This document shows, in pieces, positions 1 to 64,000 of a stretch of 64,000 nucleotides of DNA. The notes beneath the pieces were generated by a model. That model made no database searches, was not told the origin of the DNA, and was given only the letters and a program-made list of their open reading frames with translations. Both the position numbers and the translations under genes were made by a program. Numbering within the stretch: position 1 is the first letter of the stretch; every line of letters begins with the position of its first letter. Source of the DNA: Natrinema versiforme. GTDB taxonomy: Archaea > Halobacteriota > Halobacteria > Halobacteriales > Natrialbaceae. Location of the stretch: positions 992,001 to 1,056,000 of the forward strand of contig NZ_CP040330.1 of the NCBI RefSeq assembly GCF_005576615.1, given 5' to 3'.

Positions 1-372
1 GAGGCCCTCGGACAGGACGTTGGCGGCCACTACTTCATCACCGACTGGCCCAGCGAGATCAAGCCGTTCTACATCAAGGACCACGACGACGACCCCGAAC
101 TCTCGACCGGCTTCGACCTGATGCACCCGCGCATGGAACTGGTTTCGGGCGGCCAGCGCGAGCACCGCCACGAGAAGCTCATCGAGGGCTTCGAACAGCA
201 GGGCCTCGATCCCGACCAGTTCGAGTACTACACCAAGATGTTCAAGTACGGCATGCCGCCCCACGCTGGCTTCGGCCTCGGCGGCGAGCGCCTGCTCATG
301 ACCATCCTCGGGCTGGACAACATCCGAGAAGCTGTACTGTTCCCGCGTGATCGTCAGCGTCTGTCGCCATAG
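1..372 (+). CDS. aspS: Aspartyl-tRNA synthetase, C-terminal part (5' end outside window)
   Basis: The last 123 residues of a class IIb aspartyl-tRNA synthetase, which charges tRNA-Asp in the cytosol. The reading frame is open from base 1, so the start lies off the left edge. Class II motif 3 is visible as GLGGERLLM, and the chain ends [14 protein letters not shown] as in archaeal AspRS. The segment before it ([15 protein letters not shown]) is the archaeal/eukaryotic active-site region. Haloarchaeal AspRS is often non-discriminating and also charges tRNA-Asn, but this fragment cannot show that. The TAG stop lies inside an 8-bp hairpin (361-379) that is repeated about 70 nt downstream. Confidence 0.95.
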
Positions 373-450
373 GCGACAGACCTGAGAGCCGGCGAGACGA
401 CCGAAGGGAGTCTCGCGTGACCGGCAGCGCCTGTCGCCGTAAGGCGACGG
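344..450. repeat. Tandem near-copy of the aspS 3' end, each with a hairpin
   Basis: Bases 344-379 and 414-450 are near-identical 36-37 nt units offset by 70 nt. Each carries CTGTCGCC, a 3-4 nt loop, then GGCGACAG or GGCGACGG (8-bp stems; the second has one G-T pair). The first unit encodes the last residues and stop of aspS; the second lies past the stop. This could be a duplicated gene end or a repeat element at the terminus. The hairpins may aid 3'-end formation, but no T tract follows. Confidence 0.7.
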
Positions 451-681
451 CGCAACTGTCGAGCGGGGGCTCGTTGGACGAGCAGCGCGAGTCCAACGGT
501 GGACACGACACCGCCGCTATTTATCACCGCGTCCGGCTACAGACCCCGTAGTCGCGCGGCTATCGAATCGTACCCGAGCGAGCGGCCAGTCCGGACGGGA
601 ACGGCGGGACGCAGCGAAAAAACGACACGGGCACTCGAGATCGCAGTTCACGGCGGGCGCAGCGGGACGGGAGACTCACCC
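373..681. other. Intergenic region between aspS and the convergent esterase gene
   Basis: About 310 bases with no credible gene. It holds the second hairpin copy of the aspS end (414-450) and then GC-rich sequence without clear codon structure. Short ORFs here on either strand lack haloarchaeal codon pattern or family resemblance. Confidence 0.6.
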
Positions 682-1533
682 CTAGCCGCCGTTGCTACCG
701 TCACAGGAGCCACTGTTGATAGCGCCGGCGAGGTCGCTACCGACCATCGAGTCGCCCAGATACGCGAGGTGACTCCCGACGCTGGCGGTGACATCGACGT
801 CCGTGTAGTTCGGGGCGGGATCGCAGCCGGCGCCCTCCGTTCCGAGGGCCGTGTCACCGAAGCCGCCGTAGGCGCTGCCGACCGTCGAGTCGTTGTTCGA
901 GTGGTAGTTGCGGACCTCGCAGGCGTTGTCCAGACCGGCGTTCCACGGACTGCCACAGACTTCCGAGCCGTCGGCGGCCGCGCCCAGCGGGGCGACGGTC
1001 TCGATCTGGTAGCCGCTGCCGAGTTCGGTCGCGGCCCAGAGGACACAGCGACCGCCAAGCGAGTGGCCGACCAGTCGGACGTTACCGCCGCCGCTGTCGT
1101 AGAACTCCTCGATGAGGTCGGCCGTAACCCCGCCGACGTTCTCGGTGTCGGCTTCCGCGCCGATGAAGTTGAAGTTGGTCGCAGGCCACTCGATGGCGAC
1201 CGTCTCGGCCGGCGAATAGCCGCCCGACTCGAGGGAGTTCTCGACGTTCGAGGCCTGACTCGAGACGGTGGTGTCGCCGAACCAGCCGTGGACGAACACG
1301 AGCAGTTCGTCCGTGACCGGGAGGCTGCCGTCGGCGCTCCAGCCGAACAGGCCGTCGTCGATTTCGATGACATCGGGGCCGAGGACCTGTGCCGACGCCG
1401 AACCGGAGGCGGCCGCGAGTCCCGTCCCGGCGATGGCCGTCACGCCAGTCGCTTTGAGGATGGATCGTCTAGTCGATCCGGTCGATTCCTCGAAACGTCG
1501 CTGTGTACCGTTCTCGCTGTCGTTGTCTGCCAT
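682..1533 (-). CDS. Tat-exported alpha/beta-hydrolase (lipase/esterase-like)
   Basis: A 283-residue secreted hydrolase. Residues 22-48 form a twin-arginine signal (TRRSILKATG, then a weakly hydrophobic stretch ending ASGSASA), so the protein should leave folded through Tat. The nucleophile elbow GHSLGG places the catalytic Ser at about residue 158, and VHGW near residue 82 fits the oxyanion region. Five or six cysteines in the C-terminal half (EVCG, DNACEV, GAGCDP, GSCDG) suggest disulfides outside the cell. The chain ends in a Gly/Ser-rich tail without a membrane anchor. Substrate is unknown; an ester or lipid is likely from the fold. It converges on aspS. Confidence 0.85.
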   Translation of the reverse strand: MADNDSENGTQRRFEESTGSTRRSILKATGVTAIAGTGLAAASGSASAQVLGPDVIEIDDGLFGWSADGSLPVTDELLVFVHGWFGDTTVSSQASNVENSLESGGYSPAETVAIEWPATNFNFIGAEADTENVGGVTADLIEEFYDSGGGNVRLVGHSLGGRCVLWAATELGSGYQIETVAPLGAAADGSEVCGSPWNAGLDNACEVRNYHSNNDSTVGSAYGGFGDTALGTEGAGCDPAPNYTDVDVTASVGSHLAYLGDSMVGSDLAGAINSGSCDGSNGG

Positions 1534-1897
1534 GGTGCATCGAAATCATGATTGGTAATACGGTAATTCGTTCTTCTTCAGTTCTGAATACAGTTATGTC
1601 GGGGTCCGATTACATTTCGATAGTATAACTATCATGAGCAGTGTGGCGGTCGCGAGCATCCGCCGTAACTCGCGCGCACCGGGATCGGAAACACGCCTAC
1701 AAGCGGAGCAAACGACATTGGAATGGGACTCGCCACTGAAAATGATTGGGTGCGATTCCTGAGACCGATTCCACAAACCGTCCGTAGAGCGGTCGAAATC
1801 GGCTTTTGAGGTGCCTGTGTGAGGCGACTGCTCTAATCGACGACTCAAAACTGGTGGTTGCGGAACATTTTTATTGATAATTGTGTGAGTTATTACC
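1534..1897. other. Divergent promoter region, esterase and bat regulator
   Basis: About 360 bases without a gene, AT-rich at both ends. On the plus strand TTTTTATTGATAATT (about 1867-1881) lies roughly 20-30 nt before the ATG at 1898 and is a good TATA region for a leaderless transcript. On the minus strand several TTATTACC-like and TATACTATC-like stretches (1545-1635) could serve the esterase gene. The middle shows nothing recognisable. Confidence 0.6.
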
Positions 1898-2575
1898 ATG
1901 AAACGGGCGACCTACGTTGTCACTCCACACCGCGGGTACTTCGATCCAACCGAGCGGTGGTGTCGCGAGAACGACCTTCGATTCGAGGCGATCCACCAGA
2001 TCGGTCTCCTCGAGGACGGGACCGTCAAGGCCCTTCTCGAGGTGGCCGGAACGCCGCCACAGGTCCGGTCGAACGTTCCCGACGACCTCTCGCGACTCGT
2101 CGACCGCGAGCTCAGCGCCGACGACGGGCGGACGATGTTACAGCTTCGGTATGAGCCGACCGACCTCAATCGCCGGTTCATCGAGCCGTTCCATACGACC
2201 GGCGTGATCGTCCAGTACCCGATCGTGTACGTCGATCCGGACCGATCGTCGCTTCGAACGACCGTAACCGGGCCCGACGACGACGTCCAGCGGCTCATCG
2301 AGAGCTACCGGGAACTCGCAGACCTCACCGTCGAGGCCGTCTCGAACTCGTTGCCGTCGGTCGATCAGCGCTACGACGACCTCACCGAGCGCCAGCAGGA
2401 GGTACTGGAGATGGCCTACGAGCACGGCTACTACGACGATCCGCGCGGTGCCACCTACGAAGAGATCGCAGCCGAGTTGGACTGTTCGGCGAGTTCCGTC
2501 GGACAGATCCTCCGCCGGACCGAATCCACGCTCGTCTCGGCGACCGTCGCGAACCGATCGTACGATTCGTCGTAA
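1898..2575 (+). CDS. Bacterio-opsin activator (bat)-type HTH transcription regulator
   Basis: A 225-residue haloarchaeal regulator. The N-terminal roughly 155 residues form a bat-associated sensor-like domain. The C-terminal 55 residues are an HTH_10 domain: LTERQQEVLEMAYEHGYY, then an EIAAELDCSASSVGQILRR recognition unit, which is the hallmark of this family. Ligand and targets are unknown. The start is the ATG placed 20-30 nt after an AT-rich TATA region, so a leaderless message is likely. It stands alone between the esterase gene and pantoate kinase, and a second bat-type gene lies at 8994-9704. Family is confident; regulon cannot be told from sequence. Confidence 0.9.
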   Translation: MKRATYVVTPHRGYFDPTERWCRENDLRFEAIHQIGLLEDGTVKALLEVAGTPPQVRSNVPDDLSRLVDRELSADDGRTMLQLRYEPTDLNRRFIEPFHTTGVIVQYPIVYVDPDRSSLRTTVTGPDDDVQRLIESYRELADLTVEAVSNSLPSVDQRYDDLTERQQEVLEMAYEHGYYDDPRGATYEEIAAELDCSASSVGQILRRTESTLVSATVANRSYDSS

Positions 2576-2646
2576 CGTCGCCGAGCGCTGTCCTCCGGTT
2601 CTTGCCCGTCGCTCCGGCTCCCATCGCCGAGCAGGGAATCTACAAC

Positions 2647-2654
2647 GTTATATC
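2647..2654 (+). promoter_or_regulatory. TATA box of pantoate kinase gene
   Basis: GTTATATC centred about 27 nt before the ATG at 2678, the spacing expected for a leaderless haloarchaeal transcript. No Shine-Dalgarno sequence is visible before the start. Confidence 0.6.
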
Positions 2655-2677
2655 GTTCCGACCGATACGACGGGATA

Positions 2678-3505
2678 ATGCGCGAGGAGGCGACGGCGTT
2701 CGTCCCCGGACACGTCACGGGATTTTTCAGCGCTCACCCGGACGACGATCCGACGAAAGCCGGCTCACGAGGGGCGGGACTGACGCTCACAGACGGTGTC
2801 GAAGTAACGGTCGAACCGGCAGAGGAATCAGCGATCGTCCTCGACGGAACCGAACTCGAGGTCGATCCGGTGACGACCGTCCTCGAGACGCTCGACGCGA
2901 CCGCCCGCGTCGAAGCGAATTCCGAACTGCCGCTCGGAGCCGGGTTCGGCGTCTCGGGAGCGATGGCGCTCGGTACGGCGCTCGCGGCGAACCGCGTCTT
3001 CGAGCGCAAGCTCTCGGAGAACGAACTCGTGACGATCGCTCACGGTGCCGAGGTACAGGCCGGGACGGGACTCGGAGACGTGGTCGCGCAGGCCCACGGC
3101 GGCGTTCCGATCCGCCTCGAGCCGGGCGGGCCACAGGACAACAAGCTCGACGCGATTCCGGCGCGGGCGCGCGTCGAGTACGTTTCGTTCGGCGAACTCT
3201 CGACGGCCGACGTGCTCTCGGGCGACACCGAGCAGCTCACGACCGCCGGCAAGGAGGCGCTCTCCCGGGTCGTCGAGGAACCGACGCTACTCTCCTTGCT
3301 GTACGCCTCGAGGCTGTTCGCGCGCGACGCCGGCCTGCTCACGGAGCGAGTCGCTGAGGCGATCCGCGAGGTCTCGGCGGCCGACGGACAGGCGTCGATG
3401 GCCATGCTCGGCGAAACCGTCTTCGCGCTCGGGACGGGGCTCTCCGACGCCGGCTACGAGCCGTCGGTCTGTGCGACGCATCCGGCCGGCGCGGTGTTGC
3501 GGTAG
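2678..3505 (+). CDS. pok: Pantoate kinase (archaeal CoA biosynthesis)
   Basis: A 275-residue GHMP-superfamily kinase of the archaeal pantoate kinase family. It phosphorylates pantoate to 4-phosphopantoate, the first step of the archaeal route to CoA. The N-terminal AFVPGHVTGFF and the glycine/serine-rich phosphate loop ELPLGAGFGVSGAMALG (about residues 85-101) are family features, followed by HGAEVQAGTGLGDVVAQ. Length is typical. The next enzyme, phosphopantoate-beta-alanine ligase, lies at 6816-7595 on the same strand beyond the DUF1508 repeat gene, so the pathway is nearly clustered but not one operon. The start is supported by the TATA box 27 nt upstream. Confidence 0.93.
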   Translation: MREEATAFVPGHVTGFFSAHPDDDPTKAGSRGAGLTLTDGVEVTVEPAEESAIVLDGTELEVDPVTTVLETLDATARVEANSELPLGAGFGVSGAMALGTALAANRVFERKLSENELVTIAHGAEVQAGTGLGDVVAQAHGGVPIRLEPGGPQDNKLDAIPARARVEYVSFGELSTADVLSGDTEQLTTAGKEALSRVVEEPTLLSLLYASRLFARDAGLLTERVAEAIREVSAADGQASMAMLGETVFALGTGLSDAGYEPSVCATHPAGAVLR

Positions 3506-3831
3506 TTAAGTACCCCCGCTATCTATCAGCCGGTGTAGATATCTGCCGCCGAATCGCCGGACAGTCGGTGGTCGGACTTGATTCAGCGATCGTTTTCGCG
3601 GACGGAATCCGATTCGATTCGACGCCGACGCTCTACGTCGGTATCGGATCACTCGAAAATTGGCGATAGAGCGGATATAACTGCCTGTAAGGGCGCGTTT
3701 TTCGATTCTATCGGCGGACTGCGAGGACCGGATCACTGCCGGATAGATTATTCTGAACCTACATGACTGATTTCGTATGGCTAGCCAGAACTTTATTATG
3801 ATTCGTTCAAGTTATCCGGTCAAGTTTGGCA
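3506..3831. other. Intergenic region before the DUF1508-repeat gene
   Basis: About 325 bases with no convincing gene. AT content rises toward the right, and CTTTATTATG (3791-3800) sits about 35 nt before the ATG at 3832 as a probable TATA box. ORFs here are short and lack coding bias. Confidence 0.55.
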
Positions 3832-6753
3832 ATGGCATCACTGACTGACATTCACCAAAACCTGTTTCAACTGTATGAACACTACGTCGGCGAACCCGAC
3901 TCAAGCAAGGACGTCTACGGCTATTGGCTGTTTATCGTCGGCTACATCATCGGGGCCGCCGGCGTGGCGTCGTTCGTGATCGGCTACGCGGGCGAGGGGA
4001 ATTCCTACACGCTGATCAGGATTTCGGGGGTCACGGCCGCGACGGGGCTGGCCTTCTGTCTGTTCGGGATCGTCCTCATGTTGCCGGTGCGGACGAGGGG
4101 GATTCAGGCGAGCGTCGTCGGACTGCTCGTCGCGTTGGGGGGCGTCGGCTTTTTCGGGTGGGCGTATCCGTACAACTGGCGGAATCTCGGCGTCGACTAC
4201 AGCGTCGAGGTCATTTCGGTCTACACGTTCGGTATCGGGATCATCGCGGGCGTGACGGCCCTCGTTCCCGTGCTCACGGGACAGAAGGGGATGTTCGTCG
4301 AGGAGGAAGGAACGACGGACGATCCGCCGATTCTTACGGGCGACGCGATGGAAGGAGCCCAGTTCGCCGCCTTCCGCGACGACAACGGCGACTGGAAGTG
4401 GCACGTCCTCCACCTCGAGGCGCTGGCCCAGAGCACGGAGAGCGCCGTGACGCGGCCGGACGCGACGGAGGGCATCGAGCGCGTTCAGAACCAGATCAGC
4501 TCCGCGGGGCTGATGGAGCTGACGACCTCCGCGTTCCGGCTCTACGAGGACCGCGACGGGACGTGGCAGTGGACGCTCGCGCGCGACGACGGCAGCATCG
4601 TCGGCTCCTGTGCCGGCGAGTTCGACCGGCGTGACGGCGCCGAGGAGTCGGTGAGCTTCCTGAAAGACCGCGGCCCGGACGCCGACGTGATCGAAATCGA
4701 GGGGGCCGCGTTCACCTACGCCGAGAAGCGCGATCAGTGGCACTGGCAGCTCGTCGACGACGACCGAACGCCGCTCGCCTCGAGCGAGGACGGGCATTCG
4801 ACGCAGGAGCGAGCCGAGGAGGCCGCCCGCTCGTTCGCCGAGCGGTTCGACCGCGCGCGAGTGCTCGACGTCGAGCACATCGGCGTGGAACTCTGTGAAC
4901 GGGCCGACGGCTGGACGTGGCGGTTCGTCGACGCCGCCGACGAGGTCGTCGCGAGCAGCGCCGCCGAGTTCGACTCCCGGCGCGACGCCGAGAAGGCCGC
5001 CGAGGCGCTGCTGCCGGCGCTCGAGTCGGCGTCGGTCACTGTCTCCGGCGAGCCGACGTACGAACTCTACGAGTCCGGCGAGGAGTGGCGCTACCGGCTC
5101 GTCGACGCGAACGAACACGTCGTCGCGCGGGGTCCCGAGGGGACCGCCGAACGCGACGCGTCCGAGCGGTGGACCGACCAGTTCGGCGACCACGCGCTCG
5201 AGTCGGATGTCGTCGAGATCGAGGACGCGGAGTACGAGGTCTACCCCGCCGAGGCCGAGGCCGAGGCCGACGCGGCTCCCGACGACGCGCCGGGCGGCGA
5301 GGACGACGACCTTCCGACGCCGTTCGAGGAACCAGAACCGGCCGCCGACGGCGGAACGGTCGCGGACGACGCGCCGGCGGCGGACGACACCAGCCCGTGG
5401 CACTGGCGGCTCGTCACCGACGACCGCGAGGTCGTCGCCGCGAGCACCGAGCCACACGCCGACGCCGAAGCGGCGACGACGGCGATCGAACGCGTCCGCG
5501 AGCAGGCCAGCGAGGCCGAGCTCATCGAGTTCGAGAACGCCGCCTTCCAGGTCTACGAGGCCGACTCCGGCGAGTGGCGCTGGCGGCTCATCGACGAGGA
5601 CGGCAACGTGCTGGCCGACAGCGGCGAGGAACACACCTCCCGCGGCGAGGCCGCCGAAGCGATGATGACGCTCAAAGAGCAGGCCCCCGACGCCGAACTG
5701 CTCGAGATCGAGACTGCGGCGTTCGAACTGTTCGTCAACGAGGACGACGAGTGGGGCTGGCGGCTCATCGACGAGGCCGGCAAACTCGTCGCCGAGGACC
5801 CGGCGACTCACCCGACTCGCGGCGCCGCGCGACAGGCGATGAACCGCCTGCTCGAGTATCTCGACTCCGACGTCCGGACGATGGATCGGGCGGTCTTCCA
5901 GACGTACGCGACCGAGGACTGGCACTGGCGGTTCGTCATGCCGTCCGGCGAGACCGTCGCCGTCGACGGCGAGGCGTACCCGACCCGCGACGAACTGGTC
6001 GACAGCCTCGACGACATCCGCGACGCCGCCGCGTCGGCCGGTCGCTACACGATCGGTGACGTGTCGGTCCAGCTCTACGGTACCGACGAGTGGCGCTTCC
6101 GACTGCTCGACCGCGATCGCGAGGAGATCGCCGACTCGAGTATCTCCTACGCCGACCGCGAGGCCGCGATGGCCGGCGTTGACGAACTGCAGGCGAACGC
6201 GACCGACGCGCCGATCTTCGCGATCGACGACGCCGCGATCCGACTCGACGGTTCCGACGACTGGTCGTGGGAACTCGTCGACCGCGACCGCGAAGTGATC
6301 GCCAACGGGGTCGGCACCGCCGCGAGCAAGGCCGACCTGTTCGACGCGATCGAGGAGGTCCGCCAGCTCGCGCCGATGGCCGGCCGCGTCGACTTCGACG
6401 TCGCCTCCTTCGAACTCGTCGCCGACGAGGACGACCGCTGGCAGTGGCGGCTCATCGACGAGGACGGCCGGACCGTCGCGACCGGCTCCGAGACCCACGA
6501 GACGGCCGACGACGCGCGCGCGGCCCTCGAGGCCGTCCGCGAACTGATCGAGTCCGCGAGCATCCTCGAGATCGACAGCGTCTCGTTCGAACTCCACACC
6601 GCGGAGGACGGCTGGGTCTGGCAGCTGATCGACGAGTACGGGACGACGATGGCCGAAAGCACCCAGACCTACGAGAGCCGGACCGACGCCCGCGAGGCGA
6701 TGAACGACGTGAAGGCGCAGGCCCCCGAGGGCTGGATCACGTTCACGGAATAG
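3832..6753 (+). CDS. Membrane-anchored protein with 13 tandem DUF1508 (YegP/HVO_2922-like) repeats
   Basis: A 973-residue protein of unknown function. Residues about 25-155 hold four hydrophobic segments (for example FIVGYIIGAAGVASFVIGYA and FGIGIIAGVTALVPVL). From about residue 175 to the end there are 13 consecutive units of roughly 57-60 residues with the pattern E-x-A-x-F-x-V/L-Y, W-x-W-R-L-I/V-D-x-x-G/R, V-A-x-S, then a helix ending A-x-x-A-x-x-L/I. This matches DUF1508, which occurs as two units in E. coli YegP. Unit 6 carries an acidic, Pro/Ala-rich insert of about 40 residues. An upstream in-frame TTG (3826) exists, but ATG 3832 fits the TATA spacing better. The repeat fold is confident; the role is not known. 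Confidence 0.88.
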   Translation: MASLTDIHQNLFQLYEHYVGEPDSSKDVYGYWLFIVGYIIGAAGVASFVIGYAGEGNSYTLIRISGVTAATGLAFCLFGIVLMLPVRTRGIQASVVGLLVALGGVGFFGWAYPYNWRNLGVDYSVEVISVYTFGIGIIAGVTALVPVLTGQKGMFVEEEGTTDDPPILTGDAMEGAQFAAFRDDNGDWKWHVLHLEALAQSTESAVTRPDATEGIERVQNQISSAGLMELTTSAFRLYEDRDGTWQWTLARDDGSIVGSCAGEFDRRDGAEESVSFLKDRGPDADVIEIEGAAFTYAEKRDQWHWQLVDDDRTPLASSEDGHSTQERAEEAARSFAERFDRARVLDVEHIGVELCERADGWTWRFVDAADEVVASSAAEFDSRRDAEKAAEALLPALESASVTVSGEPTYELYESGEEWRYRLVDANEHVVARGPEGTAERDASERWTDQFGDHALESDVVEIEDAEYEVYPAEAEAEADAAPDDAPGGEDDDLPTPFEEPEPAADGGTVADDAPAADDTSPWHWRLVTDDREVVAASTEPHADAEAATTAIERVREQASEAELIEFENAAFQVYEADSGEWRWRLIDEDGNVLADSGEEHTSRGEAAEAMMTLKEQAPDAELLEIETAAFELFVNEDDEWGWRLIDEAGKLVAEDPATHPTRGAARQAMNRLLEYLDSDVRTMDRAVFQTYATEDWHWRFVMPSGETVAVDGEAYPTRDELVDSLDDIRDAAASAGRYTIGDVSVQLYGTDEWRFRLLDRDREEIADSSISYADREAAMAGVDELQANATDAPIFAIDDAAIRLDGSDDWSWELVDRDREVIANGVGTAASKADLFDAIEEVRQLAPMAGRVDFDVASFELVADEDDRWQWRLIDEDGRTVATGSETHETADDARAALEAVRELIESASILEIDSVSFELHTAEDGWVWQLIDEYGTTMAESTQTYESRTDAREAMNDVKAQAPEGWITFTE

Positions 6754-6815
6754 CGGTCTCCCCGGCTATCGACGGCTATCAATCGACTTTTTTACCGACC
6801 GACCCGAGTACGATC

Positions 6816-7595
6816 GTGAGCGATTACGACAGCGTCTCCGCCGACGTCGAGCACGAGGAGGAGATCCCGGAGGATCACCCCAGATATCAGGACCTGCTCA
6901 CCCGCCACCGGATCGAGGCGGGCATCGAGAAGGGGATCACGCATCTGCAGGGGATGCACGCCGAGGGTCGGGGCAGCGCCTTCGACTACCTGCTGGGCGA
7001 GGAGACGATTCTGAGCGCCGACGACGCCGAACGGGCCGCCGCGGCCCACCTCCTGCTCGCCGAGCGGCCGGTGCTCTCGATCAACGGCAACGTCGCGGCG
7101 CTGGTCCCCGGCGGGATGGCCGCCCTCGCCGACGCGACGGGTGCCGATCTCGAGGTCAACCTCTTCAATCGCACCCCAGAGCGGATCGAGGCCATCGCCG
7201 ATCACCTGCGCGAGCACGGCGCGGACGAGGTGAAGGGACTCGAGGCCGATGCGCGGATTCCGAACCTCGACCACAAGCGGGCGAAGGTCGACGCCGACGG
7301 CATCTACGCGGCCGACGTCGTGCTCGTACCGCTCGAGGACGGCGACCGCGCCGAGGCGCTAGACGAGATGGGCAAGACCGAGATCGTGATCGACCTCAAC
7401 CCGCTGTCGCGCTCGCCGCAGGTCGCCGACGTGCCGATCGTGGACAACATCATCCGCGCGGTGCCGAACATCACCGCGCACGCCCGCGAGTTGGCCGACG
7501 CCGACGAAGACGAACTTCGAGAGATCGTCGAGGCCTTCGACCGGGACCGAGCGCTCGAGGAGGCGGAGGAACGGATCCGGTCAGGCGACCTCTGA
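6816..7595 (+). CDS. 4-phosphopantoate--beta-alanine ligase (phosphopantothenate synthetase)
   Basis: A 259-residue archaeal phosphopantothenate synthetase, which joins 4-phosphopantoate and beta-alanine with ATP. It completes, with the pantoate kinase at 2.7 kb, the archaeal replacement for bacterial PanC/PanK. Family landmarks are HPRYQDLLTRHRIEAGIEKG, LIDLNP-type VIDLNPLSRSPQVADVPIVD and DNIIRAVPNI. The open frame extends far upstream inside the DUF1508 gene, but homologs begin near VSDYDSVSADVEHEEE, and a GTG at 6816 gives exactly that. A T-rich TATA-like stretch (CTTTTTTACC, about 6787-6796) lies 20-29 nt before it. Confidence 0.92.
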   Translation: MSDYDSVSADVEHEEEIPEDHPRYQDLLTRHRIEAGIEKGITHLQGMHAEGRGSAFDYLLGEETILSADDAERAAAAHLLLAERPVLSINGNVAALVPGGMAALADATGADLEVNLFNRTPERIEAIADHLREHGADEVKGLEADARIPNLDHKRAKVDADGIYAADVVLVPLEDGDRAEALDEMGKTEIVIDLNPLSRSPQVADVPIVDNIIRAVPNITAHARELADADEDELREIVEAFDRDRALEEAEERIRSGDL

Positions 7596-7654
7596 TCGGC
7601 CGCGGTCTCGCTCGAGACCAACTATTATCTGTCACCGCACCGAACGGTCGGGCG

Positions 7655-7849
7655 ATGCCATCGCTCGAGCCACCATGTCTGCGATCGGAACACGCCTCCC
7701 GCGGCGCGGCCGAGGGAGCGAAACTCGGCGGGAAGGTCGGCGGTCTCGCCGGACCGGCGGGCGGTGCGGTCGGGGCCGGCGTCGGCGCGGCGACCGGCTA
7801 CCTCGCGGGGACGGCCCGCGATCGGGTCGACTCACTGACACCGTTTTGA
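7655..7849 (+). CDS. Small glycine-zipper protein
   Basis: A 64-residue ORF whose second half is a run of Gly/Ala with G-x-x-x-G spacing (GAAEGAKLGGKVGG, then LAGPAGGAVGAGVGAATGYL), ending ARDRVDSLTPF. Such glycine-zipper segments pack in membranes or form amphipathic helices, as in many short haloarchaeal proteins. An AT-rich stretch (CTATTATCTG, 7622-7631) lies about 28 nt before the ATG. No function can be assigned. It sits between phosphopantothenate synthetase and tyrS, and the N-terminal dozen residues could be wrong if a later start is used. Confidence 0.55.
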   Translation: MPSLEPPCLRSEHASRGAAEGAKLGGKVGGLAGPAGGAVGAGVGAATGYLAGTARDRVDSLTPF

Positions 7850-7937
7850 ATTCATCGGGCGCGAGTGTGCGACCGTCCGGGACACTACCGTCGTTCAAGA
7901 AGGCATAAATCCGTCCGTTGATTCCACTCAGACAGCA

Positions 7938-8933
7938 ATGGATACCTACGACCTGATCACGCGAAACGCCGAGGAGGTCGTCACCGACGAGGAGGTCCGC
8001 GACCTCGCGGCGGATCCCGCGGGGAAACGCGCCTACGTCGGCTACGAGCCCTCCGGCGTGCTCCACCTCGGCCACCTGCTGACCGCGAACAAACTCATCG
8101 ATCTCCAGGAGGCGGGCATGGACGTCGTCATCCTGCTGGCGGATGTCCACGCCTACCTCAACGACAAGGGGACCTTCGACGAGATTCAGGAGACCGCCGA
8201 GCAGATGAAAGCCCAGTTCCTCGCCTACGGGCTCGACGAGGATCAAACCGAGTTCGTCTACGGCTCCGAGTTCCAACTCGACGAGGAGTACGTACTCGAC
8301 CTGCACACGCTCGAGGTCGACACGACGATGAACCGCGCCCAGCGCGCGATGGCCGAGCTACAGGGCGACGAGACGGCCAAGGTGAGCCACCTCGTCTACC
8401 CGCTGATGCAGACCTTGGACATCGAGTACCTCGACCTCGATCTGGCCGTCGGCGGCTTAGACCAGCGCAAGGTCCACATGCTCGCCCGCGAGAAACTGCC
8501 CGAAGTCGACTACGAGGTCCGGCCGGCCCTGCACACGCCCATCGTCGCCGACCTCACCAGCGGTAAGGGGAAGATGTCCTCGAGCGAGGGCGTCACCATC
8601 TCGATGGAGGACTCGACGGAGGACCTCGAGGAGAAGGTCAACTCGGCGTACTGCCCGCCGACCCGTGATCCGGAGCCGGACGACGACGGCAACGAGCGCG
8701 AGAACCCCGTCCTCGAACTGTTCGAGTATCACGTCTTCCCGCGGTTCGACGAAATCGTCGTCGAGCGCCCCGAGAAGTACGGCGGCGACCTGACTTACGA
8801 GGACTACGAGGCTCTCGCCGACGACCTCGAGTCGGGCGAACTCCACCCCGCCGACGCGAAGGGGACGCTCGCAACCTACCTCGACGAACTGATCGCGCCG
8901 GGCCGCGAGAAACTGCGCGAGATCCGCGGCTAG
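7938..8933 (+). CDS. tyrS: Tyrosyl-tRNA synthetase
   Basis: A 331-residue archaeal-type class I TyrRS that charges tRNA-Tyr. The HIGH signature appears as HLGH in YEPSGVLHLGHLLTANKL (about residues 37-54), and the KMSKS-type loop is KGKMSSSEG (about residue 212). The archaeal/eukaryotic form lacks the bacterial S4 tail, consistent with this length. GSEFQLDEEYV and YPLMQTLDIEYLDLDLAVGG are typical tyrosine- and tRNA-binding regions. CATAAAT (about 7905) lies about 30 nt before the ATG. It is monocistronic by spacing. Confidence 0.95.
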   Translation: MDTYDLITRNAEEVVTDEEVRDLAADPAGKRAYVGYEPSGVLHLGHLLTANKLIDLQEAGMDVVILLADVHAYLNDKGTFDEIQETAEQMKAQFLAYGLDEDQTEFVYGSEFQLDEEYVLDLHTLEVDTTMNRAQRAMAELQGDETAKVSHLVYPLMQTLDIEYLDLDLAVGGLDQRKVHMLAREKLPEVDYEVRPALHTPIVADLTSGKGKMSSSEGVTISMEDSTEDLEEKVNSAYCPPTRDPEPDDDGNERENPVLELFEYHVFPRFDEIVVERPEKYGGDLTYEDYEALADDLESGELHPADAKGTLATYLDELIAPGREKLREIRG

Positions 8934-8993
8934 TCGCCTTCCTCGAGAGTCGCGGCTAATCGACATCCCGCCTCGAGGGCTCGCGTGTCGGCC

Positions 8994-9704
8994 CTACTCG
9001 ACGAACACGCACTCGTCGTCGGTATCGAGGAGGATGCTGAACAGTTGCCCTTCGACGGCCCGGAGGTGCTGTGAGAAGGTCGCCGGCGAGATACCGAGTT
9101 CGTCGGCGAGTTCGGTGGCCTCGTGTTTTCGCGGCCAGTCGTAGTAGCCGTTCATGTAGGCGGTGAGAAACACCTCGCGCTGCCTGTCGGTGAGCGCATC
9201 GATAACGGTCTGTTTGAAATCGTGGTGCGTAAACAGCGGCGTCGACCGCTGCCGGTCGCGAGAATCGTCGACCGTCACCGTCGGATGCTCCGTTTCGAAT
9301 CGCTCGACGAGTTCGTCGGCGTCGGCCCGTGAAGACACCTCCGCGACGACCCGGCCGTCACCGCCGTCGGCCTCGACGGTCCGCGGAATCGCCCCGAACT
9401 CGACGACGCTCCTCGCGACGCAGCGCTCGCGGACGTGGAATCGTAATCGACCGCCGTCCTCGTGGCGCGCCACGAGTTCCGCGTCGACGTCGTCGCTCCG
9501 GTCGACCGCCTCGAGGACCCGCTCCGGCCGGGCACCCTCGAGGGTGAAGTACTCGACGAACCCGGCCTCGGAATGCGGAAAGAGCACCTCGAGATCGAGC
9601 CGACAGTCCTCGGCCCGCGACGCGTCGACGAACGGGTAGGACGTGTCGCGAACCCGAAACTCGACTTCGACGGCGTCTTTCACCCGACGGCCTCCGCGGT
9701 CCAT
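8994..9704 (-). CDS. Bat-type HTH transcription regulator
   Basis: A 236-residue regulator with an N-terminal bat-associated domain (about residues 8-150) and a C-terminal HTH_10 domain: ALTDRQREVFLTAYMNGYYD, then ATELADELGISPATFSQHLR. The motif RKHEATELADELGIS is typical of haloarchaeal oxygen/light-related regulators of this family. The start is either ATG 9704 or an in-frame GTG seven codons later; the longer form is given. It converges on tyrS and is transcribed away from the DUF305 gene. Target genes are unknown. Confidence 0.88.
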   Translation of the reverse strand: MDRGGRRVKDAVEVEFRVRDTSYPFVDASRAEDCRLDLEVLFPHSEAGFVEYFTLEGARPERVLEAVDRSDDVDAELVARHEDGGRLRFHVRERCVARSVVEFGAIPRTVEADGGDGRVVAEVSSRADADELVERFETEHPTVTVDDSRDRQRSTPLFTHHDFKQTVIDALTDRQREVFLTAYMNGYYDWPRKHEATELADELGISPATFSQHLRAVEGQLFSILLDTDDECVFVE

Positions 9705-9974
9705 GCGTCAGTGTTACTGTCCCGCCACTGGTCCGTTTCCCCTTGACTCGCAAGCGGTTCGGTCGCGATCCGATTCGCGTTCGCGAACGTCCGCTCGTGG
9801 CCGTGGTCTGTCGGTCGCCCCACTGCGGAGCCACGCCCGGTGACGAGTGCTGTGTAGCGAGAGACTATCGATCTAAGCGGGAGATATCGCCCGCGATAGC
9901 GCTGTAAACGACGAATTTTGTGGTCTGACTACGACCAGTCTTATCCCCGTCCCCGGTGGAGGTCCGGCCGATCC

Positions 9975-10652
9975 ATGGGACGCGAAACGGATTCCGACGA
10001 CTCGTCCGCCGACGCATCGCGCCGTTCGTTTCTGCAAACCGGCACGCTCGCCTCGGCGGGCCTCGCATTGGGACTGTCGGGTGCGGCACCCGCCGCGGCG
10101 ACCGGCGGTGACTCGACCGGTTCCGACGAGACGCCCGCCGGCGACGCAGCGAGCGACACCGAACTGAATCTGGCGGACGTGGGCTTTCTCCAGTTGATGG
10201 CCTACCACCACCGCGGCGGGATCGAAGCCGCCTCGCTGGTTCCGGAGCGGACGAACCACGACGCGTTGGCCGAGTTCGCCGAGACGGTACTCGAGGGCCA
10301 GCGGGAGGGCCTCGTGCGGATCGAATCGATCCTCGCCGAGGCCGGGATCGAACCCGAGCACCTGCTCGAGGCCGATCTCGACGCGGTCAGGGACATGGTG
10401 ACGTCGATCCCCGGCAACCTCCGCCCGAACGAACTCGCGTACCTGCAGCGCCTCGAGGGGACGACCTTCGACCTGCGGTTCATCGAAACGTTCGCGAACC
10501 ACCACCGCGGCGCGATCCAACTCTCACACCTCGTCCTCCGGGAGGGACAGTCGCCCGCGGTCGAAGCGATGGCGAACGACATCGTCGAAACGCAGCAGGC
10601 ACAGATCGCGCGAATGTACGCGTGGTACCTCGACTGGGTGCAGCAGGTCTAG
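9975..10652 (+). CDS. Tat-exported DUF305 four-helix protein
   Basis: A 225-residue exported protein. SRRSFLQTGTLASAGLALG gives a twin-arginine signal, followed by an Ala/Gly/Ser linker. The mature part is a DUF305 domain with two tell-tale HHR-G repeats: MAYHHRGGIEAASLV and FANHHRGAIQLSHLV, which resemble duplicated ferritin-like half-units. Family members are often near metal (copper) homeostasis genes, but no such neighbour is adjacent here. The open frame starts earlier at 9918, but the ATG at 9975 puts the RR motif near residue 15, and CTTATC (about 9939) fits TATA spacing for that start. Confidence 0.85.
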   Translation: MGRETDSDDSSADASRRSFLQTGTLASAGLALGLSGAAPAAATGGDSTGSDETPAGDAASDTELNLADVGFLQLMAYHHRGGIEAASLVPERTNHDALAEFAETVLEGQREGLVRIESILAEAGIEPEHLLEADLDAVRDMVTSIPGNLRPNELAYLQRLEGTTFDLRFIETFANHHRGAIQLSHLVLREGQSPAVEAMANDIVETQQAQIARMYAWYLDWVQQV

Positions 10653-10718
10653 CGCGACCGCGGCGGGCGGCGGCCGCCGATCAGCCGATTGAAGTGCGCG
10701 CGACTCCCTTGCGAGTCC

Positions 10719-11657
10719 ATGAACGAGACGCGACGAGCGATCCTCGAGGCGATCGCGGACGGGCCGGTGTCGGGGCCCGAACTGGCCGAGTCGCTCGATA
10801 TCTCGCGGGCGGCCGTCTGGAAGCACATCGACGGGCTGCGCGAGGCCGACTTCGAGATCGAGAGCGGACCGACCGGCTACGAACTGACCGCCGTCGCGGC
10901 GTACAACGCCCCGGCTGTCGAGTTCGAACTCGAGGCCCCGTTCTCGGTCGAGTACCACGACTCCGTGGGGAGCACCAACGACCGGGCGCGCGAGCTGGCG
11001 GCCGAGGGCGCGACGGACGTGGCCGTCCTCGCGGACGAACAGGTCGGCGGCCGCGGCCGCCTCGAGCGCGAGTGGTCCTCGCCGTCGGGCGGCGTCTGGG
11101 TCAGCGTCCTGACGCGACCGGCCGTCGCGCCCGCGCAGGCCCCGCTGTACACGCTCGCGGCGTCGGTCGCCACGGCCACGGCGGCTCGAGAGGCGGGCGT
11201 CGACGCCCGGATCAAGTGGCCTAACGACGTGGTCGTCCCGGTCGGCGACGACGGCGACTACCGAAAGCTCGCGGGGATCCTCACGGAGATGGAAGGGGAG
11301 ACCGACCGCGTGGAGTGGCTCGCCGTCGGGCTCGGCGTCAACGCGAACCTCGACGCCGACGCGCTGCCCGAGGGCGCGACCAGCATCCGCGAGGAGGCGG
11401 GCGACGTCGACCGGCGACGGTTCGTCCAGCGGCTCTTGGAGTCGTTCGATCGGTATCGAACCGACCTCGAGGCGGTCGTCCCCGCGTGGCGCGAGCTGGC
11501 GCTGACGATCGGCCAGCGGGTACGCGTCGACCGTCCCACTGGCGAAATCGTCGGTGAGGCGATCGACGTGACGGAGTCCGGGGCCCTCGTCGTTGAGACC
11601 GAGAACGGGCGGGAGACCGTTACGGCGGGCGACTGCGAGCACTTGCGGCCGGTCTAA
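10719..11657 (+). CDS. birA: Bifunctional biotin ligase / biotin repressor BirA
   Basis: A 312-residue protein. Residues 1-60 are a winged HTH (RRAILEAIADGPVSGPELAE, then ISRAAVWKHIDGLRE), residues about 80-265 the biotin-protein ligase domain, and the end an SH3-like domain (GQRVRVDRPTGEIVG). Catalytic motifs are GGRGRLEREW, SPSGGVWVS and IKWPNDVVV. It activates biotin to biotinyl-AMP, loads it on carboxylase carriers and, given the HTH, probably represses biotin genes such as bioYMN at 18.8 kb. The ATG at 10719 is chosen over an earlier in-frame start because the HTH begins directly after it. Confidence 0.93.
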   Translation: MNETRRAILEAIADGPVSGPELAESLDISRAAVWKHIDGLREADFEIESGPTGYELTAVAAYNAPAVEFELEAPFSVEYHDSVGSTNDRARELAAEGATDVAVLADEQVGGRGRLEREWSSPSGGVWVSVLTRPAVAPAQAPLYTLAASVATATAAREAGVDARIKWPNDVVVPVGDDGDYRKLAGILTEMEGETDRVEWLAVGLGVNANLDADALPEGATSIREEAGDVDRRRFVQRLLESFDRYRTDLEAVVPAWRELALTIGQRVRVDRPTGEIVGEAIDVTESGALVVETENGRETVTAGDCEHLRPV

Positions 11658-11661
11658 TCCG

Positions 11662-12138
11662 TTACTCCGCGGCGAGCCGGAGCTCTTCGGCGCGGCCGTC
11701 GACCCCGTCTGGATCGACCTGCACCGTCAACACCGGTACCGAAGCGCGTCGGACGACCCGTTCCGTGACGCTGCCGAGCAGCAGCCGGTCGATCCCGCCG
11801 CGGCCGTGGGTCCCCATCACGACTAGATCGCACTCGAGCGGATCGGCCTCGTTGACGATGACCTGACTCGGAGAGCCCTCGCGGACCGCCGTCTCGACCG
11901 TGACGTCCGCGGGCGCGAGGTCCTCGACGCGGCTGACCGCCGCTCGCCCCTCCTCGCGGAGCGCGTCGCTGACACCCTCGAGAGCGGTTTCCATGGGGAG
12001 CCCGCCGTAGCCGGCCGCGTTGACGACGTAGAGCGCGCGGATCGTCGCATCGTGTTCGTGCGCGAGGTCGAAGGCGTACTCGAGTGCGCGCTCGACTTCA
12101 CGCGAGCCGTCGGTCGGAACGAGGATGCGGTCGTACAT
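11662..12138 (-). CDS. Universal stress protein (UspA family)
   Basis: A 158-residue UspA-fold protein. It opens MYDRILVPTDGSREVERAL and carries the ATP-binding signature GTHGRGGIDRLLLGSVTERV, then VPVLTVQV. Members with this motif bind ATP and modulate stress responses as dimers in the cytosol. Haloarchaea carry dozens of copies, so no specific role can be given. It ends 4 nt from birA in convergent orientation. Confidence 0.92.
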   Translation of the reverse strand: MYDRILVPTDGSREVERALEYAFDLAHEHDATIRALYVVNAAGYGGLPMETALEGVSDALREEGRAAVSRVEDLAPADVTVETAVREGSPSQVIVNEADPLECDLVVMGTHGRGGIDRLLLGSVTERVVRRASVPVLTVQVDPDGVDGRAEELRLAAE

Positions 12139-12324
12139 CGTGTGTCACGATATCATACGGCAAGCATACCTATTAACGTTTTCCTGACACGAGAGACGGT
12201 CAGCCCGGGTGACGATTCCGGTCCGCCGCGGGCGATTCCGACGGCGAGCGCGAATCGGCGGTGAACACCGGTTGCGGGGCCGAGAGGGGAAACGCTGATA
12301 CAGCCACCGGCCCAACCGGGGGCC

Positions 12325-12789
12325 ATGAGCGACACGTCGTGGACCGACCGGATCGTCGGCGAGCGGATGACCGTCGATCAGGAGTTCGCTTCGCAGATCG
12401 AGACGTCGCAGTTCTCCAACCAGCAGTGGAGCCTGATCATGACGGCCACGGAGTTCGAGATCGAACACGCCGACGATCCCGAGCGGGCCCAGATCGTCGC
12501 CAACACGGACAATCTCGACGGGATCATCCCCGAACTCGAGAACGTCCAGACCGGCATGGGCGCGATGGCCGGCGGGGGCGCGGGCGGCGGCTCGAGTTCC
12601 TCGAGCGGCGGCGGCATCTTCGACTCGATCATGGGCGCGCTCGGCATGGGCGGCAGCGGCGGCTCCTCCGAGCGGGAGCAACGCGAGGCGGCCGAACGGC
12701 TCACGCAGGAGTACGCGACCGAACTGCAGTCCCACCTCGAGTCCAAGGGGAAGTGGGAGAAGGTTCGGCGAACGGCCGCCGACGGCTGA
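12325..12789 (+). CDS. Conserved haloarchaeal protein (DUF5799-like)
   Basis: A 154-residue acidic protein that opens SDTSWTDRIVGERMTVDQEF and has a Gly/Ser-rich middle (about residues 75-115, GGGAGGGSSSSSGGG). The tail EREQREAAERLTQEYATELQ is helical. It resembles the haloarchaea-only family I know as DUF5799; function is unknown. No signal peptide or membrane segment is seen. The Gly/Ser linker between a folded N-terminal part and a helical tail suggests two small units. Confidence 0.75.
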   Translation: MSDTSWTDRIVGERMTVDQEFASQIETSQFSNQQWSLIMTATEFEIEHADDPERAQIVANTDNLDGIIPELENVQTGMGAMAGGGAGGGSSSSSGGGIFDSIMGALGMGGSGGSSEREQREAAERLTQEYATELQSHLESKGKWEKVRRTAADG

Positions 12790-12852
12790 AGCGAGACGAC
12801 CGTCGCCGGCGGGCTCGTCGGACAGTGCCGAACTCAACTCCTCGCCGGCCGG

Positions 12853-12996
12853 TCAGTCGCCGGCGTGAAAGAGCGTGTACTCGCTGGTTTCGTAGATGTT
12901 GATGAGTTCGTTGACGAGTTCGTCGTAGGACTCGTCCTCGACGCGCAGTGCATCCAGCCGCTCGATCGTTGCTTCGTCGAGTTCGACGGATGGCAT
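12853..12996 (-). CDS. 47-residue ribbon-helix-helix-like small protein (DUF7557-like)
   Basis: A short ORF encoding MPSVELDEATIERLDALR, then VEDESYDELVNELINIYETSE. The beta strand plus two helices resemble an antitoxin/CopG-type ribbon-helix-helix, and near-identical 45-50 residue proteins occur across haloarchaea. No toxin-like partner is next to it. Longer ATG starts exist in frame, but homologs start at this methionine. DNA binding is inferred from the fold only. Confidence 0.75.
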   Translation of the reverse strand: MPSVELDEATIERLDALRVEDESYDELVNELINIYETSEYTLFHAGD

Positions 12997-13120
12997 ACGA
13001 GAGCGTTCGTCGTCGCGGGGCAAAAACACCACGGGGGTCGCATCTGCACCACGTCTCGCCCGGGCGCGCGGTCCGGGGCAAGCCACAGCACCTTTAGGGA
13101 CGGTTCCCGACCGTAGGAGT

Positions 13121-13411
13121 ATGACCGACGAAGTCCAGACGACGACCTTCTCGATCAGTTCCGACGACGGCGCGACCGACGAAATCACGATCCCTTCAGG
13201 GCTCGTCGACCTCGTCGCCGAGGGCGACCAGACCGACGCCGAGACGGTCGGCGACGTCATGCTGCTCTCTTTCGCCAGCCGCGCCCACCACATCGTCCAC
13301 CACGGCGAGGACGCAGACGACGAACTCGAGGCCCAGGAAGAGCGTGTGATGGAGCTCTTCGAGGAGCGCTTCGGCGTCACGTTCGGCGAAGCGACCGGCC
13401 ACCAGCACTGA
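13121..13411 (+). CDS. Conserved small haloarchaeal protein (DUF7545-like)
   Basis: A 96-residue acidic protein (TTTFSISSDDGATDEITIPSG, then a helical part rich in Glu and His ending ATGHQH). Codon pattern and acidity fit a real gene, and it resembles a haloarchaea-only family. The DVMLLSFASRAHHIVHHGED stretch could bind metal through His, but this is speculation. It is divergent from the RHH-like gene at 12853-12996. Confidence 0.7.
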   Translation: MTDEVQTTTFSISSDDGATDEITIPSGLVDLVAEGDQTDAETVGDVMLLSFASRAHHIVHHGEDADDELEAQEERVMELFEERFGVTFGEATGHQH

Positions 13412-13510
13412 GCCGCGACGCGCGACTCGAAGTACCGACTTCTTCACGTTTCATTTCCGCCGAGCGAGAGCGCCGTCAGCGAGCGGCACACCGGAACCGA
13501 GGCACCGGTG

Positions 13511-16500
13511 CTATCCGGCGCCGGCGGTTTCGTTTCCGGTATCCGCAGCGCCCGCCGCGGCTCCGGCAGACTCACTATCGGCTCCCGCAGCCGCGCCGTC
13601 CGCCTCGGGGGTGTCCGTCGTCTCTGCCGGTTGATCGGCCGGCGTGTCTTCTGCAGGCGTTTCCGCCGGCCCGCCGTCGGGCGTCTCGGTCGGCTGGGAC
13701 TCCGTGGGTGACGTGTCGGCTTCGTTGTCCGCGCCGGGGTCGTCCGGTTGCGCCGACTCCGCCGGCGGTTCGTCGGGCGGTGCCGGTTCGTCGGGCTGCT
13801 CCGGTGGCGTCGGCTCGGTCGGCTCGTCCGCCTCACCCGTTTCCGTTCCGTCGATCGGTTCCGCGTCGCCGTCCGACTCCGCGGTCGCCGCTGCGGTCGC
13901 TTCGATCGTCACCGACGCCTGCTCGTCGTCGGTCGCGATCGCGTGCGTCGAGGTGCCCTCGGGCAGCGGCGACGAGAACTGGATCTCGGCCGACTGCCCG
14001 CCCGCGAGCGTCACGCTCTCCTCGGAAACCGGCTGGCCGTCGACGCTGTAGGTCACCGTCTGGGCCCCCTCGAGATCGCCCTGATTCTCGACCGTCGCCG
14101 TCACCGCTACTTCCTCGCCGGGGTCGCCGGTCTCGGGCGCGGCGATATCAGTCACGGCGAACGTCGCCGGCTCGCCGCTCGTCTCGACGGTGACCGTTGT
14201 CTCGGCCGTCTCGTTCTCGCTCGAGACCGCGAGCGGATACTCGCCGGGCTCGAGGTCGTCCGTCTCGTAACTCAGCGTGGCCGTCTGGGTTTCGTCGGGC
14301 TCGAGTGTAACCGGCACCGACTCGCCGGGCGCACCGCCGACAGCGATTTCGACGTCTTGGGTTCCGGCTTCGTCACCGACGTTCTCGAGGTCGGCCTCGA
14401 CCGTAACGGGCTCGCCCTGTTCGACCGGGCTGTTGGTCCCAGCGATCGAGGCGGTGAACGTCGCCGGCTCGCCGCTCTCCACGACGGTCACCGTCGTCTC
14501 GGCCGTCTCGTTCTCGCTCGAGACCGCGAGCGGATACTCGCCGGGCTCGAGGTCGTCCGTCGGAGCCGTAAACGAGACGGTCTGGGTCTCGCCGGCCTCG
14601 AGCGAGACCGACTCCGAGTCGACCGCGGTGTCGCCGACCGCGAGCGAGACGGTTTGCGCGCCCGCGTCGCCGCCGGTGTTCTGCACGTCGGCTTCGACCG
14701 CGAGTTGCTCACCCTGTTCGACCGGACCGTTGGTTCCGGCAATCGAGACGTTGAACGCCGCAGGGTCGGCCGGTTCGATCTCGCCGGCGGTCGGCGTTTC
14801 GGCGGTCACGGGCTCGTCGTAGCCGTAGTTCGCGAAGTCGGTCTGCCAGACGAGCCGCTCGTCGTCGCTCTCGGGCGTCCACTCGACGGTGAACGCGTTT
14901 TCGCCGGGTTCCAACTCGGTCGGCGGTTCGTCGGTCGCGGTCCCCTCGACGAACTCGCTGTTTCCGCTCATCGTCGCGTTGTTCGGGTTCTCGTAGCCGA
15001 ACGTCACGTCGATGGCCTCGCCGTCGTCGGTCGGCGTCGTCTCCTCGACCGACAGCGACGGTAGGTCCGGCCGGGCCTCCTCGGCGCACGTCTGCGCGTC
15101 GGGGTTCGCGTAGTCGATCGACGCGAAGGGCACCGCTTCCGGCGAACTGATCCCGGAGATGTACGTCCCGAAGGTGCCGTAGTCGGGCACCTCGACGGTC
15201 ACCTCGTCGCCGTCGGTCGTCATGCTGCGCTCGTCGCCGATCTCGAAGACGATCGTCCCGTTAAACGGAGCCTCGACGTCCTCGCCGACGGCGACGTAGT
15301 CTTCGATGATCGTGTTACCGAAGCCGGCCTGATCGTAGAAGCCCGTGCTCGCGGCGACCTGATCGCCGTCCTCGAGCGAGGCATCGACGACCGCGCGCGA
15401 ACAGCTCGCGAACTCGACGTCGAAGTCCGCGAGGTCGCCGTCGACTGTGTACTCGACGGCATCCGTCTCGAGGGCCGTTCCGTCCTCGGCCGCGACGACC
15501 GAGACGTTGAGCGTCGAATTCTCCTCGAGCGGGGGATCGAGGTCGAACTCCGTCGGGCCGATCGTCTCGTTGGCCGTGAACGGCTCGCTCTCGGCGAGCT
15601 GGGTTCCGTTTTCGTCGGTAACGGTCAGCGCGTACTCGACGGAGGCGTTGGCCGAGGTGATGGTCAGCGTCTCGCCGTCGCCGGTCTGATCGGCGACCGA
15701 GAGGTTCGCCGTCGGTGCCCCGGGCTCCGGCTCGACGACCGCGTACTCGACTGACTCGGTCGCCAGTGCCGCGTCGTCAGCCGCGGCGCGAACGGAGACG
15801 TTGACGGTCGCGTTCTCCTCGAGTGGCGGTTCGAGATCGAGGCGCTCCTCCGCGACCGTCTCGTTCGCCTCGAACTGCTCGCTGTCGACGCGTTCGCCGT
15901 CGTACTCCGCCGTCACGACGTACGGGACGGTCGCGCTCGCCGCGTCGATCTCGAGGGTCTCGCCGTCACCCTCCTGATCGTCGACCGAGAGCGTCGCTTC
16001 GGGCTCGTCGGTCTCGTTCGCGACCGTGTACTCGATCGTCTCGTTCTCGAGGACCGTTCCGTCCTCGCCGACGACCGAGACGTCGACCGACGCGTTCGTC
16101 TCGAGTGGCGGCTCGAGGTCGAGCGCGAGATCCGTTATCGGCTCGCCGGCCGCGAACGCGTCGCTCTCGACCGTCTCCCCGTCGTACGTCACGGTCACGG
16201 TGTAGGGAACCGACGCGTTCGCCTCGTCGACGGTCAGCGTTTGTCCGTCGCCTTCCTGATCGGCCACCGACAGCGTCGCGTTGGGCTCCACGTCGGGTTC
16301 GTCGGACTCGTCGGTCACCGTCACGAACGCGCCGTCGAGCGCCGGCGCTCCGCTTCCGGTGACGTATGGTACGTCGTCCTCACCGTCGGACTCGACGTAG
16401 TCGAACGCCTCGTCGTCGTTCGTATCGTGGTGGGCGACCGCCACGAGCGGCCCGCTTTCGTTCAGCGGCTCGTCGAGGTCGATCGTCACGTTCTCGTGCT

Positions 16501-18346
16501 CGCCGGCCTCGAGATAGCTCGAGACGCCGACGACGTCGTCGGGATCGGCGTCGACGGCGACGCCCTCGTAGACGGCGACGAACCCGCCCTCCGAAAGCGA
16601 CGTGTTCCCGACGGTGACGCTCTCACCGTCGCTCTCTTGGTCCGAGACGTCGAGCGACGCAGTGCCCTCGATCCGGTCGATCGTCTCGATGCGCTGTTCG
16701 ACCTCGATCTCGACGTGCTGGCTGATGACGGTGATGTCGTCGGTGTCCTCCTGAATCGCGTAGGCCGTCGCGTCGGCCGCGGTCTCCGCCGTCACGGACT
16801 GGAGCTGCGTGATGCTGATCCGCTGGGACTGGACCGCTCGAGCCGTCTCCTCGCAGGCGCTTCGGGCGGCCGTCTGGATCTGCGTGACCGACGCGTCCTG
16901 CGATTGGACGAGCGCACCGCTCGCACCGCCGCGCGCGAGGCGCTGGACCTGCGTCACGTCGACGACCTGCGTCTGGGTCACCGCTCCCTCACTGGCACCG
17001 AACGCGGCGGCCTGGACCTGTTCGACGGTGACTTCCTGTCGCTGGATCGCGCTGGTAACCGCGCCCTCCGCGGCGCCGGTCGCGGCGGACTGGACCTGCG
17101 TGACCGACACCGTCTGTCGCTGGACGAGCGCGCCGCCCGCCCCGCCGTCAGCCGCGGCCTGAATCTGCTCGACGGTCGCCTCCTGACTCTGGGCGATCGC
17201 ACCCTTCGCCGCGCCGAAGGAAGCTTCCTGTACCTGCGTGATCGAAATCCGCTGGCGCTGCTCGATGCTGACTGACTGGACCTGTTTCAGCGACCCCCGG
17301 CTCGCGCCGCGGGCCGTCGCTTGGGTCTGTTCGACCGAGACCGCTTGCTCCTGGACGAGCGCGCCCTTCGCCGCCCCGGCCGCGGACTTCTGAATCTGCT
17401 TGATCGTCACGCGCTGGCGTTGCTCGGCCTCGACGCGCTGTTCCTGCTCGAGCACCGCGTCCGCACTCCCCTCGAGCGAGCCGGCGGCGGCTCCGGCCGC
17501 CGCGTGCTGGACGTGCTCGAGGGTAACCCGCTGGCGCTGCTCGACCGATATCGACTGGTACTGCGTCAGGACGCCGTAGGCCGACCCCTGTGCGGCTTCC
17601 TGAATTTTCGCTACCGTTCCGATGTCTTTCGCACCGGCCTCGCTCGCTGCACCGGCGGCCGCGCCGTTGGTCGCGACCTGTAACTGCTCGACGCTCACGC
17701 GCTGACTCTGGGCGACCGCACCGTGTGCCGCGCCCCAGGTCGCGCTCTGTAGCTGGGTGGCGTTCACCGATTGCGACTGGGAGAGCCCGCCATCGGTCGC
17801 GCCGCCGATCGCGTACTGGATCTGGGTGGCGTTGACCGACTGCTCCTGAATCAGCGCGCCGTGGACGGCACCCTTCGTCGCCGCCTGAACCTGCTCGGCT
17901 TCGACGGATTGGTACTGGGACGCCGATTCTCGCGCCCCCTCGAGCGCCGCCGTTCGCTGCTCTTGGGTCACCTCGACGCCTTGGGACTGCACGAGTGCAA
18001 TCCCCTCGTCGACGCCGGTTTCGACGGCGTCCTCGCGGTCCCCTTGGATCGCGACCTGCTCGTTCGTTCCGCCCGCGCCAGTCGACTCGCCGTCCGCCGC
18101 TGGCGACTCCAGCGTCACCAGTTCGAAGTCCGAGTCGGCCGCCGATTGGACTCCCTCCTGACTTCCGTTTTCCTGCAGTGCGGCCTGCGATTCGTCCTCG
18201 AGCGGCGACGCAGCGGCCGCGTCGGCGTCCCCGTCGTCTGAACCGAACGGGCCGAGGCCGCCACCGAGTAGCGGCAACGCGACGACGCTTCCCACCATCG
18301 CGGCCGCGACTAGAACGACGGCGACCGTCGTTCGGCGTCGACTCAT
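13511..18346 (-). CDS. Giant secreted surface protein with Gln-rich 23-residue repeats, DUF7282-like and CARDB-like domains
   Basis: A 1611-residue exported protein. Residues 1-25 are a Sec-type signal (MSRRRTTVAVVLVAAAMVGS). Residues about 115-535 hold about 16 units of a 23-residue repeat, Q-[VIL]-Q-x-A-A-x-G-A-A-x-G-A-[LV]-x-Q-x-Q-x-V-S-V-[ET], sometimes with an 8-residue insert of the type QRQRISIT. Next come a DUF7282-like domain (about 560-690), about four adhesin-like units of about 90 residues opening LSVxDQxGDGETLT, a Cys-containing domain (about 1040-1215), three CARDB-like beta units (about 1220-1500), and a Pro/Glu/Thr/Asp-rich stalk to the end. No C-terminal membrane helix or PGF sorting motif is seen, so cell attachment is unclear. 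A role in adhesion or envelope structure is inferred. Confidence 0.85.
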   Translation of the reverse strand: MSRRRTTVAVVLVAAAMVGSVVALPLLGGGLGPFGSDDGDADAAAASPLEDESQAALQENGSQEGVQSAADSDFELVTLESPAADGESTGAGGTNEQVAIQGDREDAVETGVDEGIALVQSQGVEVTQEQRTAALEGARESASQYQSVEAEQVQAATKGAVHGALIQEQSVNATQIQYAIGGATDGGLSQSQSVNATQLQSATWGAAHGAVAQSQRVSVEQLQVATNGAAAGAASEAGAKDIGTVAKIQEAAQGSAYGVLTQYQSISVEQRQRVTLEHVQHAAAGAAAGSLEGSADAVLEQEQRVEAEQRQRVTIKQIQKSAAGAAKGALVQEQAVSVEQTQATARGASRGSLKQVQSVSIEQRQRISITQVQEASFGAAKGAIAQSQEATVEQIQAAADGGAGGALVQRQTVSVTQVQSAATGAAEGAVTSAIQRQEVTVEQVQAAAFGASEGAVTQTQVVDVTQVQRLARGGASGALVQSQDASVTQIQTAARSACEETARAVQSQRISITQLQSVTAETAADATAYAIQEDTDDITVISQHVEIEVEQRIETIDRIEGTASLDVSDQESDGESVTVGNTSLSEGGFVAVYEGVAVDADPDDVVGVSSYLEAGEHENVTIDLDEPLNESGPLVAVAHHDTNDDEAFDYVESDGEDDVPYVTGSGAPALDGAFVTVTDESDEPDVEPNATLSVADQEGDGQTLTVDEANASVPYTVTVTYDGETVESDAFAAGEPITDLALDLEPPLETNASVDVSVVGEDGTVLENETIEYTVANETDEPEATLSVDDQEGDGETLEIDAASATVPYVVTAEYDGERVDSEQFEANETVAEERLDLEPPLEENATVNVSVRAAADDAALATESVEYAVVEPEPGAPTANLSVADQTGDGETLTITSANASVEYALTVTDENGTQLAESEPFTANETIGPTEFDLDPPLEENSTLNVSVVAAEDGTALETDAVEYTVDGDLADFDVEFASCSRAVVDASLEDGDQVAASTGFYDQAGFGNTIIEDYVAVGEDVEAPFNGTIVFEIGDERSMTTDGDEVTVEVPDYGTFGTYISGISSPEAVPFASIDYANPDAQTCAEEARPDLPSLSVEETTPTDDGEAIDVTFGYENPNNATMSGNSEFVEGTATDEPPTELEPGENAFTVEWTPESDDERLVWQTDFANYGYDEPVTAETPTAGEIEPADPAAFNVSIAGTNGPVEQGEQLAVEADVQNTGGDAGAQTVSLAVGDTAVDSESVSLEAGETQTVSFTAPTDDLEPGEYPLAVSSENETAETTVTVVESGEPATFTASIAGTNSPVEQGEPVTVEADLENVGDEAGTQDVEIAVGGAPGESVPVTLEPDETQTATLSYETDDLEPGEYPLAVSSENETAETTVTVETSGEPATFAVTDIAAPETGDPGEEVAVTATVENQGDLEGAQTVTYSVDGQPVSEESVTLAGGQSAEIQFSSPLPEGTSTHAIATDDEQASVTIEATAAATAESDGDAEPIDGTETGEADEPTEPTPPEQPDEPAPPDEPPAESAQPDDPGADNEADTSPTESQPTETPDGGPAETPAEDTPADQPAETTDTPEADGAAAGADSESAGAAAGAADTGNETAGAG
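16755..18005 (-). repeat. Coding repeat array of the Gln-rich domain
   Basis: About 16 in-frame units of 69 nt (23 codons), several extended by 24 nt, encoding the Q-x-Q / G-A-x-x-G-A pattern. Units differ at many codons, so the array is old or under amino-acid selection; it is not a recent slipped-strand expansion. Confidence 0.8.
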
Positions 18347-18811
18347 CGGTCGCCCCCGCCGCCGCGAAGCCCTCCGTCGCGGATCACACGCCCGTCAGGA
18401 CCCCACCGTTCGACTGCAGCTCCGGCTCCATCGGCACTGCGTTGGCACGCCGGACGTACTGTCTGATACCCCGAATTGCCGGACTTCGTACTACCGGATC
18501 GCATTTTCCCACCACGGGGTGGAATTCGTGCATAAGGACGCCGGTCGTTTCGGTTAGTGAGTCGAGACAATCGGCTATTACTCGGCGTTTCGTTGCGAAC
18601 AACGAGCGTAAACAGCGGACAGCGGCGCGAAAGGAGGTGGTTTCCGCGCGACCGACGATGGCCGCAACGCTCCATACAACTGGGAGGAAGCGCATTGTTT
18701 CGACCGGCCTCGTCGCCCGACTCGAGGGGCGACTCGAGCGGACGTGTCAACGTCCGTTCCGATAATCTCGGAAACCGAAGTATTGATCCCGGTTTACGAG
18801 AGAGCGAGGGT
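18347..18811. other. Divergent intergenic region, surface protein gene and bioY
   Basis: About 465 bases without a convincing gene. ORFs of up to about 100 codons here show no coding bias or family resemblance. The right end holds the bioY promoter region with an inverted repeat (18772-18795). Confidence 0.55.
18772..18795. promoter_or_regulatory. Inverted repeat at the bioY promoter, candidate biotin operator
   Basis: AAACCG, 12-nt spacer, CGGTTT; perfect 6-bp arms ending 16 nt before the bioY ATG at 18812. The position over the core promoter suits repression. Binding by the HTH-bearing BirA encoded at 10.7 kb is inferred only. Confidence 0.4.
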
Positions 18812-19399
18812 ATGGCAACGGAACGGAACTCGGTCGATCCCGTCGACGATGCCGTCGTCCGGCAGTTCGCTCGGGCGGCGATGCTCGCGGCGCTGATGGG
18901 GGCGTCGGTACTGGTGTCGATCCCGATCCCCCTCTCGCCGGCTCCGATCACGCTGCAGGTGCTGTTCGTCTTCCTCGCCGGGCTCGTCTTGGGTCCGGTC
19001 TGGGGGCCGATCTCGGTCCTGTTATACCTCACGTCGGGTGCCGCCGGCGCACCGGTCTTCGCCGGCATGAACAGCGGGCTCGGCATCCTGATCGGGCAGA
19101 CGGCCGGCTACCTGTGGTCGTACCCGATCGCCGCGGCGCTGATCGGCCTCATCGTCCACCGCGGACCGGCGTTGCGCGATCTGCGGACCGTTCGACTCCC
19201 GGTCCTGATCGGTGCGCTCCTCATGGGGACGATCGTAATCTACGGGATGGGGACTGCCTACATGGCGTGGCTCCTCGAGATGGAGGCATGGGAGGCTATT
19301 GCGGCCGGCGCGCTCCCCTTTATTCCCGGCGAACTCCTCAAGATCGCCGCGGCGGTCGCCATCGTCAGGTCCGGCCGAATCACGCCGGTTCGATCGTGA
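18812..19399 (+). CDS. bioY: Biotin ECF transporter, substrate-binding S component BioY
   Basis: A 195-residue integral membrane protein with about six transmembrane segments. The BioY signature is clear: IPLSPAPITLQVLFVFLAG, then LYLTSGAAGAPVFAG and GYLWSYPIAAALIG. It captures biotin at the membrane and works with the ATPase BioM and transmembrane BioN encoded next. The ATG at 18812 is preferred to much earlier in-frame starts because the hydrophobic family core begins about 20 residues later. It starts a three-gene operon; bioM begins 8 nt after its stop. Confidence 0.95.
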   Translation: MATERNSVDPVDDAVVRQFARAAMLAALMGASVLVSIPIPLSPAPITLQVLFVFLAGLVLGPVWGPISVLLYLTSGAAGAPVFAGMNSGLGILIGQTAGYLWSYPIAAALIGLIVHRGPALRDLRTVRLPVLIGALLMGTIVIYGMGTAYMAWLLEMEAWEAIAAGALPFIPGELLKIAAAVAIVRSGRITPVRS

Positions 19400-19406
19400 C
19401 GACCCG

Positions 19407-20111
19407 ATGATCGAGTTCCAGTCGGTCTCCCACGCGTTCGAGGACATCCCCATCCTCGAGGACGTATCGCTGACGATCGACGACGGCGAGTTCGTCCTGC
19501 TTGCGGGGGCAAACGGCAGCGGGAAGACGACGCTGTTGCGCCACTGCAACGGCCTGTTGACGCCCGACTCCGGCGCGGTCCTCGTCGACGGAACACCCGT
19601 CGCGGACGACCTGATCGCCGCCCGCTCGAACGTCGGGATGGTCTTCCAACACCCCCGCGATCAGTTCGTCTCGGCGACCGTGGGGGCAGACGTCGCCTTC
19701 GGCCCCGAAAACCTCGGGCTAGAACGCGAGGCAATCGACCGCCGCGTCGCGACCGCACTCGAGGCGGTCAACATGGCCGGTCGGGAGGACGACCGGATCG
19801 AGACGCTCTCCGGCGGCGAGCAGTCCCGCGTGGCGATCGCGGGCGCGCTCGCGATGGACCCCGCCCACCTCGTCCTCGACGAACCCTTCACCGGGCTCGA
19901 CGAACCCGCGCGCCGATCGGTACTCGAGCGACTCGAGTCGCTGTCGGCCGACGGCACCGGAATCCTGCTCGCGACCCACGACCTCCGTGACGTCTCCGCG
20001 CTCGCGGACCGCGTCATCGCCATGCGAGACGGGCGCGTCGCCGTTGACGGACCGCTCGAGGACGCGCTGGGGGACCTCGAAGACCTCGCGGTTCGCGTTC
20101 CGGACCGATGA
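19407..20111 (+). CDS. bioM: Biotin ECF transporter ATPase BioM (EcfA type)
   Basis: A 234-residue ABC ATPase that energises biotin uptake. Walker A is GANGSGKTT (about residue 37), the Q loop is VFQHPRDQ, the signature is LSGGEQSRVAIAGAL, and Walker B is HLVLDEPFTGLD, followed by the H loop ATHDLRD. The FQHPRDQ form is typical of ECF ATPases. Start at ATG 19407, 8 nt after bioY, keeps the canonical opening MIEFQSVSHAFED. Its stop overlaps the ATG of a 22-codon ORF that in turn overlaps the bioN start. Confidence 0.95.
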   Translation: MIEFQSVSHAFEDIPILEDVSLTIDDGEFVLLAGANGSGKTTLLRHCNGLLTPDSGAVLVDGTPVADDLIAARSNVGMVFQHPRDQFVSATVGADVAFGPENLGLEREAIDRRVATALEAVNMAGREDDRIETLSGGEQSRVAIAGALAMDPAHLVLDEPFTGLDEPARRSVLERLESLSADGTGILLATHDLRDVSALADRVIAMRDGRVAVDGPLEDALGDLEDLAVRVPDR

Positions 20112-20176
20112 CCGAACGGGACGAATCGCCGCGACCGACGCGATCGACGCGGCCCACGGGAGGGAAGCGATGCTGA
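20108..20176 (+). CDS. 22-codon minicistron linking bioM to bioN (candidate)
   Basis: An ORF reading MTERDESPRPTRSTRPTGGK and two more residues. Its ATG overlaps the bioM stop as ATGA, and its TGA stop (20174-20176) lies just inside the bioN start (ATG 20170). This geometry could let ribosomes re-initiate from bioM into bioN. It may be chance, or mark a shifted bioN start. Confidence 0.3.
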   Translation: MTERDESPRPTRSTRPTGGKRC

Positions 20177-20874
20177 CGTTCGAACCCGACGAAACGGTCG
20201 CCCACCGCCTCGATCCCCGGACCAAACTGGCGGTCCAGATCGGGTTCGCCGCCACCGCGCTGGCACACACGACGCCGCGGGCGCTGCTCGTCCTCTCCGC
20301 GCTGACCGCGATTGCGGTGGCCGCGGCGAACGTCCCGCTTCGCCGCACCCTCGTCGCCTACCGCTTCGCCCTGCTCGTCCTCGCGCTCGCACCCCTGATC
20401 GCGGGGGCCACGTTCGGCCCGCCCTGGATCGATCGATCGGACGCCCTCGCGTCGGGGCTTGCGAGCTACCGGGTCCTACTTATCCTCCTCGTCAGCGCGG
20501 CCTACGTGCGTTCGACGCCGGTTCGAGACTCTCGAGCGGCGATCCAGCGGACGGTTCCCGGAAAGCCGGGCCAGATACTCGGCATCGGCGTCGCGCTCGT
20601 CTTTCGGTTCCTCCCGGTGCTTCGGGGCGACCTCCGGACGATCCGCGAGGCGATGGCCGCTCGGCTGGGAACCGAACGCGGCGCGGTCGACCGCGCCGGG
20701 ACGACCGCTATCCTCGGGCTGACGCGGGCGTTCGACCGAGCGGATCGCCTCTCGCTCGCGCTGCAAGCGCGGTGTTTCGCGTGGAACCCCACGCTCCCGC
20801 CGCTTTCCTTCTCGCGGGCCGACTACCCCGTCCTCGTTCTCGCCGTCGTCCTCGCGCTGTCGACGTTTTACTGA
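20170..20874 (+). CDS. bioN: Biotin ECF transporter transmembrane component BioN (EcfT type)
   Basis: A 234-residue membrane coupling subunit. It opens MLTFEPDETVAHRLDPRTKL as EcfT proteins do, contains about five hydrophobic segments, and carries the coupling-helix motif near the end (SLALQARCF, related to the ARG box contacting the ATPase). With BioY and BioM it forms the ECF biotin importer. No in-frame start lies closer to bioM, so a 58-nt gap remains that is filled by the minicistron. Confidence 0.9.
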   Translation: MLTFEPDETVAHRLDPRTKLAVQIGFAATALAHTTPRALLVLSALTAIAVAAANVPLRRTLVAYRFALLVLALAPLIAGATFGPPWIDRSDALASGLASYRVLLILLVSAAYVRSTPVRDSRAAIQRTVPGKPGQILGIGVALVFRFLPVLRGDLRTIREAMAARLGTERGAVDRAGTTAILGLTRAFDRADRLSLALQARCFAWNPTLPPLSFSRADYPVLVLAVVLALSTFY

Positions 20875-21521
20875 CTGCGGGCGCTCGGTTCCGAACTGCG
20901 TGTGCCGGTCTCGAATCGCTTAAAGCGAATCTCTGTGTAACTCGATCGACTTCTCCGCCGTCGTACTCGAAGCCCCTGTCGTTCCAACTCAGCATAGTAT
21001 CACAGAATTTTCGTTCATCACCATTTGCTATCGCCATATTTGGTTTATCGCCGTTATCGGCAGCTCTCCCGTACTCGCAGACGAGACGGCAAAGCCGGGC
21101 TTACTCCCCAAATCACCCACAGACTAACAGTTGCGCTCGTCGCCGTCCTGTTCGAGTGCCGTCTCACGCGAGACGAAACCGAGACTCGAGCGGTGGCTCT
21201 CGTACCGATCACGATAGCCCACCCCTCATTGCAACGGATCTCGACGAAAGCAGACCGGCTACCGACTCACAGGGCCGGCTACTGAGGTGAACGTCGAAGT
21301 GCCGGTAGGCCGGTGGAGGGAATGGTAAACCACGGTCACAGCCACGTGAAACTGCTCCCTGATTCAAATCTTCCAGGGCTTGCTGTGCCCCTCATGGATG
21401 TTCGTCGCAAGAGGCAAGCCATGAGAATGAGCTTTGAACCTGCGGTTCGGACTGTGTGAAGACGTATTTCTGCAGGAAGTTTAGAGACCCGCAGGTAGAA
21501 GCTTTGAAACTGAGGAGTGAA
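20875..21521. other. Long intergenic region between bioN and tRNA-Thr
   Basis: About 645 bases. The left half shows no coding bias and a short palindrome TCGCTTAAAGCGA (about 20914). The right part (21309-21521), bounded by copies of the tRNA-Thr 3' end, has lower GC and a 45-codon ORF (21322-21459) of no recognised family. No intact mobile-element gene is seen. Confidence 0.6.
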
Positions 21522-21534
21522 GCCGGTGGAGGGA
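21309..21534. repeat. Direct repeat of the tRNA-Thr 3' end (attachment-site-like)
   Basis: GCCGGTGGAGGGA occurs at 21309-21321 and again at 21522-21534, the second being the 3' end of the tRNA-Thr gene. The copies lie 213 nt apart. Integrases that use tRNA 3' ends leave such repeats, so this may be the footprint of an excised or eroded element. The repeat is short enough that chance is possible. Confidence 0.45.
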
Positions 21535-21594
21535 TTTGAACCCTCGACCTAATCCTTACGAAGGATTCGCTCTGCCAGTCTGAGCTACACCGGC
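21522..21594 (-). tRNA. tRNA-Thr(CGT)
   Basis: A complete 73-nt cloverleaf on the minus strand: acceptor GCCGGTG/CACCGGC, D arm GCTC/GAGC, anticodon stem AATCC/GGATT with loop TTCGTAA (anticodon CGT, reads ACG), and T arm GAGGG TTCAAAT CCCTC. There is no intron and CCA is not encoded. Confidence 0.95.
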
Positions 21595-21706
21595 ACGTCG
21601 CTTCGAGTGCGTTTATTCGTAGGGCCGATATTGGCCATAAGGGTTGCGAATCGATCCGGTCGTGTGAGGGCGTTACGCGTCTCGAGAACCGAGCCCTGAG
21701 ACCCGG

Positions 21707-22696
21707 TTATCGCTCGAGTCGCACGTCCAGACAGACGTTCAGTTCGTGCGGGGCGTACGACCGGACCGTGTGGCGGGTTTCGACGGTGACCTCGTAGTCG
21801 GGGTCGGCCGCCGCGCGGATCGCGCGTTCGCCCGGGCCGAAGGGGTCGTCCTCGTGTTGGATATCGTAATAGTGGATCGTACAGTCGTCGCCGGCGAGGG
21901 TAACGGCCGACTCGAGGAAGTCGTCGGCGCTGTGCGGGAGGTTCATCACGATCCGATCAGCCCAGTTCTCGTACTCGGTGGTGACTGTCCGAACGTCGTC
22001 GTTGATAGCGGTCACGCGGTCCTCGACCCCGTTTCGGCGCGCGTTCTCGCGGAGGTAGTCGACGGCCTCGGGGTTGATATCGACGCCGACGCACTCCGCG
22101 CCGCGTTTGGCGAAGGGGACGACGAACGGGCCGACGCCCGCGAACATGTCGAAGGCGTGCTCGTCCGCCGTCACCTGTTCTGCCACGCGGTGGCGCTCAG
22201 TCGCGAGCCGCGGCGAGAAGTACACGTCGGAGAGGTCCAACAGGAACTCACACCCGTACTCGCGGTGGACGACTTCGGTGTTCTCGCCCGCGAGCAGCTC
22301 CCAGTCCCGGACCCGCGTCTCGCCTTTGACCTTCGAGGCCTTGTTCAACACCGTTTCGACGGGGAGATCGGACTCGAGGATGGCGTCGGCGATCGCCCGC
22401 GCACGGTCGGGATCGTCTTCGTCGATGAGCGCGGCTCGCCCGAGTCGCTCGTAGGTGGGCTCGAACGCGAGGAGATCCGCGGGCGTGGTTTGGCTCTCGC
22501 GCTCGGCGACCGTCCGCGGGACGATTTCGGGAGCCTCGAGGACATCACTGACACCGTCGGGATCGGCGATCGGAATGTAGATCCGGCTGTCCTCGACAGC
22601 GATTTCGTACCCGTCGTCGATCAGGTCCGCGTCGGCCAGCGCCGCACGCGTCGCTTCGCCGTGTTCGAGCGCGACGCGGACACACGGAACTTCCAT
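21707..22696 (-). CDS. trm5: tRNA (guanine37-N1)-methyltransferase Trm5
   Basis: A 329-residue archaeal Trm5 that makes m1G37 in tRNAs reading CNN codons and so guards the reading frame. The SAM-binding region is FDMFAGVGPFVVPFAKRGA, followed by GVDINPEAVDYLRENARRNG and the catalytic NLPHSA motif (VMNLPHSADDF). The segment EYGCEFLLDLSDVYFSPRL is the family tRNA-binding region. Length is normal. It lies just downstream of the tRNA-Thr gene on the same strand reading order, which is probably coincidental. Confidence 0.95.
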   Translation of the reverse strand: MEVPCVRVALEHGEATRAALADADLIDDGYEIAVEDSRIYIPIADPDGVSDVLEAPEIVPRTVAERESQTTPADLLAFEPTYERLGRAALIDEDDPDRARAIADAILESDLPVETVLNKASKVKGETRVRDWELLAGENTEVVHREYGCEFLLDLSDVYFSPRLATERHRVAEQVTADEHAFDMFAGVGPFVVPFAKRGAECVGVDINPEAVDYLRENARRNGVEDRVTAINDDVRTVTTEYENWADRIVMNLPHSADDFLESAVTLAGDDCTIHYYDIQHEDDPFGPGERAIRAAADPDYEVTVETRHTVRSYAPHELNVCLDVRLER

Positions 22697-23011
22697 ATCC
22701 GAACTGGCCGGCGGGCCGCCGTAACGCTGACGTTTTCGCGGGGACGCTCGAGGCTACTCACTTCAAATAAATCGATAGTCGCTATATCGAATGTGGATGC
22801 TCAGTGAACTCGCCGACCCGGATGCTCGTGTCGTATCGAGACGGTCGTTCAGCCGCTCGCCGATGAGTCAACCGAAATCGCGGCCATCAGCCGCGACTCC
22901 GATGAGATTGAGACGCGATCTGAATCGGTGCTAGTCTTCCGTACCGTTTAGTACAGAAGATATCAGTAATTAATCAATTTATATTCCATCGGTGCGTTGT
23001 CCGGATGCAGA
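22697..23011. other. Intergenic region with possible coding relic, before the HMA gene
   Basis: About 315 bases. From about 22838 a frame without stops reads IETVVQPLADESTEIAAISR and runs on to a TAG at 22949-22951, with coding-like composition but no start; it may be the C-terminal relic of a lost gene. TTATATT (about 22979-22985) lies about 30 nt before the ATG at 23012 and is a good TATA box. Confidence 0.45.
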
Positions 23012-23215
23012 ATGGACGAATACACGCTCGAGGTTCCCGCAATGACGTGTGAAGGCTGTGAGATAGTGATCACCGGCGCGGTGACGGCGGTGCCCGGAGT
23101 AGGCCGGGTCGAGGCCGACGCCGAGGCTGGTCGGGTAACGATCGACGGGGATCCGTCGGCGGAACCCCGTGTCCGTAACGCGATCGAGGAAGCCGGCTAC
23201 GACGTTCCCGAATAA
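23012..23215 (+). CDS. Heavy-metal-associated (HMA) domain protein, CopZ-like
   Basis: A 67-residue metallochaperone-like protein. It has the ferredoxin-like HMA fold and the metal-binding motif MTCEGCE near residue 11 (family MxCxxC), and ends EEAGYDVPE as is usual. Such proteins carry Cu(I) or similar ions to P-type ATPases or sensors. The acidic surface is normal for a halophile. It starts at ATG 23012, supported by the TATA box, and precedes a DUF2182 membrane protein by 100 nt, so the two may work in the same metal pathway. Confidence 0.9.
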   Translation: MDEYTLEVPAMTCEGCEIVITGAVTAVPGVGRVEADAEAGRVTIDGDPSAEPRVRNAIEEAGYDVPE

Positions 23216-23315
23216 TGCCGTCGCGACTCGTCTGTCGGTCAAGACGGCTGCTTCGTCGTTCCCGCGACGAACTACGGTCGGTGACCCGTTCCGCCCTCGG
23301 GCAGGTGATCACCGG

Positions 23316-24161
23316 ATGAGTGCGTCGCTCCGGTCCGGGATCGAACGGGCGACCGGTCTCGTCTCCGTCGATCTCGATCGAACGACCGCCGTCGTTGCGG
23401 CCATGTTCGCTCTCGATGCGCTCTGGTGGCTGCTGTTGTACGGCGGCCACGTCCCGATGCCGGGAATGGGCTGGCTGATGACGGACGCCGGAATCCCGAT
23501 GGCCGCGCCCGGGGCAATGGAGCGCGCCGCCTTCCACGTCGGGACGCTCAAGGCGGTACTCGGGTACGCCGTCGTGTGGGGCGTGATGATGTGGGCCATG
23601 ATGCAGCCGGCGATGACGCGGTTCACCCGATCGTACGCCGCCGCGTATCAGGGGTCGGCTATCGGCGCGACGCGGGCGCTCGTCGCGTTTCTCGGCGGGT
23701 ACTACGCCGTCTGGATGGCGTCCGCCGTCGTACCGCTCCTGTATGACGGAATCCTTCCGGGCGGGATTTACGGGTTCACCCGTGCACACACCCACGCCGT
23801 CATCGGCGGCGTCCTCGTCCTCACCGGGCTCTACCAGTGCTCGAGTTTCAAACGGTCGTACCTGCGGACGTGCTGTGCGAACGTCCCGGCCCATCTCGAC
23901 GGCGTACTGCGAGCGGTCCGGGAGGGCCTGTATCACGGCATTCGCTGCGTCTGCACCTGCTTCGGCCTCTTCTTCCTGGTGATGATCGTCGTCGGCGAGA
24001 TGAACCTCGTCTGGATGGTCGCGCTGACCGGCGTCGTCACGATCGAGCGTCTCCCGTCGTGGGGCGAGGAGATCGCCGTCGGGACCGGCCTCGTCTCTCT
24101 CGTCGCGGGCGTGATCGTGCTGATAATCCGACCGGCACTCCCGCTCGCTTTCACCCTCTGA
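23316..24161 (+). CDS. DUF2182 multi-pass membrane protein (putative metal-binding)
   Basis: A 281-residue membrane protein with about seven hydrophobic segments. DUF2182 hallmarks are VVWGVMMWAMMQPAMT (Met-rich helix) and YQCSSFKRSYLRTCC, followed by a Cys-rich helix GIRCVCTCFGLFFLV. The Met- and Cys-rich membrane segments suggest metal handling, and the adjacent HMA protein supports this, but no member function is known to me. ATG 23316 is chosen over an earlier in-frame start because it begins right before the family core. Confidence 0.85.
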   Translation: MSASLRSGIERATGLVSVDLDRTTAVVAAMFALDALWWLLLYGGHVPMPGMGWLMTDAGIPMAAPGAMERAAFHVGTLKAVLGYAVVWGVMMWAMMQPAMTRFTRSYAAAYQGSAIGATRALVAFLGGYYAVWMASAVVPLLYDGILPGGIYGFTRAHTHAVIGGVLVLTGLYQCSSFKRSYLRTCCANVPAHLDGVLRAVREGLYHGIRCVCTCFGLFFLVMIVVGEMNLVWMVALTGVVTIERLPSWGEEIAVGTGLVSLVAGVIVLIIRPALPLAFTL

Positions 24162-24279
24162 TGGGCCGTCCGCGGTGCCGTCTCGAGTCGCGGCCCGCTG
24201 CCGTGACTCGGCGAGAACAGTGTCGATCGGAACGCGGCCGTCGAGAGCATTTTCCGTTCGGCACGCGTACTCGCTCGCG

Positions 24280-24798
24280 ATGAGCGTGCGAACGCGGCTC
24301 ACGACCGTCGAGACGGTTTACGAGAGTCGGTCGTGGCTGTTCACGATTCGAGACCAGTACGGCGAACCGGACGAGGTGATCCTCGTTCCCTGCGAAGACA
24401 GTGTTGAGGACGGTTCGACGAGCAGTCGGCCTGCGGCCAACGACACCGGAAGGCGCTCCGCGCCTTCCGAGCCCTCGGTCGCTGACGCTCCCGACGGCGG
24501 CGTTGAGGCCTGGATCAACCGCTGTACCCACGAGTCCCAGCGTCTCGATACGGGCCGGGGCGCGGCGATGCGGGACGGGCAGGTCATCTGCCCGAAACAC
24601 GGCTCGATGTTCGACTCCTGTTCGGGCTACTGCGATAACGGCGAGGCGGCCGACACGACGCTGCCGTCCGTCGATATACGCGTCGACGACGGCGTCGTCT
24701 ACCTGACCGACGACGACGTCACCTTCGCCCACGAGGGCGGGATCGACGAGGGGGACGACGAGGGCGGCCCGTCATCGACCTCGCACATCGGGTTCTGA
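24280..24798 (+). CDS. Rieske [2Fe-2S] ferredoxin-like protein with an inserted palindromic segment
   Basis: A 172-residue protein with a Rieske cluster site: NRCTHESQRLD (Cys-x-His) and VICPKHGSMFD (Cys-x2-His), then SCSGYC. It probably shuttles electrons to an oxygenase or other redox partner not seen nearby. Between the opening strand (EVILVPCEDS) and the cluster (VEAWINRC) sits an extra stretch of about 35 residues rich in Ser, Pro, Arg and Ala, encoded by DNA that includes a 9-bp hairpin at 24447-24469. That looks like an in-frame repeat insertion. It follows the DUF2182 gene by 118 nt. Confidence 0.85.
   Translation: MSVRTRLTTVETVYESRSWLFTIRDQYGEPDEVILVPCEDSVEDGSTSSRPAANDTGRRSAPSEPSVADAPDGGVEAWINRCTHESQRLDTGRGAAMRDGQVICPKHGSMFDSCSGYCDNGEAADTTLPSVDIRVDDGVVYLTDDDVTFAHEGGIDEGDDEGGPSSTSHIGF
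24447..24469. repeat. Palindromic element inside the Rieske gene
   Basis: CGGAAGGCG, loop CTCCG, CGCCTTCCG; a perfect 9-bp stem followed by AGCCCTCGGTCGCTGACGCT, a composition common in haloarchaeal intergenic repeats. It is in frame and adds no stop. Confidence 0.6.
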
Positions 24799-24867
24799 CC
24801 GGGACGCGAGCCCGGCGAAGAGCGCCGTCTCGAAAACGTATTCCGAGCGCTACGACTACGGGCGGCT

Positions 24868-25641
24868 ATGCTCACCTTCATCGGCCTCGGTCTCTACGAC
24901 GAGAGCTCGATCACCGTCGAGGGCCGGGACGCCCTGCAGGCGGCCGACCGCGTTTACGCCGAGTTCTACACCAGCAAACTGATCGGCACGACGGTCGACG
25001 ACCTCGAGGCCGCCCACGATATCGAGATCGAGGTCCGGGACCGCGCGGGCGTCGAACAGGAACCGGACGACATGCTCGCGGCAGCCGAAACCGAGGACGT
25101 CGCCTTCCTGACGGCCGGAGATACGATGATTTCGACGACCCACGTCGACCTGCGGCTGCGCGCTCACGACCGCGGGATCGAGACGCGCGTGATCCACGGC
25201 GTCACCGCCCAGACCGCCACCAGTTCGCTGACAGGCCTACAGAACTACCGGTTCGGCAAAGCGACGACGCTGCCGTTTCCCTACGCCCACGGCGCGGACG
25301 GGCTCCCCGCGAGCGTGACCGAAACGATCGATGACAATCAGGACGACGGACTACATACCGTCGTCTACCTCGACATTAAGGCCGAGCGCGAGGAGTACAT
25401 GACCGCCGACGTCGGTGCGGAACTGATCGCCGAGGAGTACCCCGACCTCGCGGGCGTCGTCGTCGCCCGCGCGGGCAGCCCCGACCCGCTCGTCGAGGCC
25501 GGGACCATGGCCGAACTCGCGGACCGGGAGTTCGGCGATCCGCTGCATCTGCTCGTCGTTCCGGGGGAGTGTCACCTGCTCGAGGCCGACGCGCTGGTCG
25601 AACTGGCCGGTGCGGACCGAGAGAGCCTCCGCATTGCGTGA
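24868..25641 (+). CDS. dph5: Diphthine synthase
   Basis: A 257-residue SAM-dependent methyltransferase that methylates the modified histidine of elongation factor 2 on the way to diphthamide. It opens MLTFIGLGLYDESSITVEGR and has the family landmarks VAFLTAGDTMISTTHVDLRL, VIHGVTAQTATSSLTGLQNY and LLVVPGECHLLEADAL. The length equals that of archaeal and eukaryotic Dph5. It is likely a single-gene transcript. Confidence 0.95.
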   Translation: MLTFIGLGLYDESSITVEGRDALQAADRVYAEFYTSKLIGTTVDDLEAAHDIEIEVRDRAGVEQEPDDMLAAAETEDVAFLTAGDTMISTTHVDLRLRAHDRGIETRVIHGVTAQTATSSLTGLQNYRFGKATTLPFPYAHGADGLPASVTETIDDNQDDGLHTVVYLDIKAEREEYMTADVGAELIAEEYPDLAGVVVARAGSPDPLVEAGTMAELADREFGDPLHLLVVPGECHLLEADALVELAGADRESLRIA

Positions 25642-25740
25642 GACCGTCGCCCCGTCGATCGAATCGCTCGGACTCGAGACGGCATTCCGTTCGAAACCGA
25701 ACGCCGGCAGATTTACGGCCGGGGCGGGAAAGGGTGGCCC

Positions 25741-26577
25741 ATGAGCGGTCCGGAGGTCACGGACGACGCGGCTCGCCTCGACGAGTCGGACGCAGCCGAC
25801 GAGCGGGCCGACTTCGACCGGGAGACGTTCGAGTTGGCCCGCGAGGAACTCCGGACGACGTTCGACTATCAGGTCGAGCGCGTACGGGAGATCGACGAGA
25901 AGGCCATCGAGATCCTGAAAGCGAACCTCCTGTTGATCGGGTTGGTCGTCACGGGCGGATCGATCGTCGTCCAGACCGACCTCGACATCGCGCCCTTCAT
26001 CAACTCCTTTACGATCGCCAGCGCGCTCCTCCTGTTGGTCTCGACAGGGCTCGCCGGTGTGACGTACACGGCCTCGAACCTCCGGGGCGGCATCGACGGC
26101 GACGCGGTCGACGCCGCGCTCGCGACGGCTCGAACCGATCCCGCGGCCGACGCGGACCGGTTCGAGGTGCGACTGCTCCGGAGCTACGGGCGGTGGATCG
26201 AGTACAACGCCCGGGTGACGGCGGTCAACGACATGTTCGCGACGATCACGGTCCTCATGGTGATCGCCGCGTTCGTCTACGTCGTCGCCGGTATCGCAGT
26301 CGGTGCGCTCGGTCCGTCGACCGTCGTCTCGGCGGTCGCCTTCCTCGCACTCACGGCCACACTCCTGTGGCTCGGCGCCTTCGCGTACTACATGGATCAC
26401 CTCGGCGCGAGCGACGACCGATGGGAGGGCACGTTCGACGGCGTCAGAATCTCGAAGGGCGTGACCCGGAAGCGCGGACTGTCGACGCTGCGATCGATGC
26501 GGAGCGAGGGTGCGACCGACGAAGCAGAGGAAGAGCGAGCAGCGGACGCGACCCCGGCGCAAAACGCGAGGTCGTAG
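25741..26577 (+). CDS. Four-helix membrane protein of unknown function
   Basis: A 278-residue protein. An acidic N-terminus leads to a helix (FDYQVERVREIDEKAIEIL), then two pairs of transmembrane segments at about residues 60-105 (ANLLLIGLVVTGGSIVV; FTIASALLLLVSTGLAG) and 160-215 (ITVLMVIAAFVYVVAGIAVG; VVSAVAFLALTATLLWLG), with a charged tail. The helix-then-two-TM layout loosely recalls SLATT/Pycsar-type membrane effector proteins, but no adjacent nucleotide cyclase is present, so that is a weak guess. It lies between dph5 and a convergent hydrolase gene. Confidence 0.75.
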   Translation: MSGPEVTDDAARLDESDAADERADFDRETFELAREELRTTFDYQVERVREIDEKAIEILKANLLLIGLVVTGGSIVVQTDLDIAPFINSFTIASALLLLVSTGLAGVTYTASNLRGGIDGDAVDAALATARTDPAADADRFEVRLLRSYGRWIEYNARVTAVNDMFATITVLMVIAAFVYVVAGIAVGALGPSTVVSAVAFLALTATLLWLGAFAYYMDHLGASDDRWEGTFDGVRISKGVTRKRGLSTLRSMRSEGATDEAEEERAADATPAQNARS

Positions 26578-26621
26578 GCAAAACGGGCCTGCGAATCGCG
26601 GCGGTCATGCCCGGTCCGGCC

Positions 26622-27704
26622 TCAGCCGTCCACGACTGACTCGAGGCGATCCAGAAAGTCCCCGGGGACTTCGACGTGGGGCGTGTGGCCCGTATTCCCG
26701 AAGACGACCTCTTCGAACTCGCCGCCGCGGTCGGCGTAGGTCTCGAGGACCGCGCGGGTCTGGTCGACCATCGGCTGGGGCGGGAAGACGTCCTCGCCGG
26801 GCCAGTCCGGCAGTTCGCCCATTCGTCCGAGCGTGCCGAGATCGAACAGCGAGGCGTTCGAGACGATCTGGTCGTCCTCGCCGCGAATCCACGTGATCGG
26901 CGGTTTCTCGTCGGGGTCGATCTCGGTGATCGCCTCGAGCTCGCAGTACTTCGGTGAGATGGCGTTGTTGACACCTGTTTCGCCCGGGGCGATACCCGGC
27001 CAGTTATCGCTCGGGTTCGAGGAGCCCGGATAGTTCTCGTCGCCGGTCGCCGTATCGAGCATCCCGGTCAGGTACGATTCCTCGCGGTCGTCGTCGAACG
27101 TGTGGGTCGGGTCGACGTAGTAGGTTCGGAGGACCTTTCGCGGGGACGTCTGGCCCTCCACACTCCGGTCGCGGTCGGCGAGTCCCGCGACGAAGTCGTC
27201 GTTGCCGATTCCGCCGCCCGAACCCGCGTAGTCGTCGAAGCAGGGCGTTCCGTCGACGTCTTTCGTGCCGCCGAATCCGTACGGCGAGAGGGGGTTGATG
27301 AGGACGAGGTCGGAGACGGCCTCGGGGTGATCGATCGTGTACCGCATCGCGACCCCACCGCCGTTCGACCAGCCGACGAGAACGAACGGGCGCGCGAGGT
27401 CGAGTTCGGTCACTAGCGCGTGCAGGTCGGCCTCGAAATCGCCGAGCCCGTTCGTCGCGTCGACCGGTTTCGTCTCCGAATCGCCGTACCCCCGCAAGTC
27501 GGGCGCGATCGTTCGGTGACGGCCCGAGAGGTCCGCCATCACGTCTTCGAAAAACCGCGAGGAAGAGACGTTGCCGTGGAGGAAGACGACGGTTTCGCCC
27601 TCGTCGGCTCGACCGGAGCCGCCGGACTCGAGGTAGTGCGTCTCGAGGCGGTCGGTTTCGACGGTTCGCGAGTCGACGCCAGCGAGGGTGTCGTCCCGAG
27701 GCAT
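26622..27704 (-). CDS. Alpha/beta-hydrolase
   Basis: A 360-residue cytosolic hydrolase. VVFLHGNVSSSRFFEDV gives the oxyanion HG, LVGWSNGGGVAMRY the nucleophile elbow (G-W-S-N-G), and NTGHTPHVEVPGDFL the C-terminal histidine. An acidic member is probably in WIRGEDDQIV. A cap domain with several Asp/Gly-rich loops (about residues 165-260, GGTKDVDGTPCFDDYAGSGG) is longer than usual. Epoxide hydrolase/haloperoxidase-like enzymes share the layout; substrate is unknown. The ATG at 27704 is used because an upstream in-frame extension reads as noise. Confidence 0.85.
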   Translation of the reverse strand: MPRDDTLAGVDSRTVETDRLETHYLESGGSGRADEGETVVFLHGNVSSSRFFEDVMADLSGRHRTIAPDLRGYGDSETKPVDATNGLGDFEADLHALVTELDLARPFVLVGWSNGGGVAMRYTIDHPEAVSDLVLINPLSPYGFGGTKDVDGTPCFDDYAGSGGGIGNDDFVAGLADRDRSVEGQTSPRKVLRTYYVDPTHTFDDDREESYLTGMLDTATGDENYPGSSNPSDNWPGIAPGETGVNNAISPKYCELEAITEIDPDEKPPITWIRGEDDQIVSNASLFDLGTLGRMGELPDWPGEDVFPPQPMVDQTRAVLETYADRGGEFEEVVFGNTGHTPHVEVPGDFLDRLESVVDG

Positions 27705-27915
27705 ACCTGCCCCAATCACGGCGAGTGTGATAGGTGTCGGGATTGCTTTCACAACCGGCGTCGGTTCGAACGCGATGGCTACTCCCGTCTCCCGGATTTG
27801 GGATCGGTCACGGCCGATGTCACTCAGTGAACACTGGCGACCTTAATTCGATAGTATCGATCGGAAACAATCATATTCGAAAACAATTCATCACTGGGTT
27901 CGAATGGGACGAGAC

Positions 27916-28698
27916 ATGAAAGCGTTCGACGAGACACCGATCAGTCGAAACGGGAAATCGCTCATCCTTGCCCACGACCACGGCCTCGAGCACGGGCCGA
28001 CGGCGTTCGAGGGCGTCGAGGATCGGCTCGATCCGGAGACGGTCTTCGAGATGGCGACCCACGACGCGGTCACCGCGCTGGCCGTCCAGAAGGGACTCGC
28101 CGAGACGTACTACCCCTCCTACGAGGACGACGTGGCCCTGCTCGCGAAGTGCAACGGGACCTCGAGCCTCTGGGAAGGAGAACCGTACTCGCCGCGGACG
28201 TGGTCGGTCGAAAGCGCCGTCGAGACCGGCGCCGACGCGATCGGCTACACCGTCTACCCGGGCACGAACCGCGAGCCGGAGATGTTCGAGGAGTTCCGCG
28301 CGGTCCAAGAACGAGCGCGCGAGCACGACCGCCCCGTCGCCATGTGGTCGTATCCGCGCGGCCAGGCGATCAAGGAACACCGCAGTCCCGAGGTCATCGC
28401 CTACGCGGCCCGGATCGGACTCGAGTTGGGCGCCGACATCGCGAAGGTGAAGTACCCGCGCAGTCCGGAGGCGCTCGCACACGCGGTCGACGCGGCCGGC
28501 GACGTCCGGGTCGTCCTGAGCGGCGGGTCGAAGACGAGCGATTACGAGTTCCTCTCGACGGTCGAAGCTGCCATGGACGCCGGTGCGGGCGGGCTCGCCG
28601 TCGGTCGAAACGTCTGGCAGCGAGAGAACCCCGAACGGATCCTCGACGCCCTCGAGAGAGTGATATTCGAGGGCGCGTCGGCTGACGGCGCGCTATGA
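27916..28698 (+). CDS. fba: Class I (DhnA-type) fructose-bisphosphate aldolase
   Basis: A 260-residue archaeal class I aldolase, which interconverts fructose-1,6-bisphosphate with dihydroxyacetone-P and glyceraldehyde-3-P. The opening SLILAHDHGLEHGP and the Schiff-base lysine region ADIAKVKYPRSP (Lys177 or Lys179) mark the DhnA family. VVLSGGSKTSDYEFL and GGLAVGRNVWQRENP bind phosphate. The ATG at 27916 is chosen over ATG 27904 because homologs begin MxxFDETPIxRNGKS. Its stop overlaps the FBPase start (ATGA). The related activity ADH synthase (aromatic pathway) is possible, but the FBPase and PTS neighbours favour sugar metabolism. Confidence 0.88.
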   Translation: MKAFDETPISRNGKSLILAHDHGLEHGPTAFEGVEDRLDPETVFEMATHDAVTALAVQKGLAETYYPSYEDDVALLAKCNGTSSLWEGEPYSPRTWSVESAVETGADAIGYTVYPGTNREPEMFEEFRAVQERAREHDRPVAMWSYPRGQAIKEHRSPEVIAYAARIGLELGADIAKVKYPRSPEALAHAVDAAGDVRVVLSGGSKTSDYEFLSTVEAAMDAGAGGLAVGRNVWQRENPERILDALERVIFEGASADGAL

Positions 28699-29675
28699 CC
28701 GTGGTCGATTCGGATGCCGACCACGAACCGATCCTGGACGCGGTCGCGGCGGTCGCCGCCGACGTGCCCGCCGAACTGCCGCGTCTGCGCGGCCACCGCG
28801 ACGCCGCTACGGCTCCCGCCGCCACTGGCGGTGACGACGACCGGGCGACCGACGAACGCAACCCGACCGGCGACGATCAGTCGGCGGCCGATCGGTGGCT
28901 CGACGACCGCTTTCGCGAGGCAATCGCGTCGCTCGAGGCGGTCGGCGCCTACGCGAGCGAGGAACGCACCGACGCGCTCGACTGCGGCGACGGGTACGGC
29001 GTCGCCATCGACCCGCTCGACGGCTCGGACAACCTCGCCGCGAACGCCCCGATCGGGACGGTCCTAGGGATCTACGACGCGCCGCTGCCGGCCCGCGGCA
29101 CCGACCTCGTCGCGAGCGCAATCGTGATCTTCGGGCCGACTGTCACGATGACCGTCGCGGCCGACGGCGACGTGGTTCGGTATCGGGTCGACGAGGACGG
29201 TGAGCGAACCGATCCACACCGGGTCTCTCTCGCGAGCGAGCGTGTCGCGGACGGTGCCGGCGACGAGATCAACGGCGTCTGTGGCTACTCCGGCCGCCGC
29301 GACGACCTGTCGCCGACCCTGCTGGATCTCTTCGATTCGTTCCGCGCCGAGCGACGGTTGCGGTACTGCGGCGCGGCAGTCGCCGACGTGGTGACGCTCC
29401 TCGAACACGGCGGGGTGCTCTGCTATCCGGGCACGGATCGCCGACCGGACGGTGTCTTGCGCCTGCAGTACGAGGCGAATCCGATCGCACACGTCGTCGA
29501 GACTGCCGGCGGCCGAGCGATCGACGGTCCCACGGTCGGGAGTGAGGCCGATACAGACACGGCACCGAACCGGCTCCGACAGCGGGACCCGAACGGTCTG
29601 CACGAACGCGTGCCGGTCTTCGTCGGCTCTCCGGAGCCGATCGGCCGGATACAATCCGTCCTCGGGACCGAGTAA
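28695..29675 (+). CDS. fbp: Fructose-1,6-bisphosphatase (class I type)
   Basis: A 326-residue phosphatase of the FBPase/inositol monophosphatase superfamily. The metal-binding signature is AIDPLDGSDNLAANAPIG, preceded by an acidic SEER-type turn (AYASEERTDAL). A Gly/Asp/Ala-rich loop near residues 40-65 (ATGGDDDRATDERNPTGDDQ) is a typical haloarchaeal insert. It removes phosphate 1 from fructose-1,6-bisphosphate for gluconeogenesis. It is translationally coupled to the aldolase by a 4-nt overlap, so the pair probably works together. Substrate is assigned partly by context. Confidence 0.87.
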   Translation: MTVVDSDADHEPILDAVAAVAADVPAELPRLRGHRDAATAPAATGGDDDRATDERNPTGDDQSAADRWLDDRFREAIASLEAVGAYASEERTDALDCGDGYGVAIDPLDGSDNLAANAPIGTVLGIYDAPLPARGTDLVASAIVIFGPTVTMTVAADGDVVRYRVDEDGERTDPHRVSLASERVADGAGDEINGVCGYSGRRDDLSPTLLDLFDSFRAERRLRYCGAAVADVVTLLEHGGVLCYPGTDRRPDGVLRLQYEANPIAHVVETAGGRAIDGPTVGSEADTDTAPNRLRQRDPNGLHERVPVFVGSPEPIGRIQSVLGTE

Positions 29676-29793
29676 CGAGTGCGACTTCGATTACTGCACC
29701 GAGTTTCGATACCAAGTCGACGCGCTCGCACCCGGAGCGATCGAGCGGACCGTGCGGGCGGAGAACAGAGCGAACACACCGAAGCGATCGGCG

Positions 29794-30252
29794 TTAGGAA
29801 AGAAGCCGCTTGAGCCGGGCGAACAGCCCTTTCGAGGGGTCGCCGCCGCGTTTCACGGAGTCGCTCGAGCCCTCGATGTCGCCGTCGATGCTGGCGGCGA
29901 CATCGGTCTCCACTCCCGGCTCGCTCGGGGTTGTCGCCGTCGCGGCACCGTCGGCCTCCTCGATCGCGCGTTCGAGGAGCCCGTCGGCGTCGTTGACGGC
30001 CTCTTTTACCGGCCCGTTGACGACCGGCATGTCCGCGAAGCGGTCCTGGTTCACCGAGGTGTCCGCGGCGATGATGACCGCCTCGGCCGCCTCGATGGCC
30101 TCGCTCGAGAGTTCGTTCTCCTGGCCCATGGCACCCTGGACCTCGACATCGATCTCGTGGCCGTTCGCTTGGGCCGTCTGCTCTAAGTTCTCTGCTGCCA
30201 TCTGGCTGTGTGCGATACCGGTCGGACAGGACGTGACTGCGACGAATTTCAT
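29794..30252 (-). CDS. ptfB: Fructose PTS component EIIB
   Basis: A 152-residue EIIB of the fructose family. It opens MKFVAVTSCPTGIAHSQMAA, with Cys9 the phosphorylated residue inside the loop CPTGIAH. Residues 1-100 form the EIIB domain, and the remaining 50 residues are an acidic linker plus a basic amphipathic end (KGLFARLKRLLS), which may touch the membrane near EIIC. It accepts phosphate from EIIA and passes it to fructose in EIIC. The ATG overlaps the ptsI stop (ATGA). It is the last gene of the ptf operon. Confidence 0.92.
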   Translation of the reverse strand: MKFVAVTSCPTGIAHSQMAAENLEQTAQANGHEIDVEVQGAMGQENELSSEAIEAAEAVIIAADTSVNQDRFADMPVVNGPVKEAVNDADGLLERAIEEADGAATATTPSEPGVETDVAASIDGDIEGSSDSVKRGGDPSKGLFARLKRLLS

Positions 30253-32000
30253 GGTGTTTCGGAATCTGGGTCTGGGTCTGAATCTGAATCACGGTTCGCT
30301 ACGCGCTCGCGGACGGCGGCGCTCGCGGCCGCGTCCGTCGCGCTATCGGCGACCGTCTCGGCGTCCGCGGTATCGACCGCCGCGATATTTGCCTTTACGT
30401 CGGGGATCGTTACGGCACTCATACTGAGCTCGTCGAGCCCGAGTCCCACGAGCAGTTCGGTCAGGTCGGGATCGCCGGCCATCTCGCCGCACATGCCGAC
30501 CCACGCGTCGCCCGCGTGGCCGGCCGCGACGGTGCGCTCGATCGCCCCGAGCACGGCCGGCTCGCAGGGATCGTGCAACTCGGCGACCCGGTCGTTCTCC
30601 CGGGCCGCGGCCATCACGTACTGCGTGAGGTCGTTCGTCCCGATACTCAGGAAGTCGACGCGTTCGGCGAGCGCCTCGGCCGTCAGCGCCGCGCTCGGCG
30701 TTTCGATCATCACGCCCAGCTCCGGCACCTCGTGGTCGAGTCCCTCGGACGCGAGGTCGTCGGCGACCGACGCCACGGTCTCCAGGGCGGCCTCGAGTTC
30801 CGATACCGTCGCGACCATCGGGAACATCACCGAGAGCGTTCCCGGTTCGGCCGCGTTCGCCCGGAGCAGCGCGCGCAACTGCGTCTCGAAGAGGTCGGCG
30901 TCGGGCCCGAGCGATCGCCGGATCCCACGTTCGCCGAGGAACGGGTTCTCCGGGTCCGGCATGTCGAGATACGGGATCGGCTTGTCGCCGCCGACGTCGA
31001 GCGTCCGCACGACGACCCGCCCCTCGGGAAACGCCGCGAGCGCCTCGCGGTAGACCTCGAACTGCTCGTCCTCGTCGGGCGGTGCCTCGCGGTCGAGAAA
31101 GAGGAACTCGGTCCGGAAGAGACCGATCCCGTCCGCGCCCTGCGCGACGGCGCCCTCGAGTTCCGCGGGGGTACCGACGTTGGCCGCGACCTCGACGGCG
31201 CGCCCGTCGGCCGTCGCGACCGGCTCTGAGCGAACCTCGACGTCGCGACCTGCGGCCGCGCGCTCGCGCTGGTCGGGCGTCGGGTCGGCGATCACCGCGC
31301 CGTCCTCCCCGTCGACCAGCACGTCGGCCCCGTCGTCGATCGACTCGAGGTCGTCACCGACGCCGACGACGGCGGGGATCCCCAGCGAGCGGGCGAAGAT
31401 CGCGGCGTGGGAGGTCCGCCCGCCCTCGATCGTCGCGAAGCCGGCGACGCGCTCGGAGTCGAGCTGTGCGGTGTCGCTCGGCGTCAAGCGTTCGGCGAGG
31501 AGAACCGAACCCGTCGACAGCGAGGCGAGGTCGACGCGATCCGCGTCGGTGAGCAGCCGCAGCAGTCGGTCCCGCACGTCGCGGAGGTCGTCGGCGCGCT
31601 CGGCCATCCGACCGTCCATCCCCTCGAACTGCGCGATGGGATCCTCGAAGGCGGCGTCGACCGCGTGTTCGGCGGGCAGGCCGTCGTCGACGGCCGCTTC
31701 CACGCCGTCTACGATCTGGGGATCGTCGACGAACTGCTTGTGGGCGTCGAACACCGCCGCCTCGTCCTCGCCGACGCGCTCGGCGGTCCGCTCGCGTTCG
31801 CGCTCGAGTTCCGTTCGGGCGCGGTCGCGGGCGTCTTCGAACCGCGCGCGTTCGGCGTCCGGATCGACCGTCTCGGCCGCCGGCGGCTCGCCGAGCTCGA
31901 GGTCGGCGTTCGGATCGTACCAGACGGCGCTGCCGACGCCGGACAGCGGCGTGACGCCGGTTCCATCGTGCGATCGCGGTGCGGTCTCGTTGGCAGCCAT
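30249..32000 (-). CDS. ptsI: PTS enzyme I (phosphoenolpyruvate-protein phosphotransferase)
   Basis: A 583-residue enzyme I. The phospho-His loop is GGRTSHAAIFARSLGIPAVVG with His198, and the C-terminal PEP-binding barrel is seen in GLFRTEFLFLDREAPPDEDE, EGRVVVRTLDVGGDKP, IGTNDLTQYVMAA and VGMCGEMAGDP. It moves phosphate from PEP to HPr in the cytosol. The tail after about residue 540 is Ala/Asp-rich. Its start lies 4 nt after the ptsH stop and its stop overlaps ptfB. Confidence 0.95.
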   Translation of the reverse strand: MAANETAPRSHDGTGVTPLSGVGSAVWYDPNADLELGEPPAAETVDPDAERARFEDARDRARTELERERERTAERVGEDEAAVFDAHKQFVDDPQIVDGVEAAVDDGLPAEHAVDAAFEDPIAQFEGMDGRMAERADDLRDVRDRLLRLLTDADRVDLASLSTGSVLLAERLTPSDTAQLDSERVAGFATIEGGRTSHAAIFARSLGIPAVVGVGDDLESIDDGADVLVDGEDGAVIADPTPDQRERAAAGRDVEVRSEPVATADGRAVEVAANVGTPAELEGAVAQGADGIGLFRTEFLFLDREAPPDEDEQFEVYREALAAFPEGRVVVRTLDVGGDKPIPYLDMPDPENPFLGERGIRRSLGPDADLFETQLRALLRANAAEPGTLSVMFPMVATVSELEAALETVASVADDLASEGLDHEVPELGVMIETPSAALTAEALAERVDFLSIGTNDLTQYVMAAARENDRVAELHDPCEPAVLGAIERTVAAGHAGDAWVGMCGEMAGDPDLTELLVGLGLDELSMSAVTIPDVKANIAAVDTADAETVADSATDAAASAAVRERVANRDSDSDPDPDSETP

Positions 32001-32004
32001 CGGT

Positions 32005-32298
32005 TCAGGTCCCCGAGCTCGATTCGGCCGCGGACTCGGTCTCGGGCGTCGAGAGCAGTTCCTCGAGGTCGTCGAGCGCCGCCTCGGCGTCGTCGCCCTC
32101 CGCGATCAGCCGGACGTCCTCTCCGCTGGCGACGCCGAGGCTGGTCACGGCGAGCATGCTCGCGGCGTCGACCGGATCGTCCCCGTCGGCCGGGGCGACC
32201 CGCACGTCGGCGTCGAACTCGGTCGCCGTCTCGACGAACGTCGCAGCCGGCCGCGCGTGGAGCCCGTCCTCGGGGACCACGGTGACGGTGCGCTCCAT
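32005..32298 (-). CDS. ptsH: PTS phosphocarrier HPr
   Basis: A 97-residue HPr. The active-site loop is DGLHARPAAT with His14; the serine at 47 (AASMLAVTSLG) matches the regulatory Ser46 position of bacterial HPr, but no HPr kinase gene is in the window. An acidic tail of about 15 residues follows the fold. HPr carries phosphate from enzyme I to EIIA. Its start overlaps the ptfA stop by one base. A long upstream extension of the frame is spurious. Confidence 0.95.
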   Translation of the reverse strand: MERTVTVVPEDGLHARPAATFVETATEFDADVRVAPADGDDPVDAASMLAVTSLGVASGEDVRLIAEGDDAEAALDDLEELLSTPETESAAESSSGT

Positions 32299-32768
32299 CA
32301 CGCGACCGCCTCCGTGATCGTCTCCTCGATCGCCGCCTTCGAGTCGGCCTCGTGGAGGCGCTCGCGGACGTCGTCGTGCATCAGGGCCCGCGAGAGCGAA
32401 CTCAGGAGTTCGAGGTGGTCCTCGCCGCCCTCGGCGGGGACGAGCAGCATGAACAGCAGCGTCGCCGGCTCGCCGTCCATCGCGTCGAAGTCGATGCCGG
32501 CCGAGGAGCGCGCGAAGACGATGGTCGGCTCGGCGACCGCGTCGGTCTTCGCGTGCGGGATGCCGATTCCCATGCCGACGCCGGTCGTCGTCTCTTCCTC
32601 GCGGGCCAGCAGCGCCTCGAGGGCCGCCTCGCGGTCGGTGACGCGGCCGGCGTCGACCGCGCGATCGAGCAGGAACTCGATCGCGGCCGCCTTCTCCGCG
32701 GGCGGTTCCTCGAGCGTGATCAGTTCGGAAGTCAGTACGGCGTCGATTTCGGGTTCGGTTTGAGTCAT
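32298..32768 (-). CDS. ptfA: Fructose PTS component EIIA
   Basis: A 156-residue EIIA of the fructose/mannitol type. The phosphorylated residue is His72 in GMGIGIPHAKTDAV, and the region LEALLAREEETTTGVG precedes it as in the family. It takes phosphate from HPr and gives it to EIIB. It is a separate protein, not fused to EIIB/C as in many bacteria. It lies 36 nt after ptfC. Confidence 0.94.
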   Translation of the reverse strand: MTQTEPEIDAVLTSELITLEEPPAEKAAAIEFLLDRAVDAGRVTDREAALEALLAREEETTTGVGMGIGIPHAKTDAVAEPTIVFARSSAGIDFDAMDGEPATLLFMLLVPAEGGEDHLELLSSLSRALMHDDVRERLHEADSKAAIEETITEAVA

Positions 32769-32804
32769 CGTCTGATCGCTGTGGTGGTATCGGCCATCGC
32801 GGCG

Positions 32805-34010
32805 TTAGTCGTTTGTCTGTCCTGCGTTCGTCTGTCCGGAGTCCGTCACGGATTTTGCGGGTTTGGCGCCGGCGACTCGCTCGTGGTAGTCCGGCTTGAT
32901 CAGCGTTGCGACCGTGGCCGTGATCGCCGTCCCGAGCGCGATGCAGCCGAGGAACAGCCAGAGGCTGTTCGAGAGGAACATGACGAAGATGCCGCCGTGG
33001 GGCGCCGGCATCGTCACCCCGAGCCAGAGCGCGGCCGCGCCGGCCGTCGCGCTGCCGACGGCCGCCGACGGGATGACCCGGAGCGGATCGGCGGCGGCGT
33101 AGGGAATCGCCCCCTCCGTAATGAACGCGAGGCCGAGCGGCACGGCCGCCTTCGCGTTCTCGTACATTTCCGCGGCGTACTTCTGGGGTGCGATGAAGTT
33201 CGAGAGCGCGAGGCCGAGCGGCGGGACCATCCCGCCGATCATCACGGCGGCCATCGGCGCGAAGATCTGCTCGCCGACGAGAACGGTCCCGAACACGTAC
33301 GCGACCTTGTTGACCGGGCCGCCCATGTCGACTGCCATCATCCCGCCGAGGATCGCCCCGAGCAGGATGGCGTTCGACCCCTGCATCCCCTCGAGTGCGG
33401 ACGTCAGCGCGTCGTCGAGGATGGCGATCGGGACGCCGAGTCCGAGGATGACGATCGGCGCGAGCAACAGCGTTGTGAAGACGGGAATCACGAGGATCGG
33501 CATCATCTGCGAGACGACCGACGGCACCGACCAACCCTTCATCCAGCGGGCGACGTAGCCCGCGAGCAGGCCGGCGACGATCGCGCCGAGGAAGCCGGCG
33601 GTCGCCCCCTCGGCTTCGAACCCGATGACCAGACCGGCGGCCTCGATGATCGCCTCCTGTTGGATCGCCCACGAGAGGATGAATCCGGGTGCGAGTCCGG
33701 GTTTGTCCGCGATCGCGTACGCGATGTACCCGCCCAGTACGGGGATCATCATCGTTAGTCCGAGGTCGCCGATCTGGGCCAGGTACCACGGAAGGGTCCC
33801 CGTGTCCTCGAAGACGGTCTCGGTGGTCGCTCCGGCGCCGGGCACCGTGATTCCAAGAACCGTCTCTGGCAGCTCGGCGACCATGAACGCGAGCGCGAGG
33901 CAGATCCCGCCGATCGTCACGAACGGGATCATAAACGATACGCCCGTCATCAGGTCCTCTTTCACAGACGTGAGGTGCGTGCGAAGTCCGTTTGCTACCC
34001 TATCGTTCAT
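32805..34010 (-). CDS. ptfC: Fructose PTS membrane permease EIIC
   Basis: A 401-residue membrane protein with about 9-10 hydrophobic segments. Family motifs include SFMIPFVTIGGICLALAF, GFLGAIVAGLLAGY, AVDMGGPVNKVAY and the sugar-site region FITEGAIPYAAADP, then TMPAPHGGIFVM. It imports fructose and lets EIIB phosphorylate it to fructose-1-P. It is the first gene of ptfC-ptfA-ptsH-ptsI-ptfB, preceded by an AT-rich promoter region with palindromes at 34023-34042. The tail carries a short repeat (SGQTNAGQTND). Confidence 0.94.
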   Translation of the reverse strand: MNDRVANGLRTHLTSVKEDLMTGVSFMIPFVTIGGICLALAFMVAELPETVLGITVPGAGATTETVFEDTGTLPWYLAQIGDLGLTMMIPVLGGYIAYAIADKPGLAPGFILSWAIQQEAIIEAAGLVIGFEAEGATAGFLGAIVAGLLAGYVARWMKGWSVPSVVSQMMPILVIPVFTTLLLAPIVILGLGVPIAILDDALTSALEGMQGSNAILLGAILGGMMAVDMGGPVNKVAYVFGTVLVGEQIFAPMAAVMIGGMVPPLGLALSNFIAPQKYAAEMYENAKAAVPLGLAFITEGAIPYAAADPLRVIPSAAVGSATAGAAALWLGVTMPAPHGGIFVMFLSNSLWLFLGCIALGTAITATVATLIKPDYHERVAGAKPAKSVTDSGQTNAGQTND

Positions 34011-34110
34011 TATTATCTAACACGCTATAGCGAAACATTCGCATCTCTGTGGCAAAATAGTTTCGAGTATGTTTGTTTCTTACCGAACCTTATATTATTA
34101 AGTCGTGGGC
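34011..34110 (-). promoter_or_regulatory. Promoter/operator region of the ptf operon
   Basis: AT-rich sequence upstream of ptfC. It contains the perfect palindrome CGCTATAGCG (34023-34032) overlapping GCGAA-ACA-TTCGC (34030-34042), 13-32 nt from the ATG, and AT-rich TATA candidates around 34088-34102. The overlap of two palindromes just before the gene suggests an operator, possibly for GlpR. Confidence 0.45.
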
Positions 34111-34214
34111 GGAGACGGACGGGACGCGTCGAGGCGGTCAGTACGGGAGGAGTACAATCGGTTGCGTCACCGTCGGTCACACCGATCGGTTCGATCGAAT
34201 GCAATCGCGCTCGA

Positions 34215-35123
34215 TCAGTACGTCGACACCGCGATCGCGTCCCGCTCAGTGCTGACATCGGTCAGCGACGGGACCTGGGTCCCCGAGACGGAGACGACGC
34301 GCGACGAGACCGCGACGCCGGATCGGAGCGCCTGAGCGGCCGACTCGCCGCGCGCGTACGCGGCAAGGACGCCGGCCAACAGGGAGTCGCCAGCGCCGAC
34401 GGTATCGACCACGTCGACGTTCCTCGCAGGTGCGTGGAGATGTCGTTCCGGGGTCGCCATCACGGCGCCCTCATCACCGAGGGAGGCGACGACGCGCTCG
34501 AAACCGTCCGCCCGAAGGGCCTCGGCGGCCGCGAGCGCGTCCCGAACGCCGTCGATCCGGGTTCCCGTCGCCGCCGCGAGTTCCTCGAGGTTCGGTTTGC
34601 AGAGCCCATACTCCCCGTCAAGTTCCGAGAGCGTCGCGCCGTCGACGTCCACGACCGTCTCCCAGGGTCCGGCGTCGGCGAGCCGATCGATCGCGTCGGG
34701 GCCGACGCCCTTCGGGCGACTGCCGGCGATGACCACCGTCTCGGGGTCGTACTCGCGCAGTCGGTCACCGATCGTCTCGATCGCGACCCCCGAGACCCGC
34801 GGGCCGTTCTGGTTGATCTTGTACTCGCCGTCGGCCGTGAGGACGGTCGTGTTCAGCCGGGTCTCGCCTTCGATCTCGACGAAATCGGTCGCGATCCCGC
34901 CCGTCGACAGTTCGTCCCGGAGGAACCGCCCGAGCCGGCCGCCGGCCAGGCCGGTCGCGACGGTGTCGACACCGAGTGCCGTCAGGTACTTCGAGACGTT
35001 GATCCCCTTGCCGCCCGCGTCGTAGCGGTACTCGTCGGCGCGCGCGATCGCACCGTCGGCGAGCGCGTCCGGCAACTCGACCGTGTAGTCGACTGCCGGG
35101 TTGAGTGTGACGCTCGCGATCAT
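34215..35123 (-). CDS. pfkB: 1-phosphofructokinase
   Basis: A 302-residue PfkB/ribokinase-family sugar kinase. It opens MIASVTLNPAVDYTVEL and has YRYDAGGKGINVSKYLTALG (substrate binding) and VDTVGAGDSLLAGVLA (anion hole and catalytic Asp). NPAVDY and the KGINVSK form are typical of 1-phosphofructokinases. It converts fructose-1-P from the PTS to fructose-1,6-bisphosphate. The ATG at 35123 overlaps the glpR stop (ATGA), so both are one transcript; the longer frame upstream belongs inside glpR. Confidence 0.94.
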   Translation of the reverse strand: MIASVTLNPAVDYTVELPDALADGAIARADEYRYDAGGKGINVSKYLTALGVDTVATGLAGGRLGRFLRDELSTGGIATDFVEIEGETRLNTTVLTADGEYKINQNGPRVSGVAIETIGDRLREYDPETVVIAGSRPKGVGPDAIDRLADAGPWETVVDVDGATLSELDGEYGLCKPNLEELAAATGTRIDGVRDALAAAEALRADGFERVVASLGDEGAVMATPERHLHAPARNVDVVDTVGAGDSLLAGVLAAYARGESAAQALRSGVAVSSRVVSVSGTQVPSLTDVSTERDAIAVSTY

Positions 35124-35884
35124 CCAGCCTCCACCCCGACAGTCACGTCGGCCGCCGAACACGTCTCGGCGAGTTCACCGGTTGGTTCGGCGTCGGTCAC
35201 CAGCACGTCGACGTCCTCGAGGGTGGCGAACTGGGCGAAGCTCCGCTCTCCGAACTTGGTCTCGTCGGCGACGAGCACGACGCGCTCGGCGCTCTCGACC
35301 ATGAGTTGTTTCATACGGGCTTCGTCCTCGTTGGGGGTCGTCAGGTTCCCGTCGTCGGAGAGGGCGTTCGTTCCGAGAAAGAGGAGGTCGAAATTCGTTC
35401 GCTCCATGAACGCCTCCGCACTCGGGCCGACGAGCGCCCGCGTCCGGTGGCGAAGCGTCCCGCCAGTGAGCTTCACGTCGGTCGCCTCCTTCCCGAGTTC
35501 GAGCGCGAGCAGCGGGGAGTTGGTCACCGGAATGAAGGAGATGTCCGTCGGCACCTGCATCGCGACCTGCATCGTGGTCGTCCCCGAGTCGAAGAAGACG
35601 ACCTGACCGTCGTGAATCTCCGTCACCGCCCGCGAACCGATCGCGGCTTTCGCCTCGAGGTTCTGGACCTCCTTCTGTCCGTAGGTCTGCTCGCGGCCGA
35701 CCGCCGTCACCGGTACGGCCCCGCCGTGGGACCGCTCGATCAGTCGCTCGTCCTCTAGCTCGTCGAGGTCACGCCGAATCGTCGCCTTCGACACGCCGAG
35801 CTCGTCGGCGAGCGCGTCGACCGAGCAGCCGTCCCGATCCGAGACGAGTTCGACGATCTTCCGCTTCCGCTGTTCGGGTAACAT
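35120..35884 (-). CDS. glpR: DeoR/GlpR-family transcription regulator
   Basis: A 254-residue repressor-like protein. Residues 1-57 are a winged HTH (MLPEQRKRKIVELVSDRDGC, then LADELGVSKATIRRDLDELE), and the rest is the DeoR sugar-phosphate sensor domain with FFDSGTTTMQVA and TPNEDEARMKQLMVESAERV. In Haloferax volcanii the orthologue in the same gene order represses fructose and glucose kinase genes; sugar-phosphate sensing here is inferred. It is co-transcribed with pfkB. ATG 35884 is taken because the HTH begins directly there; the longer frame is spurious. Confidence 0.93.
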   Translation of the reverse strand: MLPEQRKRKIVELVSDRDGCSVDALADELGVSKATIRRDLDELEDERLIERSHGGAVPVTAVGREQTYGQKEVQNLEAKAAIGSRAVTEIHDGQVVFFDSGTTTMQVAMQVPTDISFIPVTNSPLLALELGKEATDVKLTGGTLRHRTRALVGPSAEAFMERTNFDLLFLGTNALSDDGNLTTPNEDEARMKQLMVESAERVVLVADETKFGERSFAQFATLEDVDVLVTDAEPTGELAETCSAADVTVGVEAG

Positions 35885-35918
35885 GGGGATCGTCTTCGAT
35901 ACCGTCTCGGGTCTGCAC

Positions 35919-35974
35919 GGTTTTATTTGTTTATGCCGATCTATGCGATCGTTTCTGTTTGCATAGAACGATCG
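35919..35974 (-). promoter_or_regulatory. glpR promoter with nested inverted repeats
   Basis: On the minus strand AAATAAAA (about 35920-35928) is a TATA candidate 36-44 nt before the glpR ATG. Directly upstream are CTATGC-N14-GCATAG (35941-35966) and, interleaved, CGATCGTT-N13-AACGATCG (35946-35974), both perfect. Position next to the TATA/BRE suggests autoregulation or activation. Confidence 0.45.
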
Positions 35975-36129
35975 TGGGACGGATCGCGTTCGCTCGTCGG
36001 CTACAGGCAGCGCGAAACGACGGCGGGCGAAAACGAAACGCGAACCTGGGCCGGTGCCGGACTCGAAAACAGACCTCGGAACCGGACCGAAAGCCGGCAC
36101 CGAAACTGAGCAGAACTCGCGCCGGGCGG

Positions 36130-37110
36130 TTACAGTCGGTCGATAATCGCTTCCGTCACGTCCTCGGTCGAGGCGTCGCCGCCCAGATCCGGCGTTCGCG
36201 GCCCGTCCTCGAGCGTCGCCTCGACGGCCTCGTGGACGCGGTCGCTCTCCGCGTCGTAGCCGAGGTACTCGAGGAGCATGGCGGCGGAGATGATCGTCGC
36301 GGCGGGATTCGCGATCCCTTCACCGGCGATGTCGGGCGCGGTACCGTGGACTGGTTCGAACAGCGCGCGATCGGGGCCGATGTTGGCCGAGGGCAGGAGA
36401 CCGAGACCGCCCACGAGCCCGGCCGCCAGATCCGAGAGTACGTCGCCCGCGAGGTTCGGACAGACGACGACATCGAACTGCTCGGGGTCGAGACAGACCC
36501 GCGTCGCGAAGGCGTCCATCAGCACCTCGTCGGTTTCGACGCCGTTCGTTTCGGCCACGTCGCGGACCGTATCGCGGAAGAGTCCGTCCGTCTCGCGCAT
36601 GACGTTCGCCTTGTGTGCGATGGTGAAGCCGTCGTGGTCGTCGCCGGAGACGTACTCGCAGGCGAAGTCGGCGAGTCGTTCGGAGGCCGACTCCGTGACG
36701 ACGCGGGTGAGCGTCGACACGTCCTGCGTGAGCCGATCCTCGTGGCCCGCGTAGACGCCCTCCGTATTCTCGCGGAGGAAGACCAGATCGGTCTCGGGCC
36801 GGACGGCGTCGATCCCCGGATACGCCTTCGCGGGGCGGACGTTGACGAACGAATCGACGGCCGTTCGGAGCGGCAGGATGACGTCCGCCGCCGTCTCGCC
36901 GGCCGCCCCGAACAGCGTCGCGTCGGCCGACGCCGCGAGGTCGTAGGTCTCTTGTGGCAGCGCCTCGCCCGTCTCTTCTTTCACGGCGTCGCCCGCGTCG
37001 GCTTCGACGAACTCGAAGTCGATCTCGAGGGCCTCGAGGACCGCGACCGCGGCGGGTGTCACTTCCTGTCCGATCCCGTCGCCCGGAATGACGGCGATTT
37101 CGTGAGTCAT
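36130..37110 (-). CDS. leuB: 3-isopropylmalate dehydrogenase
   Basis: A 326-residue isocitrate/isopropylmalate dehydrogenase family enzyme, NAD-dependent in the leucine pathway. It opens [20 protein letters not shown], has the substrate arginines in [18 protein letters not shown]-type and [20 protein letters not shown] motifs, and ends with the NAD-binding [15 protein letters not shown]. The cluster of leuC, leuD and leuA upstream supports LeuB over isocitrate dehydrogenase. The start is ATG 37110 (second Met), which begins the conserved strand directly. Confidence 0.93.
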
Positions 37111-37171
37111 ACACACCCATCGACGTGGGCCCGAAAAGAGGGTATCGATACCGTCATCGCTCGCGTCCGAT

Positions 37172-38084
37172 TCAGGGGCTTCCGACGCCCGTCGAGAACC
37201 CTACCGCGTCGGCGATCGCACGGCGTTTGAGCAGCCCGAAGCCCGCGGCGACCAGCACGAAACCGGCGAGCGTCAGCGCGCTGATCGACTCGTCGAGTAA
37301 GACGATGCCGGCGATCGTCGCGACGATCGGTACCAGATAGCCGATCAGCGCCGCCTCGAACGCGCCGTGTTCCTCGAGGATCGCGAAGTAGATCATGAAC
37401 GCGATCGCGGTCGCGAAGACACCGAGGTAGAGCAGCGCCCCGACCGAGACGGGGCCGACGACATCGGCGCTGGGAACCTCGCCCGCGCCGAGGCTGACGG
37501 CGTGCAAGACGAGGCCGCCGACGAGCATCGACCAGCCGACCAGCGGCAACTGCTCCAGGGTCAGGCCGGCCCGCTGGATCAGGACGCCGCCGAGCGCGAC
37601 GCTACAGACCTGTCCGACGATGAGCAGTCTCGGGGCGGTGTCACCCGCGAGCAGGTTCCCCGGATCGGGCTGGACGATCAGGCCGACGCCGAGGAAGCCG
37701 ACCGCGGCACCGGCGGTGCCGAGCCCTGAGAGGCGCTCGCCCAGCAGGGGGATCGCCCACAGCGCGGTGATGACCGGCACCAGCCCCTGGAGGATCGCGG
37801 CGACACCGCTGGGGACCGTCTGCTGGCCGAGGAAGAGCAGGCCGTTGCCGGCGATGAGGAAGACGCCCCGCCCGCGACTGCCGCGAGGTCGTTCCGCGCG
37901 GTCGGCCGCCAGTCGTCGACCCGGACGCCCGCGGCGGCGAGCAACAGCAACGCCGCGATATCGTACCGAGCGGCGGCGAAGAGCAACGGCGGGAGCGACT
38001 CGAGACCGATAGAGATCGACGGAAAGGAAAGACCCACAGCACGGCCAGAGACAGAAACATCGCCACGTCGCGGTTCCGAGACAT
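37172..38084 (-). pseudogene. EamA (DMT-superfamily) permease, broken by two frameshifts
   Basis: Three overlapping frames together read as one EamA drug/metabolite permease of about 300 residues with ten membrane segments. The first begins MSRNRDVAMFLSLAVLW at 38084 and breaks at a CCC run at 38033-38035 (GGG in the gene); the middle reads LSFPSISIGLESLPPLLFAA and breaks at CCCC at 37866-37869; the last continues VFLIAGNGLLFLGQQTVPSG to the end at 37172. Each break is repaired by adding one G. Homopolymer sequencing error and true decay are both possible. It sits between leuD and leuB, as EamA genes near biosynthetic clusters sometimes do (export of amino acids is only a guess). Confidence 0.85.
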
Positions 38085-38273
38085 ACCCGACGTTACGGAC
38101 TGGCGCCGAAAGCGGTAGCGGTGCCGGCACGGGTCTCCCGCTTCCGGTATGATCGCGAATCGCTCGAATCCGACCGCTCGAGCGAGGACTGCGAGACGAA
38201 CGGCCGACTGCGATGTCTCTGGCGATAGGTCCAGTACAAGGGGAAAACGGCAATCTCGAAGGGGTCGAGCGAG

Positions 38274-38906
38274 TTATTCGGCTTCCGGAATCGCCGCGCC
38301 GTCGACGTACGGCAGCTCTCGAGCCTTCTCGCGGACTGCGCCGGCGTTGGACTTCATCAGCGCCGTCGTGTCCCAGACGCCGTCGACAAGCGCCTTGCGC
38401 TGGGCGTCGTCGACGGTGACGTCGATCGTCGTGTCGCCGTAGGTAACTTCCTCGGCCTCGACGTCGATGTCGATCTCGCCGTCGGGGTTCGCGTCGACCC
38501 AGTCCTGCAGGGTCTGAATCGTCTCGCTGTCGGCGGTCACGGTCGGAATACCGAGCGCCAGACAGTTGCCCGCGAAAATCTCGGCGAAGCTCTCGCCGAT
38601 GATCGCGTCGATCCCCCAGCGCATCAGGGCCTGGGGGGCGTGCTCGCGGGAGGAGCCACAGCCGAAGTTGCTGTTGACGACCATCACTGAGGAGTCCTGG
38701 AAGCGGTCCTCGTTGAACGGGTGCTCTTTCTGGTTGTCGTCGTCGAACCGCAGATCGAAGAACGCGAACTCGCCCAGTCCGTCGAAGGTGACGACCTTCA
38801 TGAACCGCGCGGGAATGATCTGGTCGGTGTCGATGTCGTTGCCCCGGATGGGGACGCCAGAGCCGGAGACGTAGTTAACTTCGGGAATCTCGACTTCGTC
38901 CGTCAT
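38274..38906 (-). CDS. leuD: 3-isopropylmalate dehydratase small subunit
   Basis: A 210-residue swivelling-domain subunit of isopropylmalate isomerase. The loop [15 protein letters not shown] carries the conserved Cys and substrate-binding residues, and [17 protein letters not shown] and [19 protein letters not shown] are family motifs. With LeuC it converts 2-isopropylmalate to 3-isopropylmalate. Its start overlaps the leuC stop by 4 nt (ATGA), so translation is coupled. Length is typical. Confidence 0.95.
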
Positions 38907-40324
38907 GCGAGGTTCACCTCCTTCAGATCGCGCACGTCAGAGACTTCCCCGGTGATCGCTGCGGCGGCGACCATCCGCGGGTTCATCAGTACCGTGCGGC
39001 CGTCCTTCGACCCCTGTCGGCCGACGAAGTTCCGGTTCGAGGAGGAGGCACAGGCCTCGTCGCCCTCGAGTTGGTCCTCGTTCATGCCGAGACACATCGA
39101 ACAGCCGGCGTTGCGCCACTCGAAGCCGGCTTCCTCGAAGGTGTCTTTGAGTCCTTCCTCCTCGGCGGCTTTTTGGACGCGCTGGCTGCCGGGGACGACC
39201 ATCGCGCGAACGTCGTCGGCGACCTCGCGGCCCTCGACGATCCGGGCGGCGCGTCGCAGGTCCGGCAGGCGGGCGTTCGTACAGGACCCGAGGAAGGCCA
39301 CGTCGATGTTGTAGCCCTCCATCGTGTCGCCGGGCTCGACGCGCATGTGCTCCTGTGCGCGTCGGGCCGTGTCCTGTTTCTCGTCGGCGAGTGACTCCGG
39401 CTCCGGAATCGGGTCGGAGATGCCGATCCCCTGTCCCGGCGTGGTCCCCCACGTGACGACCGGCTCGAGTTCGTTCGCGTCGATGTGGACGACATCGTCG
39501 TACTCGGCGTCCTCGTCGCTCCGGATGGATTCCCAGTACGGCTTGAGTTTCTCGAACTTCTCCGGGTTCTCCTGGAAGTAGTCGGTCTCCGCGAGCCACT
39601 CGTAGGTGGTCTCGTCGGGGTTGACATAGCCCGCGCGAGCGCCGCCCTCGATGGACATGTTACAGATCGACATCCGGCCTTCCATCCCCAGCGACTCGAT
39701 GGCCTCGCCGGCGTACTCGTAGACGTAGCCGACGCCGCCCTCGGTGCCGAGTCGGCGGATGATCTCGAGGATGACGTCCTTCGCTTCGACGCCGTCGCCG
39801 AGTTCGCCGTCGACCTGGATTTTGCGGACCTTCTGTTTCTCCATGGCGATGGTGCCCGTCGCGAGCACGTCGCGGATCTGGGAGGTCCCGATCCCGAACG
39901 CGAGCGCGCCGAATGCGCCGTGCGTGGAGGTGTGGGAGTCGCCACAGACGATCGTCTTGCCGGGTTGGGTGATGCCCTGCTCCGGACCGATGACGTGGAC
40001 GATCCCCTGATCGCCCGTCGTCGGGTCCGAGAACTCGATGCCCGCGTCGCGGACGTTCGCCTCGAGTTCGGCCATCATCTCCTCGGCCGCGTCCTCCTTG
40101 TAGGGCCGGGACTGGTCGGCCGTCGGCACGATGTGGTCGACCGTCGCGTGGGTCAACTCGGGGTAGGCGACCTCGAGGTCGCGCTCGCGGAGCATCCCGA
40201 ACGCCTGCGGGCTGGTCACCTCGTGGATGAGGTGGAGTCCGACGAACAGCTGATCCTGTCCGGTCGGCAGTTGGGTTACTTTGTGTCGATCCCAGACCTT
40301 GTCGTATAGCGTGCCCTGACTCAT
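38903..40324 (-). CDS. leuC: 3-isopropylmalate dehydratase large subunit
   Basis: A 473-residue aconitase-superfamily subunit holding the [4Fe-4S] cluster. Cluster cysteines are visible in [14 protein letters not shown] and [33 protein letters not shown]-type residues ([20 protein letters not shown] region) and [19 protein letters not shown] bind substrate. It opens [16 protein letters not shown] as normal. It overlaps the preceding small ORF and leuD by 4 nt each, placing all in one operon. Confidence 0.95.
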
Positions 40325-40611
40325 TTCTCGTCTCCTACGGTGTCGCGCTCGACGCGGCGACCGTGTTCGGTGCCGCGCTCGAAGACGCGGTTGGCGTCGT
40401 CGGCCTGTTTCGGCGGCGTGTGGTCGACGCTACGCATCGTTTCGTCCGTCTCTGTGCGCCCGTTTTCGCTGGCTTCGGTCGCAGCCGACTCCCCGCCGTC
40501 GGCGACGACGGTCGGCCCGCGGCTGAACAGCCGACCGGCCGTCTCTCCCGTGTAGGGATTGGTGTGGCTGACGTCGGCCATCGTCTCCGTTGTGTCGTCG
40601 GTCTCGCTCAT
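40321..40611 (-). CDS. Small acidic protein between ilvC and leuC
   Basis: A 96-residue acidic, disordered-looking protein with two similar segments: [19 protein letters not shown] and [20 protein letters not shown], each a short Thr/Pro turn then an R-x-F-x-R-G end. This resembles a duplicated 25-residue motif. The ORF overlaps leuC by 4 nt and lies 9 nt after ilvC, so it is in the operon. Related small ORFs occur at this place in other haloarchaeal leucine clusters as I recall; function is unknown. A second in-frame ATG at residue 11 is an alternative start. Confidence 0.7.
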
Positions 40612-40620
40612 GTGCTTTCG

Positions 40621-41673
40621 TTAGTCGTCCGCCTGCACCTGGACGGACTCGTCTTCGTCTTCACTCTCTTCCTCGGCCCACGCGAAGAGGTCGCGCAGTC
40701 GGCTGCCGACCTCCTCGATGTCGTGGTTCTGCTCGGCGTTCCGAAGCTGACTGTAGCTCGGCCGGCCGGCCTGGTTCTCGACGATCCACTCGCGCGTGAA
40801 CTCGCCGTTCTGGACCTCCTCGAGGACCTCTTCCATGTTCTCCCGAACCGACTCGTCGACGATCCGGTCGCCGCGGGTGAGACCGCCGTACTCGGCGGTG
40901 TCGGAGACGGAGTTCCACATCTCCATGTTCCCGCCTTCGTACATCAGGTCGACGATCAGTTTGAGCTCGTTGAGACACTCGAAGTAGGCGATTTCCGGCG
41001 AGTAGCCCGCGTCGACCAGCGTCTCGTAACCGTGTTTGACCAGCGAGGTGACGCCGCCACACAGCACCGCCTGCTCGCCGAAGAGGTCGGACTCGACCTC
41101 TTCCTGGAACGTCGTCTCGATGACGCCGGCGCGGGTACAGCCGATTCCCTTCGCGTACGCGAGGGCGCGCTCTTCGGCGTCGCCGGTCGTGTCCTGATAG
41201 ACCGCCAGCAGTCCGGGGGTCCCCTCGTCGTTCTCGTAGTTGCGGCGGACGAGGTGGCCCGGGCTCTTCGGCGCGACCATCGTCACGTCGACGCCCTCGG
41301 GGGGCTGAATCTGGTTGTAGTGGATGTTCAGGCCGTGGGCGAACTGCAGCGTGTCACCCTCCTCGAGGTTGGGTTCGATGGCGTTCTCGTAGACCGACGC
41401 CTGGACGGTGTCGGGCACGAGCACGGAGACGTAGGAGGCCTGTGCGACCGCGTCGGCGGGCGTCTCGACGGTCAGTCCGTCGGCCTCGGCGGCCGATCGC
41501 GAGGACGAACTCTCGCGCAGGCCGACGATCACGTCGACCCCGCTCTCGTGGAGGTTCAGTGCGTGGGCGTGGCCCTGGCTCCCGTAGCCCAGCACGGCCA
41601 CGGTCTCGTCGTCGAGCGTCGATACGTCTGCGTCGTCGTCGTAGTAGATGTCGGTGGTGAAGTCGTCAGTCAT
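40621..41673 (-). CDS. ilvC: Ketol-acid reductoisomerase
   Basis: A 350-residue class I KARI. The NADPH-binding [18 protein letters not shown] motif and the Ser/Arg-rich loop [15 protein letters not shown] are seen in the N-terminal half. Metal and substrate ligands fall in [20 protein letters not shown] and [20 protein letters not shown]. It converts acetolactate to dihydroxyisovalerate in valine, leucine and isoleucine synthesis. The last 20 residues are an acidic halophilic tail. It overlaps ilvN by 8 nt. Confidence 0.96.
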
Positions 41674-42328
41674 CGTCTGCTGGTGTGTATTGGTCGTCGT
41701 GGTTCGCCTCGTCGGCGGGCTGTGCTGTCGAACTGGGAGCGGCCGTTCGGTCCGTGCCGCGGGCCAGCGCCGTCGTCCCCGTCCGGGAGATCTCCCGAAT
41801 CCCGAACTGGCTGAAGGTGTCGATCGCGGCCTCGATCTTCTGACGCGCGCCGGTCACTTCGATCGTCGCCGTCTCCGGACTCGAGTCGACGGTCTTCCCG
41901 TCGTACATGTCCGCGACGGCGGCGACCTGATCGGGGCGCTCGGCGTCGACCTTGATCAGCGCCAGCTCCCGGCGCATCGCGTCGGGCTCGAGTTCCCGGA
42001 CCGAGATGACCGGCACGAGCTTGCGCAGCTGTTTCTCGATCTGGTCGATCCCCGGGTCGGGCTCCTCGACGACGATCGTGATCCGCGCGCGATCCTCGTC
42101 TTCTGTCGGGCCGACGGTCAGGCTCTCGATGTTGAACTGCCGCCTCGAGAACAGTCCCGAGACGTCCGAGAGCACGCCGGGTTCGTGTGTGACCAGCGCC
42201 GAGATGACGGTCCGGCGGGGCTCGTGGGTCGCTTCGACCTCGGGGTCGATGCGAATGCCCTGCTTGTTGCGCCGCCCCGTGGGGGACGGTCGCTCCTCGG
42301 GTTCAGGTCCCTCGAGTCCGCGTTTCAT
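41666..42328 (-). CDS. ilvN: Acetolactate synthase regulatory small subunit
   Basis: A 220-residue regulatory subunit. An ACT domain is seen in [20 protein letters not shown] and [18 protein letters not shown], followed by a second alpha/beta domain ([20 protein letters not shown]). It binds branched-chain amino acids and sets feedback control of IlvB. About 40 residues at the N-terminus and a Ser/Ala/Asp-rich tail are extra. The ATG at 42328 overlaps the ilvB stop (ATGA); the longer frame runs antiparallel-free inside ilvB and is a shadow. Confidence 0.93.
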
Positions 42329-44136
42329 AGCTGGTCCTCCGTCAGTGCGAACTGACCGTTGTCGCCGCCACTGGGAACCATCGGGTAGACGTTGGCGTCG
42401 GGGTCGATGTGGACGTCGATCACCGACGGGCCGTCGTAGGAGATCGCCTCGTCGATCGTCTCGGCGACGTCGTCGTAGTCGTCGATCCGGAAGCCGCAAG
42501 CGCCGAATGCCTCGGCGAGCTTGTCGAACTCGGGCATCCAGCCGTAGTCCGACGCGGAGTGGCGGCCGTCGAAGAAAGCGTCCTGCCACTGGCGGACCAT
42601 GCCGATGTACTCGTTGTTGAGCACGGCGACGGTGATGTCGAGTTCCTCGCGGACGGCGACCGACAGCCCCTGCAGGGTCATCAGGAACGAGCCGTCGCCG
42701 TCGATACAGACGACCTCCTGATCGTCGTCGGCCGCGATCCGCGCGCCGATGGCCGATGGCAGCCCGTAGCCCATCGTCCCGAGACCGTGACTCGAGACCC
42801 ACGTGCGGGGCTCGGTGTAGGTCCAGTACTGGCAGGCCCACATCTGGTGTTGGCCGACGCCGGTGGTGACGATCGCGCGGTCGCTCGTGGCCTCGTCCAA
42901 GGCCTCGATGACGAACTCCGGCTGGACCGGTTCGTCTTCCGGCGCGTCGTAGGCCATCGAGTAGTCGGACTTCCACTGCTGGCACTGCGCGCGCCACTTC
43001 TTGGCTTCCGGCGACTCGTCGACGGCGTCGGACAGCTGCTCGACGACGGTTTCGGCGTCGCCGACCAGCGGGTAGTCCGCGTAGATGTTCTTCGAGATCT
43101 CCGCGGGGTCGATGTCGACGTGGATGAGCTCTGCCTCGGGCGCGAAGGTCTCGATCCCGCCGGTCAGTCGGTCGTCGAACCGGGTGCCGATGCCGATCAG
43201 CGTGTCGCAGTGGGTGATCGCCATGTTGGCGTAGCCGGTGCCGTGCATCCCCGCCATCTCGAGGGAGAGCTCGTGATCCTCGGGGAACGAGCCGATGCCG
43301 GGCATCGTGGTGATGACCGGGATCTCGTGCTCGATGGCGAACTCCCGGCAGGCCTCGCTGGCCTCGCCCTTGATGACGCCGCCGCCGAGCAGCAAGACGG
43401 GTCGGTCGGCGTTCTCGATCCGCTCGGCCGCGGCCGCGACGATCTCCTCGTCGGCCCGCTCTTGGACCTCGTAGGTGTCGGGCACCTTCGGCGCGTCCGG
43501 CTCGCGGTCGGTCTCGCCGTTCGTGATGTCTTTCGGCAGGTCGACCAGCGTCGGCCCCGGTCGACCCTCGCGGGCGAGTGCGAACGCCTCGCTGACGTCG
43601 CTCCCGACGTGATCCGAGTCGCTCGAGAAGGTGTTTTCCTTCGTGACCGGGGTCGTGACGCCGGTGGTGTCGGTCTCCTGGAACGCGTCGTTGCCGACGA
43701 ACTCCGTCGGAACCTGCCCGGTTAGCGCGAGCAGCGGGTCCGAGTCCATGTCGGCGTCGGCGATGCCGGTGACCAGATTGGTCGCGCCCGGCCCCGACGT
43801 TGCCAGACAGACGCCCGGCTCGCCCGAGACGATGCCGTAGGCGTCGGCCGCGTGGGCCGCGCCCTGCTCGTGGGCCATCGTCACGTGGTAGATGTCCGAG
43901 TCGTAGAGCGCGTCGTAGACGGGCATGATCGCCCCGCCTTGCACGCCGAAGGCGTACTCGACGCCCGCGTTCTCGAGTGCGCGCACGACGGATTCGGCAC
44001 CCGTCGTGACGGGATCGGTCGTGGTCTCGGACTCGGTCGACGCGTCGGTGGCCGCGTCGGGCGCGGCGCTGTCGGTGATTTGGTCGTCGTCCTGTTCGTC
44101 GTCCGCTGGCGTGACCTTTGCTGCGCGTTCGCTCAT
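42325..44136 (-). CDS. ilvB: Acetolactate synthase large (catalytic) subunit
   Basis: A 603-residue ThDP enzyme that makes acetolactate from two pyruvates. The catalytic Glu is in AHEQGAAHAADAYGIVSGE, FAD-binding residues in GIGTRFDDRLTGGIETF, and the ThDP/Mg motif is CIDGDGSFLMTLQGLSVAV. An acidic N-terminal extension of about 45 residues (DDEQDDDQITDSAAPDAATD) precedes the catalytic fold. It starts an operon ilvB-ilvN-ilvC and is preceded by an 18-codon ORF that overlaps its start (44133-44189). Confidence 0.96.
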   Translation of the reverse strand: MSERAAKVTPADDEQDDDQITDSAAPDAATDASTESETTTDPVTTGAESVVRALENAGVEYAFGVQGGAIMPVYDALYDSDIYHVTMAHEQGAAHAADAYGIVSGEPGVCLATSGPGATNLVTGIADADMDSDPLLALTGQVPTEFVGNDAFQETDTTGVTTPVTKENTFSSDSDHVGSDVSEAFALAREGRPGPTLVDLPKDITNGETDREPDAPKVPDTYEVQERADEEIVAAAAERIENADRPVLLLGGGVIKGEASEACREFAIEHEIPVITTMPGIGSFPEDHELSLEMAGMHGTGYANMAITHCDTLIGIGTRFDDRLTGGIETFAPEAELIHVDIDPAEISKNIYADYPLVGDAETVVEQLSDAVDESPEAKKWRAQCQQWKSDYSMAYDAPEDEPVQPEFVIEALDEATSDRAIVTTGVGQHQMWACQYWTYTEPRTWVSSHGLGTMGYGLPSAIGARIAADDDQEVVCIDGDGSFLMTLQGLSVAVREELDITVAVLNNEYIGMVRQWQDAFFDGRHSASDYGWMPEFDKLAEAFGACGFRIDDYDDVAETIDEAISYDGPSVIDVHIDPDANVYPMVPSGGDNGQFALTEDQL

Positions 44137-44189
44137 CGGTTGTCTCCCGCCGTTTGCAGGCGATCGGGTGGTGTACGGTAGTATGTCAT
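44133..44189 (-). CDS. 18-codon upstream ORF overlapping the ilvB start (candidate)
   Basis: MTYYRTPPDRLQTAGDNR, whose TGA overlaps the ilvB ATG (ATGA). Its own ATG lies within the untranslated region, so ribosomes finishing it could start on ilvB. It is not rich in Ile, Leu or Val, so a classic attenuation peptide is not indicated. It may be chance. Confidence 0.3.
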   Translation of the reverse strand: MTYYRTPPDRLQTAGDNR

Positions 44190-44462
44190 CTGCTGGATTG
44201 GTGATCGCTCGGAGAACGATACCGCGAATTCGGGTCCGGGGCTACGAAGTGCTGAAAATGGGGCTAGAACGCCCCTACAATACGAATCGGAGCGAGCGCG
44301 CTGTTGCCGACCGTGCGAACGCGAGCCGACAGTGGAGCGCGGACCGTCATTACTGTCTACGTAGCTCTCTCGAGGGACATAATCGTTACGGGTCACTCGA
44401 GTCCGACTGCTCGAACGCGATACCCGATGCTCGCGGACGGTGGCAAACGGGGAGGACATCCC
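44190..44462. other. Intergenic region between leuA and ilvB
   Basis: About 270 bases upstream of ilvB with no supported gene. The 5' part of the ilvB message (44137-44189) holds the 18-codon ORF. No clear TATA box stands out; an AT-rich stretch near 44270-44300 is possible. No terminator-like T tract is seen after leuA. Confidence 0.5.
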
Positions 44463-45699
44463 TCAGGCGCGCACCTCCTCCTCCTCCTCGTGCTGACGCT
44501 CGATATCGGCCTCTTCGGCGAAGCGCTCGAGGTCGTCGACCGTGACACGGCGCTTCTCGGCCCCGTAGTCTTTGACCCGGCGGGTGACCGCACGGACCTG
44601 CTCGTCGGTGGGGTCGAACCCGGATTCGACGAGCCGTTCGCGGACCGAGTGGGTCCCGGTGTGTTTCCCCATGACCAGTCGGCGTTCGGCACCGACCATC
44701 TCGGGGGTCATGACGCCGGGTTCGAAGGTATCGGAGTTCTCGATGACGCCGGCGGCGTGAATGCCGCTCTCGTGGGAGAAGGCGTTCGAGCCCACGACGG
44801 GCTTGTTGCCCGGCGTGTCCATCCCGCTCTTCTCCTCGACGACGTTCGAGAGCTCGGTGATGCGCGTCGTGTCGATCCCGGTGTCGCACTGGTAGAGCGA
44901 CTCGACGGCCATCACGTACTCCTCGAAGGCGGCGTTGCCGGCCCGCTCGCCGATCGAGTTGACCGACACCTGCGCCTGTGCCGCACCCGCTTCGATGCCG
45001 GCCAGCGCGTTGGCGGTGGCCAACCCGAAGTCGTCGTGGGTGTGGACATCGATCTGCGCGTCGGTGTGGGCACAGACCTTCTCGATCATGGCCCGGAACC
45101 GGGTCGGCGTGGCGACGCCGCAGGTGTCGGGAATGTTGATCCAGTCGGTACCCGCATCCGAGACCGCTTCGATGACCTCAATCAGGTACTCCTCGTCGGT
45201 TCGGGTCGCATCCATCGGCGAGAACATGCAGGTCGCGCCCGCCGCTTTGATGCGTTCGACCGACTCGACTGCTTGCTGTACGACTTCCTCCCGGGTGGCG
45301 TGCATCGAATCCTCGATCTGGACGTCGCTGGTGCTGACGAACGTGTGCACCATCTCGACGCCGGAATCGAGGGCCGCTTCGATGTCCTTGTCGACGACGC
45401 GGGCTAACCCGCAGGTCGTCGAACTGGTCGCCGAAGCGATATCACGAACGGCTTCGAACTCCGCGTCGGAGTTGACGGGGAACCCGGCCTCGATGACGTG
45501 GGTTCCCATGTCGTCCAGAATGGACGCGATCTGCCGTTTGTCGTCGTAGGAAAACGATGTGCCGGGCGACTGCTCGCCGTCCCGGAGGGTCGTATCGAAG
45601 ACACGTGCTGACTCTATTTCGTCAGTGGAATCTAACGTGCCCTGGAAGAACTCGACCCCCCTGATTGGTATCAGAGGATGGGCTGTCTTGTGAAGACAT
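44463..45699 (-). CDS. leuA: 2-isopropylmalate synthase, apparent frameshift near the start
   Basis: About 411 residues once the frame is repaired. It condenses acetyl-CoA and 2-oxoisovalerate. The catalytic opening VFDTTLRDGEQSPGTSF, and metal ligands in QIDVHTHDDFGLATANALAG and NSIGERAGNAAFEEYV, are intact; the C-terminal domain ends RVTVDDLERFAEEADI. The frame with these motifs has no start codon before 45509, which would delete the DTTLRDGEQ motif. The TATA box and ATG at 45699 give MSSQDSPSSDTNQG, which joins the correct frame only if one G is removed from the six-G run (CCCCCC at 45656-45661). Error or mutation; citramalate synthase is a less likely identity. Confidence 0.85.
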
Positions 45700-45722
45700 T
45701 GTATCTGAATCCGAGGTGCGAC

Positions 45723-45736
45723 GATATATATAAAGC
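45723..45736 (-). promoter_or_regulatory. TATA box of leuA
   Basis: On the minus strand CTTTATATATATC, centred about 31 nt before the ATG at 45699. It is the strongest TATA box in the window and supports 45699 as the true start of a leaderless leuA message. Confidence 0.75.
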
Positions 45737-46175
45737 TACCGCTGTCGACGACGATTCATGGTATCTAATAACACCCACCATCAATAATCAAGGTTCGAAA
45801 ACCGAAGGACGGCGTCGGCCTATTATTGACTCGTACATCCTAGTATTGTTTAGTCCGATTCGGCCGAGCGGCGCGAATTCCGCGTCTCGAGCGCGAATGA
45901 TCGCCCACCCACGGCCAATCGGCTCGCTCGAGCGCTGGCGCGCGCTCTGCTGTGGACGTTCGGTCGGTACCGCTTCCCGAATCCCGCCCCGAAATAAAAA
46001 TCGTCCAATTTCGATGTGATTCGAAGACGGGCAGCCAGTTATCGTCGCCGGGACTCGATGGTCACGCTCGAGGCTGCGGTATCGACACGTCGACTGAGCC
46101 CCGAATCTGCGACATGAACGACGACGCAAGCGCGCGTATCAGGACTTTATGCCCGGTCGTGGTAGGGGAGCGCGC
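45737..46175. other. Intergenic region between leuA and the ferritin-like gene
   Basis: About 440 bases, divergent promoters at both ends. The left half is AT-rich; the right half is GC-rich with no coding bias. No RNA gene or repeat was recognised. Confidence 0.55.
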
Positions 46176-46631
46176 ATGACGACCGACGAGATCACCGATC
46201 TGCTGACGGAGGCGTACAACGACGAACTCGAGACCGTGATGAACTACCTCTCGAACGCGATCGTGCTGGACGGCATTCACGCCGAGGAAGTGAAGACGAG
46301 CCTCGAGGAGGACATACAGGAAGAACTCGACCACGCCCAGATGATCGGCGAGCGATTGAAACAGCTCGACGAGTCCCCGCCCGGCTCGGAGTCGTTCGAG
46401 GCCAACCAGCACAGCCTCCAGCCGCCCGAGGACACGACCGACGTCCAGTCGGTCATCGAGGGCGTCCTCGAGGCCGAGGAGGACGCCATCGAGACCTACC
46501 GGTCCCTGATCGAGGCCGCGACCGAGGCGAACGATCCCGTCACGGAGGACGTGGCGGTGACGATCCTCACCGACGAGGAGGCCCACCGGACGGAGTTCCG
46601 CGGGTTCCAGAAGGAGTTCCCCATGGACTGA
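46176..46631 (+). CDS. Ferritin-like (rubrerythrin/bacterioferritin-type) four-helix protein
   Basis: A 151-residue protein with the di-iron ferritin-like pattern: an early Glu helix (YNDELETVMNYLSNAIVLDG), ExxH in EEDIQEELDHAQMIGERL, a second Glu helix (GVLEAEEDAIETYRSLIEAA), and a second ExxH in TILTDEEAHRTEFRGFQ. It likely binds a di-iron centre for iron storage or peroxide removal; the exact activity is unclear. The start at ATG 46176 begins the first helix. Confidence 0.87.
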   Translation: MTTDEITDLLTEAYNDELETVMNYLSNAIVLDGIHAEEVKTSLEEDIQEELDHAQMIGERLKQLDESPPGSESFEANQHSLQPPEDTTDVQSVIEGVLEAEEDAIETYRSLIEAATEANDPVTEDVAVTILTDEEAHRTEFRGFQKEFPMD

Positions 46632-46740
46632 TCGTCTCGTACTCGACAGTGATCGGGAGTGAACGGGTGCGCGCCGCTACGTGCCGCGCAACGACGAACG
46701 GACACGGTCGTGTGTCGGTGAGCGGTCGGACCAAAGAATA
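46632..46740. other. Intergenic spacer after the ferritin-like gene
   Basis: About 110 bases of GC-rich sequence without a gene, merging into the palindromic cluster that fills the rest of the gap to 47000. Confidence 0.5.
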
Positions 46741-46962
46741 GCATCCGCGAGCGAACGGATGCGCGGCGCTTTGCGCCGCGGAAAGGCGAACGGCGAAGCC
46801 GTGAGCCAGTGAGCGAGCGGGCCGAGGAATCCTCGAAGCCGCGCCGGTGGCGCGGCTGAGGGGGTGACGACGTGCTTTTGATCGACCTTTTACCGAGGGA
46901 CGGTGCGCTGTGCGGCAGCTATGGTGCCGCCAGCGCGACAGACCGCAGCGTAAAAGGTCGAT
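46741..46962. repeat. Cluster of palindromic repeats before the 47.0-kb gene
   Basis: Several hairpins in a row: ATCCG-CGAGCGAA-CGGAT (46743-46760), GCGCGGCG-CTTTG-CGCCGCG (about 46761-46780), GCCGCGCC-GGT-GGCGCGGC (about 46839-46857), and a 13-bp inverted repeat ATCGACCTTTTAC (46881-46893) with GTAAAAGGTCGAT (46950-46962). Composition matches dispersed repeats common between haloarchaeal genes. It ends 38 nt before the ATG at 47001 and may supply part of its promoter. Confidence 0.7.
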
Positions 46963-47000
46963 GCCGAACGTTTTTCTCGTACCGCTTCCACCCAGCCCGT

Positions 47001-47291
47001 ATGAGCGATTTCGACCTCGACCTTCGGACCGTCGAGGAGCACATCGACGACGAACTCGAGATCGAGGGCAGCATCGTCCTCGGCGTTCTCGACGGGGAGA
47101 CGCCGGCCGACGAGTGGCTCGAGGCGATCTCGAAGGGGAACGTGCTGGTACTGAACGTCGACGGCGACGTCAACGATCTGGCCGCCGGATTCGCGCGGGA
47201 CGTCAAGGAAGCGGGCGGGAACCTCGTCCACTTCCGGGGCTTTCTGCTCGTCGCGCCGCCGGGTGTCGACGTGAGTACCGAACGCCTCTGA
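47001..47291 (+). CDS. Conserved small haloarchaeal protein (DUF5779-like)
   Basis: A 96-residue acidic alpha/beta protein: FDLDLRTVEEHIDDELEIEG, then VLGVLDGETPADEWLEAISK, VLVLNVDGDVNDLAAGFARD and HFRGFLLVAPPGVDVSTERL. The alternate strands and helices and the conserved HFRGFL-type end match a haloarchaea-only family. Function is unknown. The ATG at 47001 is chosen because upstream codons in frame read through the repeat cluster. Confidence 0.75.
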   Translation: MSDFDLDLRTVEEHIDDELEIEGSIVLGVLDGETPADEWLEAISKGNVLVLNVDGDVNDLAAGFARDVKEAGGNLVHFRGFLLVAPPGVDVSTERL

Positions 47292-47353
47292 GCGGACTCG
47301 AAATCGGCGACGAAGGGGTGTGAGTCAATGCTGTCGGCGTCGGAGAACAGGAG

Positions 47354-48040
47354 TCACGGCGCGGTAAACGTCAGAAAGTGGCCGTCCGGATCGCGGACGA
47401 CGATTTCCGCCTCGGTCTCCCGCTCGAGCGAGCCGATCCGGTCCCGGACCGCCGCGAGCGCCGCGCTCGGATCGTCTGTCTCGAACCCGAGGTCGACGTG
47501 GACGCCGCCGCGGGCGTCGGCGATGCCGAGATGGGGTTCCCAGAGTTCGAGGGCCATCGGCCCGTGTAGTCGCACGCGCTTGCGGTTCTCTCCGGTATCG
47601 ACGGTCTCGAAGCCCAAATCCTCGTAGAACTCCCGTGCGCGCTCGAGGCTCTCGACCTCGAGGACGACCTCGAAGATCCCATCGATTCCGGGGCCGGCCA
47701 CATCCTGTTGGCCGAGTTCGACGCAGTTGCCGTCGGGATCGTACAGGTACAGCGACCGCGCGGGGCCGAACTGGGCTTCCTCGAGGTCGTACTCGTCGTC
47801 CAGTCGGTCCCACCAGTCGTCGTACTCGTCCTCGGGAATCGAGAACGCGAAGTGCGTGTGCAGACCACCCCGCGGGAGGTCGTCGGGGCGGCGGCAGACG
47901 AGATCGGTCTCGCCGGCCGCGAAGGCGAGTTCGTCCGCCCCGTGTTCGCTGACGGTTAGCCCCAGTTGCTCCTCGTAGAACTCCCTCGCCGACTCGAGGA
48001 ACTTTGCCTCGAGGGCGAGCCAAGCCAGCCCGGTGAGCAT
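47354..48040 (-). CDS. Two-domain VOC (glyoxalase/extradiol dioxygenase fold) protein
   Basis: A 228-residue protein with two vicinal-oxygen-chelate domains (about residues 1-115 and 120-228). Each has the beta-alpha-beta opening (LAWLALEAKFLESAREFYEE; FEVVLEVESLERAREFYEDL) and an end motif with DPDGN(C)VEL or DPDGHFLTF. Metal-site residues (His, Glu) are partly present (HTHFAFSI; GVHVDLGF). It could be a dioxygenase, a lyase or a resistance-type binding protein; no neighbour gives a substrate. ATG 48040 fits the domain edge; earlier starts add a low-complexity tail. Confidence 0.82.
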   Translation of the reverse strand: MLTGLAWLALEAKFLESAREFYEEQLGLTVSEHGADELAFAAGETDLVCRRPDDLPRGGLHTHFAFSIPEDEYDDWWDRLDDEYDLEEAQFGPARSLYLYDPDGNCVELGQQDVAGPGIDGIFEVVLEVESLERAREFYEDLGFETVDTGENRKRVRLHGPMALELWEPHLGIADARGGVHVDLGFETDDPSAALAAVRDRIGSLERETEAEIVVRDPDGHFLTFTAP

Positions 48041-48168
48041 GCCCGACCGTACGCGAAGCGGGTGCATAGAAGCGTCGCCGGCAGTCCCCGCCGAACGGTC
48101 CGTGAGCGACCGCTCGCAGTCGTCGATGCTCGAGACACATCGGGGCCGCGTCCCGGACCGTTCGCCTC

Positions 48169-48248
48169 TAGTAGCCACTGAAACGATTCACACACTGATC
48201 ACAACGTAGTCCGGCGATCAGGTGTGCATTGACTTTCAGTGGCTACTA
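48169..48248. repeat. 80-bp palindromic (MITE-like) element
   Basis: TAGTAGCCACTGAAA (48169-48183) and TTTCAGTGGCTACTA (48234-48248) are perfect 15-bp inverted repeats. The 50-nt inside has a second partial pair, CACACTGATC and GATCAGGTGTG. The shape is that of a non-autonomous inverted-repeat element. It ends 35 nt before the ATG at 48284, where it supplies the AT-rich promoter region. Confidence 0.75.
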
Positions 48249-48283
48249 TACGTTTATGGGCTGTGCGGCCGTATCACGCTCGT

Positions 48284-48967
48284 ATGAGCTTCCGCGTCGA
48301 CGAGCGCGCGACCGACTTCCGCGAGATCGACCGCTTCGACGGCGGCGTCGGCTGGATCGCCCACCCCGACGAACGGATGCAACGCGCCAGCCACGCCCTC
48401 GCGGTAGACGGCGAGGTCTGGGTCGTCGACCCCGTCGACGCAGAGGGGATCGACGACCTGTTCGCCGAGTTCGGCGACGTGGCCGGCGTCGTCGTCACCC
48501 TCGATCGGCACAAGCGCGACGCCGCCGCCGTCGCGGACCGACACGACGTTCCCGTCTACCTCCCCGAGTTCTTCGAGGGCGTCACCGGGGAACTCGACGC
48601 CGCGGTCGCCCGCTTCGACAACGAACTCTCCGATACCGGGATCCGAGCCATCACGCTCATCGATAGCCGCTTCTGGCAGGAAGTCGCCCTCTACAACCCG
48701 GCCGACGGGACGCTCGTCGTCCCCGAATCGGTCGGCACGGCCGAGTTCTTCCTCGCCGGCGACGAGGAACTCGGGGTCCATCCCATGTTGCGACTAACAC
48801 CACCGCGGACGCCACTCCGCGGCGTCGCGCCCGAACGCGTCCTCGTCGGCCACGGATCCGGCGTGATGGACGGTGGTGCGCGCGTCCTCGAGGCGGCGCT
48901 CGCCGGGTCCCGAAAGCGAGCCCCGCGGCTGTACGCGTCGACGGCGTGGGAAATGCTCCCCTTCTAA
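48284..48967 (+). CDS. Conserved haloarchaeal protein, possibly degenerate metallo-beta-lactamase fold
   Basis: A 227-residue protein. The order of strands (VGWIAHPDERMQRASHALAV, GEVWVVDPVDAEGIDDL, GVVVTLDRHKRDAAAVADRH, VPVYLPEFFEG, ERVLVGHGSGVMDGGARVLE) recalls a metallo-beta-lactamase fold in which the HxHxDH metal site is degenerate (LDRHKRD). No enzyme activity can be claimed. The start at ATG 48284 follows the palindromic element that carries CTATACGTTTATG (about 48245-48257), a TATA candidate. Confidence 0.7.
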   Translation: MSFRVDERATDFREIDRFDGGVGWIAHPDERMQRASHALAVDGEVWVVDPVDAEGIDDLFAEFGDVAGVVVTLDRHKRDAAAVADRHDVPVYLPEFFEGVTGELDAAVARFDNELSDTGIRAITLIDSRFWQEVALYNPADGTLVVPESVGTAEFFLAGDEELGVHPMLRLTPPRTPLRGVAPERVLVGHGSGVMDGGARVLEAALAGSRKRAPRLYASTAWEMLPF

Positions 48968-49042
48968 CGATAATCGACAGCGCGGAGCGACGCCATCCCG
49001 CGCGAGGCATACATCTAACTACCCCGCACCCAAAGCAGCCCT

Positions 49043-49465
49043 GTGGTCTACGTAACCCGCGGGCTCGTCGACGTCTTGCTGGATCTCGCCAGCGACGCCG
49101 ATCCCGACGACGTGACGACCGGCGTCTCGGTCACCCCGGCGAGCGACCTCGAGGGCGCGGACGGAATCCCGCCCGAGACGCCGGTCTTCACCGACTTCTT
49201 TCTCCCCGACCCCGGTAATCCCGTCAACGCCGTCTTCGGCGTCGATCTCTCGACGCCCGCCCGCCAGACGCAGGGCCGATTCGTCTCCCACCCCGTCGGT
49301 GAACTCGAGGTGACGCGACGGGACGATCTGGCGCAGGTGATCTTCGTCGCCGTCCCGCCGTGGGAGGTCGACGAGCGGTCGTTCGGCGCGTTCGACCGCA
49401 GCGGGACGCGCCAGCCCCTCGAGATCGTCGACGCCTCGCCGCCGGGGCAATCGCTGACGGACTGA
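49043..49465 (+). CDS. Conserved haloarchaeal protein of unknown function
   Basis: A 140-residue acidic protein starting at GTG (VVYVTRGLVDVLLDLASDAD in sequence, read with initiator Met). Motifs TPVFTDFFLPDPGNPVNAVF, GRFVSHPVGELEVTRRDDL and VIFVAVPPWEV look like conserved beta strands, and the opening helix resembles that of JAB/MPN-type proteins, though no metal motif is clear. It lies 75 nt after the previous gene on the same strand and could share a transcript with it. Confidence 0.7.
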   Translation: MVYVTRGLVDVLLDLASDADPDDVTTGVSVTPASDLEGADGIPPETPVFTDFFLPDPGNPVNAVFGVDLSTPARQTQGRFVSHPVGELEVTRRDDLAQVIFVAVPPWEVDERSFGAFDRSGTRQPLEIVDASPPGQSLTD

Positions 49466-49496
49466 GTCGCGCGCTCGAAAAAGACGGGACGGTGCG

Positions 49497-49619
49497 TTAT
49501 GCGATCGGTACCGGGACCTCGTCGTCGCCGATAATTCGATCGATGATGCGACCGGAGTTCCGATCGCGCTCGTCGCCGTCGTCGGAGTCGTCTGACGGGA
49601 AGTTCGGAACGTGTGGCAT
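49497..49619 (-). CDS. 40-residue acidic small protein (candidate)
   Basis: MPHVPNFPSDDSDDGDERDR, then RNSGRIIDRIIGDDEVPVPIA-type end (40 residues in all). The acid-rich first half and amphipathic IIDRII helix look protein-like, and it lies between two convergent-free genes. No family is recognised, so it may be chance. Confidence 0.4.
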   Translation of the reverse strand: MPHVPNFPSDDSDDGDERDRNSGRIIDRIIGDDEVPVPIA

Positions 49620-49736
49620 ACTCTCGACCCCGTCGGAACTAGTGCCTCGAGGCCCAAAAGCACTGTTCTCAGACGCCGAGCGATGGAGTTGCTGCGACGG
49701 CGACGAATGAGGGAAGACGAACGATGACGGACCGAA

Positions 49737-49946
49737 CTACTCGAGGTAGCCGAGTCCGCGGAGCTGTTCGGTGATCTCCTCGAATTCAGCTTCGGTGAGT
49801 TCGCCTTCCTTCTGGTGTTGGATGACGATGCTGCGCAACAGGAACCGAACGAGGTCGCTCGTACTCTGGAAACTCGTTCCCTCGATGGTGTCCTCGACCC
49901 GGTCCGCGAGGTCCTTCGGGATCGACACCGTGGTATACTCGGTCAT
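49737..49946 (-). CDS. CopG/Arc-type ribbon-helix-helix DNA-binding protein
   Basis: A 69-residue protein: EYTTVSIPKDLADRVEDTIE (beta strand and helix), then STSDLVRFLLRSIVIQHQKE (second helix), and an acidic tail ending RGLGYLE. It is a typical dimeric RHH regulator of haloarchaea. No toxin partner is adjacent. It is divergent from the DUF5789 gene, so it may regulate that gene or itself. Confidence 0.85.
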   Translation of the reverse strand: MTEYTTVSIPKDLADRVEDTIEGTSFQSTSDLVRFLLRSIVIQHQKEGELTEAEFEEITEQLRGLGYLE

Positions 49947-50036
49947 ATCCCATACTCCGTCGCGGGGCCCAAAGGAGTGTCGACAGGCAGCGACCTGCTG
50001 GTCCAGTCGGCTCGCCGCCGACCGTCTCCACAGCCA

Positions 50037-50046
50037 TTTTTATATC
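50037..50046 (+). promoter_or_regulatory. TATA box of the DUF5789 gene
   Basis: TTTTTATATC about 24-33 nt before the ATG at 50070, matching leaderless start spacing. Confidence 0.65.
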
Positions 50047-50069
50047 TGGCTCCGTAGCGGGTGCTAGGT

Positions 50070-50399
50070 ATGGGAGTTCGGCCACCATCGAGCGGAGACG
50101 ACGAGGAACCCGACAGTATCGAGTTCGGCATCGCCGCCGTCGACGCTCATCTCAGGAATTCGGACCTGTCTTTTCCGGCGACGAAAGACGATATCAGGGC
50201 CGAAATCGGCCACGAGCGCATCCCCTACGACGTTCACGGGAACGACGTCCCGCTCAGCGAGATGCTCGCCGAAGTCCCGGCTGAGGAGTTCGATTCCCGA
50301 CAGGAGCTATTGAACGCGCTCCACAAGCCGTTCGAAGCGTACCGACGGAACAACTCGAACGGCGTCGTCGCACAGTTTCGCTCGCTGTTGCCGTTCTGA
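50070..50399 (+). CDS. Conserved haloarchaeal protein (DUF5789-like)
   Basis: A 109-residue protein. DLSFPATKDDIRAEIGHERI and GNDVPLSEMLAEVPAEEFDS are the family core; a helix with NALHKPFEAYRRNN follows. The domain is common in haloarchaea with no known role. ATG 50070 is preferred to the ORF start 50061 because of the TATA spacing. It is divergent from the RHH gene. Confidence 0.78.
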   Translation: MGVRPPSSGDDEEPDSIEFGIAAVDAHLRNSDLSFPATKDDIRAEIGHERIPYDVHGNDVPLSEMLAEVPAEEFDSRQELLNALHKPFEAYRRNNSNGVVAQFRSLLPF

Positions 50400-50526
50400 A
50401 CCCGGGTCGGCGTCGTCCACTGATCGCTCGTCGCTGGCTCCGGTCACAGGTGTCGGGGACGAACGTATTGTTTTGATCTCGGACGCTGAGAAACGGACAC
50501 TGCGAAGACCCGATTCACGACGTCCG

Positions 50527-51534
50527 TTACTCGTCGCGCGAGTCTCGAGCGATCCGCTCGAGGCGGCGTCGCTGCTCGCGGTGGAGGGTCACGAGCATGT
50601 CCGAGAGGACGCCGAACATGAGCAGCTGGACGCCGAGGAGAACGGCGGCCGCGGAGGCGAGCGCCATGATCTCGTGGCCCTGCTGGTACTGGATCCACTC
50701 CCAGAGGACGTAGGTCGCGATGAGGCCGCCCGACAGGATGCCGGTCACGCCGAGGCTCCCGAAGTAGAACAGCGGGTTGTTGGTCTTGGCCAGCGAGTAC
50801 AGCGCCAGCAGGATCGTCCCGCCGTCTCTGACCGGGTGGAGATTGGTTTCTGACTCGTCGGGCCGGGCGCTGTAACTGATCGGGACGACCGTCGTCTCGA
50901 CGCCGTGTTTGACACACTCGACGGCGAGTTCGGTCTCGATCGTAAAGCCGTCCGAGTCGAGCGAGAGCCGCTCGAATGAGTCGACGGTAAACGCCCGATA
51001 GCCCGACAGGATGTCCTCGTAGTTCGCGCCGTGGACGAACCCGAACGCGCGGTTTATCATCCGATTGCCGAAGCCGTTCAGGGCGCGCATCGCGTCGTCG
51101 TCCATATCGGCGAAGCGGTTGCCGATCACGTGCTCGTACCCCCGCGAAAGCGGCTCAAGCATCTTGTCGGCGTCGGCCGGATCGTAGGTGCCGTCGCCGT
51201 CGACCATCAACACGTACGGGACCGTGATGTACTCGAGGGCCTCGCGAACGGCTTGGCCCTTTCCGTCGCCGGACTGGACCAGCACCTCGGCACCGTGTTC
51301 GCGGGCGATCTCGCGCGTGTCGTCGCTCGAGTCGCCGTCGACGATGACGACGTTCGTGTACCCGTGCTCGTAGAAGCCCTCGATCACGTCGGCGATCGTC
51401 GCCGCTTCGTCGAGCGTTGGGATGAGTATGCAAACGTCGTCGGACGAGATCTCGCGGGCGTCCTCGGTCACGGCGACCGTCCCCGCGCCGTCCGAAAGGA
51501 TACTCGAGCCCGCACGAACCGCGTCATCTTCCAT
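50527..51534 (-). CDS. aglJ: AglJ-like dolichyl-phosphate glycosyltransferase (GT2)
   Basis: A 335-residue GT2 protein. ILIPTLDEAATIADVIEGFY and VVIVDGDSSDDTREIAREHG start the GT-A fold, LMVDGDGTYDPADADKML carries the DxD metal motif, and two transmembrane segments end the chain (FGSLGVTGILSGGLIATYVL; ALASAAAVLLGVQLLMFGV). It resembles AglJ, which adds the first hexose to dolichol phosphate for S-layer N-glycosylation. The TM tail and DxD are intact. It is the last of the minus-strand aglM-aglJ pair, 141 nt from aglM. Confidence 0.87.
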   Translation of the reverse strand: MEDDAVRAGSSILSDGAGTVAVTEDAREISSDDVCILIPTLDEAATIADVIEGFYEHGYTNVVIVDGDSSDDTREIAREHGAEVLVQSGDGKGQAVREALEYITVPYVLMVDGDGTYDPADADKMLEPLSRGYEHVIGNRFADMDDDAMRALNGFGNRMINRAFGFVHGANYEDILSGYRAFTVDSFERLSLDSDGFTIETELAVECVKHGVETTVVPISYSARPDESETNLHPVRDGGTILLALYSLAKTNNPLFYFGSLGVTGILSGGLIATYVLWEWIQYQQGHEIMALASAAAVLLGVQLLMFGVLSDMLVTLHREQRRRLERIARDSRDE

Positions 51535-51675
51535 CGGGCACTATTCCCCCTCCGAACTGCAAAAGGCTACTGATTGACCAGTGTCGGGCTTTTACGTCGG
51601 CGTGCTGCTGGCACTCTCGGTTCCGAACGCGAAGGGCGATCACGGTCGGTCCCTCGGAACGCGGCCATCACCGCG

Positions 51676-52965
51676 TTACCAAGTCAGTCCCTCGTAGACC
51701 TCGAGGGCGTCTTCGTCGATGTCGATCCGCCGACCGTCGACCACGACCGACCGGGCCATCCCCTCGAAGGAGAGGTCGTCGAACTCGGGCCAGTCGGTCG
51801 CGACGACGGCACCGTCCGCCCCCTCGAGTGCGCCCTCGGCCGACTCGGCGTACTCGATTTCGGGGTAATCGGGCCGGACGTTCTCGATCGCGACCGGATC
51901 ATACGCGACGACGTCCGCGCCGCGATCCGCGAGGTACTCGATCACGTCCAGCGCGCGGGACTTCCGAACGTCGTCGGTGCCGGGCTTGAACGACAGTCCG
52001 AGGACCGCGATTCGGGCCCCCTCGAGGTCGACGTGATCCGCGAGCAGGCCGACGAGCCGTCGCGGCTGCTCGTCGTTGACCGCGACCGCGGCGTCGAGCA
52101 GTTCGGGGTCGTACCCCTGCTCGCGAGCGCCGGCCCGCAGGGCGTTGACATCCTTCGGGAAACAGGAGCCGCCCCAGCCGAGGCCCGAGCGCATGAACCG
52201 TTCCGAGATCCGATCGTCGAGGCCGACCGCCTCGAGCACCTCGTAGGCGTCCGCGTCGTACTCCCTGGCGATGTTGCCCAGTTCGTTGACCAGCGAGACT
52301 TTCGACGCGAGGAAGGCGTTGTTCGCGTACTTGATGAGTTCGGCCTCGCGGATGTCCGTCTCGACGAGGTCCGTCTCCTCCCGTTCGAGGATCGGCGCGT
52401 ACAGTTCGCGCAGCGTCGCGGCGGCTCCCTCGCTCGCCGTTCCCAAGACCACCTTGTCCGGCTCGAGGAAGTCCCCGACCGCGGTCCCCATCCGGAGGAA
52501 CTCGGGGTTCATCGCGATCTCGATGCCGTCCCCGAGCGGGGTTCCCGATTCGGACTCGAGGATCGGGCCGACGACGTCTTCGGTGGTGCCAGGCAGGACC
52601 GTGCTCTTGACGACCACGAGGTGGTCGTCATCCTTGTCCGCTAGCGCGCGGCCAAGCGACTCCGCGCCGGCCCGCATGATCGCGAGGTCGAGGCTCCCGT
52701 CGTCGGACTGGGGCGTGGGCAGACAGAGGAAGGTCACGTCCGTATCGCGGACATCGTCGTACTCGGTCGTCGCGCGGAGGGTCGTACCGGCGTGCTCGGC
52801 GATTCGCTCCGCGAGGCCCGACTCGTGGATCGGGGCCTCGCCGGCGTTTATCGCGTCGACGATGTCCTCGTTGATCTCGATGTTGATCACGTCGTGGCCG
52901 AGGTCCGCGAGGCAGGCGGCGACGGTGGTGCCGACGTAGCCGCTGCCGACGATGGAGACGTTCAT
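51676..52965 (-). CDS. aglM: UDP-glucose 6-dehydrogenase family enzyme (AglM-like)
   Basis: A 429-residue dehydrogenase. The N-terminal NAD-binding motif is SIVGSGYVGTTVAACLAD, the catalytic Cys is in GWGGSCFPKDVNALR, and the catalytic Lys is near AELIKYANNAFLASK. It oxidises UDP-glucose (or a related UDP-sugar) to the uronic acid. In haloarchaea AglM supplies UDP-glucuronate for the S-layer glycan; the adjacent aglJ-like and later aglG-like genes support this. UDP-GlcNAc/ManNAc dehydrogenases share the fold, so the sugar is partly inferred. Confidence 0.88.
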   Translation of the reverse strand: MNVSIVGSGYVGTTVAACLADLGHDVINIEINEDIVDAINAGEAPIHESGLAERIAEHAGTTLRATTEYDDVRDTDVTFLCLPTPQSDDGSLDLAIMRAGAESLGRALADKDDDHLVVVKSTVLPGTTEDVVGPILESESGTPLGDGIEIAMNPEFLRMGTAVGDFLEPDKVVLGTASEGAAATLRELYAPILEREETDLVETDIREAELIKYANNAFLASKVSLVNELGNIAREYDADAYEVLEAVGLDDRISERFMRSGLGWGGSCFPKDVNALRAGAREQGYDPELLDAAVAVNDEQPRRLVGLLADHVDLEGARIAVLGLSFKPGTDDVRKSRALDVIEYLADRGADVVAYDPVAIENVRPDYPEIEYAESAEGALEGADGAVVATDWPEFDDLSFEGMARSVVVDGRRIDIDEDALEVYEGLTW

Positions 52966-53153
52966 AGCGGACGAGACGCGCCGGTCTCGTTAGTCCCTTT
53001 TGGGTTCGGTCGGCTCGAGACGGATCCGCGCTTTTCGGCCGACTATCCCCGAGCAGGGACGCCGAAACGCGCTCGAGCGGCCGGACCGACCGCGATCAGT
53101 GACCGTCACGAACACGAAAGCTATTCTTGCTATTCGGACGCCTCTAGAAAGGC

Positions 53154-53717
53154 ATGCAGGAACCCTTCGGCCAACGCGGTCGCCTCGTGGCAGGCGTCGT
53201 CCTCCTCGTCGTTCTGGCCGGATTCGTGTGCTGGGCCGGCACGATCCCCGGCGATCTGACGGATAGCGACCATCCGACCGAGGTCGACGTGACCCAGAAC
53301 CGCGAAGCCTACGTCGGCGATCGTGTGGCCCTCGGCGGCCGAGTCGTCGAGACGGATCCCGTCGTTATCGCGACTCGCGCCAGCGGCTCCGGCAGGTTCA
53401 CCCTCGTGAACGCAAACGAGGGGCTCCAGAACGGGGACGAACCGCTCGAGCGGGGCGACAGCGTGACCGCCTTCGGCACGCTCGAGGACGAGTCGACCCT
53501 CGTCGCCGAGCGCACGACGATCGGTGATACGGCCGGGACGGCGTACATGCTTCTCGTCTCCTTTGTCGCCGGCCTCTGGGTCGTCGGCCGATTCGCCCGC
53601 GACTGGCGATTCGATTTCGACCGACTCGCGTTCGTCCCTCGGGACGACCCGCTCTCCCTTCGGGACGTGACCCCGTGGCCTCGAGGGTCTGCGAGCGGAG
53701 GTGATCGCGGTGCCTGA
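53154..53717 (+). CDS. Two-TM membrane protein of unknown function
   Basis: A 187-residue protein. One membrane helix near the N-terminus (LVAGVVLLVVLAGFVCWAG) and one near residue 130 (AYMLLVSFVAGLWVVGRFA) flank an external beta-rich domain (VDVTQNREAYVGDRVALGG, then GSGRFTLVNANEG and GDSVTAFGTLEDESTLVAER) that looks like a small OB- or NfeD-like barrel. The tail is cytoplasmic. It overlaps the next gene by 17 nt. No function is known; the barrel suggests binding of nucleic acid or a membrane ligand, which is a guess. Confidence 0.75.
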   Translation: MQEPFGQRGRLVAGVVLLVVLAGFVCWAGTIPGDLTDSDHPTEVDVTQNREAYVGDRVALGGRVVETDPVVIATRASGSGRFTLVNANEGLQNGDEPLERGDSVTAFGTLEDESTLVAERTTIGDTAGTAYMLLVSFVAGLWVVGRFARDWRFDFDRLAFVPRDDPLSLRDVTPWPRGSASGGDRGA

Positions 53718-54228
53718 CGTCCTCACGCACGCTATCGTCGGCTACATCATCGGGACGGTCCTGTCGATTCGCTACCCGCGACTGCGGCGAGCACACGTCA
53801 CGCTCGCGATGGTCGGCGCGCTCTCGCCCGACTTCGTGAAGGCCGATCTCGCGTTCCCGGACGAGTTCGTCAGCTATCTGCTCGGCGTTCCGTTCGCGTG
53901 GGGACCGCTGCACACCCTCGGCGGAACGATCGTCGTCGCCCTCCTCGGATCGCTCCTGTTCGCCCCCGAGCACCGCCGAGACGCGGTCCTCTTGGTCGCG
54001 ATCGGTGCGGCGTCACACCACCTCCTCGATCTGGGACTCATGACGCCGACTGGGTACTCCTACGCCGCGTTCTGGCCGTTGACCGAGTACCGGCCGCCCT
54101 CGGGCGGGCTCTACATGAGCACCGACCGCTGGCCGGCACTCGTCGCCGGCCTCTGTGGCGTCCTCGTCTGGGGATTCAAGCGACGAGTCGATGCGCGACG
54201 GACGGGGAGTTCGGCGTCCCTCGAGTGA
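53701..54228 (+). CDS. YdjM-type membrane-bound metal-dependent hydrolase
   Basis: A 175-residue membrane protein of the DUF457/YdjM type. VLTHAIVGYIIGTVLSIRYP opens with the conserved TH, and histidines and aspartates recur in VGALSPDFVKADLAF, WGPLHTLGGTIVVAL and ASHHLLDLGLMTPTGYSY. The pattern H..D..H..HHLLD is that of predicted metal-dependent hydrolases. GTG at 53701 gives an overlap of 17 nt with the preceding gene; an alternative GTG lies three codons later. Substrate is unknown. Confidence 0.82.
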   Translation: MIAVPDVLTHAIVGYIIGTVLSIRYPRLRRAHVTLAMVGALSPDFVKADLAFPDEFVSYLLGVPFAWGPLHTLGGTIVVALLGSLLFAPEHRRDAVLLVAIGAASHHLLDLGLMTPTGYSYAAFWPLTEYRPPSGGLYMSTDRWPALVAGLCGVLVWGFKRRVDARRTGSSASLE

Positions 54229-54301
54229 ACTCGCGTCGTCGCTCGATAAAGAGTGCGGCGCGTGCTCGAGCGGCGGCGACAGCAGTGAGCGGGTGCCGTC
54301 G

Positions 54302-55036
54302 TTACTCGGTCGGCACCGCGACTTCAGCGTCACCCAGTCGCTCCTCGGCGCGGTCCTTATCGTCCGGGTAGCCCACGTCGATGCGCCAGCCGTCCATCCG
54401 GATCGCGTCGATGGTCCGCCCGGACTGGATGAGGAGATCGATCGCGTCCGGCAGTTCGTACTCGCCTCGAGCCGAGGGCTGGACGAGGTGACACGCGTGG
54501 AAAATCTCCGGCGTGAACGTGTAGAAGCCGGTCATGACGAGATTGGACGGCGGATCGTCGGGTTTCTCCATCACTTCGACGATCTCCCCGTACTCGTTCG
54601 TATCGAGGACGCCGTACCTCGAGGCCTCCTCGTAAGGGACCTCCTCCACGAGGAACGCGGCGTCGGCCCGTTCCTCCTGCTGGCGGTTGATCACGTCGCC
54701 GAGGTTCGCCCGGAAGACGTTGTCTCCGAGCATGAGCATGAAGTCGTCGTCGATGTGCGGTTCCGCCTGCAGGATCGCGTGGGCGAGTCCGAGCTGCTCG
54801 CGCTGATGGGCGTAGGTGATCGGAACGCCCTCGTATTCGTCGCCGTAGCGTTCGATTATCTTCTCTTTCATGTAGCCGACGACGAGGACGAATTCGGTCG
54901 CACCGACCTCGATGAGGTTGTCCATAACGTCCTCGATGAGGGGTTTCCCGTCGACCTCGACGAGGACCTTCGGCTTGTCTTCGGTAAGCGGCCGGAGGCG
55001 AGTTCCCTTTCCCGCGGCCAGTACGACTGCTTGCAT
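54302..55036 (-). CDS. aglF: Sugar-1-phosphate nucleotidylyltransferase (AglF-like)
   Basis: A 244-residue nucleotidyltransferase. The activation motif is VLAAGKGTRLRPLTEDKPKV, substrate binding in LMLGDNVFRANLGD, and EKPDDPPSNLVMTGFYTF follows. It makes UDP- or dTDP-glucose from glucose-1-P. AglF in Haloferax makes UDP-glucose for the S-layer glycan, and aglM nearby would oxidise that product. The start ATG is 31-40 nt from AT-rich TATA candidates (55055-55075). Confidence 0.88.
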   Translation of the reverse strand: MQAVVLAAGKGTRLRPLTEDKPKVLVEVDGKPLIEDVMDNLIEVGATEFVLVVGYMKEKIIERYGDEYEGVPITYAHQREQLGLAHAILQAEPHIDDDFMLMLGDNVFRANLGDVINRQQEERADAAFLVEEVPYEEASRYGVLDTNEYGEIVEVMEKPDDPPSNLVMTGFYTFTPEIFHACHLVQPSARGEYELPDAIDLLIQSGRTIDAIRMDGWRIDVGYPDDKDRAEERLGDAEVAVPTE

Positions 55037-55197
55037 ATGCTCACCGATTATACTTGAGTGTTATATGTCTTCGGGACGGCTTGCTCGGGACTCGACCGGA
55101 GCGGGGATCGTTACTGCCCTGTCTGCACGGTACGGAGCAGAACTCGAACGCGATTCAGATAGAATCAATAGCTACTGAACAGTCCCTGTCTCGAAGG

Positions 55198-56610
55198 CTA
55201 CTGAATGTATCCGAGATCGTTCAGTCGCTGTTTGATCGAGTCGGATGCGTGTTGTGTGCCGGAAACGACATCGGCCGGCTGGAGAGCCGAAACGGTTTCC
55301 TCTATCAGAGGTCGGTCGGCGCCACCGACGACGGATCGCTCTCGAGCGTTCTGGATCAGGACGCACGCATCCCGATCGCCATTGCGTGCATCCTTTCGAA
55401 CGGCCCCATCTTGGGTGCTGTACACCGCGTGCCACGGGCCGAAGTACGGCTCTCGGTCGTCCGGTTCAAGCGGAAGTTCATCACCTGGTTCCTGCATCCG
55501 ATACGTCGAAGTGACGACGGGGTCGTCGCTCTCGAACGTTCGAGGATGGCCCTCAACGTAGGCGCGCACGACATCGGGGAACCGGGTTAGCGAAACAGGA
55601 GCATCGATAGTCAACCCACTATTGTCGTCGGGTGTACTAACGAGAAGTGGAACGTGTGTTAGCTCCTCGTTGATCCCGAAATTATGATCGATAAGCCGTA
55701 TCGGTGTTCCGAGCTCGCACGGTTCTCCGAATCCCTCCCCGTGATCGGACGTAATAACGAGTACGGTTTCAGAAAGGTCGTTGCGGGCCTTCAGCGCCTC
55801 AATCAATTCGCCGACGATCGCATCGGCCTGCCGTATGCACCCATCGTACAGTGACTCGAATGCTCCGAGTTGCCACCACGGACGATTGCCCAAAAACTCA
55901 CGTAACAACGGCTCACTGATCCCCTCGTGGAGACTTCGGAGTTCCGAACTGCTCCATCGATCATACCTCGTCGCCGGAAGGTATGGATAGTGGGCGTCCA
56001 TGAGGTTTATACACGCCGCCCACGGGTCACTCCGGTCGTCGGTCCACTCGAGAAACGATTCGATATGCTGGCGGCTCTCGTCGTGATCAACGGTCGGTCC
56101 CCGAATTTGTTCGATCTGGTCGCTAGCACCGTTGTATAACGATTTGATCGGGTGATCACTGCTGAGCGCGGCGGTAAGATACTCCGTTTTTCCGGTCGCG
56201 CCGCTCAGTTCATCGGGTGACAACGCATTAGGAAACGGGTACGTCGAAGACGACGGTCCATCGACATCGTCGAACGGCCGTGCAAGCGAGGACGCTTCGG
56301 CGACGACAGTGTTGGACGTAAAGAGACCAGTTTGATACCCTTCCTCGGAAAGTTCCTCCCAGATGGTCGTTCCCCGCTTGAGTTCCGCCGTGTGATCTAC
56401 GGCACGGTGTTCAGCAACCTCGTATCCAGTGAAGAGGCTCGCGTGGCTCGCGATGCTATGAATGCCCGGTGAGCGCGCCTGCGTGTACACCGTCGCCTCT
56501 GACGCAAACTCCTCCAGATTCGGTGTCGTCTCGTTGTAATAGCCGTGAAGGCTCGTATTCGCCGCTCGAACGCTATCGAGAACGACGAGGAGAACGTTAG
56601 GCGATGTCAT
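55198..56610 (-). CDS. Sulfatase-fold (alkaline phosphatase superfamily) enzyme, copy 1
   Basis: A 470-residue soluble enzyme. NVLLVVLDSVRA holds the first metal Asp (residue 12), and VITSDHGEGFGE the second Asp/His pair (about 289-290). The usual sulfatase C-x-P-x-R is replaced by ARSPGIHSIASHASLFTG (about residues 45-61), where Ser47 or Ser52 may be the nucleophile. It ends with a short LGYI element (SIKQRLNDLGYIQ). It may add or remove phosphate, sulfate or a phospho-group on the surface glycan. It is paralogous to the gene at 58256-59677, and the flippase lies between them. Confidence 0.85.
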   Translation of the reverse strand: MTSPNVLLVVLDSVRAANTSLHGYYNETTPNLEEFASEATVYTQARSPGIHSIASHASLFTGYEVAEHRAVDHTAELKRGTTIWEELSEEGYQTGLFTSNTVVAEASSLARPFDDVDGPSSSTYPFPNALSPDELSGATGKTEYLTAALSSDHPIKSLYNGASDQIEQIRGPTVDHDESRQHIESFLEWTDDRSDPWAACINLMDAHYPYLPATRYDRWSSSELRSLHEGISEPLLREFLGNRPWWQLGAFESLYDGCIRQADAIVGELIEALKARNDLSETVLVITSDHGEGFGEPCELGTPIRLIDHNFGINEELTHVPLLVSTPDDNSGLTIDAPVSLTRFPDVVRAYVEGHPRTFESDDPVVTSTYRMQEPGDELPLEPDDREPYFGPWHAVYSTQDGAVRKDARNGDRDACVLIQNARERSVVGGADRPLIEETVSALQPADVVSGTQHASDSIKQRLNDLGYIQ

Positions 56611-56701
56611 ATACTATCTTCGTCGACAGCCTGATAAAATCCTCTCGGTAACAGGGTGCCACATTATCTCCAGTTCGGATGCATATATCCGATCGCACAC
56701 G

Positions 56702-58153
56702 TCAGGTCCAATCCAGCGGGAGATCGATTGGAAGGTTCTGATCGACAGTCAGCCGGAAGTGAGCGGAGATGACGATGAGGGTCGTGAAGTAGACGACCGA
56801 GCCGAGTCCAACGAGCGCTAGCACGACGGCGATATTACTGCTGAGATTTACGTATTCTGCCTCGAACCAGAGACCAGCGTAGACGAAGAGGCCCATGATT
56901 CCTGCCGCGATCCACTGTCGTCCGATCTCTCCGACGGGAACGGAGAATTCGACCAGTGACGAGAGAGAAATGTAGGCGATGACGAGACTAATGGCGACTG
57001 ACGAAGCAGTCGCCGCCGCCGCACCGACAACACCGAAGATCGGGATCAAACTGACGTTTAGAAGGACGTTCGCCCCGATGAATACAGCGTTGATTTTGAA
57101 GGACACGTCGGGCCTGTCGATCGCGTCGAGCGTCATCGTGAACTGTCGCTGGTACCCCTGAATCAACGTCGCGACGATGAGAACTGAGAGAACGGTCGCT
57201 CCTTGCGTGAACTCCTCGCCGTACACTCGGAGTAATTGCTCACCGAGCAGCGTTCCTCCGACGAGCCCCGGAATGAGGATCAACCCACCGTACGTGAGCG
57301 CAGCCTCGAATAGTTCCGCGACCGATTCTGAGTCGTCGTCCGCCGAGAGCGAACTCATCTCGGGGAACAGCGTTTCGCTCAGTGAGCCGCCGAACAGTAT
57401 CAGAAACACCGCAATGTTCCAAGCCGCCGTGTAGATTCCGACGAGCGACGACGACACGAAGAACCCGAGGACGGCGACGTCAACCCAGTTGAACGCGCGC
57501 GAACGGATCTCGCCGAGCCACGAGTACTCCGCATAAGAGACGATCCGGCGGTAGTGTTCCACCGTCGGGAGCGAGATCGAGTCGAAATGACGAATCGCTA
57601 TCCAGAGCCCGAGTACGGAGACGAGTGCGTACCCAGCAGTATACCCGATGAAGAGACCGGTTATCTGGAACCCAGCGAGAATGGCTCCGATTTGGACGAG
57701 ACTCCGTGTTCCGGTCCGAATCGGATTGAAGATACCCGAGATGTGGACGAGGTGTTGTCCGCTCAGTATCGAGTTTACGGATGACTGAACGAGATTCACG
57801 AATAAGAACAGTACCACGGCTGCCGCGGCAGGGTATCCGATGTAGTCGTTTATCTGTTCGCGAAAGAGCAGGGTGAGTACGGAGACGATCAGGAAGAGGG
57901 CGAGGACGATCGTCCCGCCGGCGATCGTGTAGGCCGCTTCGTCCTCGCCCTCGCTGACGCGTTTGTTGATCGCACTCGGAACGCCCATTTTCACTGCGAT
58001 TCCGAGCCAAGAGACCGTCGAGAGCACGAGATAATAGATACCGAGCGTCTCGGAACCGAGAAATCGAGCGATAAATATCGTCGCGACGAACCCAAGCATG
58101 GATGCCAAAAACCGGGAGGTGAAATGAACGATCGATGTCTGGCCCAGTCGCAT
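56702..58153 (-). CDS. Polysaccharide/oligosaccharide flippase
   Basis: A 483-residue membrane protein with about 12-14 hydrophobic segments, as in MATE/Wzx-type exporters. It opens MRLGQTSIVHFTSRFLASML and has GIAVKMGVPSAINKRVSEGE, WLGEIRSRAFNWVDVAVLGF and LIPIFGVVGAAAATASSVAI. It probably flips lipid-linked sugars across the membrane, as AglR is thought to do in Haloferax. It lies between two paralogous sulfatase-fold genes on the same strand, in AT-richer DNA than the rest of the window. Confidence 0.85.
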   Translation of the reverse strand: MRLGQTSIVHFTSRFLASMLGFVATIFIARFLGSETLGIYYLVLSTVSWLGIAVKMGVPSAINKRVSEGEDEAAYTIAGGTIVLALFLIVSVLTLLFREQINDYIGYPAAAAVVLFLFVNLVQSSVNSILSGQHLVHISGIFNPIRTGTRSLVQIGAILAGFQITGLFIGYTAGYALVSVLGLWIAIRHFDSISLPTVEHYRRIVSYAEYSWLGEIRSRAFNWVDVAVLGFFVSSSLVGIYTAAWNIAVFLILFGGSLSETLFPEMSSLSADDDSESVAELFEAALTYGGLILIPGLVGGTLLGEQLLRVYGEEFTQGATVLSVLIVATLIQGYQRQFTMTLDAIDRPDVSFKINAVFIGANVLLNVSLIPIFGVVGAAAATASSVAISLVIAYISLSSLVEFSVPVGEIGRQWIAAGIMGLFVYAGLWFEAEYVNLSSNIAVVLALVGLGSVVYFTTLIVISAHFRLTVDQNLPIDLPLDWT

Positions 58154-58255
58154 ACGCCTACCGGTGGGCGGGAAGGCAATAAGGCCTCTTTTTCGATACT
58201 AACAGCGAAGTACTCGAGACATAATTCACGCGTTGTTCTCGGTTGCAGCCGTTAT

Positions 58256-59677
58256 TTACGCCTTGTATCCGAGTTCGTGTAATCGCTGCTCGACCTCGGC
58301 GTCGATATCTCCGTCGGCTTCCGTCACGTCGACTCGGTCTAAGGTTTCAACGGACGATTCGACAAGTTCCCGGTCCGCGAGTCCTCTCGCCGCTCGCTGA
58401 TCGTGTCTCGTCGATTCGAATCGAACTTGGTCCTCACGACGAATGGCGTCAACTACCGTTCTGTCACCTTGTTCGTGGCAGACTGCATGCCACGGCCCGA
58501 AGTACGGTTCCCGCTCGCTCTCCGGCAACGGTAACTCCGTTGCTGGCTCCTCGAGTCGGTACGAACTCGTGATCGTATAGCCGTCGTCCGGAACGAAACT
58601 CCCTCTCTCACCGTCGATGACGCTTTTCACGACTGACGGAAATCGAGTTAACGACGCGGGTTCGGTTACGGTTTCGCCTGCCGTCTGTCCGGGATACTTG
58701 ACCACCAAGGGAACGTGAGCGAGTTCGTCACCGATCCCCCAACTGTGGTCGATCAGACGTACTGCGTCGTTCACGACGCTGTACTCTCCGAACCCCTCGC
58801 CGTGGTCGCTCGTCACGACAACTAAGGTGTCCTCGAGTTCGTTCGCCGCCTCGAGTCTGTCGAGCAATTCGGCGAGGTACGCGTCGGCTTGCCTGATGCA
58901 GCCGTCGTACAGACTCGTACACGCTTCGAGTTCCCAGAACGGCCGGTCGCCGAGGTATTGGGTCGTCAGCGGCCCGCCCATTGCCTCTCGATGGAGGTCT
59001 TGGAGGACATCGCCGCCCCACCGGTCGTACTTCTCCTGTGGCAAGTACGGATAATGAGCGTCCATGAGATTGAGACACGCCGCCCACGGGCCGTCGTTCG
59101 ACTCTCGCCACTCGAGGAACTCTTTGACGTACTCTCCCCCGTGTTCTCTCTCCGGATCGTGTGCCGCGCTCGAATTGCCGAACTCCCTCGCTAACCCGTT
59201 CGCGATGGCTTTGAGTGGTGACTCGCTCTCGAGACACGCTCGAACGTACTCGATGTAACTCGGATTTCCCGAAACGTGTTCCGGACCGAGCGCATCCGGA
59301 AATACTAGTTCATCACGTTTCGGTCCCACAACGTGGTTAAAGAACGTCGAAAGGTTCGAAGATTCAGAAACGATCGCGTTTGGTGTGAACAGTCCAGTCC
59401 GGTACCCGTCGTCAGCTAGCTCTTCCCAAATCGTATGTCCGGACGCTAAATTCGCACTATGCGACGTAGCCCGATGCTCGGCCACGTGATAGCCGGTGAA
59501 AATACTCACGTGACTCGAGATGCTGTGAATACCGGGTGATTTCGCAGTTGTATAGGTCGTCGATCGGGTTGCAAACTCGTCCAGACGTGGTGTTGTCTGT
59601 CGCGGATAGCCAAGATGGCCCACGTTTTGGGCACGAACACTGTCGAGAATAACGAGAAGAACGTTCGGCTGATCCAT
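58256..59677 (-). CDS. Sulfatase-fold (alkaline phosphatase superfamily) enzyme, copy 2
   Basis: A 473-residue paralogue of the 55.2-kb enzyme. It opens MDQPNVLLVILDSVRAQNVG and has the same region AKSPGIHSISSHVSIFTGYH, AACLNLMDAHYPYLPQEKYD, the distinctive LYDGCIRQADAYLAELLDRL, and VVTSDHGEGFGEYSVV. It ends LHELGYKA. Start at ATG 59677 because earlier codons in frame lie in AT-rich non-coding DNA. Substrate unknown; work on the same glycan as its paralogue is inferred from the flippase between them. Confidence 0.87.
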   Translation of the reverse strand: MDQPNVLLVILDSVRAQNVGHLGYPRQTTPRLDEFATRSTTYTTAKSPGIHSISSHVSIFTGYHVAEHRATSHSANLASGHTIWEELADDGYRTGLFTPNAIVSESSNLSTFFNHVVGPKRDELVFPDALGPEHVSGNPSYIEYVRACLESESPLKAIANGLAREFGNSSAAHDPEREHGGEYVKEFLEWRESNDGPWAACLNLMDAHYPYLPQEKYDRWGGDVLQDLHREAMGGPLTTQYLGDRPFWELEACTSLYDGCIRQADAYLAELLDRLEAANELEDTLVVVTSDHGEGFGEYSVVNDAVRLIDHSWGIGDELAHVPLVVKYPGQTAGETVTEPASLTRFPSVVKSVIDGERGSFVPDDGYTITSSYRLEEPATELPLPESEREPYFGPWHAVCHEQGDRTVVDAIRREDQVRFESTRHDQRAARGLADRELVESSVETLDRVDVTEADGDIDAEVEQRLHELGYKA

Positions 59678-59824
59678 ACGTATGGGTTCGGACGGGCATA
59701 TTTGTATACTTCGGTAGGTGGAATATACACCTGCCATATTATACACGAGGAAATACTAAAGAAATTAGAACCCTATCTGACGCATTCCGTTAGTGATAAA
59801 CAGGTGCAAATCACTTCACCACTA
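59678..59824. other. AT-rich intergenic region
   Basis: About 150 bases of low-GC sequence (for example ATATTTGTATACTTCGG and ATTATACACGAGGAAATACT) with no supported gene. It is the divergent region between sulfatase copy 2 and the decayed third sulfatase. Confidence 0.6.
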
Positions 59825-60822
59825 ATGACAGTTAGCTTTACAAAGTTGTTCTCTCAGAGTATATCGAATTTCCGGGAGACGGATAAACCGCTGTTGTCAC
59901 GTGTTTTCCGACCGATCTATTATATCTACGTCGCGTTCCTTCTCAGTATCACGAAGTAGTATCCGTACGGAACCAACATTTTCGAACGTGATTGGGATGC
60001 GCTCATCATTCTCGACGCCTGTCGTGTTGATGCATTACGGGAGGTCGCCGACGAGTACGAGTTCCTGACCGTCGACGACTCGATAACCTCAGTCGGGAGT
60101 ACGTCTTTCGAATGGATGAACCATACCTTTGACGCCGAATATCGGGACGAGATTCAGGATACCGCATACGTGACCGGAAACGGGTATACGGAGCGGGTAC
60201 TCGATAACGGCGGCGATACGGGACACGCAGCGATGCCGTTCGGACCATCCGAGTACGATGTCGTCAGTCCCGAGGACTTCGGTTATCTCGAGGAACTCTG
60301 GCGGGTAGAGTTTGACGACTCTGCTGAGTGGATGGTCGGGAGTGAGGATGGCACTCGTGTTCACCCACGCTATACGACCGACCGTGCAATTGCGGCAGGC
60401 CGAAATCGTAGCACTGACCGGCTGGTCGTCCACTACATGTATCCACACGATCCCTATCCACTGGCCGATGATCCCGACCTACAGGAACCGTTTGATGCGC
60501 TCAGAGCGGGACGCGTCGATCGCGACGAGACGTGGGACGAATACCTACAGAACCTTCGGTTCGTGCTCGATGAAGTCGAAGTTTTGCTCGACAACGTCGA
60601 TGCTGACAATGTCGTGATCACTGCAGACCACGGAGAAGCATTCGGGGAGTATAGCTTCTACCGACACGTTATCGGTTGTCCACTGCCGTGTATGCGAACC
60701 GTCCCGTGGGCCGAGACAACCGCTGCGGATACCGGGAATATGAACCTCGTGCTCCAGCACCACAGTCGGCTACCGAAACGGCGACCGCCGAAGAGCGATT
60801 AGAAGATTTGGGTTATTTGTAG
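59825..60822 (+). pseudogene. Decayed sulfatase-fold enzyme, third type
   Basis: One open frame (ATG 59825) reads MTVSFTKLFSQSISNFRETD, then SRVFRPIYYIYVAFLLSITK, where a TAG at 59957-59959 stops it. Directly after, the same frame resumes YPYGTNIFERDWDALIILDA and continues through VVITADHGEAFGEYSFYRHV to VPWAETTAADT. Near 60730 the frame slips by one base: the product would read on to a stop at 60802, but the next frame gives EYEPRAPAPQSATETA and ends EERLEDLGYL at 60822. A nonsense codon and a frameshift together mark a pseudogene. It belongs to a different sulfatase subgroup (YPYGTN-type opening) from copies 1 and 2. Confidence 0.8.
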
Positions 60823-60837
60823 CGTTACCGGTACGGT

Positions 60838-62037
60838 CTACGTTCTTATGGTCGTCTGGAGTCTTTCAGCAAGCGTGTCGGTATCAACACGAACATCAAC
60901 GCCGACCTGCTCACACTGGACGTACCGGTATTCGTGATCCATGCTCGCGGCCAGTCGGTCAAACGTAGCCATCGTCTTGTCTCCAAACAATTCAATCACC
61001 GTGAGATCGTCGCCGTATAGGATGTTCGTCAGCCCTGCACCGTGGGGTGCAACGACGACGTCAGCACGACGGAATAGGTCGATCTGTTCACGGACGCTCA
61101 ACTCGCCGAGGAGATACGTATTGACGTTGTACTCGTCTAACACACGTTGAACCGCGTCTCTATTCGAGACGCGTCGTACCGTTGCATCGCCGCGTGCGAT
61201 GTAGATCCGGTTACTCCGTTCCTCATCGGAACCGCCATCGCGTACAGTGCCATCACGCATCCGATTACGCATCCAGAAACACTCCTCGGGGATGGGGTCG
61301 GGAAACGTTGGAACGACCAACGAATTCGCCTTCGCGACCCCACCGTCAAAACTGGCGATCTCTCCGGTATAATCGATGATATCGAGCGATTCCTTCATCC
61401 AGCTTGAACAGTCAGCTGGGACAAGCAGCGTCGGATAAATCCCCGTTTCGGAGCCATATCGCTCGAGGAGGCGAACGCGCAAGAGACACTCTACGGTCCA
61501 ATGGTAGTAGTTGTTCCACGGCGGGACGGCAAACGCAACTGTGTCGAATCGCCGATCCGGTTCTCCATCGCCACGGAGTGCATCGAGAGTTCGCCGAGCA
61601 CCGTTCTCCGATATCGACCGTGCGATAGTAACACCGGTTCGTCGCTGTGTGAGCGGCGGCGTTCCGACGGTGTCGGCGATGACGGTTCCCTCCGCAGTGA
61701 GACCAGGACCGACGGGACCGAGTAGCATCGCATCCGGGAACTCGCAAACGAATCTATTTCCGGGTTCGTACTGCTCAGGCGTGTCGAGTCCCCGGAATCC
61801 GGTTGGTCCTTTGAGTCGCATCGGTTCGTTGTATTCTTCGTATTCGAGACATTCCGACCGATTCCGTACGTCGTCGCGGTATAGTATATCAACGCGCTTT
61901 TCGAGAAGATGCTTGTATACGGTTCGATAGAGAAGAAGATCATCGACCACAAGATCACGCCCCTCGGAGATGAGTTCCGCTGCTCCGTCTTGCCGAACCT
62001 TACGGACCGCACGACCCGGGACGTTACTGAGATCCAT
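60838..62037 (-). CDS. Glycosyltransferase family 61 (DUF563)
   Basis: A 399-residue GT61-type enzyme. The family core is NNYYHWTVECLLRVRLLERY (HW motif), followed by RNRIYIARGDATVRR-type (NRIYIARGDATVRRVSNRDA) and VVVAPHGAGLTNILYGD, VIELFGDKTM. It transfers a sugar, often xylose or GlcNAc in eukaryotic relatives; the donor here is unknown. No membrane segment is seen. It starts at ATG 62037 (MDLSNVPGRAVRKVR); an earlier in-frame start is possible. It is convergent with the decayed sulfatase and divergent from the GT2 at 62096. Confidence 0.87.
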   Translation of the reverse strand: MDLSNVPGRAVRKVRQDGAAELISEGRDLVVDDLLLYRTVYKHLLEKRVDILYRDDVRNRSECLEYEEYNEPMRLKGPTGFRGLDTPEQYEPGNRFVCEFPDAMLLGPVGPGLTAEGTVIADTVGTPPLTQRRTGVTIARSISENGARRTLDALRGDGEPDRRFDTVAFAVPPWNNYYHWTVECLLRVRLLERYGSETGIYPTLLVPADCSSWMKESLDIIDYTGEIASFDGGVAKANSLVVPTFPDPIPEECFWMRNRMRDGTVRDGGSDEERSNRIYIARGDATVRRVSNRDAVQRVLDEYNVNTYLLGELSVREQIDLFRRADVVVAPHGAGLTNILYGDDLTVIELFGDKTMATFDRLAASMDHEYRYVQCEQVGVDVRVDTDTLAERLQTTIRT

Positions 62038-62095
62038 CTTCGTTGAGATTTCTATCAGGAACGCTTTTAACAGCACCGGGATATAGCCGTCTTGT

Positions 62096-62998
62096 ATGCC
62101 GTCGTCTCCTCTCGTTTCGTTTATTATCCCAGTTTATAACGATCCGAACGGCCTCCGTGATACGTTGGAATCAGTAACAAGTCAGCGAGATGCTCCGCCG
62201 TTCGAAGTCCTCGTTGTCGACAACGACTCGACGGATGAAACGCCGGCGATTATCGATGCGTTCGAATCGGAATACCCCGACGTGGTGTCCGGATATACCG
62301 AAACGGATGTCCAGAGTTCGTACGCGGCAAGAAACACTGGTCTCGAACGCGCGACCGGAGACATCATCGCATTCTTAGACGCGGACGAAACCGTCGGCAA
62401 GAACTGGCTCGAAACAGCACTCGAAGCGAGGAACGAACAAGATGCCGCGTACCTCGGATGTGCCGTTAAGCTGACTCTCGAGTCGGAGACGCTCGTCGGT
62501 CGGTACAATTCTCGAACCGGATTCCCGGTCCAAGCGTATCTGCAGGAAGAGAATTACGCGCCGACGTGTGCGCTCCTCGTCCGGCGCGAAGTCTTCGAGG
62601 ATGTCGGTGCGTTCGATAGTCGGCTGATTTCGGGTGGCGACATCGAGTTCGGACACCGAGTCGCAGCCGCGGATTACGTGCAGGGATATGCAGAAGATGC
62701 CACTGTCAGCCATCCTGCACGGACATCCCTTGAATCGATCGCGAAGAAGAACTTCCGAGTCGGTCGCGGGTTCTGTCAGAAACAGCGATACTACCCGGAT
62801 CGATATGGCCGACCGGGAATACCACCGACACCGACTGGTTCCGGGAGTAGCGACCATGGAGACGAACCGGACTCCATCGCAACGCGCGTAGCGTTCACGA
62901 TACTTTCGGTAGCGATGCTAGCGTGTCGCGGATTGGGCTACTACTACGAGTTTCTGTTCGGCACAGAACAGATGGCTACGCATTCGCTTTCTCGATGA
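62096..62998 (+). CDS. Glycosyltransferase family 2
   Basis: A 300-residue GT2 protein. VSFIIPVYNDPNGLRDTLES opens the GT-A fold, LVVDNDSTDETPAII and IIAFLDADETVGKNWLETAL (DAD metal motif) follow, and EVFEDVGAFDSRLISGGDIE is the acceptor side. A C-terminal hydrophobic stretch (RVAFTILSVAMLACRGLGYY) may anchor it. Its last 23 nt overlap the end of the convergent GT2 at 62976. It likely extends the lipid-linked glycan. Confidence 0.87.
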   Translation: MPSSPLVSFIIPVYNDPNGLRDTLESVTSQRDAPPFEVLVVDNDSTDETPAIIDAFESEYPDVVSGYTETDVQSSYAARNTGLERATGDIIAFLDADETVGKNWLETALEARNEQDAAYLGCAVKLTLESETLVGRYNSRTGFPVQAYLQEENYAPTCALLVRREVFEDVGAFDSRLISGGDIEFGHRVAAADYVQGYAEDATVSHPARTSLESIAKKNFRVGRGFCQKQRYYPDRYGRPGIPPTPTGSGSSDHGDEPDSIATRVAFTILSVAMLACRGLGYYYEFLFGTEQMATHSLSR

Positions 62999-63914
62999 GA
63001 TTCGGTGTTAGAATCGCGTATAGGTAACCGAGCCCAACAGCACCCGTGAAGAGAACAATCGATAGCAACTGCTTCGCTCCGAATGTTGACGGTGATCGAA
63101 CCAAACTACGAATTCGCCTCGGAATGAAGTGTGTTAGCAATTGCTTCAGATAGTCTCCCTTATCATCGGGGGCGTTTGGATAGAGGAGATCCATTATCCG
63201 TTTCGAGTACCCTTGCCAGAACGATCGGAACACGAGCCACCGAAGGTCACCGCGATAGTCGAACAACTTGTGGTGGACAACCGCGTCTTCGGTGAAAATC
63301 ATCCCTTTGCCGTATCGCTCTAATAACCGAATTCCGACCGGTGCCTCGTGGGCCTGTAAGTGCTGGTCTCCTTTCCTGCCTGTATTGGGATCATAGCCGC
63401 CGACCGTCAAGAATACTGGACGACGGTAAGAGATGTTCGATCCGTACGTGTTTCGGACTTCTTCTTTATCTTCAGCGAACCCAGGCTCTACACAGCCGAC
63501 GAGCCAATAGAACTCCTCCGGAAAGAAGTCGGGTTTCTCCGTCACCCACTCAGGTACGACGTCGCCACCAACTGCGATGGCGTCAGTTTCGTCGTAGACT
63601 CGAGCCAGTTCGGCCACCCAATCGTTCTCGGCGACGGCGTCGTCGTCGATAAACGCGACCACGTCTCCGGTCGCGATTTCGGCACCCCGCGTTCGACTGT
63701 ACGAGATCCCGTGATTCTCGTCGTTACAGTGGAGGACGACGTCGTCGAGACCACCGTAGTCCTCTCGGACGCGTTCGAAGACCGGTTCGTTGCCGTCAAC
63801 GACGATCACGACCTCGAGCGGGTCGTACGTCTGTGCGAGGACGCTATCGACGCACTCCGAAAAGACATCGTAGCGTTCCATCGCGTAGGTACAGATAACG
63901 ACGGAGACCTTCAT
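62976..63914 (-). CDS. AglG-like glucuronosyltransferase (GT2)
   Basis: A 312-residue GT2 protein. KVSVVICTYAMERYDVFSEC opens the fold; VVAFIDDDAVAENDWVAELA carries the DDD metal motif; YGSNISYRRPVFLTVGGYDP and EAPVGIRLLERYGKGMIFTE match the AglE/AglG/AglI group. Two hydrophobic stretches near the end (LSIVLFTGAVGLGYLYAILT) may bind the membrane. The best match by memory is glucosyl-dolichyl-phosphate glucuronosyltransferase AglG; with aglM (uronic acid supply) this is coherent. ATG 63914 is used; the longer frame is a shadow. Confidence 0.85.
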   Translation of the reverse strand: MKVSVVICTYAMERYDVFSECVDSVLAQTYDPLEVVIVVDGNEPVFERVREDYGGLDDVVLHCNDENHGISYSRTRGAEIATGDVVAFIDDDAVAENDWVAELARVYDETDAIAVGGDVVPEWVTEKPDFFPEEFYWLVGCVEPGFAEDKEEVRNTYGSNISYRRPVFLTVGGYDPNTGRKGDQHLQAHEAPVGIRLLERYGKGMIFTEDAVVHHKLFDYRGDLRWLVFRSFWQGYSKRIMDLLYPNAPDDKGDYLKQLLTHFIPRRIRSLVRSPSTFGAKQLLSIVLFTGAVGLGYLYAILTPNLIEKANA

Positions 63915-64000
63915 CGGAGACGGATTTCGGTGAGGCCTGAATAAGCTTTTTCGTTCACACGAGTCCGTTGGCGCGACGATCACGGATCCCTGAGAGTCCG

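Follow-up and report, generated by a model that had tools for sequence, protein, structure and literature searches.

Curlin repeats (CsgA) are extracellular and consist of units of about 22 residues in which Gln recurs at regular intervals in a V-x-V-T-Q context. Gly-zipper families of the Pfam PF13441 (YMGG-like) type are short domains without a Gln motif, and TAL effector repeats are intracellular, DNA-binding, two-helix units of 34 residues. PGF-CTERM archaeosortase substrates end in a PGF motif, a transmembrane (TM) helix and a basic tail. FD15 (PDB 8UGC) is a designed flat helix-turn-helix-turn protein with a two-helix repeat and straight, close-packed antiparallel helices, in which helices in adjacent repeats lie 8.7 Å apart (PMC10721895).

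The repeat array considered here is encoded in Natrinema versiforme, within a stretch of 64,000 nucleotides that was analysed as a whole (the window). It resembles curlin repeats in unit length and Gln spacing but is predicted to be helical; the curlin Pfam model matched none of 76 homologues, and no curli-type secretion genes were noticed beside the repeat gene. The array has small-xxx-small helices in common with the Gly-zipper families, and PF13441 gave a weak match in 5 of the 76 homologues (best E 5e-5), the window protein being unmatched. TAL effector repeats, which like the array form an alpha-solenoid of short helices, appear in the Foldseek lists but score weakly there (E about 0.002 to 0.005, TM about 0.12-0.15), and the array unit, with 23 residues and one predicted helix, differs from their 34-residue unit, which has a repeat-variable di-residue at positions 12-13. 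The window protein lacks the PGF-CTERM signature, and a search of the C-terminal 60 residues in 54 homologues found no PGF.

The earlier note on this DNA had been unable to assign the repeat to a known family, and this holds: no Pfam or NCBIfam family covered the window array above the curated cut-off, no family was common to more than 6 of the 76 homologues, and PDB sequences gave nothing at E <= 1 for the array (phmmer and profile search). Among the papers searched, none dealt with DUF7282, a domain that follows the array, or with such a repeat. We rate the repeat family as undescribed, within the known alpha-solenoid kind. The absence of a conserved, widespread haloarchaeal repeat domain from Pfam, NCBIfam and PDB sequences is a gap in the knowledge of archaeal cell surfaces.

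Organization of the gene and its repeat array

The open reading frame begins with ATG and encodes 1,611 residues, its position, strand and length being as the earlier note had given them (ORF, translation). The following features were identified:

13511..18346, minus strand: putative secreted repeat protein, 1,611 aa (ORF, ATG start, translation, purifying selection on the frame)
18242..18346, minus strand: residues 1-35, N-terminal hydrophobic segment after MSRRR (sequence)
16712..18061, minus strand: residues 96-545, 23-residue repeat array, about 17 helical units (autocorrelation, alignment A1, AF2)
17597..17599, minus strand: Glu250 in the signature IQEAAQGxAYG, 99% conserved (76-sequence alignment)
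17540..17563, minus strand: residues 262-269, 8-residue insert QYQSISVE (unit parse; missing in about a fifth of A1 rows)
17423..17446, minus strand: residues 301-308, 8-residue insert QEQRVEAE (unit parse; low-confidence stretch of the AF2 model)
17399..17401, minus strand: Lys316 in V-x-[IV]-K-Q-[IV]-Q, invariant in 76/76 (alignment)
17261..17284, minus strand: residues 355-362, 8-residue insert QVQSVSIE (unit parse)
16319..16660, minus strand: residues 563-676, DUF7282 domain (Pfam PF23951, E = 3.7e-35)
15512..16285, minus strand: residues about 688-945, three copies of a domain beginning A[TN]LSV[AD]DQ.GDG.TL (translation)
13877..14734, minus strand: residues 1205-1490, CARDB (Ig-like) domains (Pfam PF07705, E = 7.4e-15, three stretches)
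14154-14768: 297-bp tandem duplication in the CARDB part, 78% matches (TRF)
13514..13876, minus strand: residues 1491-1611, acidic low-complexity tail, D+E 29%, no K/R (composition)

The first 35 residues are probably a Sec signal peptide, or else an N-terminal anchor, as judged from their sequence, and a comparable hydrophobic stretch begins nearly all homologues. The array is followed in order by DUF7282 (PF23951, 120.9 bits against a cut-off of 27), three related unnamed domains for which Pfam gave no match, the CARDB domains and the acidic tail. This tail is polar and contains no hydrophobic segment, in agreement with the earlier note, which had seen no C-terminal anchor.

Haloarchaeal exported proteins are as a rule strongly acidic. 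The array breaks this rule, with 10.7% D+E compared with 20-29% in the other parts of the protein, and Gln makes up 15.8% of it. N-glycosylation sequons number 2 in the 450 residues of the repeat versus 19 in the next 650. A structure of the array would show an alternative way of staying folded or of assembling in saturated salt.

The self-identity of residues 103-545 at a lag of 23 is 0.267, compared with 0.106 +/- 0.014 over 2,000 shuffles (z = 11.3), so that the 23-residue period described earlier is real and extends over residues ~96-545. Lags 31, 46 and 54 are likewise raised (31 = 23+8; 54 = 46+8), and lags 31 and 54 confirm the additional 8-residue module that the earlier note had described in some units. 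Parsed into units, the array has the consensus QxQxV(S/T)V(E/T)QxQxAAxGAAxGALx. Units are spaced by 23 residues, with variants of 25, 26, 31 and 49; among the units counted, 15 carry the G-x3-G motif or a near variant of it, the final two are degenerate, and one precedes the first unit given in the earlier note. Four Gln, two Gly and several Ala are nearly invariant in each unit across families at about 50% identity. On a helix, the variable positions -8, -4, -1, +3 and +7 share one face, and the near-invariant G0, G+4, Q-7 and A-3 share the opposite face.

Conservation and distribution of the repeat domain

Among 392 genomes from the order Halobacteriales, 121 contained the repeat domain, and these represent 34 of 95 genera; within the family Natrialbaceae it was present in 104 of 125 genomes and was missing from every listed genome of two Natrialbaceae genera (g2 and g11). 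No match lies outside Halobacteriales, all 13 hits in a 295-genome sample of the phylum falling within the order. In most Natrialbaceae genomes the domain is 58-93% identical over its full length, and its closest named relative, at 93%, is from Natrinema versiforme. In most of these genomes the gene is present once, complete and at a conserved genomic position. Among near relatives, the repeat has a lower dN/dS (0.14-0.21) than residues 546-1195 (0.26-0.39) and the CARDB part (0.21-0.56).

When units were compared between genomes, the best match of a unit was the one with the same number in 277 of 314 cases, which indicates that the length and order of the array have been held. At the DNA level, TRF detected a tandem repeat in the array for only one pair of units (17708-17843), which argues that the array is old. 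Judged from these sequences, the repeat domain is old and constrained, and the array is neither expanding nor homogenising, every unit retaining its own identity between genera. Recent tandem expansion or an assembly artefact was rejected, since units are orthologous across genera and TRF finds a single unit pair. The 297-bp CARDB duplication is younger, in contrast with the old N-terminal array.

Further copies of the array in the same genome were also rejected: 12 other matches cover almost only the C-terminal domains, and although one starts at residue 516, at the end of the array, none covers the array. A phage or virus origin was dismissed with zero matches in phage records or viral contigs, and a mobile or plasmid origin with only two plasmid matches, both to haloarchaeal megaplasmids. 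Homologues L063/L073 lie on a 359 kb replicon (a Halomicrococcus gelatinilyticus plasmid) and L083 on a 327 kb replicon; the gene can therefore reside on megaplasmids. A Halobaculum marinum plasmid was also among the sequences matched. The L080 homologue, an open frame of 530 aa, ends in unrelated basic sequence inside the array, apparently through a frameshift, and the gene may be broken there.

In Natrialbaceae the gene stands alone between a DUF7545 gene (convergent) and bioY (divergent). It has no functional partner genes beside it in this family, and the other families have no neighbours in common; an operon with partner genes was rejected accordingly. In the window, a biotin ligase of the BirA type (10689-11657) lies on one flank, and BioY, an ABC ATPase and a CbiQ-type T component (18557-20874) lie on the other; the BioY arrangement is kept across Natrialbaceae and not beyond. 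The divergent repeat gene and bioY could have a common control region.

Predicted structure of the array

AF2, given residues 95-560 and the 76-row alignment A1 (all rows haloarchaeal relatives), returned an all-alpha model of 466 residues (mean pLDDT 89.4, pTM 0.90). A second run on residues 309-545, which overlaps the first and is not independent of it, gave identical helices (pLDDT 87.1, pTM 0.89). In every unit a single helix of about 16 residues begins near the S/T-V-E/T-Q motif, and a link of 6-8 residues follows it; QxQxVxVxQxQ becomes an extended loop and the first helical turn, and strands of at least three residues are absent in both runs. With 23-residue units of one helix each, stacked, the modelled array has the form of an alpha-solenoid. 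The array is thus modelled with confidence as ordered rather than disordered throughout, and no described family matches it. For the design of repeat proteins, a one-helix unit of 23 residues offers a compact template taken from nature.

The earlier note had proposed a beta-strand ladder combined with glycine-zipper helices, which could build a filament or sheet outside the cell. Put as a model, this is a mixed alpha/beta solenoid able to polymerise, in which QxQxVxVxQ would form a parallel strand ladder with GxxxG helices packed on it. Its small-residue G-x3-G helices are retained in the all-alpha models; its strand ladder is not. The beta-like pattern behind the proposal nevertheless exists, since conservation over QxQxVxVxQxQ alternates strictly (180 degrees, p = 0.004, 10/11 units), which is more beta-like than the start of a helix requires. 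The corresponding peak in the AAxGAAxGAL core lies at 95 degrees (p = 0.09 at 100 degrees), so that a helical period there is only suggestive. In addition, two small paralogues have helix-free QSQSVDVSQSQ arrays, which suggests that the module is partly independent and can stand alone. Against a ladder, an 11-residue strand would measure about 36 Å and a helix of about 10 residues 15 Å, probably too unequal for a simple beta-alpha coil. We regard the mixed fold as improbable; the helical model and the period-2 pattern can both be true.

The composition of the array, with its low charge and its Gln content, and the QSQS-rich tails of paralogues would also suit an amyloid-like, aggregating matrix protein without a fixed fold in solution. 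Strong column-wise constraint, unit-specific residues, fixed unit order and high AF2 confidence all point to a defined fold, and such aggregation appears very unlikely.

For both models the best structural match in the PDB was FD15 (first model: Z 10.6, rmsd 11.2 Å, 306 aa; second model: Z 8.4, rmsd 8.2 Å, 223 aa), both Z values being below the caution level of about 13 for helical repeats. Since scores under that level may reflect a common helical-repeat arrangement, neither a relationship nor a new fold is claimed; the comparison covered Foldseek's short list, within which a missing natural match is no proof of a new fold. FD15 may resemble the array model in its straight, close-packed antiparallel helices, but it is man-made, unrelated in sequence (16% identity), covered with carboxylates and built with short turns, and the rmsd of 8-11 Å means that the overall shape differs. 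The alignment pairs successive helices over 306 of about 320 residues; as FD15 is a helix-turn-helix-turn protein, consecutive helices in the model would be antiparallel. Matches to Amt/Rh channels (Z up to 7.8, about 105 aa) were read as generic close helix packing and set aside, and a viral fold library gave no convincing match.

Location, possible roles and paralogues

An extracellular location is supported by the N-terminal hydrophobic leader, the sequon-rich C-terminal half and a C-terminal TM segment in some relatives. The latter are five homologues from other families (L067, L069, L070, L082 and L083), all without PGF. C-terminal modules are exchanged between families and include DUF7282 in several copies, CARDB, TSP3, NosD beta-helix and Thr/Pro-rich tails. 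By its sequence, the protein is built like a surface protein whose N-terminal part stays constant and whose other domains, probably for display, can be exchanged.

The reading that we prefer, and to which we give about an even chance, is a secreted haloarchaeal envelope or matrix protein with a structural or adhesive role as spacer, in cohesion or in the matrix. The protein would be exported via Sec, and each unit would contribute one helix, consecutive helices packing closely and antiparallel through Ala and Gly, with the QxQxV links capping the helix ends to give a rod or a sheet-like alpha-solenoid. This solenoid, predicted to be stiff, non-acidic and barely glycosylated, would carry the acidic, sequon-rich Ig-like domains; it may serve as a protein-contact surface, packing against itself or other envelope components, with the variable C-terminal domains displayed outward. 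Because its C-terminus has no anchor, the window protein would be held by its N-terminus or by contact between array and envelope, or be released. The solitary gene without adjoining functional partners in Natrialbaceae argues against a scaffold of this kind, as does the period-2 conservation with a weak helical period in the core.

Unit-specific residues also count against it, as they could mean recognition of a specific ligand rather than bulk packing. In addition to E250 and K316, H162 (93%), H208 (97%) and Y257 (91%) are conserved in the 76 sequences, across families sharing about 50% identity. H162, H208 and Y257 occupy the same helix position (offset +3) in units 2, 4 and 6 and have no counterpart in units 3, 5 and 7. 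A simple motif test found the E motif together with the K motif in every canonical homologue except one, and neither of them in Tat-type paralogues. The array could accordingly bind a glycan, another surface protein or a metal at a putative unique site in units 2-8 around H162, H208, E250, Q253, Y257 and K316, the rest serving as scaffold. However, the E250 and K316 motifs are separated by about 41-43 residues when no additional insert falls between the two, with one intervening unit in most families, and since units i and i+2 would adjoin on one face of an antiparallel array, the two residues likely form a salt bridge that may be purely structural. No solved ligand-binding relative was found in the PDB sequence searches. 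Recognition is, on balance, an unlikely alternative to the envelope or matrix role.

A far more speculative reading, to which we give very little weight, is that a natural array that is straight, close-packed, low in charge and Gln-rich assembles edge to edge on the haloarchaeal surface into sheets or filaments, or templates an ordered layer there (S-layer, matrix or salt crystal). If true, edge-to-edge assembly would provide a natural counterpart of designed flat repeat proteins.

Second loci in other Natrialbaceae (L062, L121, L122 and L124) encode paralogues with a twin-arginine type leader, whose units are often of 26 residues (QYQEVTVEQIQYVASGAAQGAISGVA) and lack the E250/K316 signature. 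The L121 protein, an open reading frame of 348 aa on the minus strand, has C-terminal QSQSVDVSQSQ arrays that lack the helical half of the unit, together with a linker rich in Lys and Pro, which is unusual in a haloarchaeal protein. A wide helix-free QSQSV family was rejected, such arrays being clear in only two genomes. In Natronococcus pandeyae, a 1,531-aa protein with a RRRLMQLTAASAM leader is encoded downstream of the Tat-type repeat protein (L062:10727-15319:+).

Follow-up and report, generated by a model that had tools for sequence, protein, structure and literature searches.

In a 64,000-nucleotide stretch of the Natrinema versiforme genome (the window), two intact paralogous genes for sulfatase-fold proteins, sulfA and sulfB, lie around a flippase gene in an AglB-anchored N-glycosylation locus, with a decayed third gene beside them. 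PF00884 and PF01943 matches and the reading frames confirmed this arrangement, which had been proposed by the first-pass annotation. By analogy with characterised relatives, both proteins probably add sulfate to protein-linked sugars instead of removing it. The best explanation as a whole, which we regard as reasonably likely, is that they are cytosolic sulfatase-fold sulfotransferases acting on the dolichol-phosphate-linked N-glycan before flipping.

Profile scans of the window and adjoining DNA gave the order AglJ-AglM-AglF-sulfA-flippase-sulfB-(broken Agl30 type)-GT61-GT2-AglG-AglB:

50527..51534, minus strand: AglJ, first glycosyltransferase of the N-glycan (TIGR04182, 449.9 bits, cut-off 325)
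51676..52965, minus strand: AglM, UDP-glucose 6-dehydrogenase (NF041297, 711.7 bits, cut-off 670)
54302..55036, minus strand: AglF, UTP-glucose-1-phosphate uridylyltransferase (NF041313, 431.3 bits, cut-off 400)
55198..56610, minus strand: sulfA, 470 aa, predicted cytosolic sulfotransferase (PF00884, 106 bits; AlphaFold2 model; tree)
56702..58153, minus strand: flippase, polysaccharide transporter type (PF01943, 70 bits)
58256..59680, minus strand: sulfB, sulfA paralogue, predicted cytosolic sulfotransferase (PF00884, 107.7 bits; tree)
59825..60822, plus strand: decayed Agl30-type gene (224 bits and 43% identity to Agl30, one TAG; alignment and frames)
60838..62076, minus strand: GT61 family glycosyltransferase (PF04577, 66.3 bits)
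62096..62998, plus strand: GT2 family glycosyltransferase (PF00535, 103.2 bits)
62976..63983, minus strand: AglG, glucuronosyltransferase (NF041394, 521.8 bits, cut-off 440)
L008:63-3014, just beyond the window, after AglG: AglB, identified by translation and position

SulfA and SulfB are 48-50% identical, and their alignment contains the common motifs SPGIHSIxSHxS and LYDGCIRQADA, as had been noted. The replacement of the usual sulfatase Cys-x-Pro-x-Arg was also borne out: Ser52 occupies the position of the formylglycine Cys and His56 that of the Arg, both lining up with the corresponding residues of 4upl. Neither protein thus carries the S1 pattern (C-x-[PA]-x-R, in which a Cys, or a Ser that can be converted, precedes an Arg), and an identity as formylglycine sulfatases was rejected since Cys and Arg are absent. 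Column comparison showed that Ser52, His56, Asp12, His207, Asp289, His290, His309 and His319 are identical in SulfA, SulfB and Agl31, and the same eight residues are invariant in 26/26 aligned family members. The Agl31 active site (Ser-x-x-Ser-His-x-Ser, D, DH, H) is therefore present in both paralogues. The AlphaFold2 model of SulfA (pLDDT 89) matched the sulfatase 6hr5 with a Z of 33.1 (rmsd 2.7, 320 residues aligned) which, together with PF00884 scores above cut-off, assigns the sulfatase/alkaline phosphatase fold; the Pfam scan also gave PF01663 and DUF229. Over the whole fold the model resembles the S1 formylglycine sulfatases 6hr5, 6hhm and 5g2u (Z 30 to 33, 320 to 368 residues), from which the pair differs by the Cys to Ser and Arg to His replacements, the predicted cytosolic location and the biosynthetic locus. 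PAPS-dependent P-loop sulfotransferases (PF13469/PF00685) carry out the reaction proposed here, sulfate onto sugar, but no P-loop sulfotransferase domain was matched in SulfA or SulfB in the Pfam scan, which sets them outside that class.

The closest characterised relatives are Agl30 and Agl31, two proteins with the sulfatase fold from the Halobacterium salinarum aglB cluster. In 2025 both were shown to sulfate the N-glycan of this species and to act as sulfotransferases after transfer to Haloferax volcanii (PMC11980604). Agl31 (VNG1057C) is a soluble sulfotransferase of terminal GlcA and Agl30 (VNG1056C) a membrane-bound one of IdoA. We located both genes in genome G148, recognised as Hbt. 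salinarum by its bacteriorhodopsin (100% identical over residues 3-262). The assignment agrees with PMC11980604 as to the gene order Agl30-Agl31-VNG1063H, a predicted helix at residues 21-39 and top identities from 75% downward. In the tree, the sulfA/sulfB subfamily and the Agl31 clade are joined with support 1.0 (77 tips). Like Agl31, SulfA and SulfB combine membership of this larger clade with the Ser-x-x-Ser-His-x-Ser site, the metal ligands, an aglB cluster, no membrane segment and an LGY tail, seen at the C-terminus of SulfA and missing from the Cys-type sulfatase of the same genome (C2:518775-520322). Unlike it, they fall outside the Agl31 clade, in a separate sister subfamily with 24-26% identity to Agl31. 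SulfB groups with Natrinema and Halorubrum copies in its own subclade (support 1.0), and the Agl31-clade gene of the N. versiforme genome is found elsewhere (L009:11028-12482, 38% identity).

The predicted link of such genes to flippase and glycosylation genes was recovered across the core subfamily. A flippase lies within 8 kb in 25/36 named core loci, as detected with a profile iterated on those same loci, versus an expectation of about 3% (hand calculation from 7 flippases in 4.67 Mb). It lies within 100 bp in 12/36, and AglB or AglG is present in 22/36. Where at least 5 kb is available on both sides, the flippase count is 18/26. Homologues scattered away from such genes, the opposite outcome, were seen for the outer (sister) subclade only (flippase near 0/20, AglB or AglG near 1/20); the neighbour-count tree of subfamily and outer subclade includes fragments and a few duplicates. 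The iterated Agl30 profile, which drew in other sulfatase-fold proteins, was left out of Agl30-neighbour counts and used, with the A1 profile, just to recognise sulfatase-fold proteins.

The glycosylation locus supports the earlier suggestion that a lipid-linked glycan is modified. SulfA and SulfB may each sulfate a different sugar of the dolichol-phosphate-linked N-glycan, most likely a uronic acid; sulfation would come first, the adjacent flippase would then turn the glycan outward and AglB would transfer it to protein. At the active site, Ser52 and a putative metal site (Asp12, Asp289 and His290, with His207, His309 and His319) would take the sulfuryl group from a donor, possibly as a covalent Ser intermediate, and hand it over to a sugar hydroxyl, in analogy to phosphoryl transfer by LtaS/EptA-type enzymes. 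A subfamily of proteins encoded in haloarchaeal N-glycosylation loci and annotated as 'sulfatases' thereby gains a likely function; automatic annotation would indicate the opposite reaction for it. A search for the iduronate epimerase family PF06662 is uninformative on IdoA in the strain because Agl32 is structurally unlike GlcE, according to PMC13308652.

Neither a signal peptide nor a membrane helix was found in SulfA or SulfB. They also lack a hydrophobic segment or RR signal and begin directly with the fold's first strand (residues 5-11 in the SulfA model), with maximum 19-residue mean hydrophobicities of 0.89 and 0.91 compared to 1.36 for Agl30; both are thus soluble and cytosolic by prediction. 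This speaks against the first-pass idea, suggested by gene order and nothing else, that one enzyme works on each membrane face with the flippase in between. Agl31 is cytosolic by fractionation (PMC11980604), and when we asked whether the pair always flanks a flippase, the sandwich appeared in 1/5 two-copy loci, that of the window, both copies being on one side of the flippase in L125, L126, L127 and L147. We consider that idea hardly credible and rejected it. The same features bear on a transfer of phosphate-containing groups (phosphate, phosphoglycerol or phosphoethanolamine) on the cytosolic side in the manner of LtaS/EptA. LtaS/LtaP-, EptA- and YejM-type enzymes perform nucleophile-and-metal transfer chemistry on envelope glycans; they use a Thr, act outside the membrane and carry N-terminal membrane helices. 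The fold is common to LtaP, YejM and EptC (Z ~28-30), weak sequence matches to EptA-type families were obtained, and the Halorubrum sp. PV6 glycan is described merely as 'sulphated/phosphorylated' in PMC6137143. SulfA and SulfB, however, have a Ser and lack the N-terminal membrane domain that would place the catalytic domain outside, and sulfotransferase activity marks both Agl31, which represents the nearest characterised clade, and Agl30, the type of the adjacent broken gene, which makes phosphate-group transfer unlikely.

Hydrolases trimming sulfate or phosphate esters from glycans, for degradation or editing, would fit the best solved-structure matches, which are sulfatases and phosphonate monoester hydrolases. 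Given that Cys and Arg are replaced throughout the family by the invariant Ser52 and His56, that no export signal was detected and that the gene setting is biosynthetic, this appears very improbable. The enzymes might instead be sulfotransferases, or related transferases, for glycolipids or exopolysaccharide that are merely located in the agl locus. Sulfated glycolipids occur in haloarchaea, and the N. versiforme genome holds at least nine sulfatase-fold genes; at C2:1.076-1.085 Mb (L009) sulfatase and flippase genes cluster a second time. VNG1063H, a sulfatase-fold protein of the same Hbt. salinarum cluster, has no detectable role in N-glycan sulfation according to PMC11980604, a point that also weighs against our own reading. 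Nevertheless, the recurrence of AglB or AglG in core loci and the presence of nothing but glycan genes from sulfA to AglG in the window render a different product quite unlikely. Sulfation of the N-glycan by SulfA and SulfB must also be set against their low identity to Agl31 and position outside its clade, and against 11/36 named core loci, some truncated by a contig end, that show no flippase over a distance of 8 kb.

The standard genes for the usual sulfate donor seem to be lacking in most such organisms. Only 2/149 haloarchaeal genomes combine a P-loop sulfotransferase with ATP sulfurylase and APS kinase, and none of the three was found in the Hbt. salinarum genome; sulfatase-fold sulfation may accordingly draw on a donor other than PAPS. 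PAPS genes were not found in the N. versiforme genome either. A blanket absence of PAPS-making genes is weakened by two Natronomonas, whose assimilatory sulfate pathway is almost complete according to PMC9895928. An inference of PAPS use from genome G003, with ATP sulfurylase and APS kinase beside a family member, was rejected: a P-loop sulfotransferase is encoded in the same locus and may be what these genes serve. The words 'PAPS' and 'donor' do not occur in PMC11980604, and a literature search returned no account of a donor for these enzymes. We tentatively entertain, at somewhat less than even chances, that haloarchaeal glycan sulfation by Agl30, Agl31 and the sulfA/sulfB subfamily is PAPS-free, with Ser-nucleophile sulfatase-fold enzymes and a donor not derived from ATP sulfurylase and APS kinase. 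If so, this would be a second, unrelated route to sulfated glycans, and a fold so far filed under sulfate removal would add sulfate. The donor question is sharpened by Hbt. salinarum, with a sulfated glycan and a genome without the PAPS-making genes searched for.

The third gene had been described as an unrelated subgroup member with an amber codon and a frameshift. Both lesions were located: a TAG at 59957-59959, single within the Agl30 match, and a frame change downstream of the catalytic part, which leaves the tail EERLEDLGYL at the C-terminus (ending at 60822) in another frame. The decay thus stands, while the gene is not unrelated: it belongs to the same superfamily and to the Agl30 type, matching residues 3-299 of Hbt. 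salinarum Agl30 with 42-43% identity (224 bits), a likeness that, judged from sequence comparison, exceeds chance. It keeps the N-terminal helix and catalytic residues and differs from Agl30 in having no intact product and an out-of-frame LGY tail. It probably once encoded a membrane-anchored Agl30-type sulfotransferase and is now dead, so that the strain would have lost one sulfation; the loss of one step proposed earlier is supported by this broken neighbour.

The N-glycosylation locus occupies 50.5-64 kb of the window (992001-1056000 on the 3.75-Mb contig C2) and the next 3 kb, in the order AglJ, AglM, AglF, sulfA, flippase, sulfB, broken third gene, GT61, GT2, AglG and AglB. Its central features are:

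55198-56610, minus strand: sulfA, intact PF00884 sulfatase-fold gene
56702-58153, minus strand: PF01943 flippase
58256-59680, minus strand: sulfB, intact paralogue of sulfA
59825-60822, plus strand: decayed Agl30-type gene (third gene), with a TAG at 59957-59959 and a frame change

The first-pass annotation of two paralogues around a flippase with a decayed third gene is borne out by the locus order, the 48-50% identity between sulfA and sulfB, and the single TAG and frame change. GC3 is lower from sulfA to AglG (0.59-0.72; window 55198-63983) than in AglJ, AglM, AglF and AglB (0.84-0.90), so that the middle of the locus looks like a cassette exchanged between conserved ends.

The AlphaFold2 model of sulfA (mean pLDDT 89.1, pTM 0.88) matched solved sulfatase structures along its length, with Z scores of 33.1 for 6hr5, 31.0 for 6hhm and 30.0 for 5g2u; the latter two are the best DALI hits given for the Hbt. 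salinarum proteins in PMC11980604. In an alignment to 4upl, Ser52 falls at its Cys and His56 at its Arg. Both are invariant in the 26 aligned family members (26/26), as are Asp12, His207, Asp289, His290, His309 and His319. Ser52 would be the acceptor of the sulfuryl group, judging from the formylglycine position in sulfatases and the matching position in LtaS/EptA, which is occupied by Thr.

Hbt. salinarum was looked for with a bacteriorhodopsin query, and G148 was accepted as this species (100% identity over residues 3-262). On its 18-kb contig C17, an AglG-like gene is followed in order by genes for proteins of 326 aa, 459 aa (soluble) and, at a greater distance, 475 aa; these three proteins are taken as VNG1056C, VNG1057C and VNG1063H, names given by fit and without label. 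The hydrophobic stretch of the 326-aa protein lies at residues 21-39, as named in PMC11980604. In that paper, deletions, transfer to Hfx. volcanii and mass spectrometry show that the N-linked tetrasaccharide is sulfated by VNG1056C (Agl30, membrane) and VNG1057C (Agl31, soluble). The sulfA/sulfB family (68 tips, support 0.837) joined the Agl31 clade with support 1.0 in a FastTree tree built from 116 sequences. Since the partner of sulfA is a Natronoglomus copy (0.957) and sulfB groups with Natrinema and Halorubrum copies (1.0), the two are old paralogues and not a fresh duplication. The window genome has its own Agl31-clade gene (L009:11028-12482; 38% identity to Agl31); this gene belongs to a second sulfatase-fold cluster with a flippase (L009:4350-12482; C2 about 1.076-1.085 Mb).

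No membrane segments were found by sequence analysis of sulfA and sulfB. Because Agl31 is likewise soluble and sulfation occurs at the DolP stage (PMC11980604), both would act on the cytosolic face, before flipping. The proposed modification of the lipid-linked glycan holds in outline; one enzyme for each membrane face is not supported, neither protein having a membrane segment. The evidence is best explained by two cytosolic sulfotransferases with a sulfatase fold, beside a dead Agl30-type one.

Hbt. salinarum Agl30 as query matched window 59831-60733 (C2:1051831-1052733) with 224 bits, 43% identity and one TAG; such genes occur in 89/149 relative genomes (E 1e-20). Decay looks recent, as the catalytic residues are kept: Agl30 Asp61, His192, His197, Asp264, His265 and His277 are invariant in 19 aligned sequences including the window copy. 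The frame change lies past the catalytic part and leaves the C-terminal LGY tail out of frame. Broken copies were also found for 2 of the 31 sulfA/sulfB family genes (32 listed places, two belonging to one split gene), at L042:9244-10676 and L061:9247-10484, that of G015 being split between frames and that of G092 having four stops, making loss recurrent in this family.

The sulfA/sulfB family was detected in 26/149 genomes (E 1e-40). For neighbours, 79 loci were kept from a separate, named set (genome_contigs) and L121-L177 analysed; L176 was dropped (no member above 250 bits) and the haloarchaeal L181, outside this range, left uncounted. Among the core subfamily's 36 loci (40 genes scoring 550 bits or more), a flippase lay within 8 kb in 25, against a chance expectation of about 3% for such a stretch (hand calculation from seven PF01943 genes in 4.67 Mb), and within 100 bp in 12; AglB or AglG accompanied 22. 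Among 20 loci of the outer subclade (250-550 bits), none had a flippase and one had AglB or AglG. The pair does not always flank a flippase: of five two-copy loci (four named plus the window), only the window has one between the copies.

ATP sulfurylase (PF01747, E 1e-10) was found in 4/149 genomes and PF13469 sulfotransferase (E 1e-8) in 2. CysD (TIGR02039, E 1e-20) was found in none of the 149, whereas the four control genomes, E. coli among them, gave matches. APS kinase (PF01583) exceeded 100 bits in 11; its tally of 145/149 is mostly 22-30-bit P-loop matches. Only G003 and G100 combine ATP sulfurylase and APS kinase, and the same two carry the PF13469 P-loop sulfotransferase. In the window genome and G148 all four families were below threshold, their PF01583 matches (22.8 and 24.9 bits, respectively) covering the first 50 positions only. 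These searches across genomes covered families, with PF13469 as the one P-loop sulfotransferase family among them, and would miss an unrelated enzyme; in two Natronomonas, the sulfate assimilation pathway is described as almost complete (PMC9895928). A donor other than PAPS is nonetheless plausible, since sulfation takes place in a genome where no PAPS route can be recognised. Nine genomes lacking ATP sulfurylase encode proteins of about 300 aa with an APS-kinase domain (L110-L119).

A C-terminal L-x-x-L-G-Y tail is present on 89/99 haloarchaeal sulfatase-fold ORFs (L121-L177) and on 13/35 of those in L178-L199, mainly bacterial loci plus the haloarchaeal L181. Both APS kinases adjoining ATP sulfurylase (G003, G100; L054:11806-12537 and L109:8053-8709) end in ERLxxLGY as do the sulfatase-fold enzymes; 11 other APS-kinase-like ORFs examined were without it. 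The tail hints at a putative docking peptide and, since it occurs on unrelated folds, suggests a common partner for APS kinases and sulfatase-fold enzymes. A short ORF at window 49740-50039 (minus strand), ending in GELTEAEFEEITEQLRGLGYLE and recurring near AglJ in several loci, resembles these enzymes in its ending but is a distinct protein.
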